Shown here: positions 1 through 52,296 of the stretch, one piece after another | Position numbering within the stretch: position 1 is the stretch's first letter | Layout of the letters: the number at the start of each line of letters is the position of its first letter | Made by a program: the position numbers and the translations under genes | The notes under the pieces: generated by a model | What the model saw: the letters and a program-made list of their open reading frames with translations, nothing else | What the model was told of the DNA's origin: nothing | Databases searched by the model: none | NCBI GenBank assembly: GCA_902521645.1 | Contig: CABYSN010000002.1 | Span: 1 to 52,296 of the forward strand | Direction: 5' to 3' | DNA length: 52,296 bases | Origin: Planctomycetota bacterium | GTDB taxonomy: Bacteria > Planctomycetota > Phycisphaerae > Phycisphaerales > SM1A02

Positions 1-546
1 CTCTTCGGTGAGTCCGCGCGACGTTTTCACGAGCTTTCACTCGGAATCGATGAACGCCCGGTGGTCTCCGAGCGGACTTCGAAAAGCATCGGGCAGGAGC
101 GGACCTTTTCCGAGGACATCTCCGAGCGCGAGTTGCTCGGTGACATTCTTCTCGGAGAAGTCGAGCAGGTCGCCGAACGTCTGCGCCGTTCGGAGGCGAA
201 AGCCACTCGGGTGACCTTGAAGATCAGGTTCGGCGACTTTCAGACGATCACCCGATCCAGGACCATCGATCAGCCGACCGAGAGCACTCGTGCCCTCTGG
301 GAGATCGGTCGTTCGATCTTCGAAAGCTGGTGTCTGGAAGGTTTTCAGCCGGTTCGATTGCTGGGTTTCAGTGTGAGCGGGCTGGACCGGAGTGGGCAGG
401 TGGGGCTTTTCGAAGCGAGTGGGTCCGATCGTGACCGTGTCATCGACGAGACCACCGATACGATCATCGAGCGGTTCGGATCCAGTGCGATCTCACGCGC
501 TCGCGCGGTGAGGCGTGGATCCGATCCCGCTGCTCGTGAAAAATGA
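1..546 (+). CDS. dinB: DNA polymerase IV (DinB), C-terminal part, truncated by window edge
   Basis: Reading frame 1 is open from the first base, so the gene starts upstream of the window and the ATG-like start at 61 in the ORF track is not real. The visible ~181 residues fit the end of a Y-family polymerase. First comes the thumb/linker region (G.DERPVVSER, then KSIGQERTF). The little-finger (polymerase-associated) domain follows, with VTLKIRFGDFQTITRSRT and VRLLGFSVSGL. DinB copies damaged or mismatched templates without proofreading and binds the beta clamp through its C-terminus; I see no clear clamp-binding motif in the tail. The catalytic palm lies outside the window. The gene converges with the M28 peptidase, with only 9 bases between the stops. 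Assignment to DinB rather than UmuC rests on the little-finger motifs. Confidence 0.9.
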   Translation, partial: LFGESARRFHELSLGIDERPVVSERTSKSIGQERTFSEDISERELLGDILLGEVEQVAERLRRSEAKATRVTLKIRFGDFQTITRSRTIDQPTESTRALWEIGRSIFESWCLEGFQPVRLLGFSVSGLDRSGQVGLFEASGSDRDRVIDETTDTIIERFGSSAISRARAVRRGSDPAAREK

Positions 547-555
547 CCTTTCGGA

Positions 556-2484
556 TCATTCGCCTCGGGGGAGCAGTTCCACCTTGAGCGTCTTTTCCTC
601 GCCGTCCCGGATCACGACCACCTCGACGACCTCGCCCGGTTCATGCTTGCGCAGCTGATCGATCAGCACGCTTCGATCGCGCAGTTCGTTGTCGCCCCAT
701 CGGACCATGCGGTCACCGACCTCGATACCCGCCAGGGCGGCGCTCGATTCATCGGTGACGAAGACGATTCGCAGTCCGGGTTCCCCTTCGTCGGTGGTGG
801 ATCTGATGCCGAGCTGGACCTTGGGCATGTTGCGCGGTCTTGCTCTGACGGTGTCACTGCCTCCGCGGTTTCTCCGGGTGCTCGTGAACTCCATCTTCTC
901 CGGAGTGCTCGCCGCCTTGTAGGCGAGTTCATGGAAGAGCTTGGCGGTTTCGGTGCCACCCTCGAAGTTGATCAGGTCGATGGTGTCCCTCGAGGTGTGG
1001 TAGTCGTTGTGAAGGGGGAATGGAGTGATCGCGAAGAGGATCGGAACTCTCTTGCTCAGGAATTCCGAGTGGTCGCTTCCGCCGCTTGACGCTTCCGATT
1101 CGACGATCTCGAGGCTGGAAGCTTCGAAGAGCGGGCGTGCCCAATCACTCATGCCCTCGCCGGTGCCCGTTCCCGAGATGCTGAGTCTGCGATCGTTCTC
1201 GATTCGACCGATCATGTCGAAGTTGATCATCAGGTTCAGGTCTTCGAGCGGTTGAGCGGGATTGTTCACATAGAAGCGTGAGCCATGCAGTCCCGATTCC
1301 TCGCCATCGAAGGCGATGATGATGATGTCGCGAAGGGGCATGTCCTCCGGCGCTTCGTCGTAGGCAGTCTGCAACGATTCCGCCAGCATGATCAGCGCTG
1401 CGACTCCGGAAGCGTTGTCGTCCGCTCCGGGGTGGAACTTGCCCTTGCCCGCGGGGCCTTCATTGCTTCCGAAGTCTCCCATTCCAAGGTGGTCGATGTG
1501 CGCGCCGATCACGACGTACTCGTCCCCGATGTCGCCACGACCTTCGATCATGCCGAGCACGTTCTCTCCGTAGAGCTTGGTGATCTCACGTCGGCCCATC
1601 ATGGTCACCATGACGTCATCGATGTCGATCGCTCCACCTTCTCCGGTGTCAGCCAACGCTCGCCATTCTTCGATGGATCTCTTCTCGTCGCTCTCGCCGT
1701 TGAGGAGCTGCTCTGCGGATTCAGGGGTCATCATGAAGACCGGCACGTCGTCGACCATCCGCTGCGAGCTGTTGAAGAGCGAGCCGGCTCTCCGGTCGTC
1801 CGCTCCGGGAGGGTTGACGAGGATGATGCCTGCGGGATTTCGCTTGGTGACGGCTCGGAATTTTCGATCGAAGGTGGAACGTGAGGACCAGCCACTCTCG
1901 GCCCAGAGACTCTTGCCCTCTTCGTCCATCGGTTCGAATCGGAAAAGAACGGCGATTCTTCCGGTGAGGTCATCTTCCTCGGAGAAGCTCGAGAACTCCT
2001 CGGGTCCTGTTTCAATCCCGTATCCGACGAACGTGACCGGAGCCGTGATGCCTGCATCCGCGCCCATCTCGGTCATGACGAAGTCGGTATCGAGTTCGAA
2101 TTCGTAGTCTCCGGTGCTGAGCCCGATCTCGACGAGATCCGACGAGCTTCCGAGCGGAAACGGCTGTCGGTATCCCGCGCCGCCATCTTCCGTGACGTTC
2201 ATGACCGGCTTGAGCCCGCGGGCCTTGAATTGTGATTCGACGTATTCCCGGGCCAGTTCGGCGCCACGAGTGCCTGGAAGTCGTCCACCCATCCACGGGC
2301 TTGCCAGGATGATCAGATGTTCCTGATATTCACGGACGTCTTCCGGGGAGGCTCGGAAGATGTCGGAAAGGGGCGCATCCTCTCTGGCTTCCCGTTCCTG
2401 TGCGAAGGACCACGAGGATGCGGTGAGTGCGATCGCCGGGATGAGGGACCAACGAATCAGGGGGTTCTTGCAGCTGTGACTCAC
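556..2484 (-). CDS. Exported M28 family metallopeptidase with PA-like and C-terminal PDZ domains
   Basis: Secreted zinc aminopeptidase-type protein of about 642 residues. After a signal peptide (LIRWSLIPAIALTASSWSFAQ) comes an N-terminal cap and a PA-like insert (VTFVGYGIETGP). The M28 core shows the expected metal ligands in order: GAHIDHLG, HPGADDNASG, FDGEESG, INFDMIGR and DYHTSRDTID. A PDZ domain closes the protein (LAGIEVGDRMVRWG). Two zinc ions and the Glu of GEESG would cleave N-terminal residues of peptides in the periplasm or outside. The ORF track starts at a TTG. I prefer the GTG at 2484, because GGAG lies 7 bases upstream and the signal peptide then has normal length; the ATG at 2505 is the alternative. 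Substrate is unknown. Confidence 0.85.
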   Translation of the reverse strand: MSHSCKNPLIRWSLIPAIALTASSWSFAQEREAREDAPLSDIFRASPEDVREYQEHLIILASPWMGGRLPGTRGAELAREYVESQFKARGLKPVMNVTEDGGAGYRQPFPLGSSSDLVEIGLSTGDYEFELDTDFVMTEMGADAGITAPVTFVGYGIETGPEEFSSFSEEDDLTGRIAVLFRFEPMDEEGKSLWAESGWSSRSTFDRKFRAVTKRNPAGIILVNPPGADDRRAGSLFNSSQRMVDDVPVFMMTPESAEQLLNGESDEKRSIEEWRALADTGEGGAIDIDDVMVTMMGRREITKLYGENVLGMIEGRGDIGDEYVVIGAHIDHLGMGDFGSNEGPAGKGKFHPGADDNASGVAALIMLAESLQTAYDEAPEDMPLRDIIIIAFDGEESGLHGSRFYVNNPAQPLEDLNLMINFDMIGRIENDRRLSISGTGTGEGMSDWARPLFEASSLEIVESEASSGGSDHSEFLSKRVPILFAITPFPLHNDYHTSRDTIDLINFEGGTETAKLFHELAYKAASTPEKMEFTSTRRNRGGSDTVRARPRNMPKVQLGIRSTTDEGEPGLRIVFVTDESSAALAGIEVGDRMVRWGDNELRDRSVLIDQLRKHEPGEVVEVVVIRDGEEKTLKVELLPRGE

Positions 2485-2625
2485 GGGGGGACTCCAAATG
2501 CTCATGTCTTGGGAATGGTTCAATCCTGAAAGGGTATCCTATTGCAGGACCCTTTTCCGCCAAACTCCGTTTCGGTTCCCCCCTTTTGCTTCAAACGGCG
2601 GAATCAGGACCGGCAGGAGCGTTTG

Positions 2626-3999
2626 ATGCCTCTTTCAGCACTTTTCTTCACTCGTACCACTCCCGGATTTCGAATGCATCATCTGACCGCCATCGTCTGC
2701 TGCCTGATGTGTCTCTCGTCGGCGGCTCATGCTCGTGTGGAATTGGATCCGGTCGATGGTCCTCACGTCGATCTGAAGTTGTCTCTCGATCCTGATGCCT
2801 TGCGAATGCAGGTCACGATGAACATCGTCTTTCTCGATGACGCCCTGGATTTCGAAAGGGAACTGCCTGATCGAATCGACCCGGCGGAAGGACCCGCGCT
2901 TCTCGATGCCCTGCAGCGATGGGCAGACGTCGATCTCGTCGCCGAGATCGACGGCGTTCCCGTGAATCCGATCGTCGACGGATTGCTCATCAATGATCCC
3001 GACACGACATTTCTCGCGCTGATGGTTCGAACCGGAATGCGCGGACTCAGGAAGGTGCGCTTCGACGTCGAGTGGCCGTTGAAGAGCGAGCCGTCGGACA
3101 TCTCTCTTCAGTGGTACGTCTATCCCGAAGATCCCTTCAGTTCACTCGATCCTCCTGAATCGATCACGATCGCCGCCGAGGCGCAGGTCGAGGGAATCCG
3201 GGAGGCGGTCTTCTTCAGCATGGAGGCGCCGGTCTGGTCGTGGCGGAGTGGCTCGACAGCGATCAGTGAACGTTTGGAGGCGATCGCGCCACCGGAGGCG
3301 CGAAAACCCTGGTCAGTGCCGATGCTTTCCGTCGTGACGGGAGTCATCGGTCTCGTTTCGTCCATTCTGCTGCTGGCCTCTCGAAGATCCGGAACCTCGC
3401 TCGTCGCCTTCATCATTCTTCCCTGTGCCGGGCTCGTGGCCTACTTCGGATCAGGTGTGGCGGTGGCCCAGATCCAACCACCCGGCAATGAACGATTGCG
3501 GCTTCCAACCCCATCGGAGGCGGAAGCCATTCTGGTTCCACTCCACGGAAACATCTATCGAGCATTCGATTACGTCGCTGAAACCGACATCTACGACGCG
3601 CTTGATCGGAGCGTCAGTGGCGATCTGCTCGATGAACTCTATCGAACGATCTATGCAAGCCTGGTGATGGAAGAGGCTCAGGGTGCGGTCAGCCGTGTGA
3701 CCGCCGTCCGACCGGTCGAGCTTCAGATCGATTCGATCGCTCCTGATCCGATTCAACCCGAGATCTTGATGGACGTGACCTACCGATGGCAGGTCGATGG
3801 AAACGTGACCCACTGGGGGCACGTCCATGAACGCACCAACGAGTATCTGGCGGAACTCGGGGTCAGAGGCACCGAAGACGGATGGCGCATCGAAACGGTC
3901 CGGATTCTCGAACAGGAACGGATCGACGAGCCGGAGGAGGAACTCGCACCCGACGGTCTGCCCGAATTCGGGAATGATGATGAGGACGTCATCCTCTGA
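2626..3999 (+). CDS. Exported membrane protein of unknown function
   Basis: I do not recognise a family. The chosen ATG has AGGAG six bases upstream, unlike the TTG at 2542 used by the ORF track. The product is about 457 residues. It has an N-terminal signal sequence ending near SSAAHA and a first soluble beta-rich domain rich in Asp and Glu. Two hydrophobic helices follow in the middle (PMLSVVTGVIGLVSSILLLA and LVAFIILPCAGLVAYFGSG). A second soluble domain follows, which ends in an acidic tail (EEELAPDGLPEFGNDDED). The layout suggests an inner-membrane protein with two periplasmic domains joined by a membrane hairpin. It is divergent from the M28 peptidase gene across about 140 bases, so the two may share a promoter region. 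No catalytic motif is visible. Confidence 0.65.
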   Translation: MPLSALFFTRTTPGFRMHHLTAIVCCLMCLSSAAHARVELDPVDGPHVDLKLSLDPDALRMQVTMNIVFLDDALDFERELPDRIDPAEGPALLDALQRWADVDLVAEIDGVPVNPIVDGLLINDPDTTFLALMVRTGMRGLRKVRFDVEWPLKSEPSDISLQWYVYPEDPFSSLDPPESITIAAEAQVEGIREAVFFSMEAPVWSWRSGSTAISERLEAIAPPEARKPWSVPMLSVVTGVIGLVSSILLLASRRSGTSLVAFIILPCAGLVAYFGSGVAVAQIQPPGNERLRLPTPSEAEAILVPLHGNIYRAFDYVAETDIYDALDRSVSGDLLDELYRTIYASLVMEEAQGAVSRVTAVRPVELQIDSIAPDPIQPEILMDVTYRWQVDGNVTHWGHVHERTNEYLAELGVRGTEDGWRIETVRILEQERIDEPEEELAPDGLPEFGNDDEDVIL

Positions 4000-4038
4000 G
4001 TGGGGAGTCTGACTCGTGTGCGCTCACGATTGAGGTGA

Positions 4039-4770
4039 TCAGGCCCGTTTCGGCATCCAGCCGCGGACGTTCACCGGGTCGGCGGCCATGCATATCGGCG
4101 GACCGATCGTCTTGATGCCGGTGTCTGCGATCAGACCGTCCTCGAGTTCAAGAAGCTCCGCCTGTCGAAGGGTCCATGGTTCATGGTGGACTGCCCCTCG
4201 CCAGAGGCGTCGTCCCTTCGCGGCGTAGAGGTTGTAGCGTTCCGTGAGAAAATGACGAAGTGAACCGAATTCACTCCTCGGCATGACGTCTCCTGAACGC
4301 CATTTGATTCTCGTTCCGGTGCCGTCACCTCTCGTCAGTCGGTATGCATGCGTCCGATCATGCTTCTCCACCTGGAATCTCGCGTTGACGTAATTCAGAT
4401 TCCAGAGGTGGCGTCCTCCGAACACGGCGATCCTGCTGGCGGCATCCAGGCTGTAGAACCAGACACCCGGCACGCCATCCTTGAGGACGTAGGTTCTGAC
4501 GTTGCATTCATGGAAGTTTCTGGCGAACGGAAGCGGTGGGAGAAATGTCGGACTCGTCGCTGCCATGGTGAATGGCACCAGTGCGATCCAGGCCGATCCG
4601 TCGAAGGTGTCCACCTCCAGTCCATCCGGAAGCGTGGACTGGAGAAGTTTCGGGTCCACTCTCCAGTGGATGAAAAGCAGGTCCTTCCAGATCATCTTCA
4701 TCGCCGCCCACGGAGTGGTCTCATCCGGAAGTCTCGATTCCCATCCGATATCTGCGTGTGGCGATGACAT
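4039..4770 (-). CDS. DUF2071 (YqjF-like) family protein
   Basis: About 243 residues matching the DUF2071 pattern. An opening WKDLLFIHWRVDP is followed by LLQSTLPDGLEVDTFDGSAWIALVPF and an internal GVWFYSLDAASRIAVFGGRHLWNLNY, then a C-terminal half built of beta strands. The family is thought to adopt an acetoacetate-decarboxylase-like barrel; its biochemical role is not established. There is no signal peptide, so it is expected in the cytoplasm. The ORF track extends to 4974, but that would run across the divergent gene beginning at 4856. The ATG at 4770 leaves an 85-base divergent intergenic region and places the conserved domain about 20 residues in. Confidence 0.75.
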   Translation of the reverse strand: MSSPHADIGWESRLPDETTPWAAMKMIWKDLLFIHWRVDPKLLQSTLPDGLEVDTFDGSAWIALVPFTMAATSPTFLPPLPFARNFHECNVRTYVLKDGVPGVWFYSLDAASRIAVFGGRHLWNLNYVNARFQVEKHDRTHAYRLTRGDGTGTRIKWRSGDVMPRSEFGSLRHFLTERYNLYAAKGRRLWRGAVHHEPWTLRQAELLELEDGLIADTGIKTIGPPICMAADPVNVRGWMPKRA

Positions 4771-4855
4771 GTCCTCATGGTACGAGTATTCGTGGTGTTC
4801 AGAGGGCTTTCTTTGATACAGTTGTTTACCAATCACCGGAGACCATGCGTTCATC

Positions 4856-6481
4856 ATGTTCGAGAGCTTCATGCACCATCTTCTCGTCGCCCGGACAGGG
4901 ACCGAAACATCGGTCGACCTGGCGACATCTCCTGATTGGTGGGGGGTCCTCGCCGGGCTCCATCCGGTACTCACTCATTTTCCCATAGCGCTCATCATCG
5001 TCGCTGCAGGTGTGGAGTTGGTCGGTCTCATCATGCGTCGGGAGAAGGTGGCCTCGTTCACGGTCATCGCCCTTCTCATCGGAGGGTCCATGGCCATGTT
5101 CTCGGCATGGAGCGGATGGTCTCTGGCCGATGCGGGGTACGGTCGTGGCTGGCAGCTCGAACTTCATCGGTGGCTCGGCGTCGCGGCAGGATTGCTCGGT
5201 CTCCTGCTGTCGATTCTGGTGCTCTTCGCCTGGTTCGGTACTCGTGCATGGGTGACTTCGATCGTCAGGGCGCTCACCTTCGTCTGTGCGATTCTCATCG
5301 GTGTCGCCGCACATTTCGGTGGCGAGCTGGTCTGGGGAGAGTCGATCGTCCTGAACTCGTTGTTTCCGGAACCCGGGGCGCAACCACTCTCGATCTCGGA
5401 TCACGCCGAGGATCACGCCGACGAGCCCGAGGCGGTGACATCCGCGACATCTGATTCCAAAGCTTCTTCGGAAATCGAATCATCTGATGACATCGGCTCG
5501 GGCGATGATGATCCTGTGTCGGGTTCTTCCGAGGAGAAGGCCCCGGAGGCCGGTCCGCCCACTGTGAACAAGATCTCGTTCACCGCTCAGATCGAACCGA
5601 TTCTGGACACCCATTGCTGGAAATGTCACGGTCCGACCGGTCGGGCCCGAGCCGGTCTTCGAGTCGTCACTCAGGCTGATTTCGATCGAGTGCTCGACGA
5701 ACATCCTCTGGTGTCTCCCGGCATGCCCGATCAAAGCGTGCTCTTCGAGGTGGTCACGCTTCCAAGGGATGATGATGATGCGATGCCTCCGAGCGGTCCC
5801 GGTTTGTCCGCGCAGGAGATCGAGCTGCTCAAGCTCTGGATCCTTCAGGGTGGTTCCACCAAGGCGGTATCGACGGATTCCGCGGATGCCTCCGAGGTAC
5901 GCGAACCGGCTCCGGCCACGCAGCCACCAGTGGATCCGGTCGCTGAGCAGGCGCCCGCTCCGACCGCTGTGGGAACGGATCCCGCCATCAGGATCGCTTC
6001 GGACGTCCTGCTGGCCCGCGGGGTTCCGGTCAAGCCGATCGCTCGAGATTCGAAGTTTCTCGAACTCAACGCATCGTCTCTGAGTCATCGCATCGATCCG
6101 CCATTCGGTGATGCCGATCTTCAATCGATGACTGCGCTCTCATCGGTGCTGGTCGGACTTGATCTGGCCCATACCGAAGTCACCGATTCAGGTGTGGGTG
6201 CGCTCGTCGGATTCGACGTGCTTCGAAATCTCACATTGAAGGGGACCTCGGTTTCAGCTCGATCCGCCGATGTGCTCGCTGCCCTCCCGGCACTGGATCG
6301 TCTGAATCTGTTCGAGACCCAGATGGATGACTCCGGATTGGAACGTCTGGTCGGTTCATCCTCCCTGCGAAGAATCTTCGTCGGTTCCAGTCGTGTGACT
6401 GAATCGGGGGTGGCCGCGGCCCGCGCATTGAATCCCGATGTGGAGATCCTCTGGTCGATTTCCACCCCCGTCGAGCCCTGA
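4856..6481 (+). CDS. Membrane protein with DUF2231-like domain, planctomycete cytochrome-c-like domain and leucine-rich tail
   Basis: About 541 residues in three parts. Residues ~35-165 form four hydrophobic helices starting with PVLTHFPIALIIVAAGVEL, the pattern of DUF2231 membrane domains. Residues ~165-235 are an acidic Ser/Glu/Asp linker. Residues ~240-330 carry IEPILDTHCWKCHG, a CxxCH haem-binding motif at C254-C257-H258 in the context of planctomycete cytochrome-c-like domains, followed by DDDDAMPPSGPGLS. After a Pro/Ala linker the last ~130 residues hold leucine-rich-repeat-like units (LVGLDLAHTEVTDSGVGAL, LRNLTLKGTSVS). It is probably an inner-membrane protein with a periplasmic haem domain and a binding tail. 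Its redox partner is unknown. Start 4856 is tentative; ATG 4871 is possible. Confidence 0.75.
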   Translation: MFESFMHHLLVARTGTETSVDLATSPDWWGVLAGLHPVLTHFPIALIIVAAGVELVGLIMRREKVASFTVIALLIGGSMAMFSAWSGWSLADAGYGRGWQLELHRWLGVAAGLLGLLLSILVLFAWFGTRAWVTSIVRALTFVCAILIGVAAHFGGELVWGESIVLNSLFPEPGAQPLSISDHAEDHADEPEAVTSATSDSKASSEIESSDDIGSGDDDPVSGSSEEKAPEAGPPTVNKISFTAQIEPILDTHCWKCHGPTGRARAGLRVVTQADFDRVLDEHPLVSPGMPDQSVLFEVVTLPRDDDDAMPPSGPGLSAQEIELLKLWILQGGSTKAVSTDSADASEVREPAPATQPPVDPVAEQAPAPTAVGTDPAIRIASDVLLARGVPVKPIARDSKFLELNASSLSHRIDPPFGDADLQSMTALSSVLVGLDLAHTEVTDSGVGALVGFDVLRNLTLKGTSVSARSADVLAALPALDRLNLFETQMDDSGLERLVGSSSLRRIFVGSSRVTESGVAAARALNPDVEILWSISTPVEP

Positions 6482-6620
6482 AAAGGCACTCTTGCGTCGG
6501 ATAATCGACTCTCGTTCCAACATGGGGCATTCACCCCATGGACCCCGGCTCTGATTGATGGCAGACTCGTAGCGTCCTCCCTCCTGGAGGTCTCACGAAC
6601 ATGTCCGAATTCTGGAGAGA

Positions 6621-7244
6621 ATGATGACCACCGGTACGGCAGGCAACACGGCACTTATCCTCATTGGTTTTCAGCATGACTACTTCGATCCATCCGGGAT
6701 TCTTCACGGTGTGGTGGAGGAGTCCCATCGCGTCAGCGGCACGCTTGAGAACACGATCAGTCTGATCGAAGCCTTCAAGGACAGTGACATGGTCATGGTC
6801 AGCACGCCGATCGTCTTCAGCGAGTTCTACGAGGAGATCCAGAACCCGATCGGCATTCTCAAGACGATTCGTGATGTCCAGGCATTCAAGACCGGAACGC
6901 CCGGAGCCGAGACGATTCCGGAGATCAAGGCCTACGGTGACAGGATCGTCGAGCTTCCCGGCAAGAAGAGTTTCAACGCCTTTTCGAACACGCGACTTCA
7001 GTCGATGCTTCAGGAGCATGGTGTGACCAAGGTGATCTTCGCAGGATGCGTCACCTCGATCTGCGTCCATGCCAGTGCGCTGCAGGCTTTCGATCTCGGT
7101 TATGAAGTGACCATGCTCTCTGATTGCACGTCAGCCCGCACGCCCATCGAGCAGGAGTTCTTCTGTTCCGATGTCTTTCCGCTCTTTTCGCATGTTCTCA
7201 CCCTCGAGGAACTGATGAATGGTGAAACAGCAGGTTCGAAATGA
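6621..7244 (+). CDS. Isochorismatase-like cysteine hydrolase
   Basis: A 207-residue protein of the isochorismatase/nicotinamidase superfamily. The Rossmann-like core begins TALILIGFQHDYF, with the family's catalytic Asp at D20. Lysine 115 or 116 lies in LPGKKSFNAF, and the nucleophile C148 is in AGCVTSICVHASA, preceded by the usual non-proline loop. The family hydrolyses amides, vinyl ethers or similar bonds, and the motifs do not settle the substrate. GGAGAG lies just upstream. The ATG at 6624 is better spaced than that at 6621, so the product may be one residue shorter. The last four bases (ATGA) overlap the start of the histidine kinase gene, implying translational coupling. Confidence 0.85.
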   Translation: MMTTGTAGNTALILIGFQHDYFDPSGILHGVVEESHRVSGTLENTISLIEAFKDSDMVMVSTPIVFSEFYEEIQNPIGILKTIRDVQAFKTGTPGAETIPEIKAYGDRIVELPGKKSFNAFSNTRLQSMLQEHGVTKVIFAGCVTSICVHASALQAFDLGYEVTMLSDCTSARTPIEQEFFCSDVFPLFSHVLTLEELMNGETAGSK

Positions 7245-8839
7245 ACGATTTTTCCAAAGACCCGAAACCCGGTGATTCAGTTCCGCTCGAGCGTGAGGAT
7301 CTCAACGTCGAATTTCAGTACAGGCTGATCGAGCAGCTTGCTGAGACGAAGCGAAGCTCCGACGAGGTTCTTTCCTTCATTTCCGATGTGGTCTTTCGGA
7401 TCGACCTGGAACAGAAGATCCTGTTTCTCAACAAGGCCTGGGATGCGTGTCTGGGACTGTCGGCCGAGCAGGCGCTCGGGACCCCGATGTCGACTCATGT
7501 CTTCGAGGAGGATCGCGCACGCTGGTCGGAAATTCTCGGTCGGACCGCCGATTCGGCGGAGACTGTCCAAGCGGAGCCCGTGGTCCGGTTCATGGATCAC
7601 GATGGTGGACCGCATTGGATGTTCGTCCGTATTCACAAGAAGCTCGAGAGCGGGCAGATCATCGGCAGTCTGGAAGACGTCACGGTGCGTCGAAAACTCG
7701 AGTCGGAACTTCTGCAGACCCAGCGACTCGAGTCCATAGGTCGTCTCGCCGGCGGCCTGGCGCATGACTTCAACAACAGTCTCACCAAGATTCTCGGAAG
7801 TCTGAACATCGCTCAGCGCAAGTTGGGGATCGACAGCCCGGTGGCCGAGGAGCTTGACGTTGCCGTCCAGGCGTGTCATCAGGCCAGCGCCATCACCAAG
7901 CGCATGCTCACCTTCAGCAAGGGAGGTGAACCGGTCTGCAAACCGAAGGAGCTTGGTCCGGTCGTTTCCGAAGGGGTCTCACTGGCGCTCTATGGTTCGC
8001 GTGTTCGAGGAAACATCGTCATCGATCCCGACCTGCCGTTGGTCGACATCGATGCCTCGCAGGTTCATCAGGTCTTGAACAACCTCGTCATCAATGCCGA
8101 GCAGGCGATGCCGTCCGGTGGTGAACTCTGGATTCGTGTCTTCGCCGATTGTTTCATCCCCGAAGGAGGTCGCAGCAGCAGAGACGGCGTTTCCGTCGAG
8201 ATCCGTGATTCCGGCTGCGGGATTCCCCGGGAGCATCTCCGTCACGTTCTGGAGCCGTATTTCACCACCAAGGAGACCGGCAACGGCCTTGGTCTGACCA
8301 GTGTCTACTGGATCATGAAGCGGCATTCCGGCGTGCTCGACATCAAGAGCGAGCTCGGTTCCGGGACCACCATTCGTATCACCTTCCCTGTCTCCGAGGT
8401 GAAGTCGCTCGAGCCTGAAGTCGAACCGGAGGTGTTGTCGGTGGGATGCGCCGAGAAGGCGCGCATTCTGGTCATGGACGACAACGACGAAGTTCGCAGG
8501 ACCGTGGCGCACATGCTTGAATCACTCGGACACAGCGTGGTTCAGACCGCGGAAGGTGTGTCATGCGTCGAGGCCTATGAGGCGTCGTTCGTCGAGGGAG
8601 TGCCCGGCTCCGGATTCGACCTCGTCCTCCTCGACCTGACGGTCGCGGGTGGACGGGATGGCCTCTGGACCATCAAGAGACTTCTCGAGATCGACCCCGG
8701 CGTCTGTGCCATCGTCGCAAGCGGGTACAGCAACGACCCGGTGATGTCGGATCACCGGCGTCATGGCTTTCAAGGCATGCTTCAGAAACCTTTCACGCTC
8801 GAGTCGCTCGAATCGCATCTCAAGGAACTGCTGTGTTGA
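7241..8839 (+). CDS. Hybrid sensor histidine kinase/response regulator with PAS domain
   Basis: A 532-residue soluble hybrid kinase. Residues ~40-150 form a PAS domain (FISDVVFRIDLEQKILFLNKAW). The dimerisation/phosphoacceptor segment has GGLAHDFNNSL with H175. The ATPase domain shows its N box near VLNNLVINAEQAM, the G1 box DSGCGIP and TGNGLGL. A C-terminal receiver (~407-530) has the acidic pair MDDN, phosphoacceptor D465 in VLLDLT, and the conserved Lys in LQKPFT. No membrane segment is present, so the signal is cytoplasmic, perhaps bound by the PAS domain. There is no DNA-binding output, so phosphate must pass to a separate protein or act through the receiver. Its ATG overlaps the hydrolase stop by 4 bases, which links it to that enzyme. 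Confidence 0.93.
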   Translation: MNDFSKDPKPGDSVPLEREDLNVEFQYRLIEQLAETKRSSDEVLSFISDVVFRIDLEQKILFLNKAWDACLGLSAEQALGTPMSTHVFEEDRARWSEILGRTADSAETVQAEPVVRFMDHDGGPHWMFVRIHKKLESGQIIGSLEDVTVRRKLESELLQTQRLESIGRLAGGLAHDFNNSLTKILGSLNIAQRKLGIDSPVAEELDVAVQACHQASAITKRMLTFSKGGEPVCKPKELGPVVSEGVSLALYGSRVRGNIVIDPDLPLVDIDASQVHQVLNNLVINAEQAMPSGGELWIRVFADCFIPEGGRSSRDGVSVEIRDSGCGIPREHLRHVLEPYFTTKETGNGLGLTSVYWIMKRHSGVLDIKSELGSGTTIRITFPVSEVKSLEPEVEPEVLSVGCAEKARILVMDDNDEVRRTVAHMLESLGHSVVQTAEGVSCVEAYEASFVEGVPGSGFDLVLLDLTVAGGRDGLWTIKRLLEIDPGVCAIVASGYSNDPVMSDHRRHGFQGMLQKPFTLESLESHLKELLC

Positions 8840-8872
8840 GAGTGTCCTCGTTCAGGCGATGATCGGCCGCTC

Positions 8873-10555
8873 TCAGGGGCAGAGGCCCCATTTTGCAAGC
8901 AACATGCTGAGATCCGCTCCATTGGTGGTGCCGTCTCCGTTGATGTCTCCTGCGCCCTTGATGCCCCAGCTGGCCAGCAGAAGGGAGAGGTCGGAGCCGC
9001 CGACGATTCCATCGTCGTCGAGATCCTCCATGCAGTCATCGACGAGTTCTTCGTATTCGATGATCACGGCTTCAGCTCGCCCGCTTCCGATCGAATCATT
9101 CCAACGGCCGTTGCTGAACATCTCCGCATAATCCTCGTCGGCGGGTAAGTCGTTGGGTTCGCCGGGATTCCAGAAGGTGAAATCAAGGGGCTCTCCGGTC
9201 ACCCACTCCCATCCTCCCGAGGGTTCGGCATAGTCCGGTGACGAGGTGTTCTGGACCAGGCCGATCACGATGCCTTGCGTGCTGTAGGTCTCCGGAATCA
9301 TGACGGCCTGGAGCATTTGAAGTTCCTCGACCGAATTGATCGTGACGAGGTGCCCGCCGCGATTTTCCGCATAGGCGACCGCCTCTTCCAGTGTCATGTC
9401 GACCGCAAGTCCGAAGGCTTCGTACTCGTGCCCATTGCCTCCCGCGCTTTCCTCCCAGGTGAATCGGAAGGTGCTTCCCGGTCGTTTCACGAGGTAGCCA
9501 CGCCAGTCGGTCTCGTTCAGATTGTCATTCCAACCTCCGGTGCCGATTTGACCGTAGTCTTCGCCTCCGGCGTTGTTTGGTTCACCGGCAACCCAGTTCG
9601 TGAAGACGAGCGGCGTGCCATCGGTGAATCGCCATCCGCCAGCCGGTTCGGAGTAGTCTTCGGCGCTCGTTTCCTGATAGAGGCCGAAGGCGCAGGCGCC
9701 CGAATTCAGTCTGTCCGCGGTCCGACGCAGAGCGATGTCCTCGGCCGCGTCGGCTGCTGAAGCCAGATCGTCGCCGTTCTCTTCGGCATCGGCGAGGCAT
9801 GTCGTCCAGGAAGCCGTGGAACCCGGGGGCTCGTAGAGTTCGTATCTGGTGTCTTCCGGCGCGCCGAGGTCTTCCGGCCAGACCATCACGGCCTTGAGTT
9901 TTCTCTCAGCCGGTTCGATCGTGAGTGTTCCGGTTCCTGAGATGAATGCGGCGATGGATCCCACGCAGAAGTAGTAGGTTTCACCTCCCACGGCAGGAAA
10001 ATCGATGGTCGTCGTGTTGATCGCGCATCCCTGCGTGTTGTCCTGGCAGGCCAGCACGTTCTCGTACGTGCAGTTTCCTTCGAAGATCGCCATGCGTGTG
10101 TCGAACGTGGCCGTGCCGCAGGTCGAGACGGTGTAACCGCCGTCCTGGGGGCAGTCCCAGGCGAACACCATCGCCTTGTAGTAGATGTCCGAATTCACTG
10201 TTCCGCCATTGCACACGCCGACGAGATCGACGATCAGTGTGGAGGCGAAATTGTCGAAGACGGTCTCGCCACTTGAGATGGGGATCGCATTCGAACAGTC
10301 GGCGCCTCCCGTGCCACCGCCGTCGGTCGGGCATTCCAGACCGTTTGCCAGACAGTCGCCGCCATCATTCTCATAGCAGCAGAGGTCGGCACCGTCGGCC
10401 AGCGCCGGTCCGTCGCAGAAACCGTCTCCAATGTAGATCTCCGAGATGCAGTCGCTGTCGGCGCAATCAAGTACCTGACCTGCCGGGCAATCGCCTGCAA
10501 CGGGAGTGCCGGCGAGGAAGACGGTATTCACGATAAATGCTGTGATCGCAATCAT
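8873..10555 (-). CDS. Exported C-type-lectin-domain protein with LNR-like repeat and dockerin-like C-terminus
   Basis: A 560-residue surface or secreted protein. A signal peptide (AITAFIVNTVFLAGTPVAG) precedes a cysteine-rich segment resembling a Lin-12/Notch repeat (DGFCDGP...CCYENDGGDC). Next is a beta-sandwich-like domain (~80-205) and two C-type-lectin-like domains (~215-350 and ~365-505), recognisable by GGWRFTDGTPLVFTNWVAGEPNN and GGWEWVTGEPLDFTFWNPGEPND. The last ~55 residues are two dockerin-like calcium loops (DLDDDGIVGGSDLSLLL and DINGDGTTNGADLSMLL) ending in WGLCP. In planctomycetes such tails occur on many exported proteins and are presumed to anchor or sort them. The carbohydrate ligand is unknown. 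A 163-base AT-richer upstream region should hold the promoter. Confidence 0.85.
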   Translation of the reverse strand: MIAITAFIVNTVFLAGTPVAGDCPAGQVLDCADSDCISEIYIGDGFCDGPALADGADLCCYENDGGDCLANGLECPTDGGGTGGADCSNAIPISSGETVFDNFASTLIVDLVGVCNGGTVNSDIYYKAMVFAWDCPQDGGYTVSTCGTATFDTRMAIFEGNCTYENVLACQDNTQGCAINTTTIDFPAVGGETYYFCVGSIAAFISGTGTLTIEPAERKLKAVMVWPEDLGAPEDTRYELYEPPGSTASWTTCLADAEENGDDLASAADAAEDIALRRTADRLNSGACAFGLYQETSAEDYSEPAGGWRFTDGTPLVFTNWVAGEPNNAGGEDYGQIGTGGWNDNLNETDWRGYLVKRPGSTFRFTWEESAGGNGHEYEAFGLAVDMTLEEAVAYAENRGGHLVTINSVEELQMLQAVMIPETYSTQGIVIGLVQNTSSPDYAEPSGGWEWVTGEPLDFTFWNPGEPNDLPADEDYAEMFSNGRWNDSIGSGRAEAVIIEYEELVDDCMEDLDDDGIVGGSDLSLLLASWGIKGAGDINGDGTTNGADLSMLLAKWGLCP

Positions 10556-10718
10556 TGACGGCTTGTTGTCCTTCGTTCCTGGGGGGAGGCTTGATCTGCC
10601 CTTGCTTCCTCAAAAATAGCAGGGAAGCGCTGAAAACACCTTTTTTAGTTGCGAATTCGCATTCTTGTGCTCGTTTTTTTGAGTGTTGCCGGCATTCGAT
10701 TGGCTGGGAGGTTGCCGA

Positions 10719-12008
10719 TCAGGGGCCGGTTCTGGGGATATCGGTCCATCGTGTGGTGTAGCGGGGGGATCGGAATGACTGTCGCATCGACCAGCGGCGT
10801 CTTTTCTTGAATCCGATCGCCGCCGGGTGGACCGTTTCCGCACCCATTCTCCGATTGATGCGGTCCAGCGTCGTCATCAGACGAGTGTCCCGTTCATGAT
10901 CGCGTTGGTCGAAGAGCGAGCCTTGAACGTCGTCGAATTCGAGTTCACAGAGGACCACGCCCGCTTTCTTGTAGTGGTATCCGGGTCTCCAGAGGCGTCT
11001 TCCGAGATCGAGTGCCTGCGCGATGATCACCGGTGTGGTGTTCGTCGCGGGTTGCAGTTCGCGACTTCCGGAACGTCCGTACTGCGGGAGATCCTCTCTG
11101 AAGCGGTTGGTCCGGAGAAAGACGGAGATCCGTCCGGCATGTCCACCTTCGCTTCTGAGCTTCTCCGCGGCTCGTGTCGCATGTGATGCGATCGCTTCGG
11201 ACATGTCCGTCCATTCCGTGATCATCGAACCGAAGGACCTGGAACGGACCAGCGTCTTTCGAACGGCTTCGACGTCCTCGACCTCCTGGCAGGGTGTGCC
11301 ACGCAGCTCGAGTGCGGTGCGCATCGCGACCACGTTGAATCCTCTGCGGATCTCGACCGGAGGTGCTTGCGCAAGATCCAGTGCGCTTCTGATGCCGATC
11401 TCGTGCAGTCGTTTCGCCCACCGACGACCGATGCCCCAGACGTCTTCCACCGCGGTCTCGGCCAGGGGCCCGATCCGTTCCGACTCGAGCGTCGGCAGTC
11501 GGTGGACGCCCTGGGCCGACGGGTCCTTCTTGGCGATCCGATTCGCGAGCTTTGCCAGTGTTTTCGTGGTTCCGATCCCGATGGAGATCGGGATTCCAGT
11601 CCACTGCAGAACCGCTCGTCGTGCCCGGCGGCAGATGAGATCGACGTCACGTCCTGCGAGTGGTTCGAGGTTCAGAAAGACTTCGTCGATCGAATAGACC
11701 TCGATGTCCGGGATGAATGCCCGAATCGATTCGACGACTCGTCGCGACATGTCGTCGTAGAGGGTGTAGTTCGATGATCTGATCACCAGCGAGTCGTTCT
11801 TCATGCGCTGACGACACTTGAAGATCGGTTCACCCATGCGCACTCCGAGATCCTTCGCCTCCTGTGAGCGGGCGATGACGCATCCGTCGTTGTTCGAGAG
11901 GACGACGACGGGGCGCCCTTCGAGGCTCGGATCGAAGACGCGTTCGCAGGACGCATAGAAGTTGTTGCAGTCGGCCAGCGCGTACATCGGCATCACCCGT
12001 CGGTTCAT
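10719..12008 (-). CDS. umuC: Translesion DNA polymerase V subunit UmuC
   Basis: A 429-residue Y-family polymerase. The start [17 protein letters not shown] holds the first catalytic Asp. The palm continues with [15 protein letters not shown] and [12 protein letters not shown], the second acidic pair. HhH motifs ([17 protein letters not shown]) and a little finger follow. The C-terminus [23 protein letters not shown] matches the UmuC-specific DUF4113, which separates it from DinB. With processed UmuD it forms Pol V and bypasses lesions during the SOS response. Its ATG overlaps the umuD stop codon (ATGA), so the genes are translationally coupled. An internal ATG at 11993 is a possible alternative start. 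Confidence 0.95.
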
Positions 12009-12427
12009 GGTTGATGGAGCACCCAGGTCACCACGCCCCAGATGCTGACGTCCGTCTCGGAGTCGATCGGGATGGGAGGGTAGTCGGGATGTTCTGCGGC
12101 GAGGATCATTCCGCGGGTGGTTCTGGTCAGACGTTTCACGGTGAACTCCCCATCGACCACCGCCACGACCACGGTGCCGCTTTCGCCTGGAATCGAGCGG
12201 TCGACCACGAGCAGGTCGCCGTCATGGATGCCGGCCCCCTGCATCGATCGTCCACCTGCTCGCAGGAAGAATGTCGCTGCAGGATGGGTGATGAGTTCCT
12301 CGTTGAGATCGAGGCTCCGCTCGACGTGGTCATCGGCGGGGGAGGGGAATCCTGCCTCGACCCTGGAGGACAGCAGGGGTCTGATGAGGCGAGGGGTTTC
12401 TGGGGCTGGTCTGAGGCGCTCTTTCAT
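12005..12427 (-). CDS. umuD: SOS mutagenesis protein UmuD (S24 self-cleaving peptidase)
   Basis: A 140-residue LexA/UmuD-type S24 peptidase. The expected self-cleavage site is EAGFPSP, between A25 and G26. The catalytic dyad is Ser61 in [10 protein letters not shown] and Lys98 in FTVKRL. The length is normal for UmuD and there is no N-terminal DNA-binding domain, which excludes LexA. RecA filaments would stimulate cleavage to UmuD', which dimerises and activates UmuC. It is first in the umuDC operon. Upstream on the same strand lies a GTTC-N7-GTTA pair that could be a LexA-type operator. No clear ribosome binding site precedes the ATG. Confidence 0.93.
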
Positions 12428-12440
12428 GGGAGAAGAACCC

Positions 12441-12455
12441 TAACAAGATACGAAC
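12441..12455 (-). promoter_or_regulatory. Possible SOS operator upstream of umuD (GTTC-N7-GTTA)
   Basis: Read on the minus strand, GTTC-GTATCTT-GTTA lies 14 bases upstream of the umuD start. It resembles the direct-repeat GTTC-N7-GTTC LexA boxes of alphaproteobacteria, with one mismatch in the second half. LexA sites in this lineage are not known to me, so this is a positional inference. The position fits an operator overlapping a promoter, and the divergent HAF-repeat gene could also be affected. Confidence 0.3.
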
Positions 12456-12480
12456 AAAAGACAAGTGAGGAGGCTCCTGG

Positions 12481-13818
12481 ATGCCTTTGGGGGTCCTGAG
12501 CGGTGGATTCACCGTTCTTGTTTTCTCTTTGCGTTCCTTCGAAGGGCTGCCTTATCGTGTGTTCATGAAATCGTTCTCCATGCATTGCGGCGCTCCTCTC
12601 GTGCTTGGTTGTCTCGTCTCAGGCCTCTTCGCACAAGACGATGCGGTCCATTTCGAACGGATCACGTCCGGGTTGGCCAACGGTGTCTCCGATGATGGTC
12701 TGGTGGTGGTTGGTGAGACCACCGGGTCGGGATTCATCTGGACGCTCGAAGGGATGACCGAAATCGGCGGCATCGCCGGCATCGCTGCGAGTGAAGACGG
12801 TGGTCGGATCGTGGGGGACGTGTCGAATGTCTTCGGTGACTCCGCGGGCCGTTACACCCCCGGTCTCGGTTGGTCGAGTTTCGGCGGACTGGGCCCCTCC
12901 GGATGCGACTCCAGTCTTTCAAGTGCGTACGACATCTCGTCGGACGGCACGCGCTGCGTCGGACTCGGCTGGAACGGGTGCGGTGCCGGAGCGTTTCTCT
13001 GGACGCAGTCCGGCGGCATGTCGGCACTGCCGCAGTCGGGACCGAATTCATCTCGTGCGGACACCATTTCCGGTGACGGCACCGTCATCGGCGGCTGGGA
13101 CGAAGCGAGCAACGGCGGACGTCGTGCCGCGATCTGGAGCGAGAATCCGATCACCGGACTCTGGAGTGAGAGTCTCGTCCTGCTCGGTACGCCGGGGAAC
13201 GCATCGGGGTACGGCGAAGTGAATGGCTCCAATGGTGATGGCTCGATTCTGGTGGGCTCCGCGGATGGTTCGAGCAATGCGACGTCCGGTGCCTTCGTCA
13301 TCCGTGATGGCGATCGGTTCGAACTGCTCGGTCTGCTGCCAAGCCAGCAGTCTCCGGTCACCGGAGGCGCGCTTGATGTCACGGAAGACGGTGGCATGAT
13401 CGTGGGGTTCCAGCGTGAAGGGTTCGCAGGGGGGCAGACGTTCGAAGCGACGATCTGGACGGCGAAGACCGGCTACGTCGGTCTCAAGTCGTATCTCAAC
13501 GAACGCGGAGCCGAGATTCCCGCGAACTTCACTCTGGCCGCGGCGCAATCGATCAGTGCTGACGGGCGGGTGATCTGTGGCTGGGGCTACGAGGATGTCT
13601 TCTTCTTTCAGGAAGCATGGGTGGTGGTCCTGCCCTCAGAAGAGGCTCCATGTCCCGCGGACATCGATGGCGACGGCGTGGTCGGTGGTGGCGATCTCGC
13701 ACGACTGCTGAACGCCTGGGAGGGTGCCGATTCCGAGGCTGACATCGATCAGGATGGTGTCGTCGGTGGCGCCGATCTCACGCTGCTTCTGAGTGCCTGG
13801 GGTCTCTGCGACGAGTGA
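12481..13818 (+). CDS. Exported HAF-repeat-like protein with dockerin-like C-terminus
   Basis: About 445 residues. Tandem ~45-residue beta units recur, with signatures such as ISSDGTRCVGLGWNG, ISGDGTVIGGWDEASNG and VTEDGGMIVGFQREG. This is the pattern of HAF-repeat and autotransporter-like proteins, probably a beta-propeller. The tail holds two dockerin-like calcium loops (DIDGDGVVGGGDLARLLNAW, DIDQDGVVGGADLTLLLSAW) ending WGLCDE, very like that of the lectin protein at 8.9-10.6 kb. AGGAGG lies 7 bases before the ATG at 12481, which supports that start. However, the ATG at 12565 would give a cleaner signal peptide (PLVLGCLVSGLFAQ). The protein is exported and has no visible catalytic residues. 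Confidence 0.8.
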   Translation: MPLGVLSGGFTVLVFSLRSFEGLPYRVFMKSFSMHCGAPLVLGCLVSGLFAQDDAVHFERITSGLANGVSDDGLVVVGETTGSGFIWTLEGMTEIGGIAGIAASEDGGRIVGDVSNVFGDSAGRYTPGLGWSSFGGLGPSGCDSSLSSAYDISSDGTRCVGLGWNGCGAGAFLWTQSGGMSALPQSGPNSSRADTISGDGTVIGGWDEASNGGRRAAIWSENPITGLWSESLVLLGTPGNASGYGEVNGSNGDGSILVGSADGSSNATSGAFVIRDGDRFELLGLLPSQQSPVTGGALDVTEDGGMIVGFQREGFAGGQTFEATIWTAKTGYVGLKSYLNERGAEIPANFTLAAAQSISADGRVICGWGYEDVFFFQEAWVVVLPSEEAPCPADIDGDGVVGGGDLARLLNAWEGADSEADIDQDGVVGGADLTLLLSAWGLCDE

Positions 13819-13848
13819 TCGAGGCGTCGGAGCAGCGCACCACGCGAA

Positions 13849-13922
13849 CACCCCCGCCAGGATTCGAACCTGGGACCTGCTGATTAGAAGTCAGCTGCTC
13901 TATCCAACTGAGCTACGGGGGC
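13849..13922 (-). tRNA. tRNA-Arg(TCT)
   Basis: A 74-nt cloverleaf on the minus strand. The acceptor stem GCCCCCG pairs with CGGGGGT. The D arm contains AGCTCAGTTGGATAGAGC. The anticodon stem CTGA/TCAG encloses loop CTTCTAA with anticodon TCT. The T arm has the canonical GGTTCGAATCC. CCA is not encoded. It lies between the HAF-repeat gene and tRNA-Glu. Confidence 0.95.
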
Positions 13923-13929
13923 TATGGGC

Positions 13930-13999
13930 GGACCGTCTGAGATCCTGAAGGATCTATCGGTCCGGCATGCACGAAGTCGCCTCGGAATCGAGGCGACTT
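13930..13999 (-). other. Two hairpins between tRNA-Glu and tRNA-Arg
   Basis: Two perfect or near-perfect inverted repeats fill the spacer. At 13974-13999, AAGTCGCCTCG/CGAGGCGACTT has 11 pairs and a 4-base loop. At 13930-13963, GGACCG/CGGTCC encloses AGATCC/GGATCT with a TGAA loop. Neither has a clear T-run on the minus strand. They may be transcript processing signals or a weak terminator after tRNA-Glu. Confidence 0.6.
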
Positions 14000-14008
14000 G
14001 CGGTGGAA

Positions 14009-14083
14009 TGACCCCTAGGGGATTCGAACCCCTGTTGCCAGGATGAGAACCTGGCGTCCTGGACCTGACTAGACGAAGGGGCC
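14009..14083 (-). tRNA. tRNA-Glu(CTC)
   Basis: A 75-nt cloverleaf on the minus strand. The acceptor stem GGCCCCT pairs with AGGGGTC, including one G-U pair. The D arm is Glu-type (GTCTAGTCAGGTCCAGGAC). The anticodon stem CCAGG/CCTGG holds loop TTCTCAT with anticodon CTC. The T arm is AGGGGTTCGAATCCCCT. CCA is not encoded. It decodes GAG, a frequent codon in these GC-rich genes. Confidence 0.95.
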
Positions 14084-14129
14084 TCAAGATCGCGAAGGAT
14101 ACCGCACTGCGGGAGCTGAGGCCACTCAT

Positions 14130-14912
14130 TCAGGAGATTGGACGTCTGGGCCTTGGATGGGCTTCGTGAGAGGCTGCAATCGCGATGTTTCGGAGCAATC
14201 GAACCCGGTGTTTCTCCTCGCACTCGAGAGGTTCGGCGCTGAAACGCTCGGAGATCGGCAGGGGGGCCTCCGGGTCGATCGGCATCGGGTGGCGCAGACG
14301 CATGCCGCTCGCTTCGATCAGACCGAATCCTCGGGGAAGTTCGGGGCGTTTGATCAGGCCGCTCGGCGTGAAGAGGTAGAGATGATCCGCGAGTCGGTAG
14401 CGGGTGAGAAGCTCGAACTTCGTCTCGCCGTGCAGTTTGCGTTCGACATTCTTCAGTTCCCTGAGGACTCTTCGGTATGAGTCGATCCTGCTGGCCGCGA
14501 AGTCCCAGGTCTCGAGTTCTGGAAACAGGGCCGACCCCGAGCGTCGGAGGTGCGGTTCTTTCGGCTTCACTCGTTGTTCCTCGATCTCCCGACGACGTTT
14601 CTCCAGGTGCTCGCGAGTCTGAAGCAGTCGCTTCTGATTGGCATCGTCACGCAGGAAATCGGAGCGGGCCTGCTTGCACTCGATGATCACGGTGCGTCCG
14701 CGTGCGATGCCGCGTTCACTTTCATGAACGGCGAAGAGAGGGCCGGTTCCGTTGACTTGTTCGTGTTCACCTTCGAACCATCCGGCGACGTCGACCCGCC
14801 AGCGCGAGATCGGACAGCGGACCTCGGTCGCCACGGCGGTGCAGCCGAGTCTGCGCAGCCATTCGACGGCGAGTCGCTTCAGTTCGAGATGTTCGGTGGT
14901 CTCGCCGGGCAC
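14130..14912 (-). CDS. Putative PD-(D/E)XK-type nuclease (MmcB-like)
   Basis: A 260-residue soluble protein. The N-terminal ~95 residues fit a restriction-endonuclease-like core: an acidic residue in the first helix/strand (TEVRCP), D41 in RVDVAGW, then E78-x-K80 in VIIECKQARSDFLRDD. That last segment resembles MmcB-type DNA repair proteins. A basic, helical stretch follows (LEKRRREIEEQRVKPKEP), then a domain ending near SHEAHPRPRRP. The role is inferred only; it may process DNA during repair. The start is a GTG with AAGGAGG 6 bases upstream, a strong ribosome binding site. It follows the saccharopine-dehydrogenase-like gene by 57 bases on the same strand and may share its transcript. Confidence 0.55.
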   Translation of the reverse strand: MPGETTEHLELKRLAVEWLRRLGCTAVATEVRCPISRWRVDVAGWFEGEHEQVNGTGPLFAVHESERGIARGRTVIIECKQARSDFLRDDANQKRLLQTREHLEKRRREIEEQRVKPKEPHLRRSGSALFPELETWDFAASRIDSYRRVLRELKNVERKLHGETKFELLTRYRLADHLYLFTPSGLIKRPELPRGFGLIEASGMRLRHPMPIDPEAPLPISERFSAEPLECEEKHRVRLLRNIAIAASHEAHPRPRRPIS

Positions 14913-14969
14913 GGTTCGCCTCCTTGCGATCCGAAATGCCTCGAAGTGCCGGAGCTGTCGTGTTCGCGA

Positions 14970-16112
14970 TCAGTCCCTGGATTCGAGATGGGCTTCGTAG
15001 GTGACGCCTCGGCTGGCGAGTCCGTCCATGAGTCGGTCGAGGAAGCCGTCTTCGGTGGCGATCTGTTCGGGAGCGAAGACGCCGCGCGGGGCGAGACTTC
15101 CTTCCACGATCATGGCCGCGACCACGGTGGCGGTGAAGCCGGTGGTCCGTGACATGCTGGTGAATCCTGTTTCAGGGTCGAGTCGGTCGAGCAGATCCCA
15201 GCGGAAGCGGGTGTCGACGCCGTCGAGTTCACCTTCGACGGTCACACGCATCACGGTGAGGTCCTCTTCGAACGGGTCGAAGGTCCACTTCGGAAAAAGC
15301 AGCTTGGCGACGAGTGCGCGGGGACGGACCATCACGCCATCGACTTCGATCGGTTCCTCGCTGAAAAGACCGGTGTCACGCATGGCACGGACCAGATCGA
15401 TGTGTCCGGGGTAGCGCATCGTCTTCTCACGCATGTTCGGAACGTCGAGCGTGTCGACCAGCGAGCGAAGCCCGTCGGTGTTGAAGGCTTCAAGGGTTCC
15501 CACGCCGTCGAAGGTGACGGGCTCGGGTTCGGTCAACGCTTCCTTGATCACGATCTCACCGTTTTCGACCACTCGAGAGGGTCGCACGTATTCCTCGATC
15601 ACGTCGTAGGGCGAGAAGCCCGCCTTGTATTCCCAGGGGAGGTGCCGTTCGCGGGGGAGGCCGCCCACCAGGATCTCGACCATGTCGGCACGGTCCAGTT
15701 TCGAGACGCCCCAGGCGGAGAGGATGTTGCTCATGCCGGGCGCCACGCCGCAGTCGGCGATGACGGTGCAGTCGTTCTTCACCGCGAGGTCGTGGAGGTC
15801 ACGGAATTCATCGGTCATGAAGGAGATGTCGCACATCGAGGTTCCGGTCTTCACCACCGATTCCATCGCGGCGTAGCCGAGGAAACTCGGCAGGGCGCCG
15901 ATCACGATGTCATGTGATTCAGCGAGCTCCGTCACGATCTTCTGATCGGAGCAGTCGGCGACGCGGGTCTCGATGCCCGGTCTTCCCGCGACCTGTTTCA
16001 GTGACTCCTCGGAGGGGTCCACCGAGAGGACTTCCCAGCCTTCGGTCTCGGCAAGGTCTCTTGCCATCACGGAACCGACTTTGCCACAACCAAGAATGAC
16101 GGCTTTGGTCAT
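14970..16112 (-). CDS. Saccharopine dehydrogenase family protein
   Basis: About 380 residues. An N-terminal Rossmann fold for NAD(P) begins KAVILGCGKVGSVMARDLAE. A catalytic-type domain follows with SFMTDEFRDLHDLA and DCGVAPGMSNILSAW, features of saccharopine reductase/dehydrogenase-like enzymes. Members act in lysine metabolism or related carboxyamine condensations, and the exact substrate cannot be read here. The ORF track begins at a TTG; the ATG at 16112 places the Rossmann motif at the expected N-terminus. It starts 30 bases after the nuoC stop on the same strand. That linkage has no obvious metabolic logic. Confidence 0.85.
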   Translation of the reverse strand: MTKAVILGCGKVGSVMARDLAETEGWEVLSVDPSEESLKQVAGRPGIETRVADCSDQKIVTELAESHDIVIGALPSFLGYAAMESVVKTGTSMCDISFMTDEFRDLHDLAVKNDCTVIADCGVAPGMSNILSAWGVSKLDRADMVEILVGGLPRERHLPWEYKAGFSPYDVIEEYVRPSRVVENGEIVIKEALTEPEPVTFDGVGTLEAFNTDGLRSLVDTLDVPNMREKTMRYPGHIDLVRAMRDTGLFSEEPIEVDGVMVRPRALVAKLLFPKWTFDPFEEDLTVMRVTVEGELDGVDTRFRWDLLDRLDPETGFTSMSRTTGFTATVVAAMIVEGSLAPRGVFAPEQIATEDGFLDRLMDGLASRGVTYEAHLESRD

Positions 16113-16142
16113 CGTTGCTCTACTCCACAATGCGTTTGACGA

Positions 16143-16700
16143 TCAGCGGGATTCGCGATCGAGGGTCTTGTAGTGTTCGCGTTCGCCGCGGCCTCGCAGC
16201 GGGAAATCCTTGCGCAACGGGTGCCCGGGGAATTCCTCCCACATCAGGATCCTGCGCAGGTCGGGATGATTCAGGAAACGGATGCCGTACATGTCGTAGA
16301 CCTCGCGCTCGCGCCACTCGGCTCCGGGCCAGATGTCGGTGACCGAGTCGACCTGCAGGGTGGGATCGAAATCGATGCCCGAGGTGTCGACCGAAGGGTC
16401 GACGAAGGTCTTCAGGGTGAAGAGATCGTCGTGCTGGCCACTCGAGAGCAGGTAGACCACCGCGAAGCGTCCGGGGGTCTTGACCGGGTAGTCGAGGTAG
16501 TCGATGCCGATGACGTCCGAGAGAAAGTCGTAGTCGCACTCGGGCGCGTCTCTGAGGAACCGTGCCACGTCGTGGAGATGCTCACCTTCGACCACGAGGG
16601 TCGTCATCCCGCGGAATTCGGACGCCTTGAAGGGGACATCAGGAAAAGCCTTCTTGATGTGCTTCAGCGTGGGGTGGTCGAGTGACGGTTTCTTGGACAT
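16143..16700 (-). CDS. nuoC: NADH-quinone oxidoreductase subunit C (30 kDa subunit of complex I)
   Basis: About 185 residues of the complex I 30-kDa family. Diagnostic segments are [42 protein letters not shown] and the signature [20 protein letters not shown]. NuoC sits in the hydrophilic arm next to NuoD and carries no cofactor. The ATG at 16700 lies about nine bases after GAGGA; the in-frame ATG at 16709 almost abuts that site, so the shorter form is preferred. No other complex I gene is within 16 kb on either side, whereas nuoA-N are usually clustered. The gene is followed by a saccharopine-dehydrogenase-like gene. The protein looks full length, with no sign of decay. Confidence 0.93.
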
Positions 16701-16754
16701 CAGACGCATTCCTCATTCGATGCGATTGGAGCGAAAGTGGTTTCCAGATACTAG

Positions 16755-16789
16755 CAAGGCCTCCGGTCGAAAGACGACCGGAGGCCTTG
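16755..16789 (-). terminator. Hairpin terminator after the PEP-CTERM gene
   Basis: A perfect 15-bp inverted repeat (CAAGGCCTCCGGTCG/CGACCGGAGGCCTTG, 5-base loop) lies 47 bases after the stop of the PEP-CTERM gene and just before nuoC. T-runs on either side are weak. It probably insulates nuoC from upstream transcription. Confidence 0.7.
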
Positions 16790-16835
16790 ATTTGCTTGAA
16801 TCAGCTGTCCGAGGCGTGCCCCGTTCACTGAAAGA

Positions 16836-17504
16836 TCAGTTGCGTCGGCGTCGAGCGGCGAGGCCGCCCAGTCCGAGAAGGGCCAGCACACCTGGAGCCG
16901 GGATGACGTTCGCTTCGAGCGTGAACGGGTTTCCTGGTCCACCACCGTAGGTGAAGGTGAAGCTGTCGAAATCAACGATCTTGAAGCCTGCATGTGCGAA
17001 CCCGTTATCCGGGCCCAGTCCACTGACGGGCCATTCCAGACCATCGGTGATGTCAAGAATCAGGCCGCCACCGATTGATGTCGCTGAACCGGACAGGATC
17101 GTGCTGTAGATGCTTGAAGCATCACCTGGAGTCGTCGCGTAGGAGAGTCTCCAGGCAACGCTCGCGGCTCCCGTGAGTTCATTTCCCATGTACATGGGCT
17201 TCAGATCCGTTCCGGTGCCTGGGATTGCGAAGTCGAGCACATAATGTTCGGGATCGAGGTAGTCGCCCAGATACTGTCCCAGCCCCAGATCCTGTGTGAA
17301 GTCGGGTGAGTTGTCGAGATCGGTGTCGATGTAGGCAGTGTCAAGGTCGTAGAGGATGGAGAACGTGTCGACCAACTGGAACTCCGAACCACTCAAGGCA
17401 TTCAGAGTCGTGTTGAAGTCGGAGACGTCACCCATGACTGCACCACCGAGGGAGGCGGTTGCAAGGCATGCTCCAGTGAGGCATGCGACAGGGAGTCGAT
17501 TCAT
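16836..17504 (-). CDS. Exported protein with PEP-CTERM-like sorting tail
   Basis: A 222-residue protein. It has an N-terminal signal peptide (LPVACLTGACLATASLGGAVMG) and a middle of ~165 residues, mostly beta strands and rich in Thr, Ser and Asp, with no recognisable catalytic motif. The C-terminal tail is VIPAPGVLALLGLGGLAARRRRN: a PAPG motif, a short hydrophobic helix and an Arg cluster. This is the planctomycete variant of PEP-CTERM signals, processed by an exosortase. The tail is almost identical to that of the protein at 49.0 kb. No exosortase is in the window. The upstream 174 bases contain short repeats. Confidence 0.8.
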   Translation of the reverse strand: MNRLPVACLTGACLATASLGGAVMGDVSDFNTTLNALSGSEFQLVDTFSILYDLDTAYIDTDLDNSPDFTQDLGLGQYLGDYLDPEHYVLDFAIPGTGTDLKPMYMGNELTGAASVAWRLSYATTPGDASSIYSTILSGSATSIGGGLILDITDGLEWPVSGLGPDNGFAHAGFKIVDFDSFTFTYGGGPGNPFTLEANVIPAPGVLALLGLGGLAARRRRN

Positions 17505-17678
17505 GACGAAGCTCAGCTTTCTCCCTTTTCCCAGGAAGAAGACGCGCGCGTATTCTCTTGTTTCTAACTCTCAAATCTCTCAGCTGTCATTCTAGGCGGA
17601 TTTGATGAAGCCACAAGGAAGAAGCCGTCAAAACAGCTTCAAGCCGTTTTTTTGCCGCTTCAGGCCGTATTTTGATCC

Positions 17679-19268
17679 TCAGTGCCTGAAATGGCGGACG
17701 CCGGTGAGCAGGCAGGTCACGCCACGAGCCTCGCAGAGCTCGAAGGTGGCTTCATCCCGCTTCGAACCACCCGGATGCACGATGCAGGTGGCACCGGCTT
17801 CGATGAGAAGTTCCGGGCCATCTGGAAACGGGAAGAAGGCATCACTCGCCGCGATCACAGGCCCGTCGCCTTGAAGGCCGGCGCCTGCTTTTTCGATGGC
17901 GATCCGGCAGGAGGCCACTCGATCCATCTGGCCGGCACCTGCGCCGAGCAGTGCGCCGTTTCGTCCCAGGCACACGGCGTTTGATTTGAGATGTTTCACC
18001 ACGGTGGCCAGGATGCCGGCGTCACGCCGCATGATGTCTGATGGCTTCGGTCCTGCGGCATGACGGAAGTCATCCGGCTTGACCGGGGAACGATCCTGCT
18101 CCTGAGCGAGCAGACCGCCTGGAATGCTTCGATACATCACTTCAGTGCGGCTGGGTCTTCTGAGATCCCCGGTCGCGAGAAGTCTGACGTTGGCCCATTT
18201 CTCACTGAACACGGCGACGGCTTCTTCCGAGAATCGTTCCGCGATCACCACTTCAAGAAAACGGCATGTCTCCGTCATCTGTCGTGCCGCTTGCAGGTCG
18301 ATGTCACTCGACATCGCGACGATGCCACCATAGGCGGCCATCGGATCACCAGCGTGGGCGTTTTCGAACGCCTCGGAGGCCGCCTCGGCGACCGCGGTCC
18401 CGCAGGGGTTGGTGTGCTTGATGATGGCGACGTTCGTCTTGTCGGGATGGAGATCCCGCAGATCCTGCACCAGCTCCAGTGCCGCCGCGGCATCGAGAAT
18501 GTTGTTGTAGGAAAGTGGCTTTCCGCAGAGTTGATCGGCTGATGCCACATCCGCACCGCTGGGAGCGGGATCGGCGTAGAGCACCGCGCGTTGGTGGGGG
18601 TTCTCGCCGTACCGGAGACTTTCACGTGCCACGAACGAGAGTTGAAGCACATCGGGAAAGAGCGCTTCCGATTTGTGTCCCATCCAGGCACTTATGGCCG
18701 CGTCATATTCCGCGGTCCGGCTGAACGCCGCTGCCGCAAGTTCGCTGCGGAGTGCCTTGGTGGTGCATCCTTCGTTGTCACGAAGCTGCTGGATCACGTG
18801 GTCGTACTGGCTCGCATTGGTGACCACGGTCACGAAGTCATGGTTCTTGGCGGCGGATCGAAGCATCGACGGGCCACCGATGTCGATCTGTTCGATCGCT
18901 TCGTCGTCACTGACGTTCTCCTGACGGATCGTCTTCTCGAACGGGTAGAGATTCACGCAGACCAGGTCGATCGGCGTGATGTCATGTTCTTCGAGTGCGG
19001 CGACGTGGCTGGCCTCGTCCCGTCTGGCCAGGACGGCTCCATGGACTCTTGGATGGAGCGTCTTCACTCGACCGTCCATCATCTCGGGAAAACCCGTGAT
19101 CGATTCCACGGTCTTCACCGAGATCCCGGCCTCTTCGATCGCACGTGCCGTTCCTCCGGTGGAGATCAGCTCGACGCCGAGGCCTTCGAGTGCTCTTGCA
19201 AAGGGGATCAGATCGGTCTTGTCGCTGACCGATAGAAGCGCTCTGCATACTGGGGCGAGGTCCGTCAT
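17679..19268 (-). CDS. purH: Bifunctional AICAR formyltransferase / IMP cyclohydrolase
   Basis: A 529-residue protein, normal for PurH. The N-terminal MGS-like IMP cyclohydrolase domain starts ALLSVSDKTDLIPFARALEGLGVELISTGGTARAIEEAG and includes GFPEMMDGRVKTLHP. The C-terminal AICAR transformylase domain includes SLRYGENPHQRAVLY, KHTNPCGTAVA, AYGGIVAMS and a conserved end (SDAFFPFPDGPELLIEAGATCIVHPGGS). It performs the last two steps of de novo IMP synthesis in the cytoplasm. Its ATG directly abuts the stop codon of the BamB-like lipoprotein gene (no intergenic base), so the two are probably cotranslated from one mRNA, likely together with ribE. Confidence 0.97.
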   Translation of the reverse strand: MTDLAPVCRALLSVSDKTDLIPFARALEGLGVELISTGGTARAIEEAGISVKTVESITGFPEMMDGRVKTLHPRVHGAVLARRDEASHVAALEEHDITPIDLVCVNLYPFEKTIRQENVSDDEAIEQIDIGGPSMLRSAAKNHDFVTVVTNASQYDHVIQQLRDNEGCTTKALRSELAAAAFSRTAEYDAAISAWMGHKSEALFPDVLQLSFVARESLRYGENPHQRAVLYADPAPSGADVASADQLCGKPLSYNNILDAAAALELVQDLRDLHPDKTNVAIIKHTNPCGTAVAEAASEAFENAHAGDPMAAYGGIVAMSSDIDLQAARQMTETCRFLEVVIAERFSEEAVAVFSEKWANVRLLATGDLRRPSRTEVMYRSIPGGLLAQEQDRSPVKPDDFRHAAGPKPSDIMRRDAGILATVVKHLKSNAVCLGRNGALLGAGAGQMDRVASCRIAIEKAGAGLQGDGPVIAASDAFFPFPDGPELLIEAGATCIVHPGGSKRDEATFELCEARGVTCLLTGVRHFRH

Positions 19269-20591
19269 TTAATTCTTGGATTCCAAGAGTTGGAGTCGGC
19301 CGTCATTCGAGGCGGCGATCAGGAGCAGGTCGCCTTGAGCGTCACGGCTCGCCTTGACCATCGAGACCATCGGGAGTGTGATCGATGACTTGAGATCACC
19401 ACGATCGGAATCGATGCGTGCAAGCATGTGTCGGTCTTCATCCCACACCAGGATGTCGTTCCCGAGCGCCGTCACGATCTCACCCCGGATGTTGGGATTC
19501 GACCACAGTCTTCGGCCTTGTGGTGCGTTGAGTGGGAGCGCATCGAAGCAGCTGAGCCCTTCGGATTCGGAGAATTGCAGGACGCGGTCGCCGATGGTGA
19601 CCGGGCCTCCCACGAACGGGCTCGGACTGAAGAACTGCCAGAGTTTCTGGCCGCTTTCCAGTTCGATGCAGGTCAATCGTTGTCCCTGATCCGCCAGATA
19701 CGCGGCGTCCTTGGATGCGGTGGGGGCGCTGCGTACGCCGACCTTCAGGTCCTTGCGCCAGAAGCGCTGGCCGCTACTCGCGCTCATCAGCATGACTTCT
19801 CCGTCGATGCTGACCGCCAGGATGTTCTTCCCGACTCTGATGGGTCCGTTGACGATTCCGCTGTCGAGCTTGTTGGCTTTGAGTTCGTATCCGACTCTGG
19901 TGTTGTGCCAGACGATTCGGCCGCTCGCCGTTCCGAAGATGAGGTTCTCGCCGGCACGAATGACCGTGGTGTCGGGGATTCGCACCATGTTCTGTCTGTT
20001 GACGATGTATCCGGTCTCGGCTGCGATCACGAACACGTCGGTGTCGGTGGTGACGTAGTAGAAGTCCCGTCCGTTCACATTGAAGAGATCGATGCCGAAG
20101 ATGGTTTCTTTGCGAGGCAGCGAGCCGTCCTTCCAGATCTCCTCGCCATTGTCGAGACGCAGGTCGGTGAGGACGTTGTTTCGATCCGAGATGATCAGTT
20201 CATCTCCGATGCGATGGATCGAGTCGATGCCGAAGGTTCCGGAACCCGCGGTCGTGGACTGCCAGATGGTTCGTAGTCCCAGCTGGCTGCTGGAGTCCGT
20301 GCTGATCAGTCGTGACTGATCGGCCATGGCGATGATCCTGTCCGTCGAGGTCTTCGCAGGCGTCCCGCTCTTCGCTGAGGCCTTGGCCTCGGCTTCGACT
20401 CTCGGTGCCGGGGTCGGTGCCGGAGCCCGCATCGAACTGGCATTGGAATCCCGGAACCGATCCGCTCTGTTCGGATTCTTGCAGGCTGAAAGACCGCAGG
20501 CGGTGATGGCGGCGAGGGTGCATGCAATCGTCATCGTGCGCATGTGCCGGAGGGTCGATTCGTTGGAGATCATTCGGTGGGTTCCTGACAT
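19269..20591 (-). CDS. PQQ-like beta-propeller lipoprotein (BamB-like)
   Basis: About 440 residues. The ATG at 20591 has AGGAG 8 bases upstream, better than the start in the ORF track. The signal sequence ends in a lipobox (LSAC), so the mature protein should be lipidated at that Cys. A low-complexity Pro/Ala/Lys linker leads to a beta-propeller of PQQ-like repeats, visible as DLRLDNGEEIWKDGS, SASSGQRFWRKDL and ELESGQKLWQFFS. The nearest known architecture is BamB, the propeller subunit of the outer-membrane beta-barrel assembly machine. No other bam gene is nearby, and PQQ-like proteins have many roles. It sits between ribE and purH. Confidence 0.8.
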   Translation of the reverse strand: MSGTHRMISNESTLRHMRTMTIACTLAAITACGLSACKNPNRADRFRDSNASSMRAPAPTPAPRVEAEAKASAKSGTPAKTSTDRIIAMADQSRLISTDSSSQLGLRTIWQSTTAGSGTFGIDSIHRIGDELIISDRNNVLTDLRLDNGEEIWKDGSLPRKETIFGIDLFNVNGRDFYYVTTDTDVFVIAAETGYIVNRQNMVRIPDTTVIRAGENLIFGTASGRIVWHNTRVGYELKANKLDSGIVNGPIRVGKNILAVSIDGEVMLMSASSGQRFWRKDLKVGVRSAPTASKDAAYLADQGQRLTCIELESGQKLWQFFSPSPFVGGPVTIGDRVLQFSESEGLSCFDALPLNAPQGRRLWSNPNIRGEIVTALGNDILVWDEDRHMLARIDSDRGDLKSSITLPMVSMVKASRDAQGDLLLIAASNDGRLQLLESKN

Positions 20592-20671
20592 GAGTGGGGC
20601 TCCTAATCGGCCGGAAGAATCACATTCCCCCGATTCGAATCCGGTCAGTATCGGAATCAGAAGCTGAAGCG

Positions 20672-21280
20672 TCAACCGGTGACGGGTGGAGTACGCTCCA
20701 GAAGCGCTGAAACCATCTTGGCCAGACAGTCTGCTTCGAGATTCACCAGATCGCCCTTCTGGAGCTCGGAGAGCGTTGTTCTCTCCAGAGTTTCCGGAAT
20801 GAGTGCGATTTCAAGCCTCTGGTCGGCCGTTTCCGCGATCGTGAGTGAGACTCCGTCGACCGTGATCGACCCTTTTTTGATCAGAAATCTTGCAAGCTCT
20901 TCACTGGTTTCGACGCTGAGGATCCAGCCGCGGCCATCCTCTTCGCGATTTTCCAGAACCGTACCGGTCGATTCCACGTGGCCCTGGACCAGATGACCCC
21001 CAAGAAGAGTGGTCGGTGTCGCGGCATGTTCGAGATTGACGGCCGATCCGGTCGGGAGTGTGGCGAGGGTCGTGGTCGTGGAAGTCGTGCGCACCATGTC
21101 GAACTCGAGATGGTCTTCGGTCTTCTCGACCACCGTGAGGCAGCAGCCGTTGACGGCGATCGAATCGCCATGATCCGGATCGTGCGTCCAGCCATTCTTG
21201 GCGATGGTGAGGCGGGTCACATTGCCTTCATCCGTCCGGTCGTGAATCGTTCCCATGTGTTGAATCAATCCTGTGAACAT
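20672..21280 (-). CDS. ribE: Riboflavin synthase alpha subunit
   Basis: A 202-residue protein with the diagnostic N-terminus MFTGLIQHMGTI and two lumazine-binding barrels. The first contains DSIAVNGCCLTVVE and VNLEHA, the second GSITVDGVSLTIAE and VNLEADCLAKMV. It dismutates two 6,7-dimethyl-8-ribityllumazine molecules to riboflavin, as a trimer in the cytoplasm. The usual partner genes (ribH, ribBA, ribD) are absent, and no FMN riboswitch was noticed in the short upstream gap. It is first in a run with the BamB-like gene and purH, with an 80-base gap to the former. Gene naming varies between species (ribE or ribC). Confidence 0.95.
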   Translation of the reverse strand: MFTGLIQHMGTIHDRTDEGNVTRLTIAKNGWTHDPDHGDSIAVNGCCLTVVEKTEDHLEFDMVRTTSTTTTLATLPTGSAVNLEHAATPTTLLGGHLVQGHVESTGTVLENREEDGRGWILSVETSEELARFLIKKGSITVDGVSLTIAETADQRLEIALIPETLERTTLSELQKGDLVNLEADCLAKMVSALLERTPPVTG

Positions 21281-21323
21281 GTGTTCAGGATAGGCCGACC
21301 GGCGGTGGAAATGTCAGTCGATG

Positions 21324-22577
21324 TCAGGCAACTTCGATTTGAGCGGATGCTTCGGCATGGTGGAGGCACAGCAGGGTCAGATCATCCTTCTGTCTCAGCG
21401 AGCCTCTGCGTGCATCGATGGCCGTTTCGAGTCGTTCGATCATGGCCCCGGGGTCACCGAGTTCCGAGAGAGACTTGAAGACTCTCAGGTATGCATTGTT
21501 GGGCAGATGCAGGGCCTCGTCCGGGACGTCCGGTATGGGGAAGGCCTGTTCGAAACCATCTGAATAGACCAGCAGACTTTGGCCCGGTTCGAGCCGTCCA
21601 TGCATCGTTTCGAACTCCGAATCCTCGAAGATCCCGAGTCCCGGCCCGCCGTTTTCAATATTCATCGCGGTGATTCGATCGCTCCCGAGGATCATCGGTG
21701 GGGGGTGCCCCGCGGTGCTGTAGGAAAGCGAGCCATCCCGGCAATCGATGGTCATGTAGAGCCCCGTGGCGAATCTGGAACGTGATCGTTCCATCTGGCA
21801 GAGAGCATCGTTGAGAGATCTCATCACCTCGCCGGGCGTGCGGATTCGACCGTCTTCCGAGCGGGGTTCGAAGGATTTGGCCATGATCATCGTCATCAGG
21901 GCGGACGCCACGCCATGTCCGGCGGCGTCGGCGAGGAACACGCCCATGCGATTCTCATCGAGCATTCGTGCCTGATAGAAATCGCCGGAGACATACGAAG
22001 AGGGTCTCCAGAATGCAGCCATGGACATGCCATGCGAACTCGGCAGGGTCCGGGGAAGAAGCGCCTTCTGCACCAGCATCGCCGACTGCAGTTCCTCGTC
22101 CATCAGGTCGATCTCCTCGGTGACGCTTTCAATGAGTCGGCCGTTCACCTCGTTCTGCATGCGCAGTCCGTGAATCATCTCCCAGCTGGAGATCATGCCG
22201 CGCATCACGGCACTCGTCGTGCGGACCGACGTGTTCGACGGGAGGACTGTCAGACCGACGATCCCCGCCGAGACTGCTCGGGGTTGATGATCGGAGAGCA
22301 CCACGATCGGAAGGTCCTGTCCGTCTGCTTGTTTCATCACCTCTCGAGTCGCTTCCGCGAGCGCGCTCTCAGGTGTCGCATCCTCGGAGGGAAACACGAC
22401 GATCCCGCATGCATTCCCATCGATGCACGGAGGCCAGGCCTCATCGGCGAAACGGTGCAAGGTCGAGAGGGGCAGCCCGGCTTCCGCGAGCCCGGCATTG
22501 AATTCAATCAACCAGGCGTCGCCGTCGACATGAGTGCCGGCCGTCTTGGAAAGGATGAGGATTCTGTCTTCCTGCAC
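21324..22577 (-). CDS. RsbU/SpoIIE-type PP2C phosphatase with receiver-like N-terminus
   Basis: A 417-residue soluble regulator. Residues 1-120 look like a degenerate receiver domain (EDRILILSKTAGT...PIVVLSDHQPRAVSAG). A coiled segment (RLIESVTEEIDLMDEELQSAMLVQKALLP) leads to the SpoIIE-type phosphatase domain. Its metal motifs are SYVSGDFYQARML, VFLADAAGHGVASALMTMIM and LLVYSDGFEQAFP. Such enzymes dephosphorylate anti-sigma-factor antagonists in partner-switching cascades. No anti-sigma or STAS gene is adjacent, so the target is elsewhere. A CGGGAGC site lies about 8 bases before the ATG. Confidence 0.88.
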   Translation of the reverse strand: MQEDRILILSKTAGTHVDGDAWLIEFNAGLAEAGLPLSTLHRFADEAWPPCIDGNACGIVVFPSEDATPESALAEATREVMKQADGQDLPIVVLSDHQPRAVSAGIVGLTVLPSNTSVRTTSAVMRGMISSWEMIHGLRMQNEVNGRLIESVTEEIDLMDEELQSAMLVQKALLPRTLPSSHGMSMAAFWRPSSYVSGDFYQARMLDENRMGVFLADAAGHGVASALMTMIMAKSFEPRSEDGRIRTPGEVMRSLNDALCQMERSRSRFATGLYMTIDCRDGSLSYSTAGHPPPMILGSDRITAMNIENGGPGLGIFEDSEFETMHGRLEPGQSLLVYSDGFEQAFPIPDVPDEALHLPNNAYLRVFKSLSELGDPGAMIERLETAIDARRGSLRQKDDLTLLCLHHAEASAQIEVA

Positions 22578-22652
22578 GGATGCTCCCGATGATGGTGTTT
22601 CCTGGCGGAATGCCGGTTTTCGAACCGGCAGCTTCCCCCTGGAGTCATCGGG

Positions 22653-23156
22653 TCAAGGAAGACGCTTCTTGAGGCAATCGAGCGGCATCTCGATCTTCTG
22701 GCCTGTTTTCAGTCCCAATTCGGCGATTCGGCCATATTCAAGCTCTATGGCGTACTGTGCCGCCAGCACGCTCTTGTATCCGGTCAGTCGATCCTCATAC
22801 TCAGCAAGCGTTTCCGTCTCCTGCTGGAGGGGTTCAGCCGGCATCTGGTGAATCGCCGTGATTCGGCCCCTGCCATCGAGAAACATGATGTCGAGTGGAA
22901 TCAGGCAGTTCTTCATCCAGAAGCGCCTCCAGCGGGGTTCCGGAAAGACGAACAGCATGCCACCGTCGCGTGCGATGCTCTCCCGACCTCCCATCCCGAG
23001 CTGAATGGTTTCTTCCGTGCTGACCACTTCCAGTGTGAACGTCTCCCCGGCGATGACCAGGGTCTGCGTCGGTCCGGTTTCGCACCCGCAGGCCGACAGG
23101 GCAAGTCCCACCGTCAGTGTGAAAAGCCATTGCGCCGTTCTTTCAAGAGTGATCAT
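22653..23156 (-). CDS. DUF192 family lipoprotein
   Basis: About 167 residues. The chosen ATG overlaps the gluQ stop by four bases (ATGA). The N-terminus is a lipoprotein signal (LFTLTVGLALSACGC). The mature part is a typical DUF192 domain: LEVVSTEETIQLGMGGRESI, GGMLFVFPEPRWRRFWMKNCLIPLDIMFLD, and a C-terminal YAIELEYGRIAELGLKTGQKI. The domain is a small beta barrel of unknown biochemical role, often exported. The upstream extension in the ORF track (start 23234) lies inside gluQ and is not believed. Confidence 0.85.
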   Translation of the reverse strand: MITLERTAQWLFTLTVGLALSACGCETGPTQTLVIAGETFTLEVVSTEETIQLGMGGRESIARDGGMLFVFPEPRWRRFWMKNCLIPLDIMFLDGRGRITAIHQMPAEPLQQETETLAEYEDRLTGYKSVLAAQYAIELEYGRIAELGLKTGQKIEMPLDCLKKRLP

Positions 23157-24133
23157 GAGGGGGATTCCTTGAGACGTTCCTGGATGTCTGCCGGCAGGCG
23201 GTCGCCGTCTTCTTCGCTGGCTTGTCGTGCCCAAGACACGATCGACTCATGTTCGATCTTTTCGGCAAATTCGGTGGCAGTTCTTGGATGCGGCTCGCTG
23301 AAACCGCAGCTTGCGGCGAGATGCTGGATGACATGCATGCTGCGGACGCCTCTGCTCTTCATCTGAGAAAGCGTCTCGTCGTCATCGCGTTTGGCCAGTC
23401 TTCGGCCTTCATGGTCCCTCATCAAGGGGACATGCCACCAACGAGGCGATGGCACCTCGAACAATTCGGCGAGGCGGACCTGAAGTGCGGCCGATGGCAG
23501 CAGGTCCTCTCCACGAATGACATCGGTCACTCCATGGTGCGCGTCATCGAGGACGACTGCCAGTTGATAGGAAGGCGTGTCCCGTCTCGTCCATACGATC
23601 GGGTCACCGAACATGTCGAGCGGATCGCACGAATACGTGCCCAGGATCCGATCTTCAATGGTGCAGCGGCCTTTCGCGATCGCCGCTCGATGGTTGTGCG
23701 GTCCCTGCGAAAAACGATAGAGCTGCATGTTCGATGGCCTCAGCTCGAATGTTGATCGTGCCTTCGGGGCTCCTTCGTGTGGTGCGCCGAGTGCTTCTGA
23801 GGCTTCGCGAAGTGCCCGTCGCGATCGATCGCATTCAAAGATGCGGCCCGAATCGGCAGCCTTGACGACTGAAGCGCGGTGGCGTTCGATGTCTTCCGAC
23901 TGCCTGATCATGTCGCCGTCCCAATCGAGTCCGAGCCACTCGAGGTTCTCCAGAATCATCGCTTCCGAGTCCCGGTTGCACCGTTCTCCGTCGAGGTCCT
24001 CCATGCGCAATTGAACGGTCCAGTCACGGGCTCGGCCGATCGCCCAGCAGAGCAGCAGGCTTCTTGCATTGCCGAGGTGCAGGGCCCCGGTCGGGGATGG
24101 CGCGAGTCTCGTGATTCTCCTTGGATCCGTCAT
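23153..24133 (-). CDS. gluQ: Glutamyl-queuosine tRNA(Asp) synthetase
   Basis: About 326 residues of the class I GluRS catalytic core without the C-terminal anticodon-binding domain, which points to GluQ rather than GltX. The HIGH-like motif is APSPTGALHLGNARS. LRMEDLDGERC and GLDWDGDMIRQSE follow, and the KMSKS position reads LAKRDDDETL as in GluQ enzymes. The protein attaches glutamate to queuosine in the wobble base of tRNA(Asp). The zinc site common in the family is weak here: only one cysteine of the CxC region is evident (FECDRSRR). The ATG at 24133 is preferred over the GTG at 24169. It is coupled to the DUF192 gene downstream. Confidence 0.88.
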   Translation of the reverse strand: MTDPRRITRLAPSPTGALHLGNARSLLLCWAIGRARDWTVQLRMEDLDGERCNRDSEAMILENLEWLGLDWDGDMIRQSEDIERHRASVVKAADSGRIFECDRSRRALREASEALGAPHEGAPKARSTFELRPSNMQLYRFSQGPHNHRAAIAKGRCTIEDRILGTYSCDPLDMFGDPIVWTRRDTPSYQLAVVLDDAHHGVTDVIRGEDLLPSAALQVRLAELFEVPSPRWWHVPLMRDHEGRRLAKRDDDETLSQMKSRGVRSMHVIQHLAASCGFSEPHPRTATEFAEKIEHESIVSWARQASEEDGDRLPADIQERLKESPS

Positions 24134-24266
24134 TTTCGTGTCTGGTGTCCTTCTTGCGGTGATTCTCACCTCGTCACGTCACGAGCTCCGACTTCGTTCG
24201 CTATAGTGCCCCGGTTCATGTTGTTCATGCAACCCCAAGCCTGCAATTGCACGGAATAAAGACGCC

Positions 24267-24572
24267 ATGTCCGATCAAACGAACCATATCGAAAAGCTCA
24301 CCGACGAACGACTGGCCGAAGGCCTCGTTTCGCTTCCGGAATGGTCTCAGAACGGGGATTCGATTCAGCGGACCTTCAGCTTCGATGATTTCATCAAGGC
24401 GATGGGATTCGTGAATGCGGTCGCGGAAAAAGCCGAGTCCGTCCAGCATCATCCGGACATTCTGGTGCGGTACAACAAGGTCACGCTCACGCTTTCCACC
24501 CACGATGCGGGCGGGCTCTCGGAGAGGGACCTTTCCTTCGCGAGCGACTGTGACCGTCTGTTCTCGCAGTGA
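24267..24572 (+). CDS. phhB: 4a-hydroxytetrahydrobiopterin dehydratase (pterin carbinolamine dehydratase)
   Basis: A 101-residue protein, the normal size for this family. It contains the full signature: AEKAESVQHHPDILVRYNKV with the catalytic HH pair, then LSTHDAGGLSERDLSFA. It dehydrates pterin-4a-carbinolamine to recycle the cofactor of aromatic amino acid hydroxylases. Some homologues serve other pterin or molybdopterin pathways. No hydroxylase gene is nearby. It is divergent from gluQ across 133 bases, which should hold both promoters. The gene converges with mcsB. Confidence 0.93.
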   Translation: MSDQTNHIEKLTDERLAEGLVSLPEWSQNGDSIQRTFSFDDFIKAMGFVNAVAEKAESVQHHPDILVRYNKVTLTLSTHDAGGLSERDLSFASDCDRLFSQ

Positions 24573-24625
24573 GCCGGCTCTGATCCACACTCGCCCATGG
24601 CCTTGCGGGACTCTGTGAGCGTCAT

Positions 24626-25669
24626 TCAACCAAGTGCGCTTCGGACCATTTCGGCTCTCGCCGAGAGTGAGTCGTCGTTCTCTTCCATGGTTGTTCCGCT
24701 CAGGGCGCACAGGTGCGCCGGCTGCACGTTGAGAAGAAGCCGATGGATCACGGCGAGGTCAGGTGAATCGACCACGCCGAGGGCCCGGCCTATGCGGAGC
24801 CTGCTCAGAAGTTTGATCGCTTCATCTATTCCCAGGAGACGGGCTGAAAGAAGCGTGCCGTGTGCTCGGTGGACGAAATCTTCGAGCATCATCCTCTTCT
24901 TCTCTTGAAGCACGCTGCGTGCATGTCTTTCATACTCGACGAGCTGGGGGACCACCGAACCGAGGAATTCCTCGAGCAATTCCTCCTCCGACGTGCCCAG
25001 GGTGATCTGATTCGAAATCTGGAAGAAGTCTCCGATCGATTCACTGCCCTCCCCGTGGTATCCGCGCACGGCAAGATCGAGATCCTTGGCGGCCTGGCGC
25101 ACTCGTCCCAGTTCCTCCGTGATTCGAAGTGCCGGAAGATGAAGCATGACCGAGAAGCGGATGCCGCAGCCGACGTTGGTCGGACACGCGGTCAGAAAGC
25201 CCCATCGTGGACTGAATGCGAATTCAATCGACGATTCGAATTCATCCCTGACTTCGGAGACCCTCTGAAAGGCCTCTCTCAGGGCAAGTCCGGGGGCCAG
25301 CGTCTGGATTCTCAGATGGTCTTCTTCGTTGACCATCACACTCAGTCTTTCGTCCTTCGAGATCGCCACGCCACGAGGAAAGGTGGCATCGGCGAATTGG
25401 TGCGAGATCAGGTGTCGTTCGACGAGCATGCGACGATCCCGGTCGCCCATGTTCTCCATCTCGAGCCACATCAGGTCGGCGTCATGTCCTGCGAACATCG
25501 GGATGCGTCGGACCATGCCCACCACTTCATTGCGGTCGGGGTCACTGGCCATGCCCACGAATGGAACTCCGGCGACATTGCGCGCCAATCGAACTCGGCT
25601 GGAGAGGACGATGTCCCAGTCCTTGCCGGAGGCTCCAAGCCACGAATCCTTGTCAAGTGGTCCGACCAT
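24626..25669 (-). CDS. mcsB: Protein-arginine kinase McsB
   Basis: About 347 residues of the phosphagen-kinase fold. The nucleotide-binding motif SSRVRLARN is near residue 25. HLISHQFA, VMVNEEDHLRIQ and the CPTNVGCGIRFSVMLHLPAL loop follow. It phosphorylates arginine side chains of proteins, marking them for ClpCP. The C-terminus reads SLSARAEMVRSALG, where Bacillus McsB has an RDxxRA phosphoarginine-binding motif. From memory, only the final RA is kept. The ORF-track start at 26083 lies inside mcsA; the ATG at 25669, five bases after the mcsA stop, is the true start. McsA is the expected activator and ClpC (42-44.5 kb) the likely partner. Confidence 0.95.
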   Translation of the reverse strand: MVGPLDKDSWLGASGKDWDIVLSSRVRLARNVAGVPFVGMASDPDRNEVVGMVRRIPMFAGHDADLMWLEMENMGDRDRRMLVERHLISHQFADATFPRGVAISKDERLSVMVNEEDHLRIQTLAPGLALREAFQRVSEVRDEFESSIEFAFSPRWGFLTACPTNVGCGIRFSVMLHLPALRITEELGRVRQAAKDLDLAVRGYHGEGSESIGDFFQISNQITLGTSEEELLEEFLGSVVPQLVEYERHARSVLQEKKRMMLEDFVHRAHGTLLSARLLGIDEAIKLLSRLRIGRALGVVDSPDLAVIHRLLLNVQPAHLCALSGTTMEENDDSLSARAEMVRSALG

Positions 25670-25674
25670 CTGTC

Positions 25675-26178
25675 TCACTCTTCTCCGCCGAGCATCGAGC
25701 CACCGAGTCCCTGAAGGGAGTCCCGGATCTCCGCGGCGCGTTCGTACTGTTCGGCCGCGATGGCTTCGTTCAATTGCTTGAGCAGTTTGGAGCGCTGCAG
25801 CTGGCGGTCCATGTGCCCTTCCTGTCGTTCCGGAATGTGGCCGGAATGGTGGCTGGCGCCTCCCTGAGCTCTGGCAATCAGTGGTTCGAGATGTTTTTCG
25901 AAGGCCTGATAGCAGTTCGGGCAGCCAAGAACGCCATGGTGGCGGAACTTCGCGATGGAGAGGCCGCAGGTCGGACAACTCGTCGACCGGCGTTTCTGCG
26001 ACTGCGGAGGAACAGGGATCGCCTTGGCGAATTGCTGAGCCATGGGGCCACCGGTCGATCCGTAGCCCTCTGCCGCGGCGCATTCCGGGCAGAGGTGGAT
26101 CTCCTGTTTCTTGCCATTCTTGATCCGGACCTCGTGGACCTGGGCAGGCTTCTCACATCTGTCGCATTTGTGTTCCAT
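25675..26178 (-). CDS. mcsA: McsB activator McsA (zinc-finger, UVR motif)
   Basis: About 167 residues. Two zinc-binding pairs sit in each half: CDRC and CPEC near the N-terminus, CPTC and CPNC around residues 95-115. The C-terminus is a UVR motif (LLKQLNEAIAAEQYERAAEIRDSLQGL), the helical hairpin shared with UvrB/UvrC and ClpC that mediates contact with McsB or the Clp ATPase. McsA stimulates the arginine kinase McsB, and the mcsA-mcsB order with a 5-base gap is the classic arrangement. The ATG at 26178 is preferred to the TTG at 26199. No CtsR repressor gene accompanies the pair. Confidence 0.93.
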   Translation of the reverse strand: MEHKCDRCEKPAQVHEVRIKNGKKQEIHLCPECAAAEGYGSTGGPMAQQFAKAIPVPPQSQKRRSTSCPTCGLSIAKFRHHGVLGCPNCYQAFEKHLEPLIARAQGGASHHSGHIPERQEGHMDRQLQRSKLLKQLNEAIAAEQYERAAEIRDSLQGLGGSMLGGEE

Positions 26179-26265
26179 GTCTGGTTTCCGCCTGCTCAAC
26201 CTTAGTCAGACATCTGGTCGTGGTGGCCTTACTATTCGAAAAAAAGCATCCTTGTCGAGGAACGT

Positions 26266-27123
26266 CTAGCAGGTCTCCGCCAGTGCACCGCGAATACGGA
26301 CCAATCGTGTGAGGAGTGCCCTGACGTCATTCAGCGGGATCATCGTTGCGGCATCACTGCTGCCGCTGGGAGGATCCGGATGGCATTCCAGGAAGAGGCA
26401 ATCGACACCCACCGCGGTCGCGGCACTGGCAAGCAGCGGGGCTCGCTCGGGGCGTCCACCGGTGTGGGTGCCCCCGTCGCCAGGCAACTGGGTGGAGTGG
26501 GTCACATCGAAGCACACCGGGCAGCCTTCCTGATCGCCCAGTTCCATGAGATCTCCGATTCCGATGAAGTCATTCACGAGGCGGTCGTATCCGAAGAAGC
26601 TGCCTCGCTCGGTGAGCATCAGGCGTTCGCCTCCCGCCGATCGGACCTTCGAGATCACATTCCTCATCTGGTCCGGGCCGAGGAACTGACCCTTCTTCAC
26701 GTTCATCGCGGCACCGGTTTCCGCGGCGGCACACAAGAGGTCCGTCTGCCGGCAGAGAAACGCCGGTATCTGAAGAAGGGAGACATGCTCCGCTGCCGGA
26801 GCGGCCTGTTCGGGGAGGTGGATGTCGGTGCAGGTGGGACGGCACAGCTCCCGTCCGATCTTCGCGATCTCCTCGAGACCGCGTTCGGCTCCAGGTCCTC
26901 GAGCGGATCCGATGCTGGAGCGATTCGCCTTGTCGAAGCTGGCTTTGAAGACGTAGGGGATGTCCAGATCGGCACAGATCTGAGAGACCTCTAGACCTAT
27001 TCTGCGGTTGATTTCCGCTGTTTCCAGCACACAGGGCCCTGCGATGATCAGCAGAGGCCGATCGGCCTTCGAATTATCGAACCATTCGTGCAGATTTTGC
27101 GTATCGGTCATTGGTCTTGACAT
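26266..27123 (-). CDS. kdsA: 3-deoxy-8-phosphooctulonate synthase (KDO-8-P synthase)
   Basis: About 285 residues, a TIM-barrel aldolase of the DAHP/KDO8P family. Segments include LLIIAGPCVLE, VFKASFDKANRSS, LQIPAFLCRQTDLL, MNVKKGQFLGPDQM and the KDO8P-specific FDVTHSTQLPG. It condenses phosphoenolpyruvate with arabinose-5-phosphate to make the KDO precursor of lipopolysaccharide, implying an LPS-type outer membrane. The ATG at 27123 follows AGAGGAG by 7 bases and is preferred to 27183. It is divergent from the DUF1444 gene across 245 bases. No other kds genes are adjacent. Confidence 0.95.
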   Translation of the reverse strand: MSRPMTDTQNLHEWFDNSKADRPLLIIAGPCVLETAEINRRIGLEVSQICADLDIPYVFKASFDKANRSSIGSARGPGAERGLEEIAKIGRELCRPTCTDIHLPEQAAPAAEHVSLLQIPAFLCRQTDLLCAAAETGAAMNVKKGQFLGPDQMRNVISKVRSAGGERLMLTERGSFFGYDRLVNDFIGIGDLMELGDQEGCPVCFDVTHSTQLPGDGGTHTGGRPERAPLLASAATAVGVDCLFLECHPDPPSGSSDAATMIPLNDVRALLTRLVRIRGALAETC

Positions 27124-27368
27124 CGGTCTGCTCCTCTTTTTCAGTCCGTCCGAGGTCACATGGTACATCCGCCCTGAGGTCATGTTTCGATCACTTCAGG
27201 ACCGATTTTCAGCTTCTTCCGTGTTCTTGACGAAAGCCGGTCCCGAGTATGACCGAAGACAACCTTGTTGGGCGCCCTCAAGGAGGAAGAGGGCGTTCGA
27301 CGACGAGTAGGCACGCTGTTCGTATTTGGACGGACATGTGCAAGGCAGGGGATTCTTGGAGGGCGAAG

Positions 27369-28166
27369 ATGGCACATCTTCCCAGAGAACCAGAGGCATT
27401 CGGCGAACAGGTGGCCGTTCTCCTGAAGCGCTATTTTCCCGATCGTGAAACCGAGTTGGTCGGTCCTCTGGATCTGATCGTGAGCGGGCGTCATCTCGGT
27501 CTCGAGAACCTCTATCGAATGGTGCTCAGAAACCCTGCTCGAGGAACTGAAATCGTCGAAAACTATCTGGAGAAGGTGCTTGAGGGTGACCTTGTTCTCA
27601 ACCTTCCCATGCCCCTGGCGCTCGCCAGAGGTCGCATCATGCCCAGAATCCAGCCTCTCAGCATCTTCGATCGACTTGATCGGGAGCATGTGGCCCACAT
27701 CCCGTATGTCAATGGAACGGTCATCGTCTACGTGATCGACCTTCCCGAGGTGACGGTCTCGATCACCACGGAGCAGATGATCAAGTGGGGGCTCGGCCCC
27801 GAGGATCTGGATGACATCTCTCGGAAGAATCTGTCTCGCTACGTTCCAGAGGTCAAGATCAAGTTGATCGAAAGCAATGACGGCGGTCGGGCTGCAATGG
27901 TCTCGGAGAAGGATGGTTACGATGCTGCTCGACTCCTGCTGACCACCTTGCACAAGCGCCTTGCTCCTGAATTGGACGGTGATTTCTTCGTGGCCACGCC
28001 CGCACGGGATTGTTTCGTCGCGGTCAGCAACGGCCCCGATTCCTTTCTCGAGAGGCTTCGTGAGCGGGTCGGTCAGGATTTTCGTCGCATGCCCTATCCG
28101 ATCACCCGCGAGCTTTTCGTGGTCACTCGTGACGGTGTCGCAGGTACCGCGTCCGATGCGGCCTGA
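27369..28166 (+). CDS. DUF1444 (YtpQ-like) family protein
   Basis: About 265 residues. The ATG at 27369 has GGAGGG 5-7 bases upstream and is preferred to 27249. The sequence follows the DUF1444 pattern: an N-terminal helix (FGEQVAVLLKRYF), LDLIVSGRHLGLENLYRMV, MPRIQPLS, VVTVYV-type strands (GTVIVYVIDLPEVTVSITTEQMIKWGL) and a C-terminal domain with DGYDAARLLLTTL and NGPDSFLERLRERV. The function of this family is not known. No signal peptide is present, so it should be cytoplasmic. A 13-base gap separates it from the glutamine amidotransferase gene, suggesting cotranscription. Confidence 0.75.
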   Translation: MAHLPREPEAFGEQVAVLLKRYFPDRETELVGPLDLIVSGRHLGLENLYRMVLRNPARGTEIVENYLEKVLEGDLVLNLPMPLALARGRIMPRIQPLSIFDRLDREHVAHIPYVNGTVIVYVIDLPEVTVSITTEQMIKWGLGPEDLDDISRKNLSRYVPEVKIKLIESNDGGRAAMVSEKDGYDAARLLLTTLHKRLAPELDGDFFVATPARDCFVAVSNGPDSFLERLRERVGQDFRRMPYPITRELFVVTRDGVAGTASDAA

Positions 28167-28179
28167 TATTCTTTGAACC

Positions 28180-28779
28180 GTGATTCTCCTCATCGACAAC
28201 TACGACAGCTTCACCTGGAATCTGGTTCAGCGGATCGGTGAACTTGATGCGTCGATTGCCGTTCATGTGGTTCGCAACGATGAAATCGACGCAGATGAAG
28301 CTGAGAGGCTTTCGCCCTCTCATCTGATCATCTCGCCCGGACCGTGCACGCCCGATCAGACCGGTGCATGCAAGTCGGTCATCGATCGACTGAGAGGACG
28401 GGTGCCCATTCTCGGTGTCTGTCTGGGGCATCAGACGATCGGGGCACTCTCCGGCATGATCGTGGAACGCGCCGCCTTGCCCGTTCATGGGAAGACCTCT
28501 GCGGTTCATCACGACGGTCGCGGCATCTTCGCCGGTCTGTCCCAGCCCTTCGAGGCCACCAGATATCATTCTCTGATCGTGAATCGTGACTCGGTCGACG
28601 GCAGCCGATTCGAAGTGAGTGCCTGGTTGCCCGACGGCACGGTCATGGGACTTCGATCTCTCGAAGACGGTCCTCCTGTGGATGGTGTCCAGTTTCACCC
28701 GGAAAGTTTCCTCACGGAAGAAGGCCCGCGCCTGCTCGCCAACTTCCTGGGACTCGGGTGTCCCGCACGGGCGCTCTGA
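28180..28779 (+). CDS. Glutamine amidotransferase, anthranilate/aminodeoxychorismate synthase component II
   Basis: A 199-residue class I glutamine amidotransferase starting at a GTG. The N-terminus MILLIDNYDSFTWNLVQ is diagnostic of the TrpG/PabA branch. The nucleophile is the Cys of GVCLGHQTIG, and the His-Glu pair is in VQFHPESFLTEEG. It releases ammonia from glutamine for the synthesis of anthranilate (tryptophan) or aminodeoxychorismate (folate), working with TrpE or PabB. Neither component I gene is in the window, so the choice between trpG and pabA stays open; in many bacteria one protein serves both. Confidence 0.93.
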   Translation: MILLIDNYDSFTWNLVQRIGELDASIAVHVVRNDEIDADEAERLSPSHLIISPGPCTPDQTGACKSVIDRLRGRVPILGVCLGHQTIGALSGMIVERAALPVHGKTSAVHHDGRGIFAGLSQPFEATRYHSLIVNRDSVDGSRFEVSAWLPDGTVMGLRSLEDGPPVDGVQFHPESFLTEEGPRLLANFLGLGCPARAL

Positions 28780-28822
28780 AACCAATTAGAATGGCAAGCA
28801 CTGTCTGAAGGAGGACATTCGC

Positions 28823-29263
28823 GTGACTGAAGCTGCCCCCGGCGGAGAAACCGCATCATTCATTCTGGAAGAGCCTCCGACCGAGGACTCCGTCGTGCTT
28901 GGAGTGCATGGCACGGATTACCGTATCACGCTGAGCCCTTCGGTCGGACCTTCGAGTTTTCCGGTCCCCGCCTCCCGGCGGAACAGACGCATTCGCGGAA
29001 CAGTCCTCGGAAGGGCTTTGAAGATGCATCGTGCCGATGCCGGTGGTCGCTTCATCGAACCCGTCCACGGCCAGCCTCGGATCGTTCAGGGGACTGTCGC
29101 CCGCGTCGATGCGGCCAATGATCGTCTGCTCATGGACATCGTGATCCCCATGTGGATCACGGTCGAGACCGGAGTGACGGGGCAGAGCGCCTCCGATTTT
29201 CAGACCGGAGAGCTTCTGAATTTCTATCTTGAAAGTGGAACCCGATTCGTTCCCGAGGCGTGA
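28823..29263 (+). CDS. Small conserved-looking protein of unknown function
   Basis: A 146-residue protein that I do not recognise. The GTG start has AAGGAGGA seven bases upstream, a near-perfect ribosome binding site, so it is very likely expressed. It is soluble, with predicted beta strands in the second half (RIVQGTVARVDAANDRLLMDIVIPMWITVE), suggesting a small beta barrel such as an OB-like or PilZ-like fold; this is only an impression. It follows the amidotransferase gene by 43 bases in the same direction. The stop codon directly abuts the stop of the convergent thioredoxin-like gene. Confidence 0.7.
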   Translation: MTEAAPGGETASFILEEPPTEDSVVLGVHGTDYRITLSPSVGPSSFPVPASRRNRRIRGTVLGRALKMHRADAGGRFIEPVHGQPRIVQGTVARVDAANDRLLMDIVIPMWITVETGVTGQSASDFQTGELLNFYLESGTRFVPEA

Positions 29264-30334
29264 TCACTCCGGCTTCGGGGCGTCTTCCGCCATCAGGAAC
29301 TTGATCGCCGTTTCGACCTCGCTGTTCCTGCAGTCCGGAACACGCAGCCTTCCTTGGCGATCGAAGACGTAATAGTCCGGATAGCCGTTCACCATGTAGG
29401 CGTTGATGGTCGTGTTCTCCACATCGTGGCAGACCGGATACATGATGTCGCGCGACCTGACCATGTCCGCCATGCGTTCGGCTCCGCGGTGATGGCAGAC
29501 GCCGATGAGTATGACGTCGTCTCGGTACTTCTCGGCAAGTGCGTTGTTCTTCGGAATCGAAGCGAGGCAGGGCCCGCACCATGTCGCCCAGAAATCAAGA
29601 ACGACGATCTTGCCCTCCCTGTCCTCGGGGCGGATGACGCCGTTGATCCAGTTTGAGACATCGAGTGCGGGGGGGTTGGTGGCATCTATGGAAGCCAGTC
29701 GTCTGCTTCTGGTCGCATCCGCTCCCGATTCAAGCAGCGTCTTCGGGACTGGAGGCGCCGCATCGAGTCGGTTCTCCGAGCCTCCGGTCGCCGTGGGCAT
29801 CGGTTCCTCGATCAACGCCTTGACCACCTTGCCGACGTTCGATGGCTGCAATCCGATCGCTCGGATCCTTCCCGATCTGTCGATGACGGCGATGGTGGGC
29901 CAGAATCTCACATTCCAGTTTCTCTCACTGAGCGTCTTGTCATCGACGAACAGCGGGTAGTCGACCTTCTTGTCCCTGGCGAGTTGCGCCATTCGATCGA
30001 CGCCTCGCCGGCTGTCGTGAACCCCCATCACCAGAAGTCCCTGATCCTTGTATTCGTCCTGCAGACGGACCATCTCCGGCAGTGCTTTCACGCACGGTGC
30101 GCACCATGTCCCCCAGAAGTCGACCACAACGACTTTTCCTCGAGTGTCCGGAGTGCGAACTGACTTGCCATTGATATCCGCAAGTTTGAGAGGAGGTGCC
30201 TTCTTGCCGACCATGCCGCGGTGGACCGATCTGACATTCTCGTCTCCCCAGAACCAGCTTTCAGGGAATTCCTCCTCGGCGAAGCAAGTGGTGCCAAACA
30301 GGAGAATGAGGATCAGGGCCGGAATTCTATTCAT
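29264..30334 (-). CDS. Exported protein with two TlpA-like thioredoxin domains
   Basis: A 356-residue exported protein. The signal peptide ([15 protein letters not shown]) precedes two thioredoxin-fold domains of the TlpA/ResA class. The first (~42-180) has active site WCAPC in [19 protein letters not shown]. The second (~225-350) has WCGPC in [18 protein letters not shown]. Each is followed by a cis-Pro region ([18 protein letters not shown]). A Pro/Ser linker connects them. Such proteins transfer reducing power in the periplasm, for example in cytochrome c maturation or disulfide repair. Duplication in one chain is uncommon but known. AAGGAG lies 8 bases before the ATG. Confidence 0.9.
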
Positions 30335-30416
30335 CTGAAAGGCTCCTTGGGGCGTGGGTGGTGCTCCATTAGCATACGATGCGAACGAGCAATCAATTCA
30401 GGGAGTTCGAGCAGGC

Positions 30417-31610
30417 ATGGCAAAAAACATCGGAATAGGTCTTATTGGCAACGGTTTCATGGGTCGAGCACATGCCAATGCATGGGGCGCGGTGAATCGA
30501 TTCTTCTCCCTGCGGCGACACGCGTACATGAAGACGGTCGCCGGTCGTTCGGAGAAGGACGTCGAGACCTTCGCGAAGCGGTGGGGCTTCGAGGGAAGCA
30601 CCACCGACTGGACGTCGATGTTGGATGATGATGAGATCGGCCTGATCGATGTCACGACCGAGAATCACAAGCATGCCGAGATGTCGATCGCGGCACTCGA
30701 GTCCGGGCGCAACGTGTGCTGTGAAAAGCCCATGGCGGGAACGCTCGAGGAAGCGCGTGCGATGCGGGACGCGGCACGCAAGGCCGCACGACGCGGACAG
30801 AATGCCTGGGTCTGGTTCAACTATCGGCGGTGTCCCGCCGTCGCCTTCGCGCACCAGTTGGTGAAGCGTGGAAAACTCGGCCGTATCTTTCATGTCCGTG
30901 CGCAGTATCTTCAGGACTGGGGCGGTCCCGACACGCCTCTCCTCTGGCGTTTCATCGGAAAGCACGCAGGTTCCGGCGCCCACGGTGATCTCAATGCCCA
31001 CATCATCGACATGGCCCGATTCGTGACCGGAGATGAACTCACCGAGGTGAGCGGCGCCATCGAGGAGACCTTCATCAAGGAGCGACGGCTGGTCGATGGT
31101 TCGGGCGGTCCGATTTCTGGAAAGGGCGCTTCCCGCGGGCGAAAGATGGGACGATCGACGGTGGATGATTGTCTCATGTTCATGGGCAGAATGAAGAAAG
31201 GTGCGGTCGCCAGTTTCGAAGCGACTCGTCTGGCGACCGGCAATCAAAACGCCAATCGGCTTGAAATCAATGGTGAGAAGGGCTCTCTTCGTTTCGATTT
31301 CGAACGGATGAACGCGCTCGAGTGGTGGGACAACACCCTTGATCCCGGACTGCGTGGCTGGAGTCGGATCATGTGCACCGACGGGGACACCCACCCATAT
31401 GTCCAGAATTACTGGCCCGCGGCACACCTCATCGGATACGAGCATTGTTTCACAAGCATGTGTTCCGACATCCTGCGTGTCCTCGCCGGAAACAAGCCGG
31501 TCGTGCCTCTGCCTGACTTCGAGGATGCCTATCAGACTCAGAGAGTCCTGCATGCGGCGCAGCTGAGTGCGAACGAGAAGAGGTCGGTGAAATTGTCCGA
31601 GGTGAAGTGA
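30417..31610 (+). CDS. Gfo/Idh/MocA family oxidoreductase
   Basis: About 397 residues. An N-terminal NAD(P)-binding Rossmann fold begins IGIGLIGNGFMGRAHANAW. The family's EKP motif reads CCEKPMAGTLEEA. The C-terminal substrate-binding domain contains GDLNAHIIDMARFVTGDEL, which supplies the catalytic His/Asp region, and GEKGSLRFDFERMNALEWW. These enzymes oxidise or reduce sugars and related alcohols; the substrate is not evident. The ATG at 30417 places the Rossmann motif at the N-terminus. The stop is separated by one base from the GTG start of the squalene-hopene cyclase gene, so the two are almost certainly cotranscribed. Confidence 0.9.
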   Translation: MAKNIGIGLIGNGFMGRAHANAWGAVNRFFSLRRHAYMKTVAGRSEKDVETFAKRWGFEGSTTDWTSMLDDDEIGLIDVTTENHKHAEMSIAALESGRNVCCEKPMAGTLEEARAMRDAARKAARRGQNAWVWFNYRRCPAVAFAHQLVKRGKLGRIFHVRAQYLQDWGGPDTPLLWRFIGKHAGSGAHGDLNAHIIDMARFVTGDELTEVSGAIEETFIKERRLVDGSGGPISGKGASRGRKMGRSTVDDCLMFMGRMKKGAVASFEATRLATGNQNANRLEINGEKGSLRFDFERMNALEWWDNTLDPGLRGWSRIMCTDGDTHPYVQNYWPAAHLIGYEHCFTSMCSDILRVLAGNKPVVPLPDFEDAYQTQRVLHAAQLSANEKRSVKLSEVK

Positions 31611-31611
31611 C

Positions 31612-33645
31612 GTGACGATTTCTTTCGAATCAGAGATGAAGCATCTGTCGGAAGCACGTGATCGTGCGGTCGATGCTCTTCTCTCATTGCAGAAGGAAGA
31701 CGGGCATTGGTGCGGTGAGCTCGAAGGGGATTCCATTCTCCAGAGCGAGTACATCCTCATGAAATGGATTCTGGAACAGGAGCACGCTCCTCTTCATGAT
31801 GGTCGCGACGGGTGGGAGGTGCTTCAACGCATCGCCTCCCGACTGCGAGCCCAGCAGCGCGACGATGGCGGATGGGGTCAATACCGTGACTCCGAAGTGG
31901 ATGTCTCCGGATCGGTGAAAGCCTATTTCGCTCTGAAGCTCATGGGAGATGATCCGCGTTCTCAACCTATGAGGGCCGCGGTGTCTGCGATCCATGCAGC
32001 AGGTGGCGCGGAGAAGTGCAATTCCTTCAGCAACTTCTATCTCGCCTGTCTGGGGCAGATCTCGTGGAACGCAGTCCCTGCGATCCCGCCCGAGATCATC
32101 AGGCTTCCCCGCTGGTTCTATTTCCACCTGGACAAGGTGAGTGCCTGGACTCGGACCATGATTTTGCCGTTGTCACTCGTGGCGACCCTGAGACCCACCC
32201 GTCCTCTGGTCGATTCGCTTTCGATCGACGAACTCTTCGTCGATCAGGAGGCACGTCACCGGCTCACGCTTCGTGCCGAGACGCCATCCGGTTGGAAGTT
32301 CTTCTTCAAGACCGTCGATCGAGTCATGAAAGCGCTGAACGACCCGCTCAACTCGACCTTCTATCGAAGAAATTCGATCGAACTCGCCTGGGACTGGATC
32401 AAGAATCGCATGGGGCAGGATGGTCCCTCGGCCACCGATGGTCTGGGGGCGATCTTTCCTGCGATGGTCTACAGCCAGATCGTGATGAAGGCTCTCGGAT
32501 ATGAGCGCGATCATTCGAGGGTGCTTCGTGCCGAGGAGGAACTCGACGCCTTCTTTCTCGAGTCCGAGGATGGGTCGATCCGGATTCAACCCTGTTTCAG
32601 CCCTGTCTGGGACACCGGGATCGCGTTGTACGCTCTTTCCGATTGCGGGATGACGCTCGATGATGAGCCGGTTGCAAAGGCTGCGGACTGGCTTCGTTCA
32701 AGAGAATTGCGTTTTCAGGGCGACTGGGTCCGCAGTGTCGACGGGGAACCTCCGTTCACCGGGTGGTGTTTCGAGTACGACAACGCCTGGTATCCCGATT
32801 GCGACGACACCGCCATGGTCGGCAAGGCGCTTCTTCGAGTCGGTGGGGAGGAGAACGTGGCCGCCAGCGGTCGTGCACTCGAATGGATGCTTGCGATGCA
32901 GAACATCGATGGGGGGTGGGCCGCATTCGATCGTACCGTCGAACGTCCCATTCTCGAGCATGTTCCGTTCGCCGATCACAACGCGATGCAGGATCCGTCA
33001 TGCGCCGACATCACCGGGCGGGCTCTGGAGTTTCTGCACGGTCACGGACTCGGAACCTCGCATCCTTCGGTCGAAGCGGGGATCGAATTCATCAAGAGCC
33101 GGCAGGAGGAGGATGGTTCCTTCCGAGGTCGTTGGGGGGTCAATTACATCTACGGAACATGGCAGTCGATCATCGGTCCGGTGGACTGTGGTGTCTCTCC
33201 CGACGAGGACTGGGTGCAACGAGCCGGTGCATGGTTGAAGAGCATTCAGAAGGATGACGGATCCTTCGGTGAGACGGCGAACAGCTACATCGATCCCTCC
33301 CTGAAGAGTCAGGGTGTCTCGACCCCGTCTCAGACCGCATGGGGTGCGATGGCGATCCTCTCCATCTTCGGTTCCGAGGATCCACAGGTCATCGCCGCCA
33401 TGTCATGGCTGGCCTCCAGGCAGCTCGATGCAGCTTCGGCGGCCGATCCAAGAGTGAATCCGGACGGAGATCCTGCGGGTTCCTGGGTCGAACTGGAGAT
33501 GACGGGTACCGGATTCCCCCGGGTCTTCTATCTCCGTTATCACATGTACCGCCTGTACTTTCCGATGATGGCCCTGGGCAGGTTTCTCGCCGCACGTGGA
33601 GTGTCTCGCTCGGGCGCAGCGTGCGCGGCTTCAATCCCCGGCTGA
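31612..33645 (+). CDS. shc: Squalene-hopene cyclase
   Basis: A 677-residue class II triterpene cyclase, the usual length. The catalytic acid motif DCDDTA sits at residues 396-401 (YPDCDDTAMVG). QW-type repeats recur, such as QRDDGGWGQY, QNIDGGWAAFD, QEEDGSFRGRWGVNYIYGTW and QKDDGSFGE, and the GTGFP region (MTGTGFPRVFYLRYHMYRLYFP) closes the C-terminus. It folds squalene into hopene at the membrane, the first hopanoid-specific step. The GTG start follows GAGG by 9 bases, inside the end of the oxidoreductase gene. Its 3' end overlaps the convergent arginase gene by 15 bases. No other hpn gene is adjacent. Confidence 0.97.
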   Translation: MTISFESEMKHLSEARDRAVDALLSLQKEDGHWCGELEGDSILQSEYILMKWILEQEHAPLHDGRDGWEVLQRIASRLRAQQRDDGGWGQYRDSEVDVSGSVKAYFALKLMGDDPRSQPMRAAVSAIHAAGGAEKCNSFSNFYLACLGQISWNAVPAIPPEIIRLPRWFYFHLDKVSAWTRTMILPLSLVATLRPTRPLVDSLSIDELFVDQEARHRLTLRAETPSGWKFFFKTVDRVMKALNDPLNSTFYRRNSIELAWDWIKNRMGQDGPSATDGLGAIFPAMVYSQIVMKALGYERDHSRVLRAEEELDAFFLESEDGSIRIQPCFSPVWDTGIALYALSDCGMTLDDEPVAKAADWLRSRELRFQGDWVRSVDGEPPFTGWCFEYDNAWYPDCDDTAMVGKALLRVGGEENVAASGRALEWMLAMQNIDGGWAAFDRTVERPILEHVPFADHNAMQDPSCADITGRALEFLHGHGLGTSHPSVEAGIEFIKSRQEEDGSFRGRWGVNYIYGTWQSIIGPVDCGVSPDEDWVQRAGAWLKSIQKDDGSFGETANSYIDPSLKSQGVSTPSQTAWGAMAILSIFGSEDPQVIAAMSWLASRQLDAASAADPRVNPDGDPAGSWVELEMTGTGFPRVFYLRYHMYRLYFPMMALGRFLAARGVSRSGAACAASIPG

Positions 33646-34551
33646 GGCTCCCTTTGCGTTGGCCTGAAGAAGCGCCAGCAGGGACTGGATCATCAATTCA
33701 CTGGTGCGTTCGTCCAGATCCGTTTCGGGATTCAATTCCACGGCATCGATCGCCACGATCTGTCCGTGTTCTCCGACCAGGGACATGGTGTCCTGAATCT
33801 GCCGAGGGGTCAGTCCGCCCGGCACCGCGGTGTCCACTCCGGGCGCGAACTCCGGATCGATCACATCGACGTCGAAGCTCACCATGAACGGTTCTCCATT
33901 CGGAGAGACCACCTTCATCGCATCCTCCACCGTCTTCTCGACGCCCTCCCGATGAATCATTTCGGAGGAGAAGACCGCGAGTCCCAGTTCCTCGATGTGC
34001 CTTTGTTCGCCCGGGTCGATGTCCCGTGCGCCCACGAACGCGATTCGTTTCGGATCGATTCGTCCCTCCACGCCCACCACATCGCTGAGATGTTCGACCT
34101 CAAGTCCGAGCAGTGCCGCGGCGCTCATCCCATGTGGATTGCCTGATGGAGTCGTTTCATGCGTGTTCATGTCGACGTGGGCGTCGATCCAGAGAACGCC
34201 CGGTATGGCGTCCTCTCGAGCATGGTGGGCCGTGGCGACCCCTGCGATCGAACCCGCGGCAAGCGTGTGATCTCCGCCGATCACAAGTGGTCTGATGTGG
34301 TCATGCGCGAGTTCCGCCGTCCGTCTCTTGAGAGCTTCGCACCAGCGTCCGGTCTCCTCGAGTCGCGAGGCGCATTCCCGTTGATCAGGCAACACGTCGC
34401 CGGCATCTTCGACTCGGGCGTGATCCAGCGCTTCGCTGAGCCTCTCGACCACGGCTTTCTCTCTGGCCTGGCGGGGCCCTCCGGCCGCACCGGGCTTTTC
34501 GCCGCCGATACCCATCGGTACACCGAGAATTCGTATGTCCGTTTTCGTCAT
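33631..34551 (-). CDS. rocF: Arginase (ureohydrolase family)
   Basis: About 306 residues. The manganese ligands are all present: GGDHTLAAGS, WIDAHVDMNTHET, SGNPHGMSAA and SFDVDVIDPEFAPG, followed by GGLTPRQIQDTMSLV and VAIDAVELNPETD. The SGNPHGM segment favours arginase over agmatinase. It hydrolyses arginine to urea and ornithine in the cytoplasm. The ATG at 34551 starts the protein just before the first strand (IRILGVPMGIGG); the ATG at 34578 is an alternative and lacks a ribosome binding site. It is convergent with shc (15-base overlap) and divergent from the M1 peptidase. Confidence 0.92.
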   Translation of the reverse strand: MTKTDIRILGVPMGIGGEKPGAAGGPRQAREKAVVERLSEALDHARVEDAGDVLPDQRECASRLEETGRWCEALKRRTAELAHDHIRPLVIGGDHTLAAGSIAGVATAHHAREDAIPGVLWIDAHVDMNTHETTPSGNPHGMSAAALLGLEVEHLSDVVGVEGRIDPKRIAFVGARDIDPGEQRHIEELGLAVFSSEMIHREGVEKTVEDAMKVVSPNGEPFMVSFDVDVIDPEFAPGVDTAVPGGLTPRQIQDTMSLVGEHGQIVAIDAVELNPETDLDERTSELMIQSLLALLQANAKGASAGD

Positions 34552-34625
34552 CGCCTTAGGATCCTCGAAATGACTCATTCTGGCCAGTCTTCAACATCGG
34601 TTCCCGATCCGCCTACACTTGGGGC

Positions 34626-37331
34626 ATGCACATCCTACTTCCGATCATTTCCTTACTGTTTGCAGTCACCGCCAATGCACACTGCCATCCTCCCACCCTG
34701 TTTTCGGATCATGAATTCCATGACGAGCCCTGGATCGTCATAGAAAGACTCGATCATCCCGACACCTTCCGTCAGCTTGACGAGATACTTCCGACCCCCG
34801 ACGAAGTCCGTCTCGCCTCAGGAGCACCCGGCCCCGAGTACTGGCAGCAGCAGGTCGACTACGACATCAGGGTTCGATTGGATGAGGAGACCCGGACCCT
34901 GCATGGTCAGGAGCGAATCACCTACCACAACAACAGTCCTCATGAATTGCGATATCTCTGGTTGCAACTGGATCAGAATCGCTTTCGGCGGGATTCTCTG
35001 GCCAATCGATCGAGTTCAGCGCCGGATTTCACCGAAGAGCAGTCCATTCGTTCCATGCGACAGCATCTCGAGCTCCGGGAATGGGAGGGGGGATGCAGCA
35101 TTCACCGGGTCGCAGATCCCGAGGGGGCCGCTCTGGAGCACTCGATCGTCGACACCGTCATGAGAGTCGAATTGCCCGAGCCCCTTCCGGCCGGTGGTGT
35201 GTTCACGTTCGATGTGGACTGGAGCCATCCGGTGATTCGCAATACCACCAGGCGCGCACGCTCGAGCTACGAGCTCTTCGATGACGGTCATGCGCTCTAC
35301 GAGATCGCTCAATGGTTCCCGCGTCTCTGTCCCTATACGGATGGTGACGGCTGGCAGAACAAGGCGTTTCTCGGCACCAGTGAATTCGCCACGGAGTTCG
35401 GTGACTACACGGTGGCCATCACCGTTCCCGAGACTCATGTGGTGGCGTCTACCGGCGTGCTTGCGAATTCGCAGGATGTCCTGACGAAGCTTCAGCGTGA
35501 ACGACTGGAGGACGCCATGACCGCTGACGAGCCTGTTCTGGTCATCACGCCCGAGGAGGCCCTTGCCAACGAGCAGCGCACTGCGAGCGGAACGCGGACA
35601 TGGGTGTTCGATGCGGAGAACGTGCGTGATTTCGCCTGGGCTTCGAGTCCCACCTTCGCCTGGGATGCCTGGGGCGTCGCCATTCCGGAGTCCGATCGGG
35701 TCACTCTGGCGATGAGCTATTTCCCCGTGGAAGGTGAGCCGTTGTGGAGTCGGTACTCGACCCAGTCCGTCGCACATGCGTTGGAGATGTATTCATACTT
35801 CACGATTCCATATCCCTATCCGGTGGCGATCAGCGTGAACGGTCCCGTCGGGGGAATGGAATATCCCATGATCTGCTTCAATGGTCCCCGTCCTGAAGAC
35901 GACGGTACCTACACCCAGCGGACCAAATACGGACTGATCGGGGTCATCATTCATGAAGTGGGGCACAACTGGTTCCCGATGATCATCAATTCCGATGAGA
36001 GGCAGTGGACCTGGATGGACGAAGGGTTGAACACCTTCGTTCAGTATCTCGCCCAGGAGGTCTGGGAGGACGAGTACCCTTCGCGAAGAGGCGAGCCGCG
36101 CAACATCATTCGATACATGATGTCTGAAAATCAGCGTCCGATCATGTCTCATGGCGAGTCGATCATCCAGCGAGGCAACAATGCCTATGCCAAGCCTGCC
36201 ACGGCACTGAACATCCTCAGAGAGACGGTGCTGGGAAGAGAGCAGTTCGACTACGCCATGCGTGAGTTCTCACGACGCTGGGCGTTCAAGCGTCCGGAGC
36301 CAGCGGACTTCTTCCGGTCCATGGAGGATGCTTCGGGCACCGATCTGGACTGGTTCTGGAGGTCATGGTTCTATTCCACCGATCATGTGGACGTCGCAGT
36401 GGAGCGCATCTACGACTTCACGGTGGATCCCCTGGATCCGGAACTTTCGAAGCCTCTCGCGCGAGCGGAACGCGACGCTGAGATCCCCAGCATCTCCGAT
36501 GTTCGAAACGGCGGCCTGCCCAAGCGGACCGACCTTTATCCGCAGTTGCTGGATTTCTACAACGAATTCGATGAACTGGATGTCACCGATTCCGATCGCC
36601 GTTCCTATGCACGGCTCATGAAGCGTGTCGACGAGGCGGACAGAGAGGTCATCGAAAGGATTCATTCCGAGCCTCTCCACTTCAATGTGGTTCGTTTTCG
36701 AAATCATGGAGGAGCCATGACGCCTCTTCCACTGACCCTCGTCTGGGAGGATGGTGACTCCGAGGAGGTGATGCTTCCCGCCGAGGTCTGGAAACGAAAT
36801 CCTCGCACCTTCTCGAAGCTTTTCCTGTCGGATCAGCCTCTCGCCTCCGTTCGTTTCGACGATCGAAGGCGGACCGCCGACATCGACAGGACGAACAACG
36901 TCTTCCCTCCGGAGGTCATCACCGATCGATTCCAGGTGCAACCTAGATCCGATCGGGACAATCCGATGCGAAGTGCGCTGGAGGAATCCGCGCGTTCCGA
37001 GACCACTGCCAATGCATTTCAGTACGTTCGTGCTCTTCGCATGGCATGGGCGACACGCGAGGATGCCGGTGCGCCGCTCGCGCTCGGACCTGCTCTGCTC
37101 GAGGACGCCGAAGAAAGCGATGTCCGTGATGCATGGGGTAACTCATTCGGCTTGACATTCGGAACGCAGAGCCTGTCCGAGGCCGATCCCTTCAAGGCGC
37201 TTTTCGTCGAGTTGGTATCGGTCGGTCCGGATGGTGAAGCCGGTAGTGACGACGACATCGCTTACTGGATGAGCCTGTCCGGTGAATTTCATGAAGAGGC
37301 GTTTTCTCGTGAAGGCCCAGCCTCTGAATAG
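34626..37331 (+). CDS. Exported M1 family aminopeptidase
   Basis: A 901-residue exported gluzincin. The signal peptide (LPIISLLFAVTANA) is followed by an M1 N-terminal beta domain (LHGQERITYHN). The exopeptidase motif appears as GGMEYP where GAMEN is typical. The zinc site is H443-E444-V-G-H447 with E466 exactly 18 residues after H447 (WMDEGLNTF). A helical and a beta-rich C-terminal region follow. It should trim N-terminal residues from peptides in the periplasm. The Tyr of GGMEY in place of Asn and the long C-terminus set it apart from PepN. It ends just before the sulfotransferase gene. Confidence 0.9.
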   Translation: MHILLPIISLLFAVTANAHCHPPTLFSDHEFHDEPWIVIERLDHPDTFRQLDEILPTPDEVRLASGAPGPEYWQQQVDYDIRVRLDEETRTLHGQERITYHNNSPHELRYLWLQLDQNRFRRDSLANRSSSAPDFTEEQSIRSMRQHLELREWEGGCSIHRVADPEGAALEHSIVDTVMRVELPEPLPAGGVFTFDVDWSHPVIRNTTRRARSSYELFDDGHALYEIAQWFPRLCPYTDGDGWQNKAFLGTSEFATEFGDYTVAITVPETHVVASTGVLANSQDVLTKLQRERLEDAMTADEPVLVITPEEALANEQRTASGTRTWVFDAENVRDFAWASSPTFAWDAWGVAIPESDRVTLAMSYFPVEGEPLWSRYSTQSVAHALEMYSYFTIPYPYPVAISVNGPVGGMEYPMICFNGPRPEDDGTYTQRTKYGLIGVIIHEVGHNWFPMIINSDERQWTWMDEGLNTFVQYLAQEVWEDEYPSRRGEPRNIIRYMMSENQRPIMSHGESIIQRGNNAYAKPATALNILRETVLGREQFDYAMREFSRRWAFKRPEPADFFRSMEDASGTDLDWFWRSWFYSTDHVDVAVERIYDFTVDPLDPELSKPLARAERDAEIPSISDVRNGGLPKRTDLYPQLLDFYNEFDELDVTDSDRRSYARLMKRVDEADREVIERIHSEPLHFNVVRFRNHGGAMTPLPLTLVWEDGDSEEVMLPAEVWKRNPRTFSKLFLSDQPLASVRFDDRRRTADIDRTNNVFPPEVITDRFQVQPRSDRDNPMRSALEESARSETTANAFQYVRALRMAWATREDAGAPLALGPALLEDAEESDVRDAWGNSFGLTFGTQSLSEADPFKALFVELVSVGPDGEAGSDDDIAYWMSLSGEFHEEAFSREGPASE

Positions 37332-37400
37332 TGAATGCTGTAGTTGAACATAGGGTTCTTTGTGGTCACCATCAGAACCTGTTCAGGGCCTGCAGGGAAC

Positions 37401-38390
37401 ATGAGACGCGATGAGATGACTGATTCGAAGCAACCCATCGTTCTCATCACGGGACTGCCGAGATCCGGCACGAGCTGGATGGTGAACTCCCTGAATCTGC
37501 ACCCCGAGATCCTCGCTTTCGGTGAGACTCATTTCTTCTCCAGAAATTGGTTCCGTCCTCGGGTAAACGGGTCGTACACGCCCAGGCAATTGGAGGCACT
37601 CTGGACGAGACTTTCATCGTGTCCTTTCTGGTCTTCCGTTCCCTTGAAAAAGGATCTGGGCGTCAATCAGGGATGGCTCCTCAACACGTCACAAGACGAC
37701 ATTCCCGACGTGATCTCATCGGCCCGTCGAATGGTCGGTCCCGAACCGAAGCCCGCCGATGTGCTGCATGCGCTCGGCCAGTCCTTTTGTGAACGTGAAG
37801 GAAAGAGATTCTGGGTTGAAAAGACCGCCATCGAAGGAAAATACGTCTCAAAAATCGCCAAGCTGATCCCTGGAATCCGTTTCGTTCTGACCATTCGCGA
37901 ACCCCTCGGTTTCTTTCGTTCATACAAGTTCCAGGGGATCCAGCACGGCGCGGACAGCCGCAGACGGCATGAGGAACGTTACCACCCGTTTCTGTGCATG
38001 CTTGTCTGGAGGATGACGATCAGAAGCGTCCGGAAACTGCAGAAAAGAAATCCCGAGCAGGTCTCGGTCGTCATCCTTTCAAGTGATTCAAGGCGTCGTG
38101 AGGCGTTGCAGGAGGTGTGTCGTCATCTCGGAGTGGCGCCAGATGAGGCCATGTACTCGCTGCAAGGAGACAGGGTCAACAGCAGCGATGTCATTTCTCA
38201 AGAACGGACGCTCAGTCGTGCTGACATGGCCTGGATCCGGTTCTTCTGCAAGGTGGATGATCCTGAACTTCGTTTCGATGACGCTCAGGTGGAAGCCGGA
38301 GTATTGGATCTGCTCCGGAGCATGGCAGGCATCCCGCGGTGGGGGGTTCGTCTTCTCTTTCGGAAGTGGATACGAAGAGCCTCTCTCTGA
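37401..38390 (+). CDS. Sulfotransferase family protein
   Basis: About 329 residues. The PAPS-binding loop is VLITGLPRSGTSWMVNSL near the N-terminus. A second binding region is VLTIREPLGFFRSYKFQ, with the conserved Arg and Ser of the 3'-phosphate site, and the LHPEILAFGETHFF segment may supply the catalytic residue. These enzymes transfer sulfate from PAPS to carbohydrates or proteins; marine planctomycetes often encode many. The start is uncertain: the ATG at 37401 follows AGGG closely, and 37416 is possible. No carbohydrate-synthesis cluster surrounds it. Confidence 0.85.
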   Translation: MRRDEMTDSKQPIVLITGLPRSGTSWMVNSLNLHPEILAFGETHFFSRNWFRPRVNGSYTPRQLEALWTRLSSCPFWSSVPLKKDLGVNQGWLLNTSQDDIPDVISSARRMVGPEPKPADVLHALGQSFCEREGKRFWVEKTAIEGKYVSKIAKLIPGIRFVLTIREPLGFFRSYKFQGIQHGADSRRRHEERYHPFLCMLVWRMTIRSVRKLQKRNPEQVSVVILSSDSRRREALQEVCRHLGVAPDEAMYSLQGDRVNSSDVISQERTLSRADMAWIRFFCKVDDPELRFDDAQVEAGVLDLLRSMAGIPRWGVRLLFRKWIRRASL

Positions 38391-38424
38391 AGACTGTGGT
38401 GCAGGGGGACTTGGGCCTTCGATC

Positions 38425-39066
38425 TCAGAGGCTGAATGGCTCCGGAGCCTGGACGGTGATCCGACCTCCATGGTGGGGATGGGTGAAGGTCAACTCAGCG
38501 GCATGCAGCATGAGTCGATCTCCCATCGCCACGATCTCTCGTGGCGCGTAGAGATCGTCACCGATGATCGGATGGCCCAGAACGCACGCATGAATCCGAA
38601 GTTGATGCGTTCTTCCGGTATGCGGTCGGAATCGAAGAAAAGTCCTGTCCGGATTCGAGGCTCTTTCCCGCACATCCCACGCGGTGGTCGCCGGCTTCCC
38701 CTGCACCGGGTCCACCAGGTGCCTGGGAGGGTGGTCCATGTCCTTTCTCAGTGAGGCGTCCACGACACCATCTTCTCCAACGACATGTCCGGAAACCATG
38801 GCCACATAGGTCTTTTCGATTTCTCTGTCATGAAACTGACGTGACAGCTCTCGGTGGGAGTCGGCATCTCTCGCGAGCAGAATGACTCCAGAGGTGTCGC
38901 GGTCCAGGCGGTGCACGATCCGTGCATCCGGAAGCATCGTCTGTGCTCTCGAAACGAGGCAATCGGCCTTTTCAGGTCCGATCCCCGGAACCGAAAGCAG
39001 CCCTGATGGTTTGTCGAAGACCACGATGTGGTCATCCTGCAGCAAGATGTCGGGAATCGTCTTCAT
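38425..39066 (-). CDS. RluA-type RNA pseudouridine synthase
   Basis: About 213 residues. The catalytic motif is RIVHRLDRDTSGVILLAR with the nucleophilic Asp after HRL. The fold continues with LSRQFHDREIEKTYVAMVSGHV and RPHTGRTHQLRIHACVLGHPIIGDDLY, both characteristic of RluA-family enzymes. No S4 domain is present. It isomerises specific uridines in rRNA or tRNA; the target cannot be assigned. The upstream extension to 39228 in the ORF track would cross the start of the divergent TolB-like gene; the ATG at 39066 gives the usual N-terminus (LLQDDHIVVFDKPSGLL). Confidence 0.92.
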   Translation of the reverse strand: MKTIPDILLQDDHIVVFDKPSGLLSVPGIGPEKADCLVSRAQTMLPDARIVHRLDRDTSGVILLARDADSHRELSRQFHDREIEKTYVAMVSGHVVGEDGVVDASLRKDMDHPPRHLVDPVQGKPATTAWDVRERASNPDRTFLRFRPHTGRTHQLRIHACVLGHPIIGDDLYAPREIVAMGDRLMLHAAELTFTHPHHGGRITVQAPEPFSL

Positions 39067-39121
39067 GTCGGAGGTGCAGGGTATAGAATGTTCGTCCCAC
39101 GCGAACGAATGGAGTCCCCAC

Positions 39122-40276
39122 ATGTCGATGAGTTTTTTCCGGATCACGTCTTCCATGCTTCTGAGCGTGTCTTTCCTGGCCACGAGTGCCCATGGAATCA
39201 CGACTGCGGAGGATTCTTTTCTGGGCACTCCGGTTCAACTGACGTCGAACGATCGTTTCGCCAAGGCCGGTGAAGCGTACTTCTCACCCGATGGGTCGAA
39301 GGTCATCTTTCAGGCGGTCGAGCAGGTCGGTGAAGGCGAAGTCATCGATGAATTCTATGGAATGTATCTGGGTGATCTGGTCTTCGTCGAAGGGCGTCCG
39401 GAATTGCGTGATGTCAGAAAGATCTCTCCTCCCGGATCGGCGAACACCTGCGGCTGGTTTGATCCGATCGACAAAAACGTGGTCTGGTTCGCTTCCACTG
39501 TCGAGCCTCCTCGAGAGGAGACCGATGCTCCCGGCTATCAGCGAAGTGGCCGCTACAAGTGGATGTTTCCGCCGCAGATGAGGGTCGTGAAATTCGATCT
39601 GACTCGGGGTGATCCCACACCTGAGAATCTCGAAGTCATCGCGGGAGACGGCAGTGCCTACGTCGCGGAATGTTCGATCTCACCTGATGGTCGGTATCTG
39701 CTGTACTGCACGCTTTCCACCGGTCAGGGTGATCTTTTCCTGCGTGATCTTGAAACAGGCAAGGACATTCCACTGGTGACGGTGCCTGGCTATGACGGAG
39801 GTCCTTTCTTCTCGCCTGACGGGAAGCGGATCTGCTACCGATCGGATCGACACAACAACAACTATCTCCAGCTTTTCGTGGCCGACCTCGAGTTCGATGA
39901 AAACGGCAACATCATCGGTGTCGAAAGAGAACACCAGGTGACTGACAACCGTCATGTGAACTGGGCGCCGTTCTGGCACCCGGATGGTCGTCACATCGTG
40001 TACGCCACCAGCCAGATGGGACACAGGAACTACGAGGTCTTCATCGTCGATGCGATGAGCGACCATGAACTCGTGCCTCCGCGTGAAAGATACGGCACGG
40101 CGACCCGCCGAGTCACGGCCTTCGATGGCGCTGATGTTCTTCCCGTTTTCGATGCCGAAGGCAAGTACATGATGTGGACATCCCAGCAGGACCCATCAGG
40201 GACCAGTCAGCTTTGGATCGCGCCATTCACACTTGATCCTCGCATGCAGTCAGAACGTGCTTCGAGCGAACGATGA
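39122..40276 (+). CDS. Exported TolB-like beta-propeller protein (PD40 repeats)
   Basis: About 384 residues. The ATG at 39122 has GGAG 7 bases upstream and opens a signal peptide (RITSSMLLSVSFLATSAHG); the start at 38882 lies inside the antisense pseudouridine synthase gene. The mature protein is a propeller of PD40-type repeats, with blades marked by YFSPDGSKVIFQ, SISPDGRYLLYC, FFSPDGKRICYRSDR and WHPDGRHIVYATS. It resembles the TolB propeller but lacks a clear TolB N-terminal domain. It is probably a periplasmic binding or scaffolding protein. Its stop overlaps the start of the next lipoprotein gene by 4 bases. Confidence 0.85.
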   Translation: MSMSFFRITSSMLLSVSFLATSAHGITTAEDSFLGTPVQLTSNDRFAKAGEAYFSPDGSKVIFQAVEQVGEGEVIDEFYGMYLGDLVFVEGRPELRDVRKISPPGSANTCGWFDPIDKNVVWFASTVEPPREETDAPGYQRSGRYKWMFPPQMRVVKFDLTRGDPTPENLEVIAGDGSAYVAECSISPDGRYLLYCTLSTGQGDLFLRDLETGKDIPLVTVPGYDGGPFFSPDGKRICYRSDRHNNNYLQLFVADLEFDENGNIIGVEREHQVTDNRHVNWAPFWHPDGRHIVYATSQMGHRNYEVFIVDAMSDHELVPPRERYGTATRRVTAFDGADVLPVFDAEGKYMMWTSQQDPSGTSQLWIAPFTLDPRMQSERASSER

Positions 40277-40896
40277 TTCTTCGCATCACGATTCTCATCA
40301 GTGTCGTCGCGGCCGGTGTCCTGCACCAGGGATGCGAGCCCTATCGCATAGAGCATCGTCAGAGGCCCGCTTTCTATCAGCGCGCCTCCGATCAGGAGCT
40401 GCCTTCCGAAGTCGTTCTCGATGACGGCACCGTCATGAAGTTCAGTGAGCAGCTTCCCAGTCGCAGCAAGCCGTCCGGTGAGTCTCTCAAGGATGCCGAC
40501 CGGATCGAGATTCGTGAAAGAACCTCAGATGGAGCCGTGACCCTCAGGGCGTTCGCGCCCGAGCATGTGCTCGCACATGCGAAGCAATGCATACGTCAGC
40601 GTGAATATCAATTGCTCTGGGATCAGCTTCTCTCAGTGGAGACTCGCTCCGCCTATCTGAAGTCAGGTCAGGACTATTCTTCTTTCGCCCAGTTCTGCGA
40701 ACGAAACCGAGGTGATCTCATGGAGATGTTCAATCGCATGGGGTTCGGTTTCTTCAGTTCGGATGTCGTGCAGGAGTCGATCGGTAAAAACGCCTTCCGG
40801 ATCCGACTTCACCCCAGCCTCGGCGCCCAGTTCAAGTTCACCGAATTCGACGTGGTGAGAGAGCCGGATGGTCTGAAGTGGCTGATGGTCCGTTGA
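40273..40896 (+). CDS. Lipoprotein of unknown function
   Basis: A 207-residue protein I do not recognise. The ATG overlaps the stop of the TolB-like gene (ATGA). The N-terminus is a lipoprotein signal (LISVVAAGVLHQGC), with the lipidated Cys near residue 21. The mature part begins with a polar linker, then an alpha/beta region (AFAPEHVLAHAKQCIRQREYQLLWDQLLS) resembling the compact domains of NTF2-like or SIMPL-like proteins, and a C-terminal beta region. Translational coupling implies work alongside the TolB-like propeller. It converges with the repeat-bearing lipoprotein gene. Confidence 0.7.
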   Translation: MILRITILISVVAAGVLHQGCEPYRIEHRQRPAFYQRASDQELPSEVVLDDGTVMKFSEQLPSRSKPSGESLKDADRIEIRERTSDGAVTLRAFAPEHVLAHAKQCIRQREYQLLWDQLLSVETRSAYLKSGQDYSSFAQFCERNRGDLMEMFNRMGFGFFSSDVVQESIGKNAFRIRLHPSLGAQFKFTEFDVVREPDGLKWLMVR

Positions 40897-40909
40897 GATC
40901 ATTGAAGTT

Positions 40910-41806
40910 TCATTGATCGTCACGCATCTTCCTGCGTGAAATGATCGCCCAGCCTCGCGCTGCATGGTCCGAAACATTGACGAGCGTGATTGAGCCCGCC
41001 TGCTCGGTCCGGTGGGATTCTCCGTACTGTGCGACCTGCCCCGTCTTGGTCGCGTTCTTCGACATCCACACCGAGAGTTTCGCATTTCGACACAGGAGAA
41101 GCATTCGTGTGCCTGCAACGAAGGTTCCATCGAGATGGCGCTCATGGTCCGCCTCGAGAGTGATCGGGAAGATCAGGATCTTGGTTCCAGGGTGTCTTTT
41201 CTCGAATCTGGCAAGAGCCCTGCGATCGGTTCTTCCGGCTTCTTTTTCAAACCTCTCTCGGTCGACCGCCTTGAGTGCCTTCGCTTTGGTCTTTTCGATC
41301 CAGCGGAACCCGGTCGTTTGATCCTGGAGTCCTTCGGCGGCCTGACTTTCGGTCTTCTCAAACTCCTCGGTCGTCTCTTCGACTTCGGCTGCAGGTTCCT
41401 CGACTTCGATGGTCTCCTCGGTCGCCTCTTCGACTTCGGCTGCAGGTTCCTCGACTTCGATGGTCTCCTCGGTCGCCTCTTCGACTTCGGCTGCAGGTTC
41501 CTCGACTTCGATGGTCTCCTCGGTCGCCTCTTCGACTTCGATGGCCTCTTCGTTCCCCTCTCCGGCGAACCAGAGCGTGACCTCTTCGTCGGTGGCTGTG
41601 GCCATCTCACCGGCTTCCGGTTCGAGGGCTTCCGTCTCGTCGGCGACCGTCGTCGTGTCGTTTTCCTGAGATCTGCTTTCATCCTCCGATGAGGTTTCCG
41701 CGACGTCCGTGGCCGGTTGATGAGTTTTTTCCATCCAGCCTCCCGTCTTGCATCCTTGAACAAGCAATGCGGCGAAAAGGCATGTCAGTGCGGGAGTGAG
41801 TTTCAT
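40910..41806 (-). CDS. Lipoprotein with acidic 17-residue tandem repeats
   Basis: A 298-residue protein of unknown function. A lipoprotein signal (LTCLFAALLVQGC) is followed by ~150 residues rich in Glu, Thr and Ala. Within these, the unit VEEATEETIEVEEPAAE occurs three times in tandem plus a degraded copy. The C-terminal ~130 residues form a basic, globular domain (RFEKRHPGTKILIFPITLEADHERHLDG, GSITLVNVSDHAARGWAIIS). The acidic stretch probably spans the periplasm or peptidoglycan as an extended tether. The gene lies downstream of clpC on the same strand, after a terminator hairpin. Confidence 0.7.
   Translation of the reverse strand: MKLTPALTCLFAALLVQGCKTGGWMEKTHQPATDVAETSSEDESRSQENDTTTVADETEALEPEAGEMATATDEEVTLWFAGEGNEEAIEVEEATEETIEVEEPAAEVEEATEETIEVEEPAAEVEEATEETIEVEEPAAEVEETTEEFEKTESQAAEGLQDQTTGFRWIEKTKAKALKAVDRERFEKEAGRTDRRALARFEKRHPGTKILIFPITLEADHERHLDGTFVAGTRMLLLCRNAKLSVWMSKNATKTGQVAQYGESHRTEQAGSITLVNVSDHAARGWAIISRRKMRDDQ
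41363..41543 (-). repeat. 51-bp tandem repeat inside a lipoprotein gene
   Basis: Copies of a 51-bp unit beginning CTCCTCGGTCG (plus strand) start at 41363, 41414 and 41465, with a partial copy from 41516. The copies are almost identical at the DNA level. The period is a multiple of three, so copy-number change would keep the reading frame and only lengthen or shorten the acidic linker by 17 residues. Confidence 0.92.
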
Positions 41807-41952
41807 CGATCGATTCTCCAGAGATCAGTCAAGGGGTGGGACGTCGTGGATGATTCTACAAGTAGTGGCCTGTGGCATGTGTCTGGAATTCAGATGCCTG
41901 CGGATCTGGGGGACCTATCGGCCCTTCCCGGGCCATGGAATCGACATGAGAA

Positions 41953-41980
41953 AGGGCGTGTCCGTCTCCGGACACGCCCT
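41953..41980 (-). terminator. Hairpin terminator after clpC
   Basis: A perfect 12-bp stem (AGGGCGTGTCCG/CGGACACGCCCT) with a 4-base loop lies 27 bases after the clpC stop. The T-run is stronger on the plus strand (GTGTGTTTTT) than on the minus strand (CCCTTTCTC), so it may act in both directions. It separates clpC from the downstream lipoprotein gene. Confidence 0.75.
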
Positions 41981-42006
41981 CGTGTGTTTTTCTCTGGCAC
42001 CGAACC

Positions 42007-44541
42007 TCACGCGGTCGTGGCTTCAGGCTCATCCTTCGCTTCATCAGACTCTTCCTGAGGAATGTCGGAGGAGGTGAAGTACAGATGGTCGTCCTCGTCC
42101 TTGCGGGTCACTTCGATGATCTGATTCGCCGAGAACTCTCCGGAAAGCAGGGCTTCCGCCAGGGGGTCCTCGATGAACCGGGCAAGCGCTCTTCGCAGGG
42201 GGCGAGCACCGAAGTCGGGGTTGTAGCCCTTGTCGATCAGGAAGTCCTTCGCAGGCTGATCGATCTCCAGCTTCATCTCCTTCGCAGCGAGTCGCTCTCG
42301 AAGCTTGCCGAGTTCGAATTCGATGATGTGGTTGAGGTCGTCCTTCACCAGCGGCTGGAAGACGATGGTCTCGTCCAGACGGTTGATGAATTCAGGTCGG
42401 AAGAACTTCTCCACTTCGCCGTTCAGCGCCTTCTTGATCTTCTCATAGTCGGGGGTGTCGGATTTCTTCGTGAATCCGAAGGCCGACCCGCCCTTGATGA
42501 TGTCCGCGCCCAGGTTGCTGGTCATGATCAGGATCACGTTCTTGAAGTCGACCTGTCGACCGAATGAATCGGTCAAACGACCTTCTTCCATGATCTGAAG
42601 CAGCATGTTGAAGACGTCTGGATGAGCCTTCTCGACTTCGTCGAGAAGAACCACGGCATAAGGACGTCGTCGGATCCGCTCGGTGAGCTGGCCGCCTTCT
42701 TCGTAACCGACGTATCCGGGAGGGGCGCCGACCAGACGTGAGACGTTGTGCTTCTCCATGTACTCCGACATGTCGAGATAGATGAGGGCGTCCTCGTCAC
42801 CGAACATGAACGAAGTGAGCGCCTTGGCCAGCAGTGTCTTGCCCACGCCGGAGGGGCCCACGAAGAGGAAGCAGCCCATCGGTCGTTTGGGATCCTTGAG
42901 TCCCGAACGCGCCTTGCGGATCGCGCGAGCGACCGCCTTGACGGCGTCGTCCTGGCTGACGACGGAGTTGTGCAGCTCGTCTTCGAGCTTGAGCAGTCGT
43001 TCCGATTCGTCCTTGTCGAGTCTGGTGAGAGGCACGCCGGTCATCTTGGAGACGACTTCCGCGATCACGTGTTCGTCGACGGTTCCCACGGTCTCGTTCA
43101 TGGAGGCTCTCCATGCCTGCTGGACGTCCTCCTTCTCCTTGCGAAGCTTCTCCGCCTGATCTCGAAGGCTCGCCGCCTTCTCGTAGTCGGCGTTCTTGAC
43201 CGCCTCGTCCTTGTCGATGGAGAGTCTTTCGATCTTCTCCTCGAGTTCGGCCAGGTTCGGGGGCTTGGTCATGCTCTTGAGTCGCAGACGCGCACCGGCC
43301 TCGTCGATCACGTCGATCGACTTGTCGGGCTGGACTCTCGTCGAGATGTAACGGTTCGAGAATTCAACCGCGGCACGAAGCGCCTCGTCGGTGATCTCGA
43401 CACGGTGGTGGGCGGCATACTTCTCGCGGATGCCCTTGAGGATCATGATCGTCTGTTCATCGTTCGGCGGTTCGACCGCGATCGACTGGAATCGTCTTTC
43501 GAGCGCGGCATCCTTCTCGATGTACTTTCGGTATTCATCGAACGTGGTGGCGCCGATGCATTGGATCTCGCCTCGGGAAAGGGCTGGCTTGAGCACGTTG
43601 GAGGCGTCGATCGCACCTTCCGCTCCACCGGCGCCCACGAGGGTGTGAAGTTCGTCGATGAAGAGGATCACGTTCTTCGCGCGGCGGACCTCGTTCATGA
43701 CGGCCTTGATGCGCTCCTCGAACTGTCCGCGGTACTTCGTTCCAGCGACCATCATGGCAAGGTCGAGCACGACGAGTCTCTTGTCGAAGAGAAGGTCCGG
43801 AACCTCCTGGGCGATGATCGCCTGTGCGAGTCCTTCGACGATCGCGGTCTTGCCCACTCCGGCCTCACCGAGGAGTACCGGGTTGTTCTTCGTTCTTCGG
43901 CAGAGGATCTGGATGACTCGCTCGATCTCCTCCGAACGGCCGATCACCGGATCGAGTTCCTCGTTCTTGGCGAGTTCGGTCAGGTCACGACCGAAGCTGT
44001 CGAGCGCGGGGGTCTTGCTCTTGCCGCGACGCGGTGTCGCCTGAGCGGATTCACCACCGCCGATGGGGGATTCGCCACCATCTTCGGTTTCCTCCTGGTC
44101 CACGCCGGCTCCGAGAAGGTTGAGAACCTCTTCGCGGACTTCTTCAAGCTTGAGTCCGAGGTTCAGCAGCACCTGTGCGGCGACACCATCGTGTTCTCTG
44201 AGCAGCCCGAGGAGGAGGTGTTCCGTTCCCACGTAGTTGTGGTTGAGGTTGCGTGCCTCCTCGATCGCGTATTCGATGACCTTCTTGGCACGTGGGGTCT
44301 GAGGAAGCTTGCCCATCGTGACCATCTCGGGTCCACTCTTGACGAGTTTCTCCACCTCGAGTCGGACCTTGCGAAGATCGATGTCGAGATTCTTCAGGAC
44401 GTTCGCCCCGACTCCCGAACCTTCCTTCACCAGGCCGAGCAGGATGTGCTCGGTACCGATGTACTCGTGGTTGAACCGCTGCGCTTCCTGATTGGCGAGT
44501 GCCATCACCTTGCGAGCTCTATCCGTCAGACGTTCAAACAT
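42007..44541 (-). CDS. clpC: ATP-dependent Clp protease ATP-binding subunit ClpC
   Basis: An 844-residue Hsp100 ATPase. Residues 1-145 are two Clp-N repeats ([38 protein letters not shown]), the phosphoarginine-reading domain in Bacillus. The first AAA domain has [15 protein letters not shown]. The middle domain with a UVR motif ([28 protein letters not shown]) marks it as ClpC rather than ClpB or ClpA. The second AAA domain has [14 protein letters not shown], and an acidic Glu/Asp-rich tail ends the protein. It unfolds substrates for ClpP, which is not in the window. AGGAGG lies 8 bases before the ATG. The kinase McsB and its activator McsA are encoded 16 kb away. Confidence 0.97.
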
Positions 44542-44722
44542 GCCGCGATCCTCCTGGCAAATGGTGCCCCGTGTATTCGAGGCGGTCTTCCTTGCGGGCG
44601 GGTCATTCTACCCCAGTGCCACGAGTTGAACTCGCAAGGTCACATTCATTTTCGGGTCGAATGGCCCGCGTATTCACTTCCAAAGTCAGTATTCCCGAGC
44701 CTCTTTTGCGTACAGTACTCAG

Positions 44723-46081
44723 ATGCTCACCATCCATACTCATCCCAAACCCCTTCTGATCGCTCAGATTCGAACCTTTGCGGCAGTTCTTGCCGTTTTT
44801 TTTCTGACGAATCAGATCTCAGGACAGGAGAACGTCCAGCCTGCCGGAATTCGTGTCGCAATTCGACTCATGGATGACGGAAGGGTCACGCAAGTCGTTG
44901 TCGAGAAGTGGGATAGAGTCGGGATACACGGTGCTTTCGGCACGCACCCATGGGGCGCGCTCGAGTATCTTTCCATGAAAAGAACTTTTCAGAAGTTCAT
45001 GGATCGATCTTCGGGAGCGGACTGGTTGATGCTCGGAGAATTGCAGCTGGAGCGGGATGATGTCCGGGGGGACAAGGAATCCGAGGCATCCTTCGTCCAG
45101 GCGCTCCGGCGTGACCCATCTCTGGAGGCGGGCATTCAAGCCGCTCGCAGCCGGGGGATGGAGGCCGATCGCCTTCGCGATGAGGCCAATCGCATCACGG
45201 CTGCCGAAACGCTCCGCGAGGGACTTCCAGAAGGTGTGACCTGGACGGCGAAGCCGTGGCCCATTCTCAGTGACGCGCAGCAGGATGACGCGGTCGCTGA
45301 AATGAAGAAGGACAGTCAGGCATTGCTCGAAGAGGCCGGATTCGAGAATGCGCAACCCGTCGAAACCGAGTATTTCCTGGTCTATTCCGCTCTTGCTCCA
45401 AGAGAGACGGCCTCACTTGTTCGTCAGCTTGATGCGATGTACTCGACGGTCACGAAGCTCCTCGGCATTCCCGAGGGATTGAATCTGTTCTGGGGCAAGG
45501 CGTCGATCTTCATATGCCGCACCTCCGACGAATTTCGATTGATCGAGGCACAGGCCTTCAAGAACATGGTCGCCCCCGGAGTCATCGGACTGTGTCACCA
45601 ACGTGGGCCGAAGGTCTTTGTGAACACCTTTCGTTCCGAGGACGACCTTCAATTCGCATCGACACTCGTTCATGAGACCGTTCACGGGATCATGCATCGC
45701 TTCATATCACCCGTACGTCTTCCGACCTGGGCCGATGAGGGTTTCGCCGAGTACGTCGCCGGGCGTTCCTTCCAAGGTTCTCCGGTCGATTCGAATCGTC
45801 GTCCGCAAGGCCTTCATTTCATTCGCAACGGCGGTGATCTCTCCGCCGTGATCGAGATGAGCTATCAGGACGGCACCTGGCCGGGTGACCAGGCCGTGGG
45901 CTATGCGGTGGGGTATCTGCTGTGCACGACCATGATTCAGGAGAACCCGCGAGGTTTCGCCGACTGGGTCCGTGCGGTCAAGGCCGGGAAGAACTGGAGG
46001 CAGGCTCTCGAGGATGAGTACGGCGTCTCAGTCGATCGGCTCGTCAGGTACGTTCGTCAGCGCCATCTCACCAATGATTGA
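44723..46081 (+). CDS. Exported protein with HExxH metallopeptidase-like motif
   Basis: A 452-residue protein. A long signal peptide ends near NQISGQ. The N-terminal half is helical and polar, without recognised motifs. The C-terminal half carries H317-E-T-V-H321 followed by E339 in WADEGFAEYVAG, an HExxH...E arrangement typical of gluzincin-like peptidases (peptidase MA-like). KVFVNTFRSEDDLQF and VGYAVGYLLCTTMI lie around it. It is probably a periplasmic zinc protease; substrate unknown. The gene is divergent from clpC across 181 bases and converges with the ABC transporter ATPase gene. Confidence 0.8.
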   Translation: MLTIHTHPKPLLIAQIRTFAAVLAVFFLTNQISGQENVQPAGIRVAIRLMDDGRVTQVVVEKWDRVGIHGAFGTHPWGALEYLSMKRTFQKFMDRSSGADWLMLGELQLERDDVRGDKESEASFVQALRRDPSLEAGIQAARSRGMEADRLRDEANRITAAETLREGLPEGVTWTAKPWPILSDAQQDDAVAEMKKDSQALLEEAGFENAQPVETEYFLVYSALAPRETASLVRQLDAMYSTVTKLLGIPEGLNLFWGKASIFICRTSDEFRLIEAQAFKNMVAPGVIGLCHQRGPKVFVNTFRSEDDLQFASTLVHETVHGIMHRFISPVRLPTWADEGFAEYVAGRSFQGSPVDSNRRPQGLHFIRNGGDLSAVIEMSYQDGTWPGDQAVGYAVGYLLCTTMIQENPRGFADWVRAVKAGKNWRQALEDEYGVSVDRLVRYVRQRHLTND

Positions 46082-46086
46082 GGGGC

Positions 46087-47013
46087 TCAATCCTCCTCGA
46101 GCACCCGTCCATTTCGAAGTCTGACGACTCGGTCCGCGTATGAAGCCACTTTGGGGTCATGGGTCACCATCACGATGGTCAGGCCCTTCTGATGTTTCTC
46201 TTTCAGAAGTTCCAGGATTGCCGTCCCCGTCTGCTCATCCAGATTTCCAGTCGGTTCGTCGGCGAGCAGGAGATCGGGGCTGCTTCCCAGCGCTCTTCCG
46301 ATCGCGACACGCTGCCGTTCTCCGCCGGACAATTCCCGGGGACGGTGTCGGTATCGCTCCGCGAGGCCGAAGTCCTTCAGAGTCGATCGGGCCAGATCCG
46401 CAGCCTCTCCGGATCGCATGCGCGTCCTGAGGATGATGGCCTGAGCGATCTGGGACAGCGCGATCATCACGCCCGAGCCGATGATGGCACAGGCCCCGGA
46501 GAGCACGACGCTTCGTACCGGCGTGCGCTCTTCCAGTGGCAGAAGACCCCAGTCTCCCGCAGCCATTCCGCCCAGCCAGGCTCCCAGGAAACCTCCGATG
46601 ATCGCCATCATGAAGATCACAATCCCCGAGCCCTTGCCGCGAGGGACGAGGTTCGAGAGCATTCCGTTCTCCAGCACATCCAGTTCCGGAAGCAGGTGGT
46701 AGAACTGGAAGACGAAGCCGATCGTCTTGTTGCGATAGTGGTTGGTCTTTCCTCCGTCCTGCAATTCGACTTTCGCTCCGCGGTATCGAACGTCACCCGA
46801 GTCGAGGTCCGGCCTGTCGAGACCGGCCAGAATGTGGAGAAGCGTGCTCTTTCCCGAGCCGCTCGAACCGAGAATCGCGACCCATTCGCCTTCCTTGACG
46901 CTGATCGAAGCACCATGAAGGACCGGAACCTCGACCCGACCGAGGCGATAGGTCTTCCGAAGGTCGTCGCCTTGGAGGATCGGTGTCTCGTTGTTCGTGG
47001 CGGAATCGTTCAT
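46087..47013 (-). CDS. lolD: LolD-type ABC transporter ATP-binding protein with an inserted transmembrane hairpin
   Basis: A 308-residue ABC ATPase, against about 230 for LolD. The motifs are in order: Walker A GSSGSGKST (49-57), Q-loop VFQFYHLLPELDVLENGML (Q103), signature LSGGERQR (from 228), Walker B LLLADEP (248-254) and the H-loop His285. Between the Q-loop and signature lies an in-frame ~73-residue insert (about 127-199) with two strongly hydrophobic stretches (IVIFMMAIIGGFLGAWLGGM; SVVLSGACAIIGSGVMIA) joined by an acidic loop. After the insert the normal helical subdomain resumes (ADLARSTLKDFGLAERYRHRP). It should power lipoprotein release with the coupled permease gene, whose stop overlaps its ATG. 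Confidence 0.88.
   Translation of the reverse strand: MNDSATNNETPILQGDDLRKTYRLGRVEVPVLHGASISVKEGEWVAILGSSGSGKSTLLHILAGLDRPDLDSGDVRYRGAKVELQDGGKTNHYRNKTIGFVFQFYHLLPELDVLENGMLSNLVPRGKGSGIVIFMMAIIGGFLGAWLGGMAAGDWGLLPLEERTPVRSVVLSGACAIIGSGVMIALSQIAQAIILRTRMRSGEAADLARSTLKDFGLAERYRHRPRELSGGERQRVAIGRALGSSPDLLLADEPTGNLDEQTGTAILELLKEKHQKGLTIVMVTHDPKVASYADRVVRLRNGRVLEED
46417..46635 (-). other. Transmembrane hairpin insertion in the LolD-type ATPase
   Basis: Residues ~127-199 of the ATPase. Two hydrophobic helices of about 20 and 25 residues are separated by the polar loop GDWGLLPLEERTPVR and flanked by basic residues. The segment replaces nothing, since the flanking LolD-like sequence is continuous across it. 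Boundaries are estimated by eye. Confidence 0.8.
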
Positions 47014-48668
47014 TCGTATCGCAGGGCTTTCACGGGGTCGGTGTCAGCGGCCCGTGCCGCGGGGATCGCGGCTCCGATCACACTGAAGAGGACGGCTCCG
47101 CCCATGGTCAGGAAGGCGGTGAACCAGTCCATCTTGCTTGGAACCTCGTTGAAGTAGTAGACGCTCGGATCCCACAGAAGAAATCCTTGATGCAGGGCCA
47201 GGCCGACACCGACCACTCCGATGATCAGGAATCCGATCACCCCGAGGAGCCAGCGCAGGATCGAACCCTTGATCGCGGCGTGAATCGAGAAGACGACAAG
47301 CACGGCCGCGACCGTGAACGTCGTGATCGTCAGCCAGATCGGTGCCGGTTCGCCCAGAGCGTCATGGATGGCGTTGATGTTGGTCACCACCAACCATCCG
47401 AGACCCACGCCCACGATCGAACCGAGCAGGCCGATCACGAGTCCGTAGATCAGGAAGATGCCCAGAATGCCGGGACGCGACGCTCCGATGGCTCTGAGTA
47501 TGCCGATGTCCCTGGTCTTCTCGTACACGATCGACCAGAAGATCGAGAGCACAAGGCCGGCGCAGACGATGTACACGATGGAGAACAGAATCCTCATCAA
47601 TTCCCGTTCCTTCTGAACGGGCGCGATGATGGAGGCCAGTTGCTGCTCCCATGTCATCACCGAGACTCGGAAGGGGGATGGGGGCTTGACGGTGCGATCT
47701 TCGCGGTCCACGTTGTCGGACCAGAATCGATCATAGGCCTCGGATGCCGCGATTCTCAGCTGATCCGGGGTGAAGCCTTCATTGGCTCGCACGTAGATCG
47801 CGATCGCCCGTGCCGGACTTTCTCCGAGGACGAGTGGCATCCCGGTTTCCGGGTCCAGTTTTCCGGTTTGGTCGTACAGCGTCCCCGATCCCAGACGAAG
47901 CATCTCCTGCGCATCCTGGAGTGAGATGAGCACTCTGTTCTTGTCGATCTCGAAGACGCCGGATTGGAACTCGTTGACGATGCTGAACGCTCTTGATTCC
48001 GGTTCGATCGAGAGCCTGCCGCCCTTGATCGGAACAAGCGTCAATTCGACCTGCTTGCCGGGCATCCAGTAGTTCGTGTCGCCAGCCTGAAAACCATAGG
48101 TTCCATCGGCGCGACGTTCGTTGAACACCGAGATGTGCATGCCCAGCACGATGCCTGGCGCACCGGTGGCCGGGTCCTTCAGGCTCATCGCGGCTTCGGT
48201 CCGGTCCCTGCCGGGGTCCAGGCGCAGGTCGTCCGAAGGCAGTGACTCCGCATCTTCCATCGATGGCGTCCGCCACCAGAGGATGTCCTCATACTCGCTG
48301 ACCCGGTTGAAACTTTCGGGGTCGATCCCCCAGACCTGAACCGTCTCGACCATGTTGTTTCCATCGCCTGTGCCGTATGGCATCTCGATCAGGCCGAAGG
48401 TGTCGATGGTCGGCGTGGCTGCCGCGACTTCGGGAAGCGCCTCGAGGTCTTCGAGCAGATCCTCATAATGGGGTATGCCACTGATCGGGAACCGGATGAC
48501 CACGTCACCCATCATCGTCTTGCCCGATGTTCTGAGCATGTCCAGGAAACCGCTCATGACGCTCACCACGATCACCACGAGCGCGACGCACAAGGCGACC
48601 GCTGCGACCGCGATCCATGGAATGATCCGGCTGGTGAGGTATCTGTTGGCAAGGAGGGCGACGTACAT
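47010..48668 (-). CDS. LolC/LolE-type ABC transporter permease with an extra transmembrane hairpin
   Basis: A 552-residue permease. One N-terminal helix (IIPWIAVAAVALCVALVVIVVSVMSG) is followed by a large periplasmic MacB-type domain (~50-350). FtsX-type helices then begin at ~358 (ILFSIVYIVCAGLVLSIFWSI; ILGIFLIYGLVIGLLGSIVGVG), and the C-terminal helix ends DPVKALRYE, the LolC/E signature. Between NINAIHDALG and LLWDPSVYYFNEVPS, which normally lie close together, is an extra ~58-residue segment (440-497) with two more helices. Six helices are expected instead of four. It probably extracts lipoproteins with the LolD-like ATPase, to which it is coupled by an ATGA overlap. LolA and LolB are not in the window. 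Confidence 0.88.
   Translation of the reverse strand: MYVALLANRYLTSRIIPWIAVAAVALCVALVVIVVSVMSGFLDMLRTSGKTMMGDVVIRFPISGIPHYEDLLEDLEALPEVAAATPTIDTFGLIEMPYGTGDGNNMVETVQVWGIDPESFNRVSEYEDILWWRTPSMEDAESLPSDDLRLDPGRDRTEAAMSLKDPATGAPGIVLGMHISVFNERRADGTYGFQAGDTNYWMPGKQVELTLVPIKGGRLSIEPESRAFSIVNEFQSGVFEIDKNRVLISLQDAQEMLRLGSGTLYDQTGKLDPETGMPLVLGESPARAIAIYVRANEGFTPDQLRIAASEAYDRFWSDNVDREDRTVKPPSPFRVSVMTWEQQLASIIAPVQKERELMRILFSIVYIVCAGLVLSIFWSIVYEKTRDIGILRAIGASRPGILGIFLIYGLVIGLLGSIVGVGLGWLVVTNINAIHDALGEPAPIWLTITTFTVAAVLVVFSIHAAIKGSILRWLLGVIGFLIIGVVGVGLALHQGFLLWDPSVYYFNEVPSKMDWFTAFLTMGGAVLFSVIGAAIPAARAADTDPVKALRYE
47178..47351 (-). other. Transmembrane hairpin insertion in the LolC/E-type permease
   Basis: Residues ~440-497. 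Two hydrophobic helices (IWLTITTFTVAAVLVVFSIHAAI and LRWLLGVIGFLIIGVVGVGLAL) are linked by a short basic turn (KGSILR). They sit in what is normally a short periplasmic loop before the last helix. Boundaries are estimated by eye. Confidence 0.75.
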
Positions 48669-49046
48669 GGGCTTTGGTCCTGATCATACGTCCGTCAGTG
48701 GCCCTTGTCCTCTTTTTCGGTGGCCGGCTCATGGCACTGGGAAGCGCGATTCCCGAGGCATCACCGATCGTCTAGTGGAGCAGCATGATGAATTTTTTTT
48801 TATTTCTTGGCGATGGCCAGCGCTAAATGATATTTTCTAGAGTCTTCCGTCCGGCTTTCTCAAATCTCTACCCCGCCGGGCGGTAACAACATTTTTTGTG
48901 GTCGTGATATGGCCGGTGTTCCCGCAGATCCTGATCAAGAGGTCTCGCTGACATGAGATCCTCGTTTCAGATCTCGTCTTGAGCTCTCTCTACCGGCCCA
49001 TTCTTCGACCTTGCCTTTCCCTAACATTTGTTTGCAAAGAGAAAAA
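48669..49046 (+). other. Intergenic region upstream of the PEP-CTERM gene, no gene seen
   Basis: A 378-base gap between two divergent genes. It is less GC-rich than the surroundings and holds a T-run (GAATTTTTTTTTATTTC) at 48789-48805 and AT-rich segments that could be promoters for either gene. CAGCGCT followed by TATTTTCTAGAG lies at 48818-48842. A weak inverted repeat (GAGAT/ATCTC) is near 48955. I found no convincing ORF, tRNA or small RNA structure. Confidence 0.5.
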
Positions 49047-49655
49047 ATGACTTCTATCAAGACACTGCTTTCACTTTCGGCACTCGCCGTCTTCACATCC
49101 TCGGCCTCGGCCGACCTCATGTGGGACGAAGCAATCGACGGAGATCTCTCCGGTGACTACCTCAATCCGACCCAGCTCTTCACCAAGGGCGTCAACAACC
49201 ACGTGATCTTCACGACCGTCGGTTCCGGCGACAACGGCGGTCAGCAGGACCTTGAGTACTTCACGTTCACGGTCGATGTGGGCTACGAGCTTGCCGCGAT
49301 CATTCTCGATGGATTCGAAACCTCGCCGGAATCGAATCTCGGCTTCATCGGTATCGCTGAAGGATCCGTCTTCCCGACTCCTCCGAATGCGCCCGATGTC
49401 ACGAGCCTCCTCGGCTACGCCCTTCCGGGTGTGACCGACGTCGGTAACGACATTCTTCAGGACATGGGCAGCGGTGGGGGCAGTCAGGGCTTCACCGGCT
49501 CTCTTGGTGCCGGCACGTACAGTTTCTGGGCTCAGGAAACCGCTCCCAGCACGGACGTCTGGGATCTCAACTTCGTGGTCACTGCAGTGCCCGCTCCCGG
49601 TGCACTCGCTCTGCTCGGTCTCGGTGGTCTTGCGGCACGCAGACGACGAGGCTGA
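49047..49655 (+). CDS. Exported protein with PEP-CTERM-like sorting tail
   Basis: About 202 residues. The ATG at 49047 opens a signal peptide (IKTLLSLSALAVFTSSASA); the ORF-track start 36 bases earlier adds a polar leader and is unlikely. The middle resembles a beta-sandwich (DLEYFTFTVDVGYELAAIIL; GAGTYSFWAQE). It ends VPAPGALALLGLGGLAARRRRG, a PAPG motif, hydrophobic helix and Arg cluster, matching the tail of the protein at 16.8-17.5 kb except for single substitutions. The mature protein is presumably handed to the cell surface by an exosortase encoded elsewhere. A strong terminator follows. Confidence 0.85.
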   Translation: MTSIKTLLSLSALAVFTSSASADLMWDEAIDGDLSGDYLNPTQLFTKGVNNHVIFTTVGSGDNGGQQDLEYFTFTVDVGYELAAIILDGFETSPESNLGFIGIAEGSVFPTPPNAPDVTSLLGYALPGVTDVGNDILQDMGSGGGSQGFTGSLGAGTYSFWAQETAPSTDVWDLNFVVTAVPAPGALALLGLGGLAARRRRG

Positions 49656-49688
49656 AAGGCCTGAGTATCGAGAATTCGATTGAATCCT

Positions 49689-49725
49689 CCGCCGTCGGAC
49701 GTTTTCGTCCGACGGCGGTTTCTTT
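49689..49725 (+). terminator. Rho-independent terminator
   Basis: A perfect 13-bp stem CCGCCGTCGGACG/CGTCCGACGGCGG with a TTTT loop is followed by TTTCTTTG. It lies 33 bases after the PEP-CTERM stop codon and ends that single-gene transcript before the glycosyltransferase gene. Confidence 0.9.
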
Positions 49726-49760
49726 GCAGTGATCTGGTACCCTTTGAATACAGCCTATTC

Positions 49761-50978
49761 ATGGATCCCATGCAGATCATCCTCGTCCTTCTCGTCATCG
49801 GCAGCTTCTGCTTCGTGGCCTACTGGTCCGTCGCCTGGTGGCGTCTGGATCGCGCGATGCGCATGTCGATCTCGATGACGGAGGGTCGGCAGCTCGGCAT
49901 CCCCGAGGATGAATGCCCAAAGGTCTCGGTGATCATCCCCGCTCACAATGAAGAAGAGTTGATCGCGCGCTCCGTCAAGGGCATGCGCGCGCAGACCCAT
50001 CCCAATGTGCAGTTCATCTTCGTGCTTGACCGATGCACCGATCGCACCGAAGAGGTGCTGCGTGAGGCAATCGGTGATGACCATCGATTTCTCGTGCATT
50101 CCATCACTGAATGTCCTCCGGACTGGGCTGGGAAATGCAATGCAGCTCGTGCCGGAGCCCGACTCGCGATAGAGAATGCCTCGGACTACCTGCTGTTCAC
50201 AGATGCCGATGTCCTCTTCGATCCGGATCTGGTCCATTCTGCGGTCGCTTTGTCGCTGCGTGAAGAGGCCGACCTTCTGAGCGCACTCAGCACATTGACG
50301 ACGTCCAGCTGGGAGGAGATCGTCGTCCAGCCCGTCGCCTCGCTCAATCTGGTCCGCATGCATCCCACGGATGTCGTGAATCGCGCTGAGAATCCTCGGG
50401 CCTTCGCGAACGGTCAGTTCATGCTCTTCACGCGCTCGATCTATGAAACGATCGGAGGGCATGAGGCCGTCTCCGAAGATCTTCTGGAGGACATCGCCTT
50501 CGCGAGACTGGTCAAGGCCACTGGTGGTCGAGGCATCATGGTGAACGGAGATCACATGCTGGTGGTCTCCATGTACGACTCTCTGGCCTCCATGCAGGAC
50601 GGATGGAAACGCATCTTCATCGAGGTGGCACGTCGGCGCCCCCGTCGCCTGATTCATTGGGGCGTCCGTTCATTCGGCGTGGGTCTGTTCATGCCCGTCA
50701 CTCAGCTTGCAACTTTCGGTGTGGGGCTTCTGGTGATGACCCGAGGGGATGTCTTCGGGATGGTCCTGGCGATGGTCTCGGTCGCATTGGGGTTCCTGAT
50801 GCAGATCGCCGTCCTCTATCGCTTCTATTCCAGAGCGCACGCCGCCAGAATCGGAATCATCGGATACCACGTCGGGTGCGTGCTGGTGGGCATGATGATG
50901 CTTTCCGGGGCCTATGATCTGATTCGAAGACGCCCCATACGTTGGGGTGGACGTGAATACGTGCTCGAGCCAAGGTGA
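49761..50978 (+). CDS. Family 2 glycosyltransferase, membrane-bound
   Basis: About 405 residues. An N-terminal helix (IILVLLVIGSFCFVAYWSVAW) anchors the protein. The GT-A catalytic domain (~55-270) begins VSVIIPAHNEEELIARSVKGM and has the metal-binding DAD in YLLFTDADVLFDPDL and an acceptor-region SEDLLEDIAFARLVK. Three hydrophobic helices near the C-terminus (FGVGLFMPVTQLATFGVGLLVM; MVLAMVSVALGFLMQIAVLY; GYHVGCVLVGMMMLSG) complete it. It transfers a sugar to a lipid or polymer at the inner membrane. The layout recalls HpnB of hopanoid clusters, but the motifs do not prove that. The surE gene follows after 3 bases. Confidence 0.88.
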   Translation: MDPMQIILVLLVIGSFCFVAYWSVAWWRLDRAMRMSISMTEGRQLGIPEDECPKVSVIIPAHNEEELIARSVKGMRAQTHPNVQFIFVLDRCTDRTEEVLREAIGDDHRFLVHSITECPPDWAGKCNAARAGARLAIENASDYLLFTDADVLFDPDLVHSAVALSLREEADLLSALSTLTTSSWEEIVVQPVASLNLVRMHPTDVVNRAENPRAFANGQFMLFTRSIYETIGGHEAVSEDLLEDIAFARLVKATGGRGIMVNGDHMLVVSMYDSLASMQDGWKRIFIEVARRRPRRLIHWGVRSFGVGLFMPVTQLATFGVGLLVMTRGDVFGMVLAMVSVALGFLMQIAVLYRFYSRAHAARIGIIGYHVGCVLVGMMMLSGAYDLIRRRPIRWGGREYVLEPR

Positions 50979-50981
50979 ATC

Positions 50982-51788
50982 ATGCGCATTCTGCTGACCA
51001 ATGATGATGGAATACATGCTCCCGGGATCGCCGCCATGCACAAGGCACTGGATGGACTCGGAGAGATCACCACGATCGCACCTCTGACCGTCCAGTCCGC
51101 CACCGGTCACGGGATCACCTTCGAGGATCCACTGACCGTGGACAAGGTCGAAGTCAGCTCTTCATTCGATGGATACGCCGTTGACGGGCGTCCGGCCGAC
51201 TGCGTGAAGGTCGCACTCCGCTCACTCTGGGCGAGCATTCATGGTCCCGATTCACGCCCCGATCTCGTCATCAGCGGGATGAATTCTGGGGCCAACGTCG
51301 GCATCAACGTGATCTACAGCGGCACGGTCGCGGCTGCGATCGAAGCGGCATTTCTCGGCATTCCCGCGATCGCGGTCAGTCTTCACATCGGTGATCGAAA
51401 CCGGATCTTCTACGATCGAGCGGCCCAGGTCGGTCGAGCAGTCATCGATCGGGTGCTGTCTCATTCGATCGATCCTCATTCGGTCATCAACGTCAACATT
51501 CCGCGTACCGAATCCGCCGATGCGCCGATGCCTCCCGTGCACGTGGTGGAGATGAACACTGCGGCAGGTGGATCCACCTACGAGCATCGAACGAGCCCTG
51601 CCGGTCGGAATTATTACTGGGCCTGTGGGAGCGGACTCGAATTCGATCACACCGCGAAAGGGTCAGACGTCGAAGCACTTCTCGAACGTGCCGTGACCGT
51701 CACGCCGCTCAGTTACGATCTCACGGATCATGCACGCATGAATTCCTGGCGCGAGCGGCTTCAGACGCCTTGCGACGGCGAGCCTTGA
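50982..51788 (+). CDS. surE: 5'/3'-nucleotidase SurE
   Basis: A 268-residue protein. The N-terminus MRILLTNDDGIHAPGIAAMHKAL carries the DD metal ligands. APLTVQSATGHGITF provides the Ser ligand region, and DLVISGMNSGANVGINVIYSGTVAAAIEAAFLGIPAIAVSL is the family core with the Asn ligand. SurE is a metal-dependent nucleoside monophosphatase linked to stationary-phase survival; in many genomes it neighbours pcm or nlpD, which are absent here. A three-base gap follows the glycosyltransferase, and AAGGTG lies upstream. Confidence 0.95.
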   Translation: MRILLTNDDGIHAPGIAAMHKALDGLGEITTIAPLTVQSATGHGITFEDPLTVDKVEVSSSFDGYAVDGRPADCVKVALRSLWASIHGPDSRPDLVISGMNSGANVGINVIYSGTVAAAIEAAFLGIPAIAVSLHIGDRNRIFYDRAAQVGRAVIDRVLSHSIDPHSVINVNIPRTESADAPMPPVHVVEMNTAAGGSTYEHRTSPAGRNYYWACGSGLEFDHTAKGSDVEALLERAVTVTPLSYDLTDHARMNSWRERLQTPCDGEP

Positions 51789-51834
51789 CGTCGAATCATG
51801 TTCTTGATCTTCCGCAGGGGACGCCTCTCCCGTG

Positions 51835-52296
51835 TCATCGAAGCAGGATTCTCAACTTGACGTCGAAGGTCGCTTCGCCCTTGAGTTCATCCAGCTTCTT
51901 GCCCTTGGCACGCCATCGATAGAGCGAATCCAGAATGGGCTCGTCCAGTCGGTTGTCACCGCTTGATTCAAGGATCTTCGCTTTGGTGGGGCGTCCGTTG
52001 CTGGCGAAGCAGATCTCGACCAGAGGGTTTCCGAAGCGGGCACTCAACTGAGTGAGGGTGTCCAGGACCGGACGTCGCGTCTGCAATTCGACACCCTGTG
52101 CCGCGAGTGGGCGGCCCCGCGTCCAGAGTTCCCGAGGGACCTCGATGACACTGGTCGCATCGGATTCCCTGTCCGCCGGCGTGGTCGCGTCACCCGGGTC
52201 GTCTTCGCCGTCTCCTGGGCCTTCCTTCGGACCTGGTTTCGGATCGGGCGCGGTAGGTTTGGGTTCGCTGGGATCCGGCGCCTTTTCGGGTGCGGG
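51835..52296 (-). CDS. TonB-like energy transducer, C-terminal part, truncated by window edge
   Basis: The frame stays open on the minus strand to the window end, beyond the 83-residue ORF in the track. The last ~100 residues fit a TonB C-terminal domain (LVEICFASNGRPTKAKILESSG and LDEPILDSLYRWRAKG). The upstream ~70 visible residues are rich in Pro, Lys, Glu and Asp (PDPSEPKPTAPDPKPGPKEG), typical of the extended periplasmic linker of TonB. The N-terminal membrane anchor lies outside the window. TonB with ExbB/ExbD powers outer-membrane receptors. Confidence 0.8.
   Translation of the reverse strand, partial: PAPEKAPDPSEPKPTAPDPKPGPKEGPGDGEDDPGDATTPADRESDATSVIEVPRELWTRGRPLAAQGVELQTRRPVLDTLTQLSARFGNPLVEICFASNGRPTKAKILESSGDNRLDEPILDSLYRWRAKGKKLDELKGEATFDVKLRILLR

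Follow-up and report, generated by a model that had tools for sequence, protein, structure and literature searches.

Loss of Bacillus-type phosphoarginine receptor residues from the McsB of a planctomycete lineage

Described McsA–McsB systems

To our knowledge, work on protein-arginine phosphorylation has been confined almost entirely to Bacilli. In Staphylococcus aureus, ctsR, mcsA, mcsB and clpC are arranged in one operon. The kinase McsB of Bacillus subtilis binds the phosphoarginine (pArg) of a neighbouring dimer, with the phosphoryl group held by R337, R341 and S285 and the guanidinium by D338 (PMC8370763). An R337A/D338A mutant of this enzyme is mainly dimeric, while R194K removes the donor of the octamer and makes cells heat-sensitive (PMC8370763). 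McsB activity in S. aureus is McsA-dependent, with a zinc finger positioning the catalytic cysteine via a nearby loop, and an Arg–Glu bridge helps to hold the McsA–McsB tetramer together (reviewed in PMC12467219). The unfoldase ClpC has T7, E32, K85 and E106 in or around two pArg pockets (PMC12583610), and Thr11 in the loop of a YwlE orthologue sets phosphoarginine preference (PMC8001253). In Chlamydia trachomatis, mcsAB is separate from clpC and ClpCP needed arginine-phosphorylated casein, with the kinase not purified there (PMC10128030).

The planctomycete system described here has likenesses to each of these. With McsB of B. subtilis and Geobacillus (6TV6, 6FH1-6FH3) it shares the whole fold, the catalytic residues, the McsA partner, R341-A342 and the C-terminal helix; however, S, L and I replace R337, D338 and S285, the lineage is without CtsR, and clpC lies outside the operon. 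It belongs to a different phylum from S. aureus, whose McsA–McsB (8GQD) has likewise lost R337-D338 and kept R-A: S. aureus McsB reads S-V-K-E-K-R-A, placing V and K at 337 and 338, as read by eye, the program's own alignment being shifted and ending early. With C. trachomatis, a Gram-negative member of the PVC group, it shares the location of mcsAB apart from clpC.

The mcsAB locus, its neighbourhood and its distribution

On the minus strand of the window (the whole stretch of 52,296 nucleotides that was analysed), mcsA (25675..26178, ATG start) lies 5 nt upstream of mcsB (24626..25669, ATG start), which encodes a protein-arginine kinase of 347 amino acids. The McsB protein matches Pfam ATP-gua_Ptrans at 1.2e-65 in a profile search, has 'protein arginine kinase' as its top NCBIfam match (6e-108) and aligns over its full length with McsB crystal structures at 38-40% identity. 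An AlphaFold2 model built with 64 related sequences as input (mean pLDDT 93.8) is nearest to 6FH1, 6FH3 and 6TV6 (TM 0.89-0.92 over about 340 columns), and has the overall McsB fold with a C-terminal helical dimerisation domain. The phosphagen-kinase catalytic domain carries Glu121, Cys167 and Glu212, and N119, E121, H123, C167, R207 and E212 are invariant in all 187 planctomycete McsBs compared. The adjoining gene product, the kinase activator McsA, has two CxxC zinc-finger pairs and a UVR motif (NCBIfam McsA match, 4e-34). The McsB scores fall under the curated NCBIfam equivalog cut-offs (360.9 versus 385 bits for NF002194; 330 versus 500 for NF053707), as does the McsA score under its own, which weakens formal membership, not the structural and genomic case; McsB is the best-matching family by far, and the protein is assigned to it on fold, partner and residues. 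A dN/dS of 0.025-0.035 among three congeners corresponds to strong purifying selection, indicating that the kinase is maintained and ruling out a pseudogene. Arginine phosphorylation of proteins is its predicted activity; a literature search turned up no biochemical study of a planctomycete McsB.

The third component, the AAA+ unfoldase gene clpC (42007..44541, minus strand), encodes a protein in which R5, T7, R9, E32, K85 and E106 (Bacillus ClpC numbering) are all conserved. An earlier note on this DNA correctly gave its distance from mcsAB as 16 kb, but this spacing represents a shared gene block, not a dispersal peculiar to this genome. In five relatives (G002, G006, G010, G018 and G031) clpC is found 4–16 kb from mcsAB, and in four of them largely the same genes intervene as in the window, including those for DAHP-synthetase-family, DUF1444, glutamine amidotransferase and squalene-hopene-cyclase-like proteins. 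Because the intervening genes occupy both strands, the neighbourhood is not an operon, and the class III heat-shock layout, a single operon that opens with ctsR and closes with clpC, is not present. CIRCE and HAIR operators do not occur above chance in the window, and a promoter scan near mcsA yielded one weak match, no more than chance. A neighbour of clpC (40910-41806) encodes a secreted-looking protein with tandem VEEATEETIEVEEPAAE repeats and no Pfam match. In a close congener, clpC is broken into two frames (G004:C14:69898-72265), the second piece having four in-frame TGA codons; this is probably a frameshift or assembly error.

Genes for the protease and a phosphatase are found across the order. 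A search for clpP, proposed in the earlier note, saw none in the window's genome, which is 54% complete, and recovered ClpP from 59 of the 61 genomes of the order, usually as two genes in tandem; the two exceptions are the window's genome and another that is likewise incomplete. Each of the 61 genomes has one or more low-molecular-weight phosphatases. A YwlE-type loop, CTGNTCRS, occurs in the window's genome (G000:C47:13-420) and in most relatives read, and this CxGNTCRS P-loop with Thr at position 11 marks a putative arginine phosphatase. With McsB, McsA, ClpC and a YwlE-like gene, the system has its writer, activator, reader and eraser.

Having McsAB but no CtsR is a trait of the whole planctomycete phylum. 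Of the 294 Planctomycetota genomes sampled, almost all with a completeness of 90% or more, 288 encode McsB, and McsB, McsA and ClpC are all present in the 61 genomes searched within the order, in nearly all of which McsA adjoins McsB. CtsR was detected in none of the 294 genomes, nor in the window's 54%-complete genome, by a search in which Lactococcus matched as a control and the B. subtilis control genome did not. That genome matches the ClpP and low-molecular-weight phosphatase families, not CtsR or PF00217, and PF00217 matched no control genome; B. subtilis possesses both genes, and the control set seems incomplete there. The co-occurrence of mcsA, mcsB and clpC without ctsR, as claimed before, is thus borne out, and no ctsR was found beside another clpC copy. 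The occurrence of the module outside Firmicutes likewise holds, but not the rarity this implied, since it is nearly universal in Planctomycetota and found in Chlamydia too (PMC10128030).

Several further McsB occurrences were recorded. One relative (G055) has two McsB copies (C25:35610-36620 and C5:192904-193995), each with its own McsA. The plasmid NZ_CP110821.1 of the intracellular endosymbiont Candidatus Bandiella woodruffii encodes an McsB-like kinase domain (55503-56171; 31% identity to B. subtilis) in a gene annotated as hypothetical. McsB was not found on viral contigs. A contig labelled Bacteroidia (L037; JASGCG010000063.1) carries an McsB nearly identical to those of Phycisphaerales, and the label is most likely a binning error.

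Receptor residues and their order of loss

The window McsB retains only part of the Bacillus pArg receptor. Its C-terminus (...NDDSLSARAEMVRSALG), aligned to that of Bacillus (...NERDIRRAALIRERL), gives S-L-S-A-R-A for R337-D338-x-x-R341-A342, confirming a comparison that the earlier note had made; the B. subtilis reference sequence was itself confirmed at 100% against NZ_AP028965. The motif lies in the C-terminal helix (residues 332-347; 24629..24676, minus strand), which spans residues 332–346 in the AlphaFold2 model. In Bacillus order R337, D338, S285, R341 and A342, the window McsB has S, L, I, R and A, leaving R341 of the four receptor residues, and an intact RDxxRA, which the earlier note had named as evidence against a degenerate motif, does not occur anywhere in the protein. 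Among the 187 planctomycete McsBs, 138 retain R337, 32 retain D338 and 88 retain S285; R341 and A342 are kept in every one. The window McsB and its two closest relatives have S or T at 337, L at 338 and I at 285; as there is no Arg at either 337 or 338, R341 is the sole remaining documented contact.

The donor side of the Bacillus octamer is also unevenly distributed. Arginine is present at the position aligned to Arg194 in the window McsB, and its phosphorylation is predicted. Position 194 is lysine in 123 of the 187 planctomycete proteins, matching the octamer-defective R194K mutant, and R194 occurs together with RD in only four. On these counts, a caged octamer held by pArg194 is unlikely to be general across Planctomycetota, though other phosphosites could dock, or oligomers could form otherwise.

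On trees built without the motif columns, parts of which are weakly resolved, the receptor residues were lost stepwise and lineage-wide, with no accompanying change in the catalytic residues. RD occurs in Bacillota (four sequences, sampled together with PDB chains as the representatives outside Planctomycetota) and in deep planctomycete lineages. D338 is replaced by N in a large Planctomycetia-type clade; none of the 92 sequences in the Phycisphaerales clade has it, and most have R there instead. Within the Phycisphaerales clade, 49 sequences form a fully supported group that matches the window's family; 46 of these have also lost R337, and all 49 lack D338. Outside the Phycisphaerales clade, 92 of 95 planctomycete McsBs keep R337. 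An IQ-TREE analysis of 92 rows gave the same order of loss, with five changes for D338 and three for R337. A tentative extension, somewhat less probable than even, is that the whole order took its pArg pocket apart in a set sequence, D338 before R337, and retained kinase, activator, reader and eraser; product feedback would thereby have given way to arginine phosphorylation gated by McsA alone.

The phylum thus offers a natural gradation that starts at RDxxRA, passes through RNxxRA or RRxxRA and ends without a receptor. Together with the presence of McsAB without CtsR in nearly every genome, this makes the generality of the Bacillus model, with its pArg feedback and gated octamer, testable, and predicts an arginine phosphoproteome in planctomycetes. 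Loss of the pocket with an intact catalytic site suggests that the kinase is switched on another way.

Possible modes of kinase activation

The favoured reading, given a probability of about 0.68, is a working McsAB tagging system for ClpCP with a YwlE-like eraser, in which the Bacillus-type pArg receptor has been lost and control lies mainly with McsA. The McsA–McsB kinase would tag proteins with phosphoarginine for the ClpC-ClpP protease, and the YwlE-like phosphatase would take the tag off. In a lineage whose McsB has lost the receptor pocket, retaining R341 but not R337, D338 or S285, pArg-driven self-association and self-stimulation would most likely be absent. Activation would then fall mainly to McsA, with its second zinc finger touching the loop that precedes the catalytic cysteine, as it does in S. 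aureus. All relatives have an McsA partner, the McsA-contact loop positions F157/Y163 are intact as F and F in the window McsB, and the equivalents of the S. aureus tetramer salt bridge (Bs R272 and E287) are kept in 186/187 and 183/187 planctomycete proteins, respectively. These kept bridge and loop residues, with the S. aureus precedent, favour McsA-gated activation without pArg feedback. From the genes and residues present we infer the kinase activity, its substrates, the coupling to ClpCP, the loss of pArg binding and the role of McsA as main switch. The earlier suggestion that allosteric sensing may be lost is likewise the best reading of the residues, and S. aureus shows the same loss inside Bacilli.

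Other readings of the receptor residues would retain or discount pArg sensing. The invariance of R341-A342 counts against receptor loss, given that R341 contacts the pArg phosphoryl in Bacillus, and implies that some ligand-binding or structural function persists. It would fit a receptor that was remodelled, with R341 and newly gained residues, such as the Arg frequent at 338 in the order, still binding the phosphoryl and pArg feedback running on different chemistry; most Phycisphaerales, with R-R-x-x-R-A, do keep positive charge here. This is nonetheless unlikely, as the window McsB and its two closest relatives are left with R341 among the documented contacts and have no acidic replacement for D338 to meet the guanidinium. 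A more doubtful proposition is that R337-D338 sensing was never general, mattering only in Bacilli that build a pArg194-stabilised octamer and drifting elsewhere. The frequent lysine at the donor position, the rarity of donor and RD receptor together, and the E or P at 194 in two Clostridia sampled are consistent with it, but deep planctomycete lineages and most Bacillota sampled retain RD, and this retention, like that of R337 outside the Phycisphaerales clade, argues that the positions were constrained before drifting.

It is very improbable that the protein acts on free arginine as a phosphagen kinase, or that the gene is decaying, instead of encoding a protein-arginine kinase. McsB does belong to the phosphagen kinase superfamily, but the N-terminal phosphagen-kinase domain is missing from the window protein, and the McsA partner, the whole-length McsB fold and the strong purifying selection already disfavour both versions. 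The reading of a receptor-less, mainly McsA-switched kinase is preferred to these alternatives.

The activator itself also varies. The fourth zinc ligand of McsA (Cys or Asp) is correlated with the receptor state of McsB, a correlation that comprises only four independent changes and carries no statistical weight. Where the ligand is Cys, McsB is of the Phycisphaerales type; where it is Asp, McsB is mostly of the RD, RN or RS type. In 53 of 115 McsAs read, the final zinc ligand in the second finger is Asp in place of Cys (GCPHDY versus GCPNCY); these proteins are among L053-L111 (e.g. L089, L110 and L054), with the window McsA (25675-26178) as the contrast.

Follow-up and report, generated by a model that had tools for sequence, protein, structure and literature searches.

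The LolD encoded in the window, i.e. the whole stretch of 52,296 nucleotides analysed here, is a real and unusual variant of the ABC ATPases, with a predicted transmembrane (TM) hairpin in its helical subdomain, and the idea of a 'matched hairpin' unit, in which this hairpin and a second one in the partner permease would work together, is unsupported. We consider it fairly probable that the two genes constitute a lolF-lolD-type transporter with two unrelated helix additions, the ATPase hairpin serving as an accessory membrane anchor on LolD. In multi-protein ABC transporters the ATPase subunits are normally soluble proteins, attached through permease contacts alone; according to our models, the hairpin would convert such a soluble motor subunit into a membrane-anchored one.

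The pair forms a two-gene operon on the minus strand of a Phycisphaerales (Planctomycetota) genome, the permease gene (48668-47010) preceding the ATPase gene (47013-46087). As proposed in the preliminary description, the genes are translationally coupled, both open reading frames being found at these positions with a four-base overlap. The order lolF then lolD recurs in most relatives, and the named ones are mostly Phycisphaerales or Phycisphaerae MAGs of the Planctomycetota.

47010..48668, minus strand: LolF/LolC/LolE-like permease, 552 aa, with a large periplasmic domain (TIGR02212 lolCE, E = 6.3e-52; best Foldseek match LolE)
47010..47013, minus strand: ATGA shared by the permease stop and the ATPase start, a 4-base overlap coupling the genes
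46087..47013, minus strand: LolD-like ABC ATPase, 308 aa, with a predicted TM hairpin within the helical subdomain (TIGR02211, E = 4.4e-66, in two pieces; AlphaFold2)

The Walker A, Q-loop, LSGGE signature, Walker B, D-loop and H-loop motifs of the ATPase are all intact, and the catalytic motifs are invariant in the alignment of hairpin-bearing ATPases. Among 192 NCBIfam families the LolD family TIGR02211 ranked first, its match being split into two pieces that flank the insertion and scoring 222.6 bits, under the NCBIfam cut-off of 307.75 and short of a full-length match; the scores of both subunits below the curated cut-offs are ascribed to divergence and to the insertions. LolD is the nearest solved relative, the E. 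coli protein being among the nearest chains, and the window ATPase departs from a soluble, peripheral LolD devoid of membrane segments in having two hydrophobic helices predicted at aa 127-198.

46843..46869, minus strand: Walker A motif GSSGSGKST, aa 49-57, nearly invariant in two alignments
46318..46332, minus strand: ABC signature motif LSGGE, aa 228-232, invariant in two alignments
46420..46635, minus strand: ATPase insertion, aa 127-198, between Q-loop and signature motif (gap in the E. coli LolD alignment; segment length)
46558..46632, minus strand: predicted TM helix 1 of the ATPase hairpin, aa 128-152 (AlphaFold2; hydropathy; 15-sequence alignment)
46411..46521, minus strand: predicted long helix 2 of the ATPase hairpin, aa 165-201 (AlphaFold2; alignment)

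The alignment with E. coli LolD covers aa 12-127 and 199-306 of the ATPase and leaves over about 70 residues, in the loop joining the two helices of the helical subdomain; the variable segment comprises 95 residues in the window vs 21-28 in relatives without insertion. Two 19-residue stretches of the insertion have a mean Kyte-Doolittle hydropathy of 2.1, and AlphaFold2 modelled the ATPase with an overall pLDDT of 90.2 and a pTM of 0.82, the insertion blocks reaching pLDDT 82-95. Among 20 hairpin-bearing ATPases, the mean hydropathy over both 19-residue stretches ranged between 1.5 and 2.9, and the net charges (+1.65 and +0.45 at the flanks, -0.95 at the turn) followed the positive-inside rule, with a weaker bias at the C-flank in five isolated lineages described below. 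These charges fit a predicted topology in which the hairpin enters the membrane from the cytoplasm and turns in the periplasm. The hairpins of the window clade (15 genomes) share a pattern of small residues, G-s-x-h-G-A-x-h-G in helix 1 and h-h-G-s-A in helix 2, as would be expected for tight helix packing, together with a conserved Q-h-x-Q at the cytoplasmic end of helix 2. Membrane insertion of both the ATPase and the permease hairpins is well predicted, and the window ATPase is probably anchored in the membrane by its own hairpin. Aromatic and basic residues are often found in the same loop of non-hairpin relatives (51/75, an uncontrolled count), which suggests that this loop already lies near the membrane surface in them.

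The best fold matches of the ATPase correspond to targets of about 215-250 aa or to MacB-type fusions, and a comparable insertion is absent from all of them. A literature search, which covered few subscription papers, found nothing on point regarding ABC ATPases with inserted TM helices. In the SMC/Rad50 and UvrA ATPases, too, a large insertion separates the Q-loop region from the signature motif; unlike the membrane hairpin predicted here, these insertions are soluble (coiled coil, DNA-repair domains). Two other forms of LolD were observed among the relatives. Three sequences, L135 (G202), L139 (G172) and L152 (G152), bear a single hydrophobic helix in the same loop (WYWYLLLAAGIIPG in G202), possibly an intermediate or a remnant of the hairpin; L113 (G183), L118 (G233), L126 (G211) and again L139 (G172) have about 41 extra residues at a different site, between Walker A and Q-loop.

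For the permease, TIGR02212 was by far the best NCBIfam family, with 176.9 bits against a cut-off of 362.45, and its fold is that of LolE/LolC, LolE chains being the best Foldseek matches (E = 1.4e-23, TM-score 0.74-0.75 by target). In E. coli LolCDE, LolC and LolE have four TM helices, the LolC shoulder is an 18-residue loop between TM3 and TM4, and LolE has a surface shoulder helix (PMC8333309); the window permease differs in its six predicted TM helices and its long shoulder.

47490..47516, minus strand: permease helix, aa 385-393 (AlphaFold2), in the position described for LolCDE (PMC8333309)
47160..47363, minus strand: shoulder-loop insertion between TM3 and TM4, aa 436-503, 68 aa vs 16 aa in four-TM relatives without hairpin
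47268..47339, minus strand: extra permease helix, aa 444-467 (AlphaFold2 block pLDDT 91-96)
47193..47261, minus strand: extra permease helix, aa 470-492 (AlphaFold2 block pLDDT 93-94)

The charges of the permease hairpin mirror those of the ATPase hairpin (+1.83 at the turn, 86 permeases), and a mirrored topology with a tight cytoplasmic turn is predicted from them. The proposal that both genes carry independent two-helix insertions is borne out by the E. coli LolD alignment, hydropathy, AlphaFold2 and recurrence in relatives. Two further LolF-like permeases, L013 (G066) and L282 (G255), carry a still longer insertion at the shoulder, where about four additional TM helices separate TM3 from TM4, with an ordinary LolD adjoining.

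Fold, gene order and best families agree on a Lol-type system. Both subunits have E. coli LolCDE (PDB 7arh, 7mdx, 9rlc and others) among their nearest solved relatives, together with LolF/LolD. LolFD is reported to be the commonest Lol form in Gracilicutes, with LolF as a homodimer and lolF-lolD as the typical order (PMC11784454). The window pair resembles it in gene order, LolE-like permease fold and LolD-like ATPase, and differs in having six predicted TM helices rather than four in the permease and a TM hairpin predicted in the ATPase. MacB and other type VII ABC transporters share the FtsX/MacB_PCD domain of the permease and the ATPase fold, MacB differing as a fused protein. The Lol machinery of this planctomycete group also departs from the E. 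coli model in that LolA, expected in a genome with the LolFD pathway, is unrecognised in most genomes of the window's family: PF03548 identified it in only 3 of 61 and in one of 43 near-complete ones, although E. coli LolA was found in the control, and a divergent LolA is possible. Because LolA is mostly unrecognisable, function as a 'lipoprotein exporter' is uncertain. A matching permease occurs in 148 of 150 genomes of the class, so the transporter family matters there.

The occurrence of the two insertions was surveyed in the gene pairs of 101 genomes from the window's family, about 60 from the other families of the order and further genomes sampled from the class, the family census being based on the 91 genomes with a readable permease. 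ATPase loop segments of 21-28 aa (34 in one case outside the family) were scored as lacking an insertion, those of 47 aa as a single helix (3 genomes) and those of 91-108 aa as a hairpin (20 genomes), these lengths being clearly apart; outliers with WL = 145 and 165 (extra residues before the Q-loop) and G181, with 139 (pattern mismatch), were not scored as hairpins. Permease segments measured 16 aa without insertion, 68-71 aa in the window's family, 84-87 aa in another family and 168 aa, with four extra TM helices, in a third.

The permease hairpin was present in 91/91 family genomes, of which 19 had the ATPase hairpin, three a single ATPase helix and 69 no ATPase insertion; the permease hairpin was thus found without the ATPase hairpin in 72/91 (including the three with a single helix). 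Outside the family, 15 of 74 genomes, belonging to two other families, carried one or two hairpins in the permease, 51 lacked any and eight were unreadable, and the ATPase hairpin was found in 0/74. All 19 ATPase-hairpin pairs with a readable permease had a hairpin permease, and the converse, an ATPase hairpin alone, was never found in the census. Obligate co-occurrence is thereby rejected, and the single functional unit suggested in the preliminary description is unsupported on the same counts; finding either insertion often by itself was named there as the refuting observation, and this was seen for the permease hairpin and not for the ATPase hairpin. The dependence between the two is one-way, every ATPase hairpin lying within the hairpin-permease family. 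In the complete family set the ATPase hairpin occurs in 24 of 181 genomes and 10 of 45 genera, and a scan of 294 genomes of the phylum revealed no additional hairpin LolD at E <= 1e-48, a search that a distant LolD with a non-aligning hairpin would escape. This recurrence in 24/181 genomes and the purifying selection described below, along with the universal presence of the permease hairpin in the family, show that the insertions are not due to chance or assembly error.

In a tree built without either insertion, the ATPase hairpin was distributed over the window clade, spanning five genera, and five isolated lineages, implying 6 changes, and no loss was detected throughout the window clade. 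A two-state model likewise gave a loss rate of about zero, 6 gains and a probability below 1e-4 for a hairpin in the family ancestor. The permease-only tree rejected the hairpin ATPases as a single clade (AU p = 2e-56), and a single origin followed by many losses, requiring 12 losses vs 6 gains, is disfavoured. The ATPase-only tree (208 columns) did not reject one clade (AU p = 0.112), and fewer gains combined with gene exchange are not excluded by that gene alone. Comparisons with hhalign matched the window-clade hairpins to each other (probability 96.8, E = 2e-10). No recognisable relation was found between these and the hairpins from the five isolated lineages (probability <= 2.5), and this held also when core divergence was equal, e.g. 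for ATPase cores 69% identical. Given the trees and this lack of recognisable similarity, the ATPase hairpin likely had at least two origins, five or six fitting best.

No homology of the ATPase hairpin with the permease hairpin was detected (hhalign probability <= 4.7), and a common origin of the permease hairpins across the three families was also rejected, local alignment to the nearest of them covering only the shared end after the hairpin. Since the hairpins of the other two families have no convincing similarity, the permease shoulder loop too has probably accepted hairpins repeatedly. Within the family, 5-6 changes of state are reconstructed for the ATPase hairpin, whereas the permease hairpin is constant. 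In a tree of 172 genomes, all 5 ATPase-hairpin gains fell in the family with the hairpin permease, to which 45% of the total branch length belongs; the resulting P = 0.018, under a uniform rate, is the sole remaining sign that the ATPase hairpin depends on the permease hairpin, with family membership as a confounder. The confinement of all ATPase hairpins to one family implies that they may require something specific to it.

In the two closest pairs, dN/dS was 0.27 and 0.33 for the ATPase insertion, 0.06 and 0.07 for the ATPase core, and 0.24 and 0.18 for the permease hairpin. The ATPase hairpin is therefore constrained by purifying selection, yet evolving 4-5 times faster than the core, which leaves room for a tolerated insertion of little function. 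We found no sign of co-evolution between the hairpins: at a core identity of 0.8-0.9, permease hairpin identity was 0.48 between two genomes with the ATPase hairpin, 0.51 between two without and 0.49 in mixed pairs, with no extra constraint seen on the permease hairpin alongside the ATPase hairpin.

These results are consistent with a two-step scenario. On the family stem, the periplasmic shoulder between TM3 and TM4 would have gained a TM hairpin, raising the permease from four to six TM helices, to be kept in every family member. Later, and in several lineages, the helical-subdomain loop of LolD would have grown into a TM hairpin spanning the inner membrane with a periplasmic turn. The transporter would comprise a presumed permease homodimer and two LolD copies, LolF2-LolD2 being the natural assumption because one permease adjoins the ATPase in the window. 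We infer a tethering role for the ATPase hairpin and a docking place beside the permease, where it might hold LolD, raising its local concentration or limiting its movement and leaving catalysis unchanged. A stronger version of this scenario, in which the shoulder helices of the permease were the precondition for an ABC ATPase embedded in the membrane and LolD, once the permease hairpin existed, repeatedly evolved a TM hairpin docking on it, so that five or six lineages independently acquired an ATPase integral to the membrane, is conceivable but doubtful.

Several alternatives compete with the anchor. That the hairpin is a tolerated insertion, random extensions of a membrane-facing loop having become embedded and been retained without benefit, would explain the repeated, sequence-unrelated gains at one site, the single-helix forms in three genomes, the separate gains in the shoulder loop of permeases from other families and a dN/dS above that of the core; it is rather unlikely given that dN/dS is far under 1 in close pairs and that the window clade conserves both the hairpin and its small-residue pattern. 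Packing of the ATPase hairpin against the permease hairpin, in a dedicated and permanently assembled unit, draws on the complementary topologies, the consistent pairing with hairpin permeases, the lack of ATPase hairpins in the outside genomes (51 of them without the permease hairpin) and the restriction of the gains to the family. We deem it unlikely, however, because the permease hairpin is so commonly kept alone, inside and outside the family, the ATPase state shifts in lineages where the permease hairpin stays unchanged, and the identity of the latter is equal across the pair classes.

A regulatory hairpin, sensing or gating a lipid, substrate entry or a partner protein in the membrane and thereby altering ATPase coupling, would suit the position of the insertion, since in ABC ATPases the part of the helical subdomain running from Q-loop to signature motif is a relay between nucleotide and permease, as well as the conserved glycine pattern and glutamines of the window clade; the unchanged catalytic core, and the lack of detectable sequence common to hairpins of different lineages, which argues against one specific ligand, make it improbable. 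Finally, the support for membrane insertion being prediction only, the segment might be a helical hairpin that is soluble or lies at the membrane interface, or might have arisen as an error of assembly; both are very improbable in view of the hydropathy and charge bias maintained across 20 proteins and of the presence of the hairpin in 24 separately assembled genomes.

The same LolD loop has thus given rise to predicted TM hairpins probably several times within one bacterial family. As related genomes with and without the hairpin have closely similar ATPase cores, they provide a natural experiment on whether an ABC transporter profits or suffers from having its motor anchored.

Three neighbours of the operon were also recorded. 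A 452-aa protein without Pfam match (44723-46081) contains a HETVHG stretch resembling a metalloprotease active site. Adjoining the transporter on the opposite strand, a small protein (49011-49655) bears a PEP-CTERM sorting signal, weak and under the cut-off of PF07589. A GT2 glycosyltransferase on the plus strand (49680-50978) ends in the C-terminal motif RWGGREYVLEP, which is shared with a protein adjoining lolF-lolD in G102 (L009) and G084 (L010).
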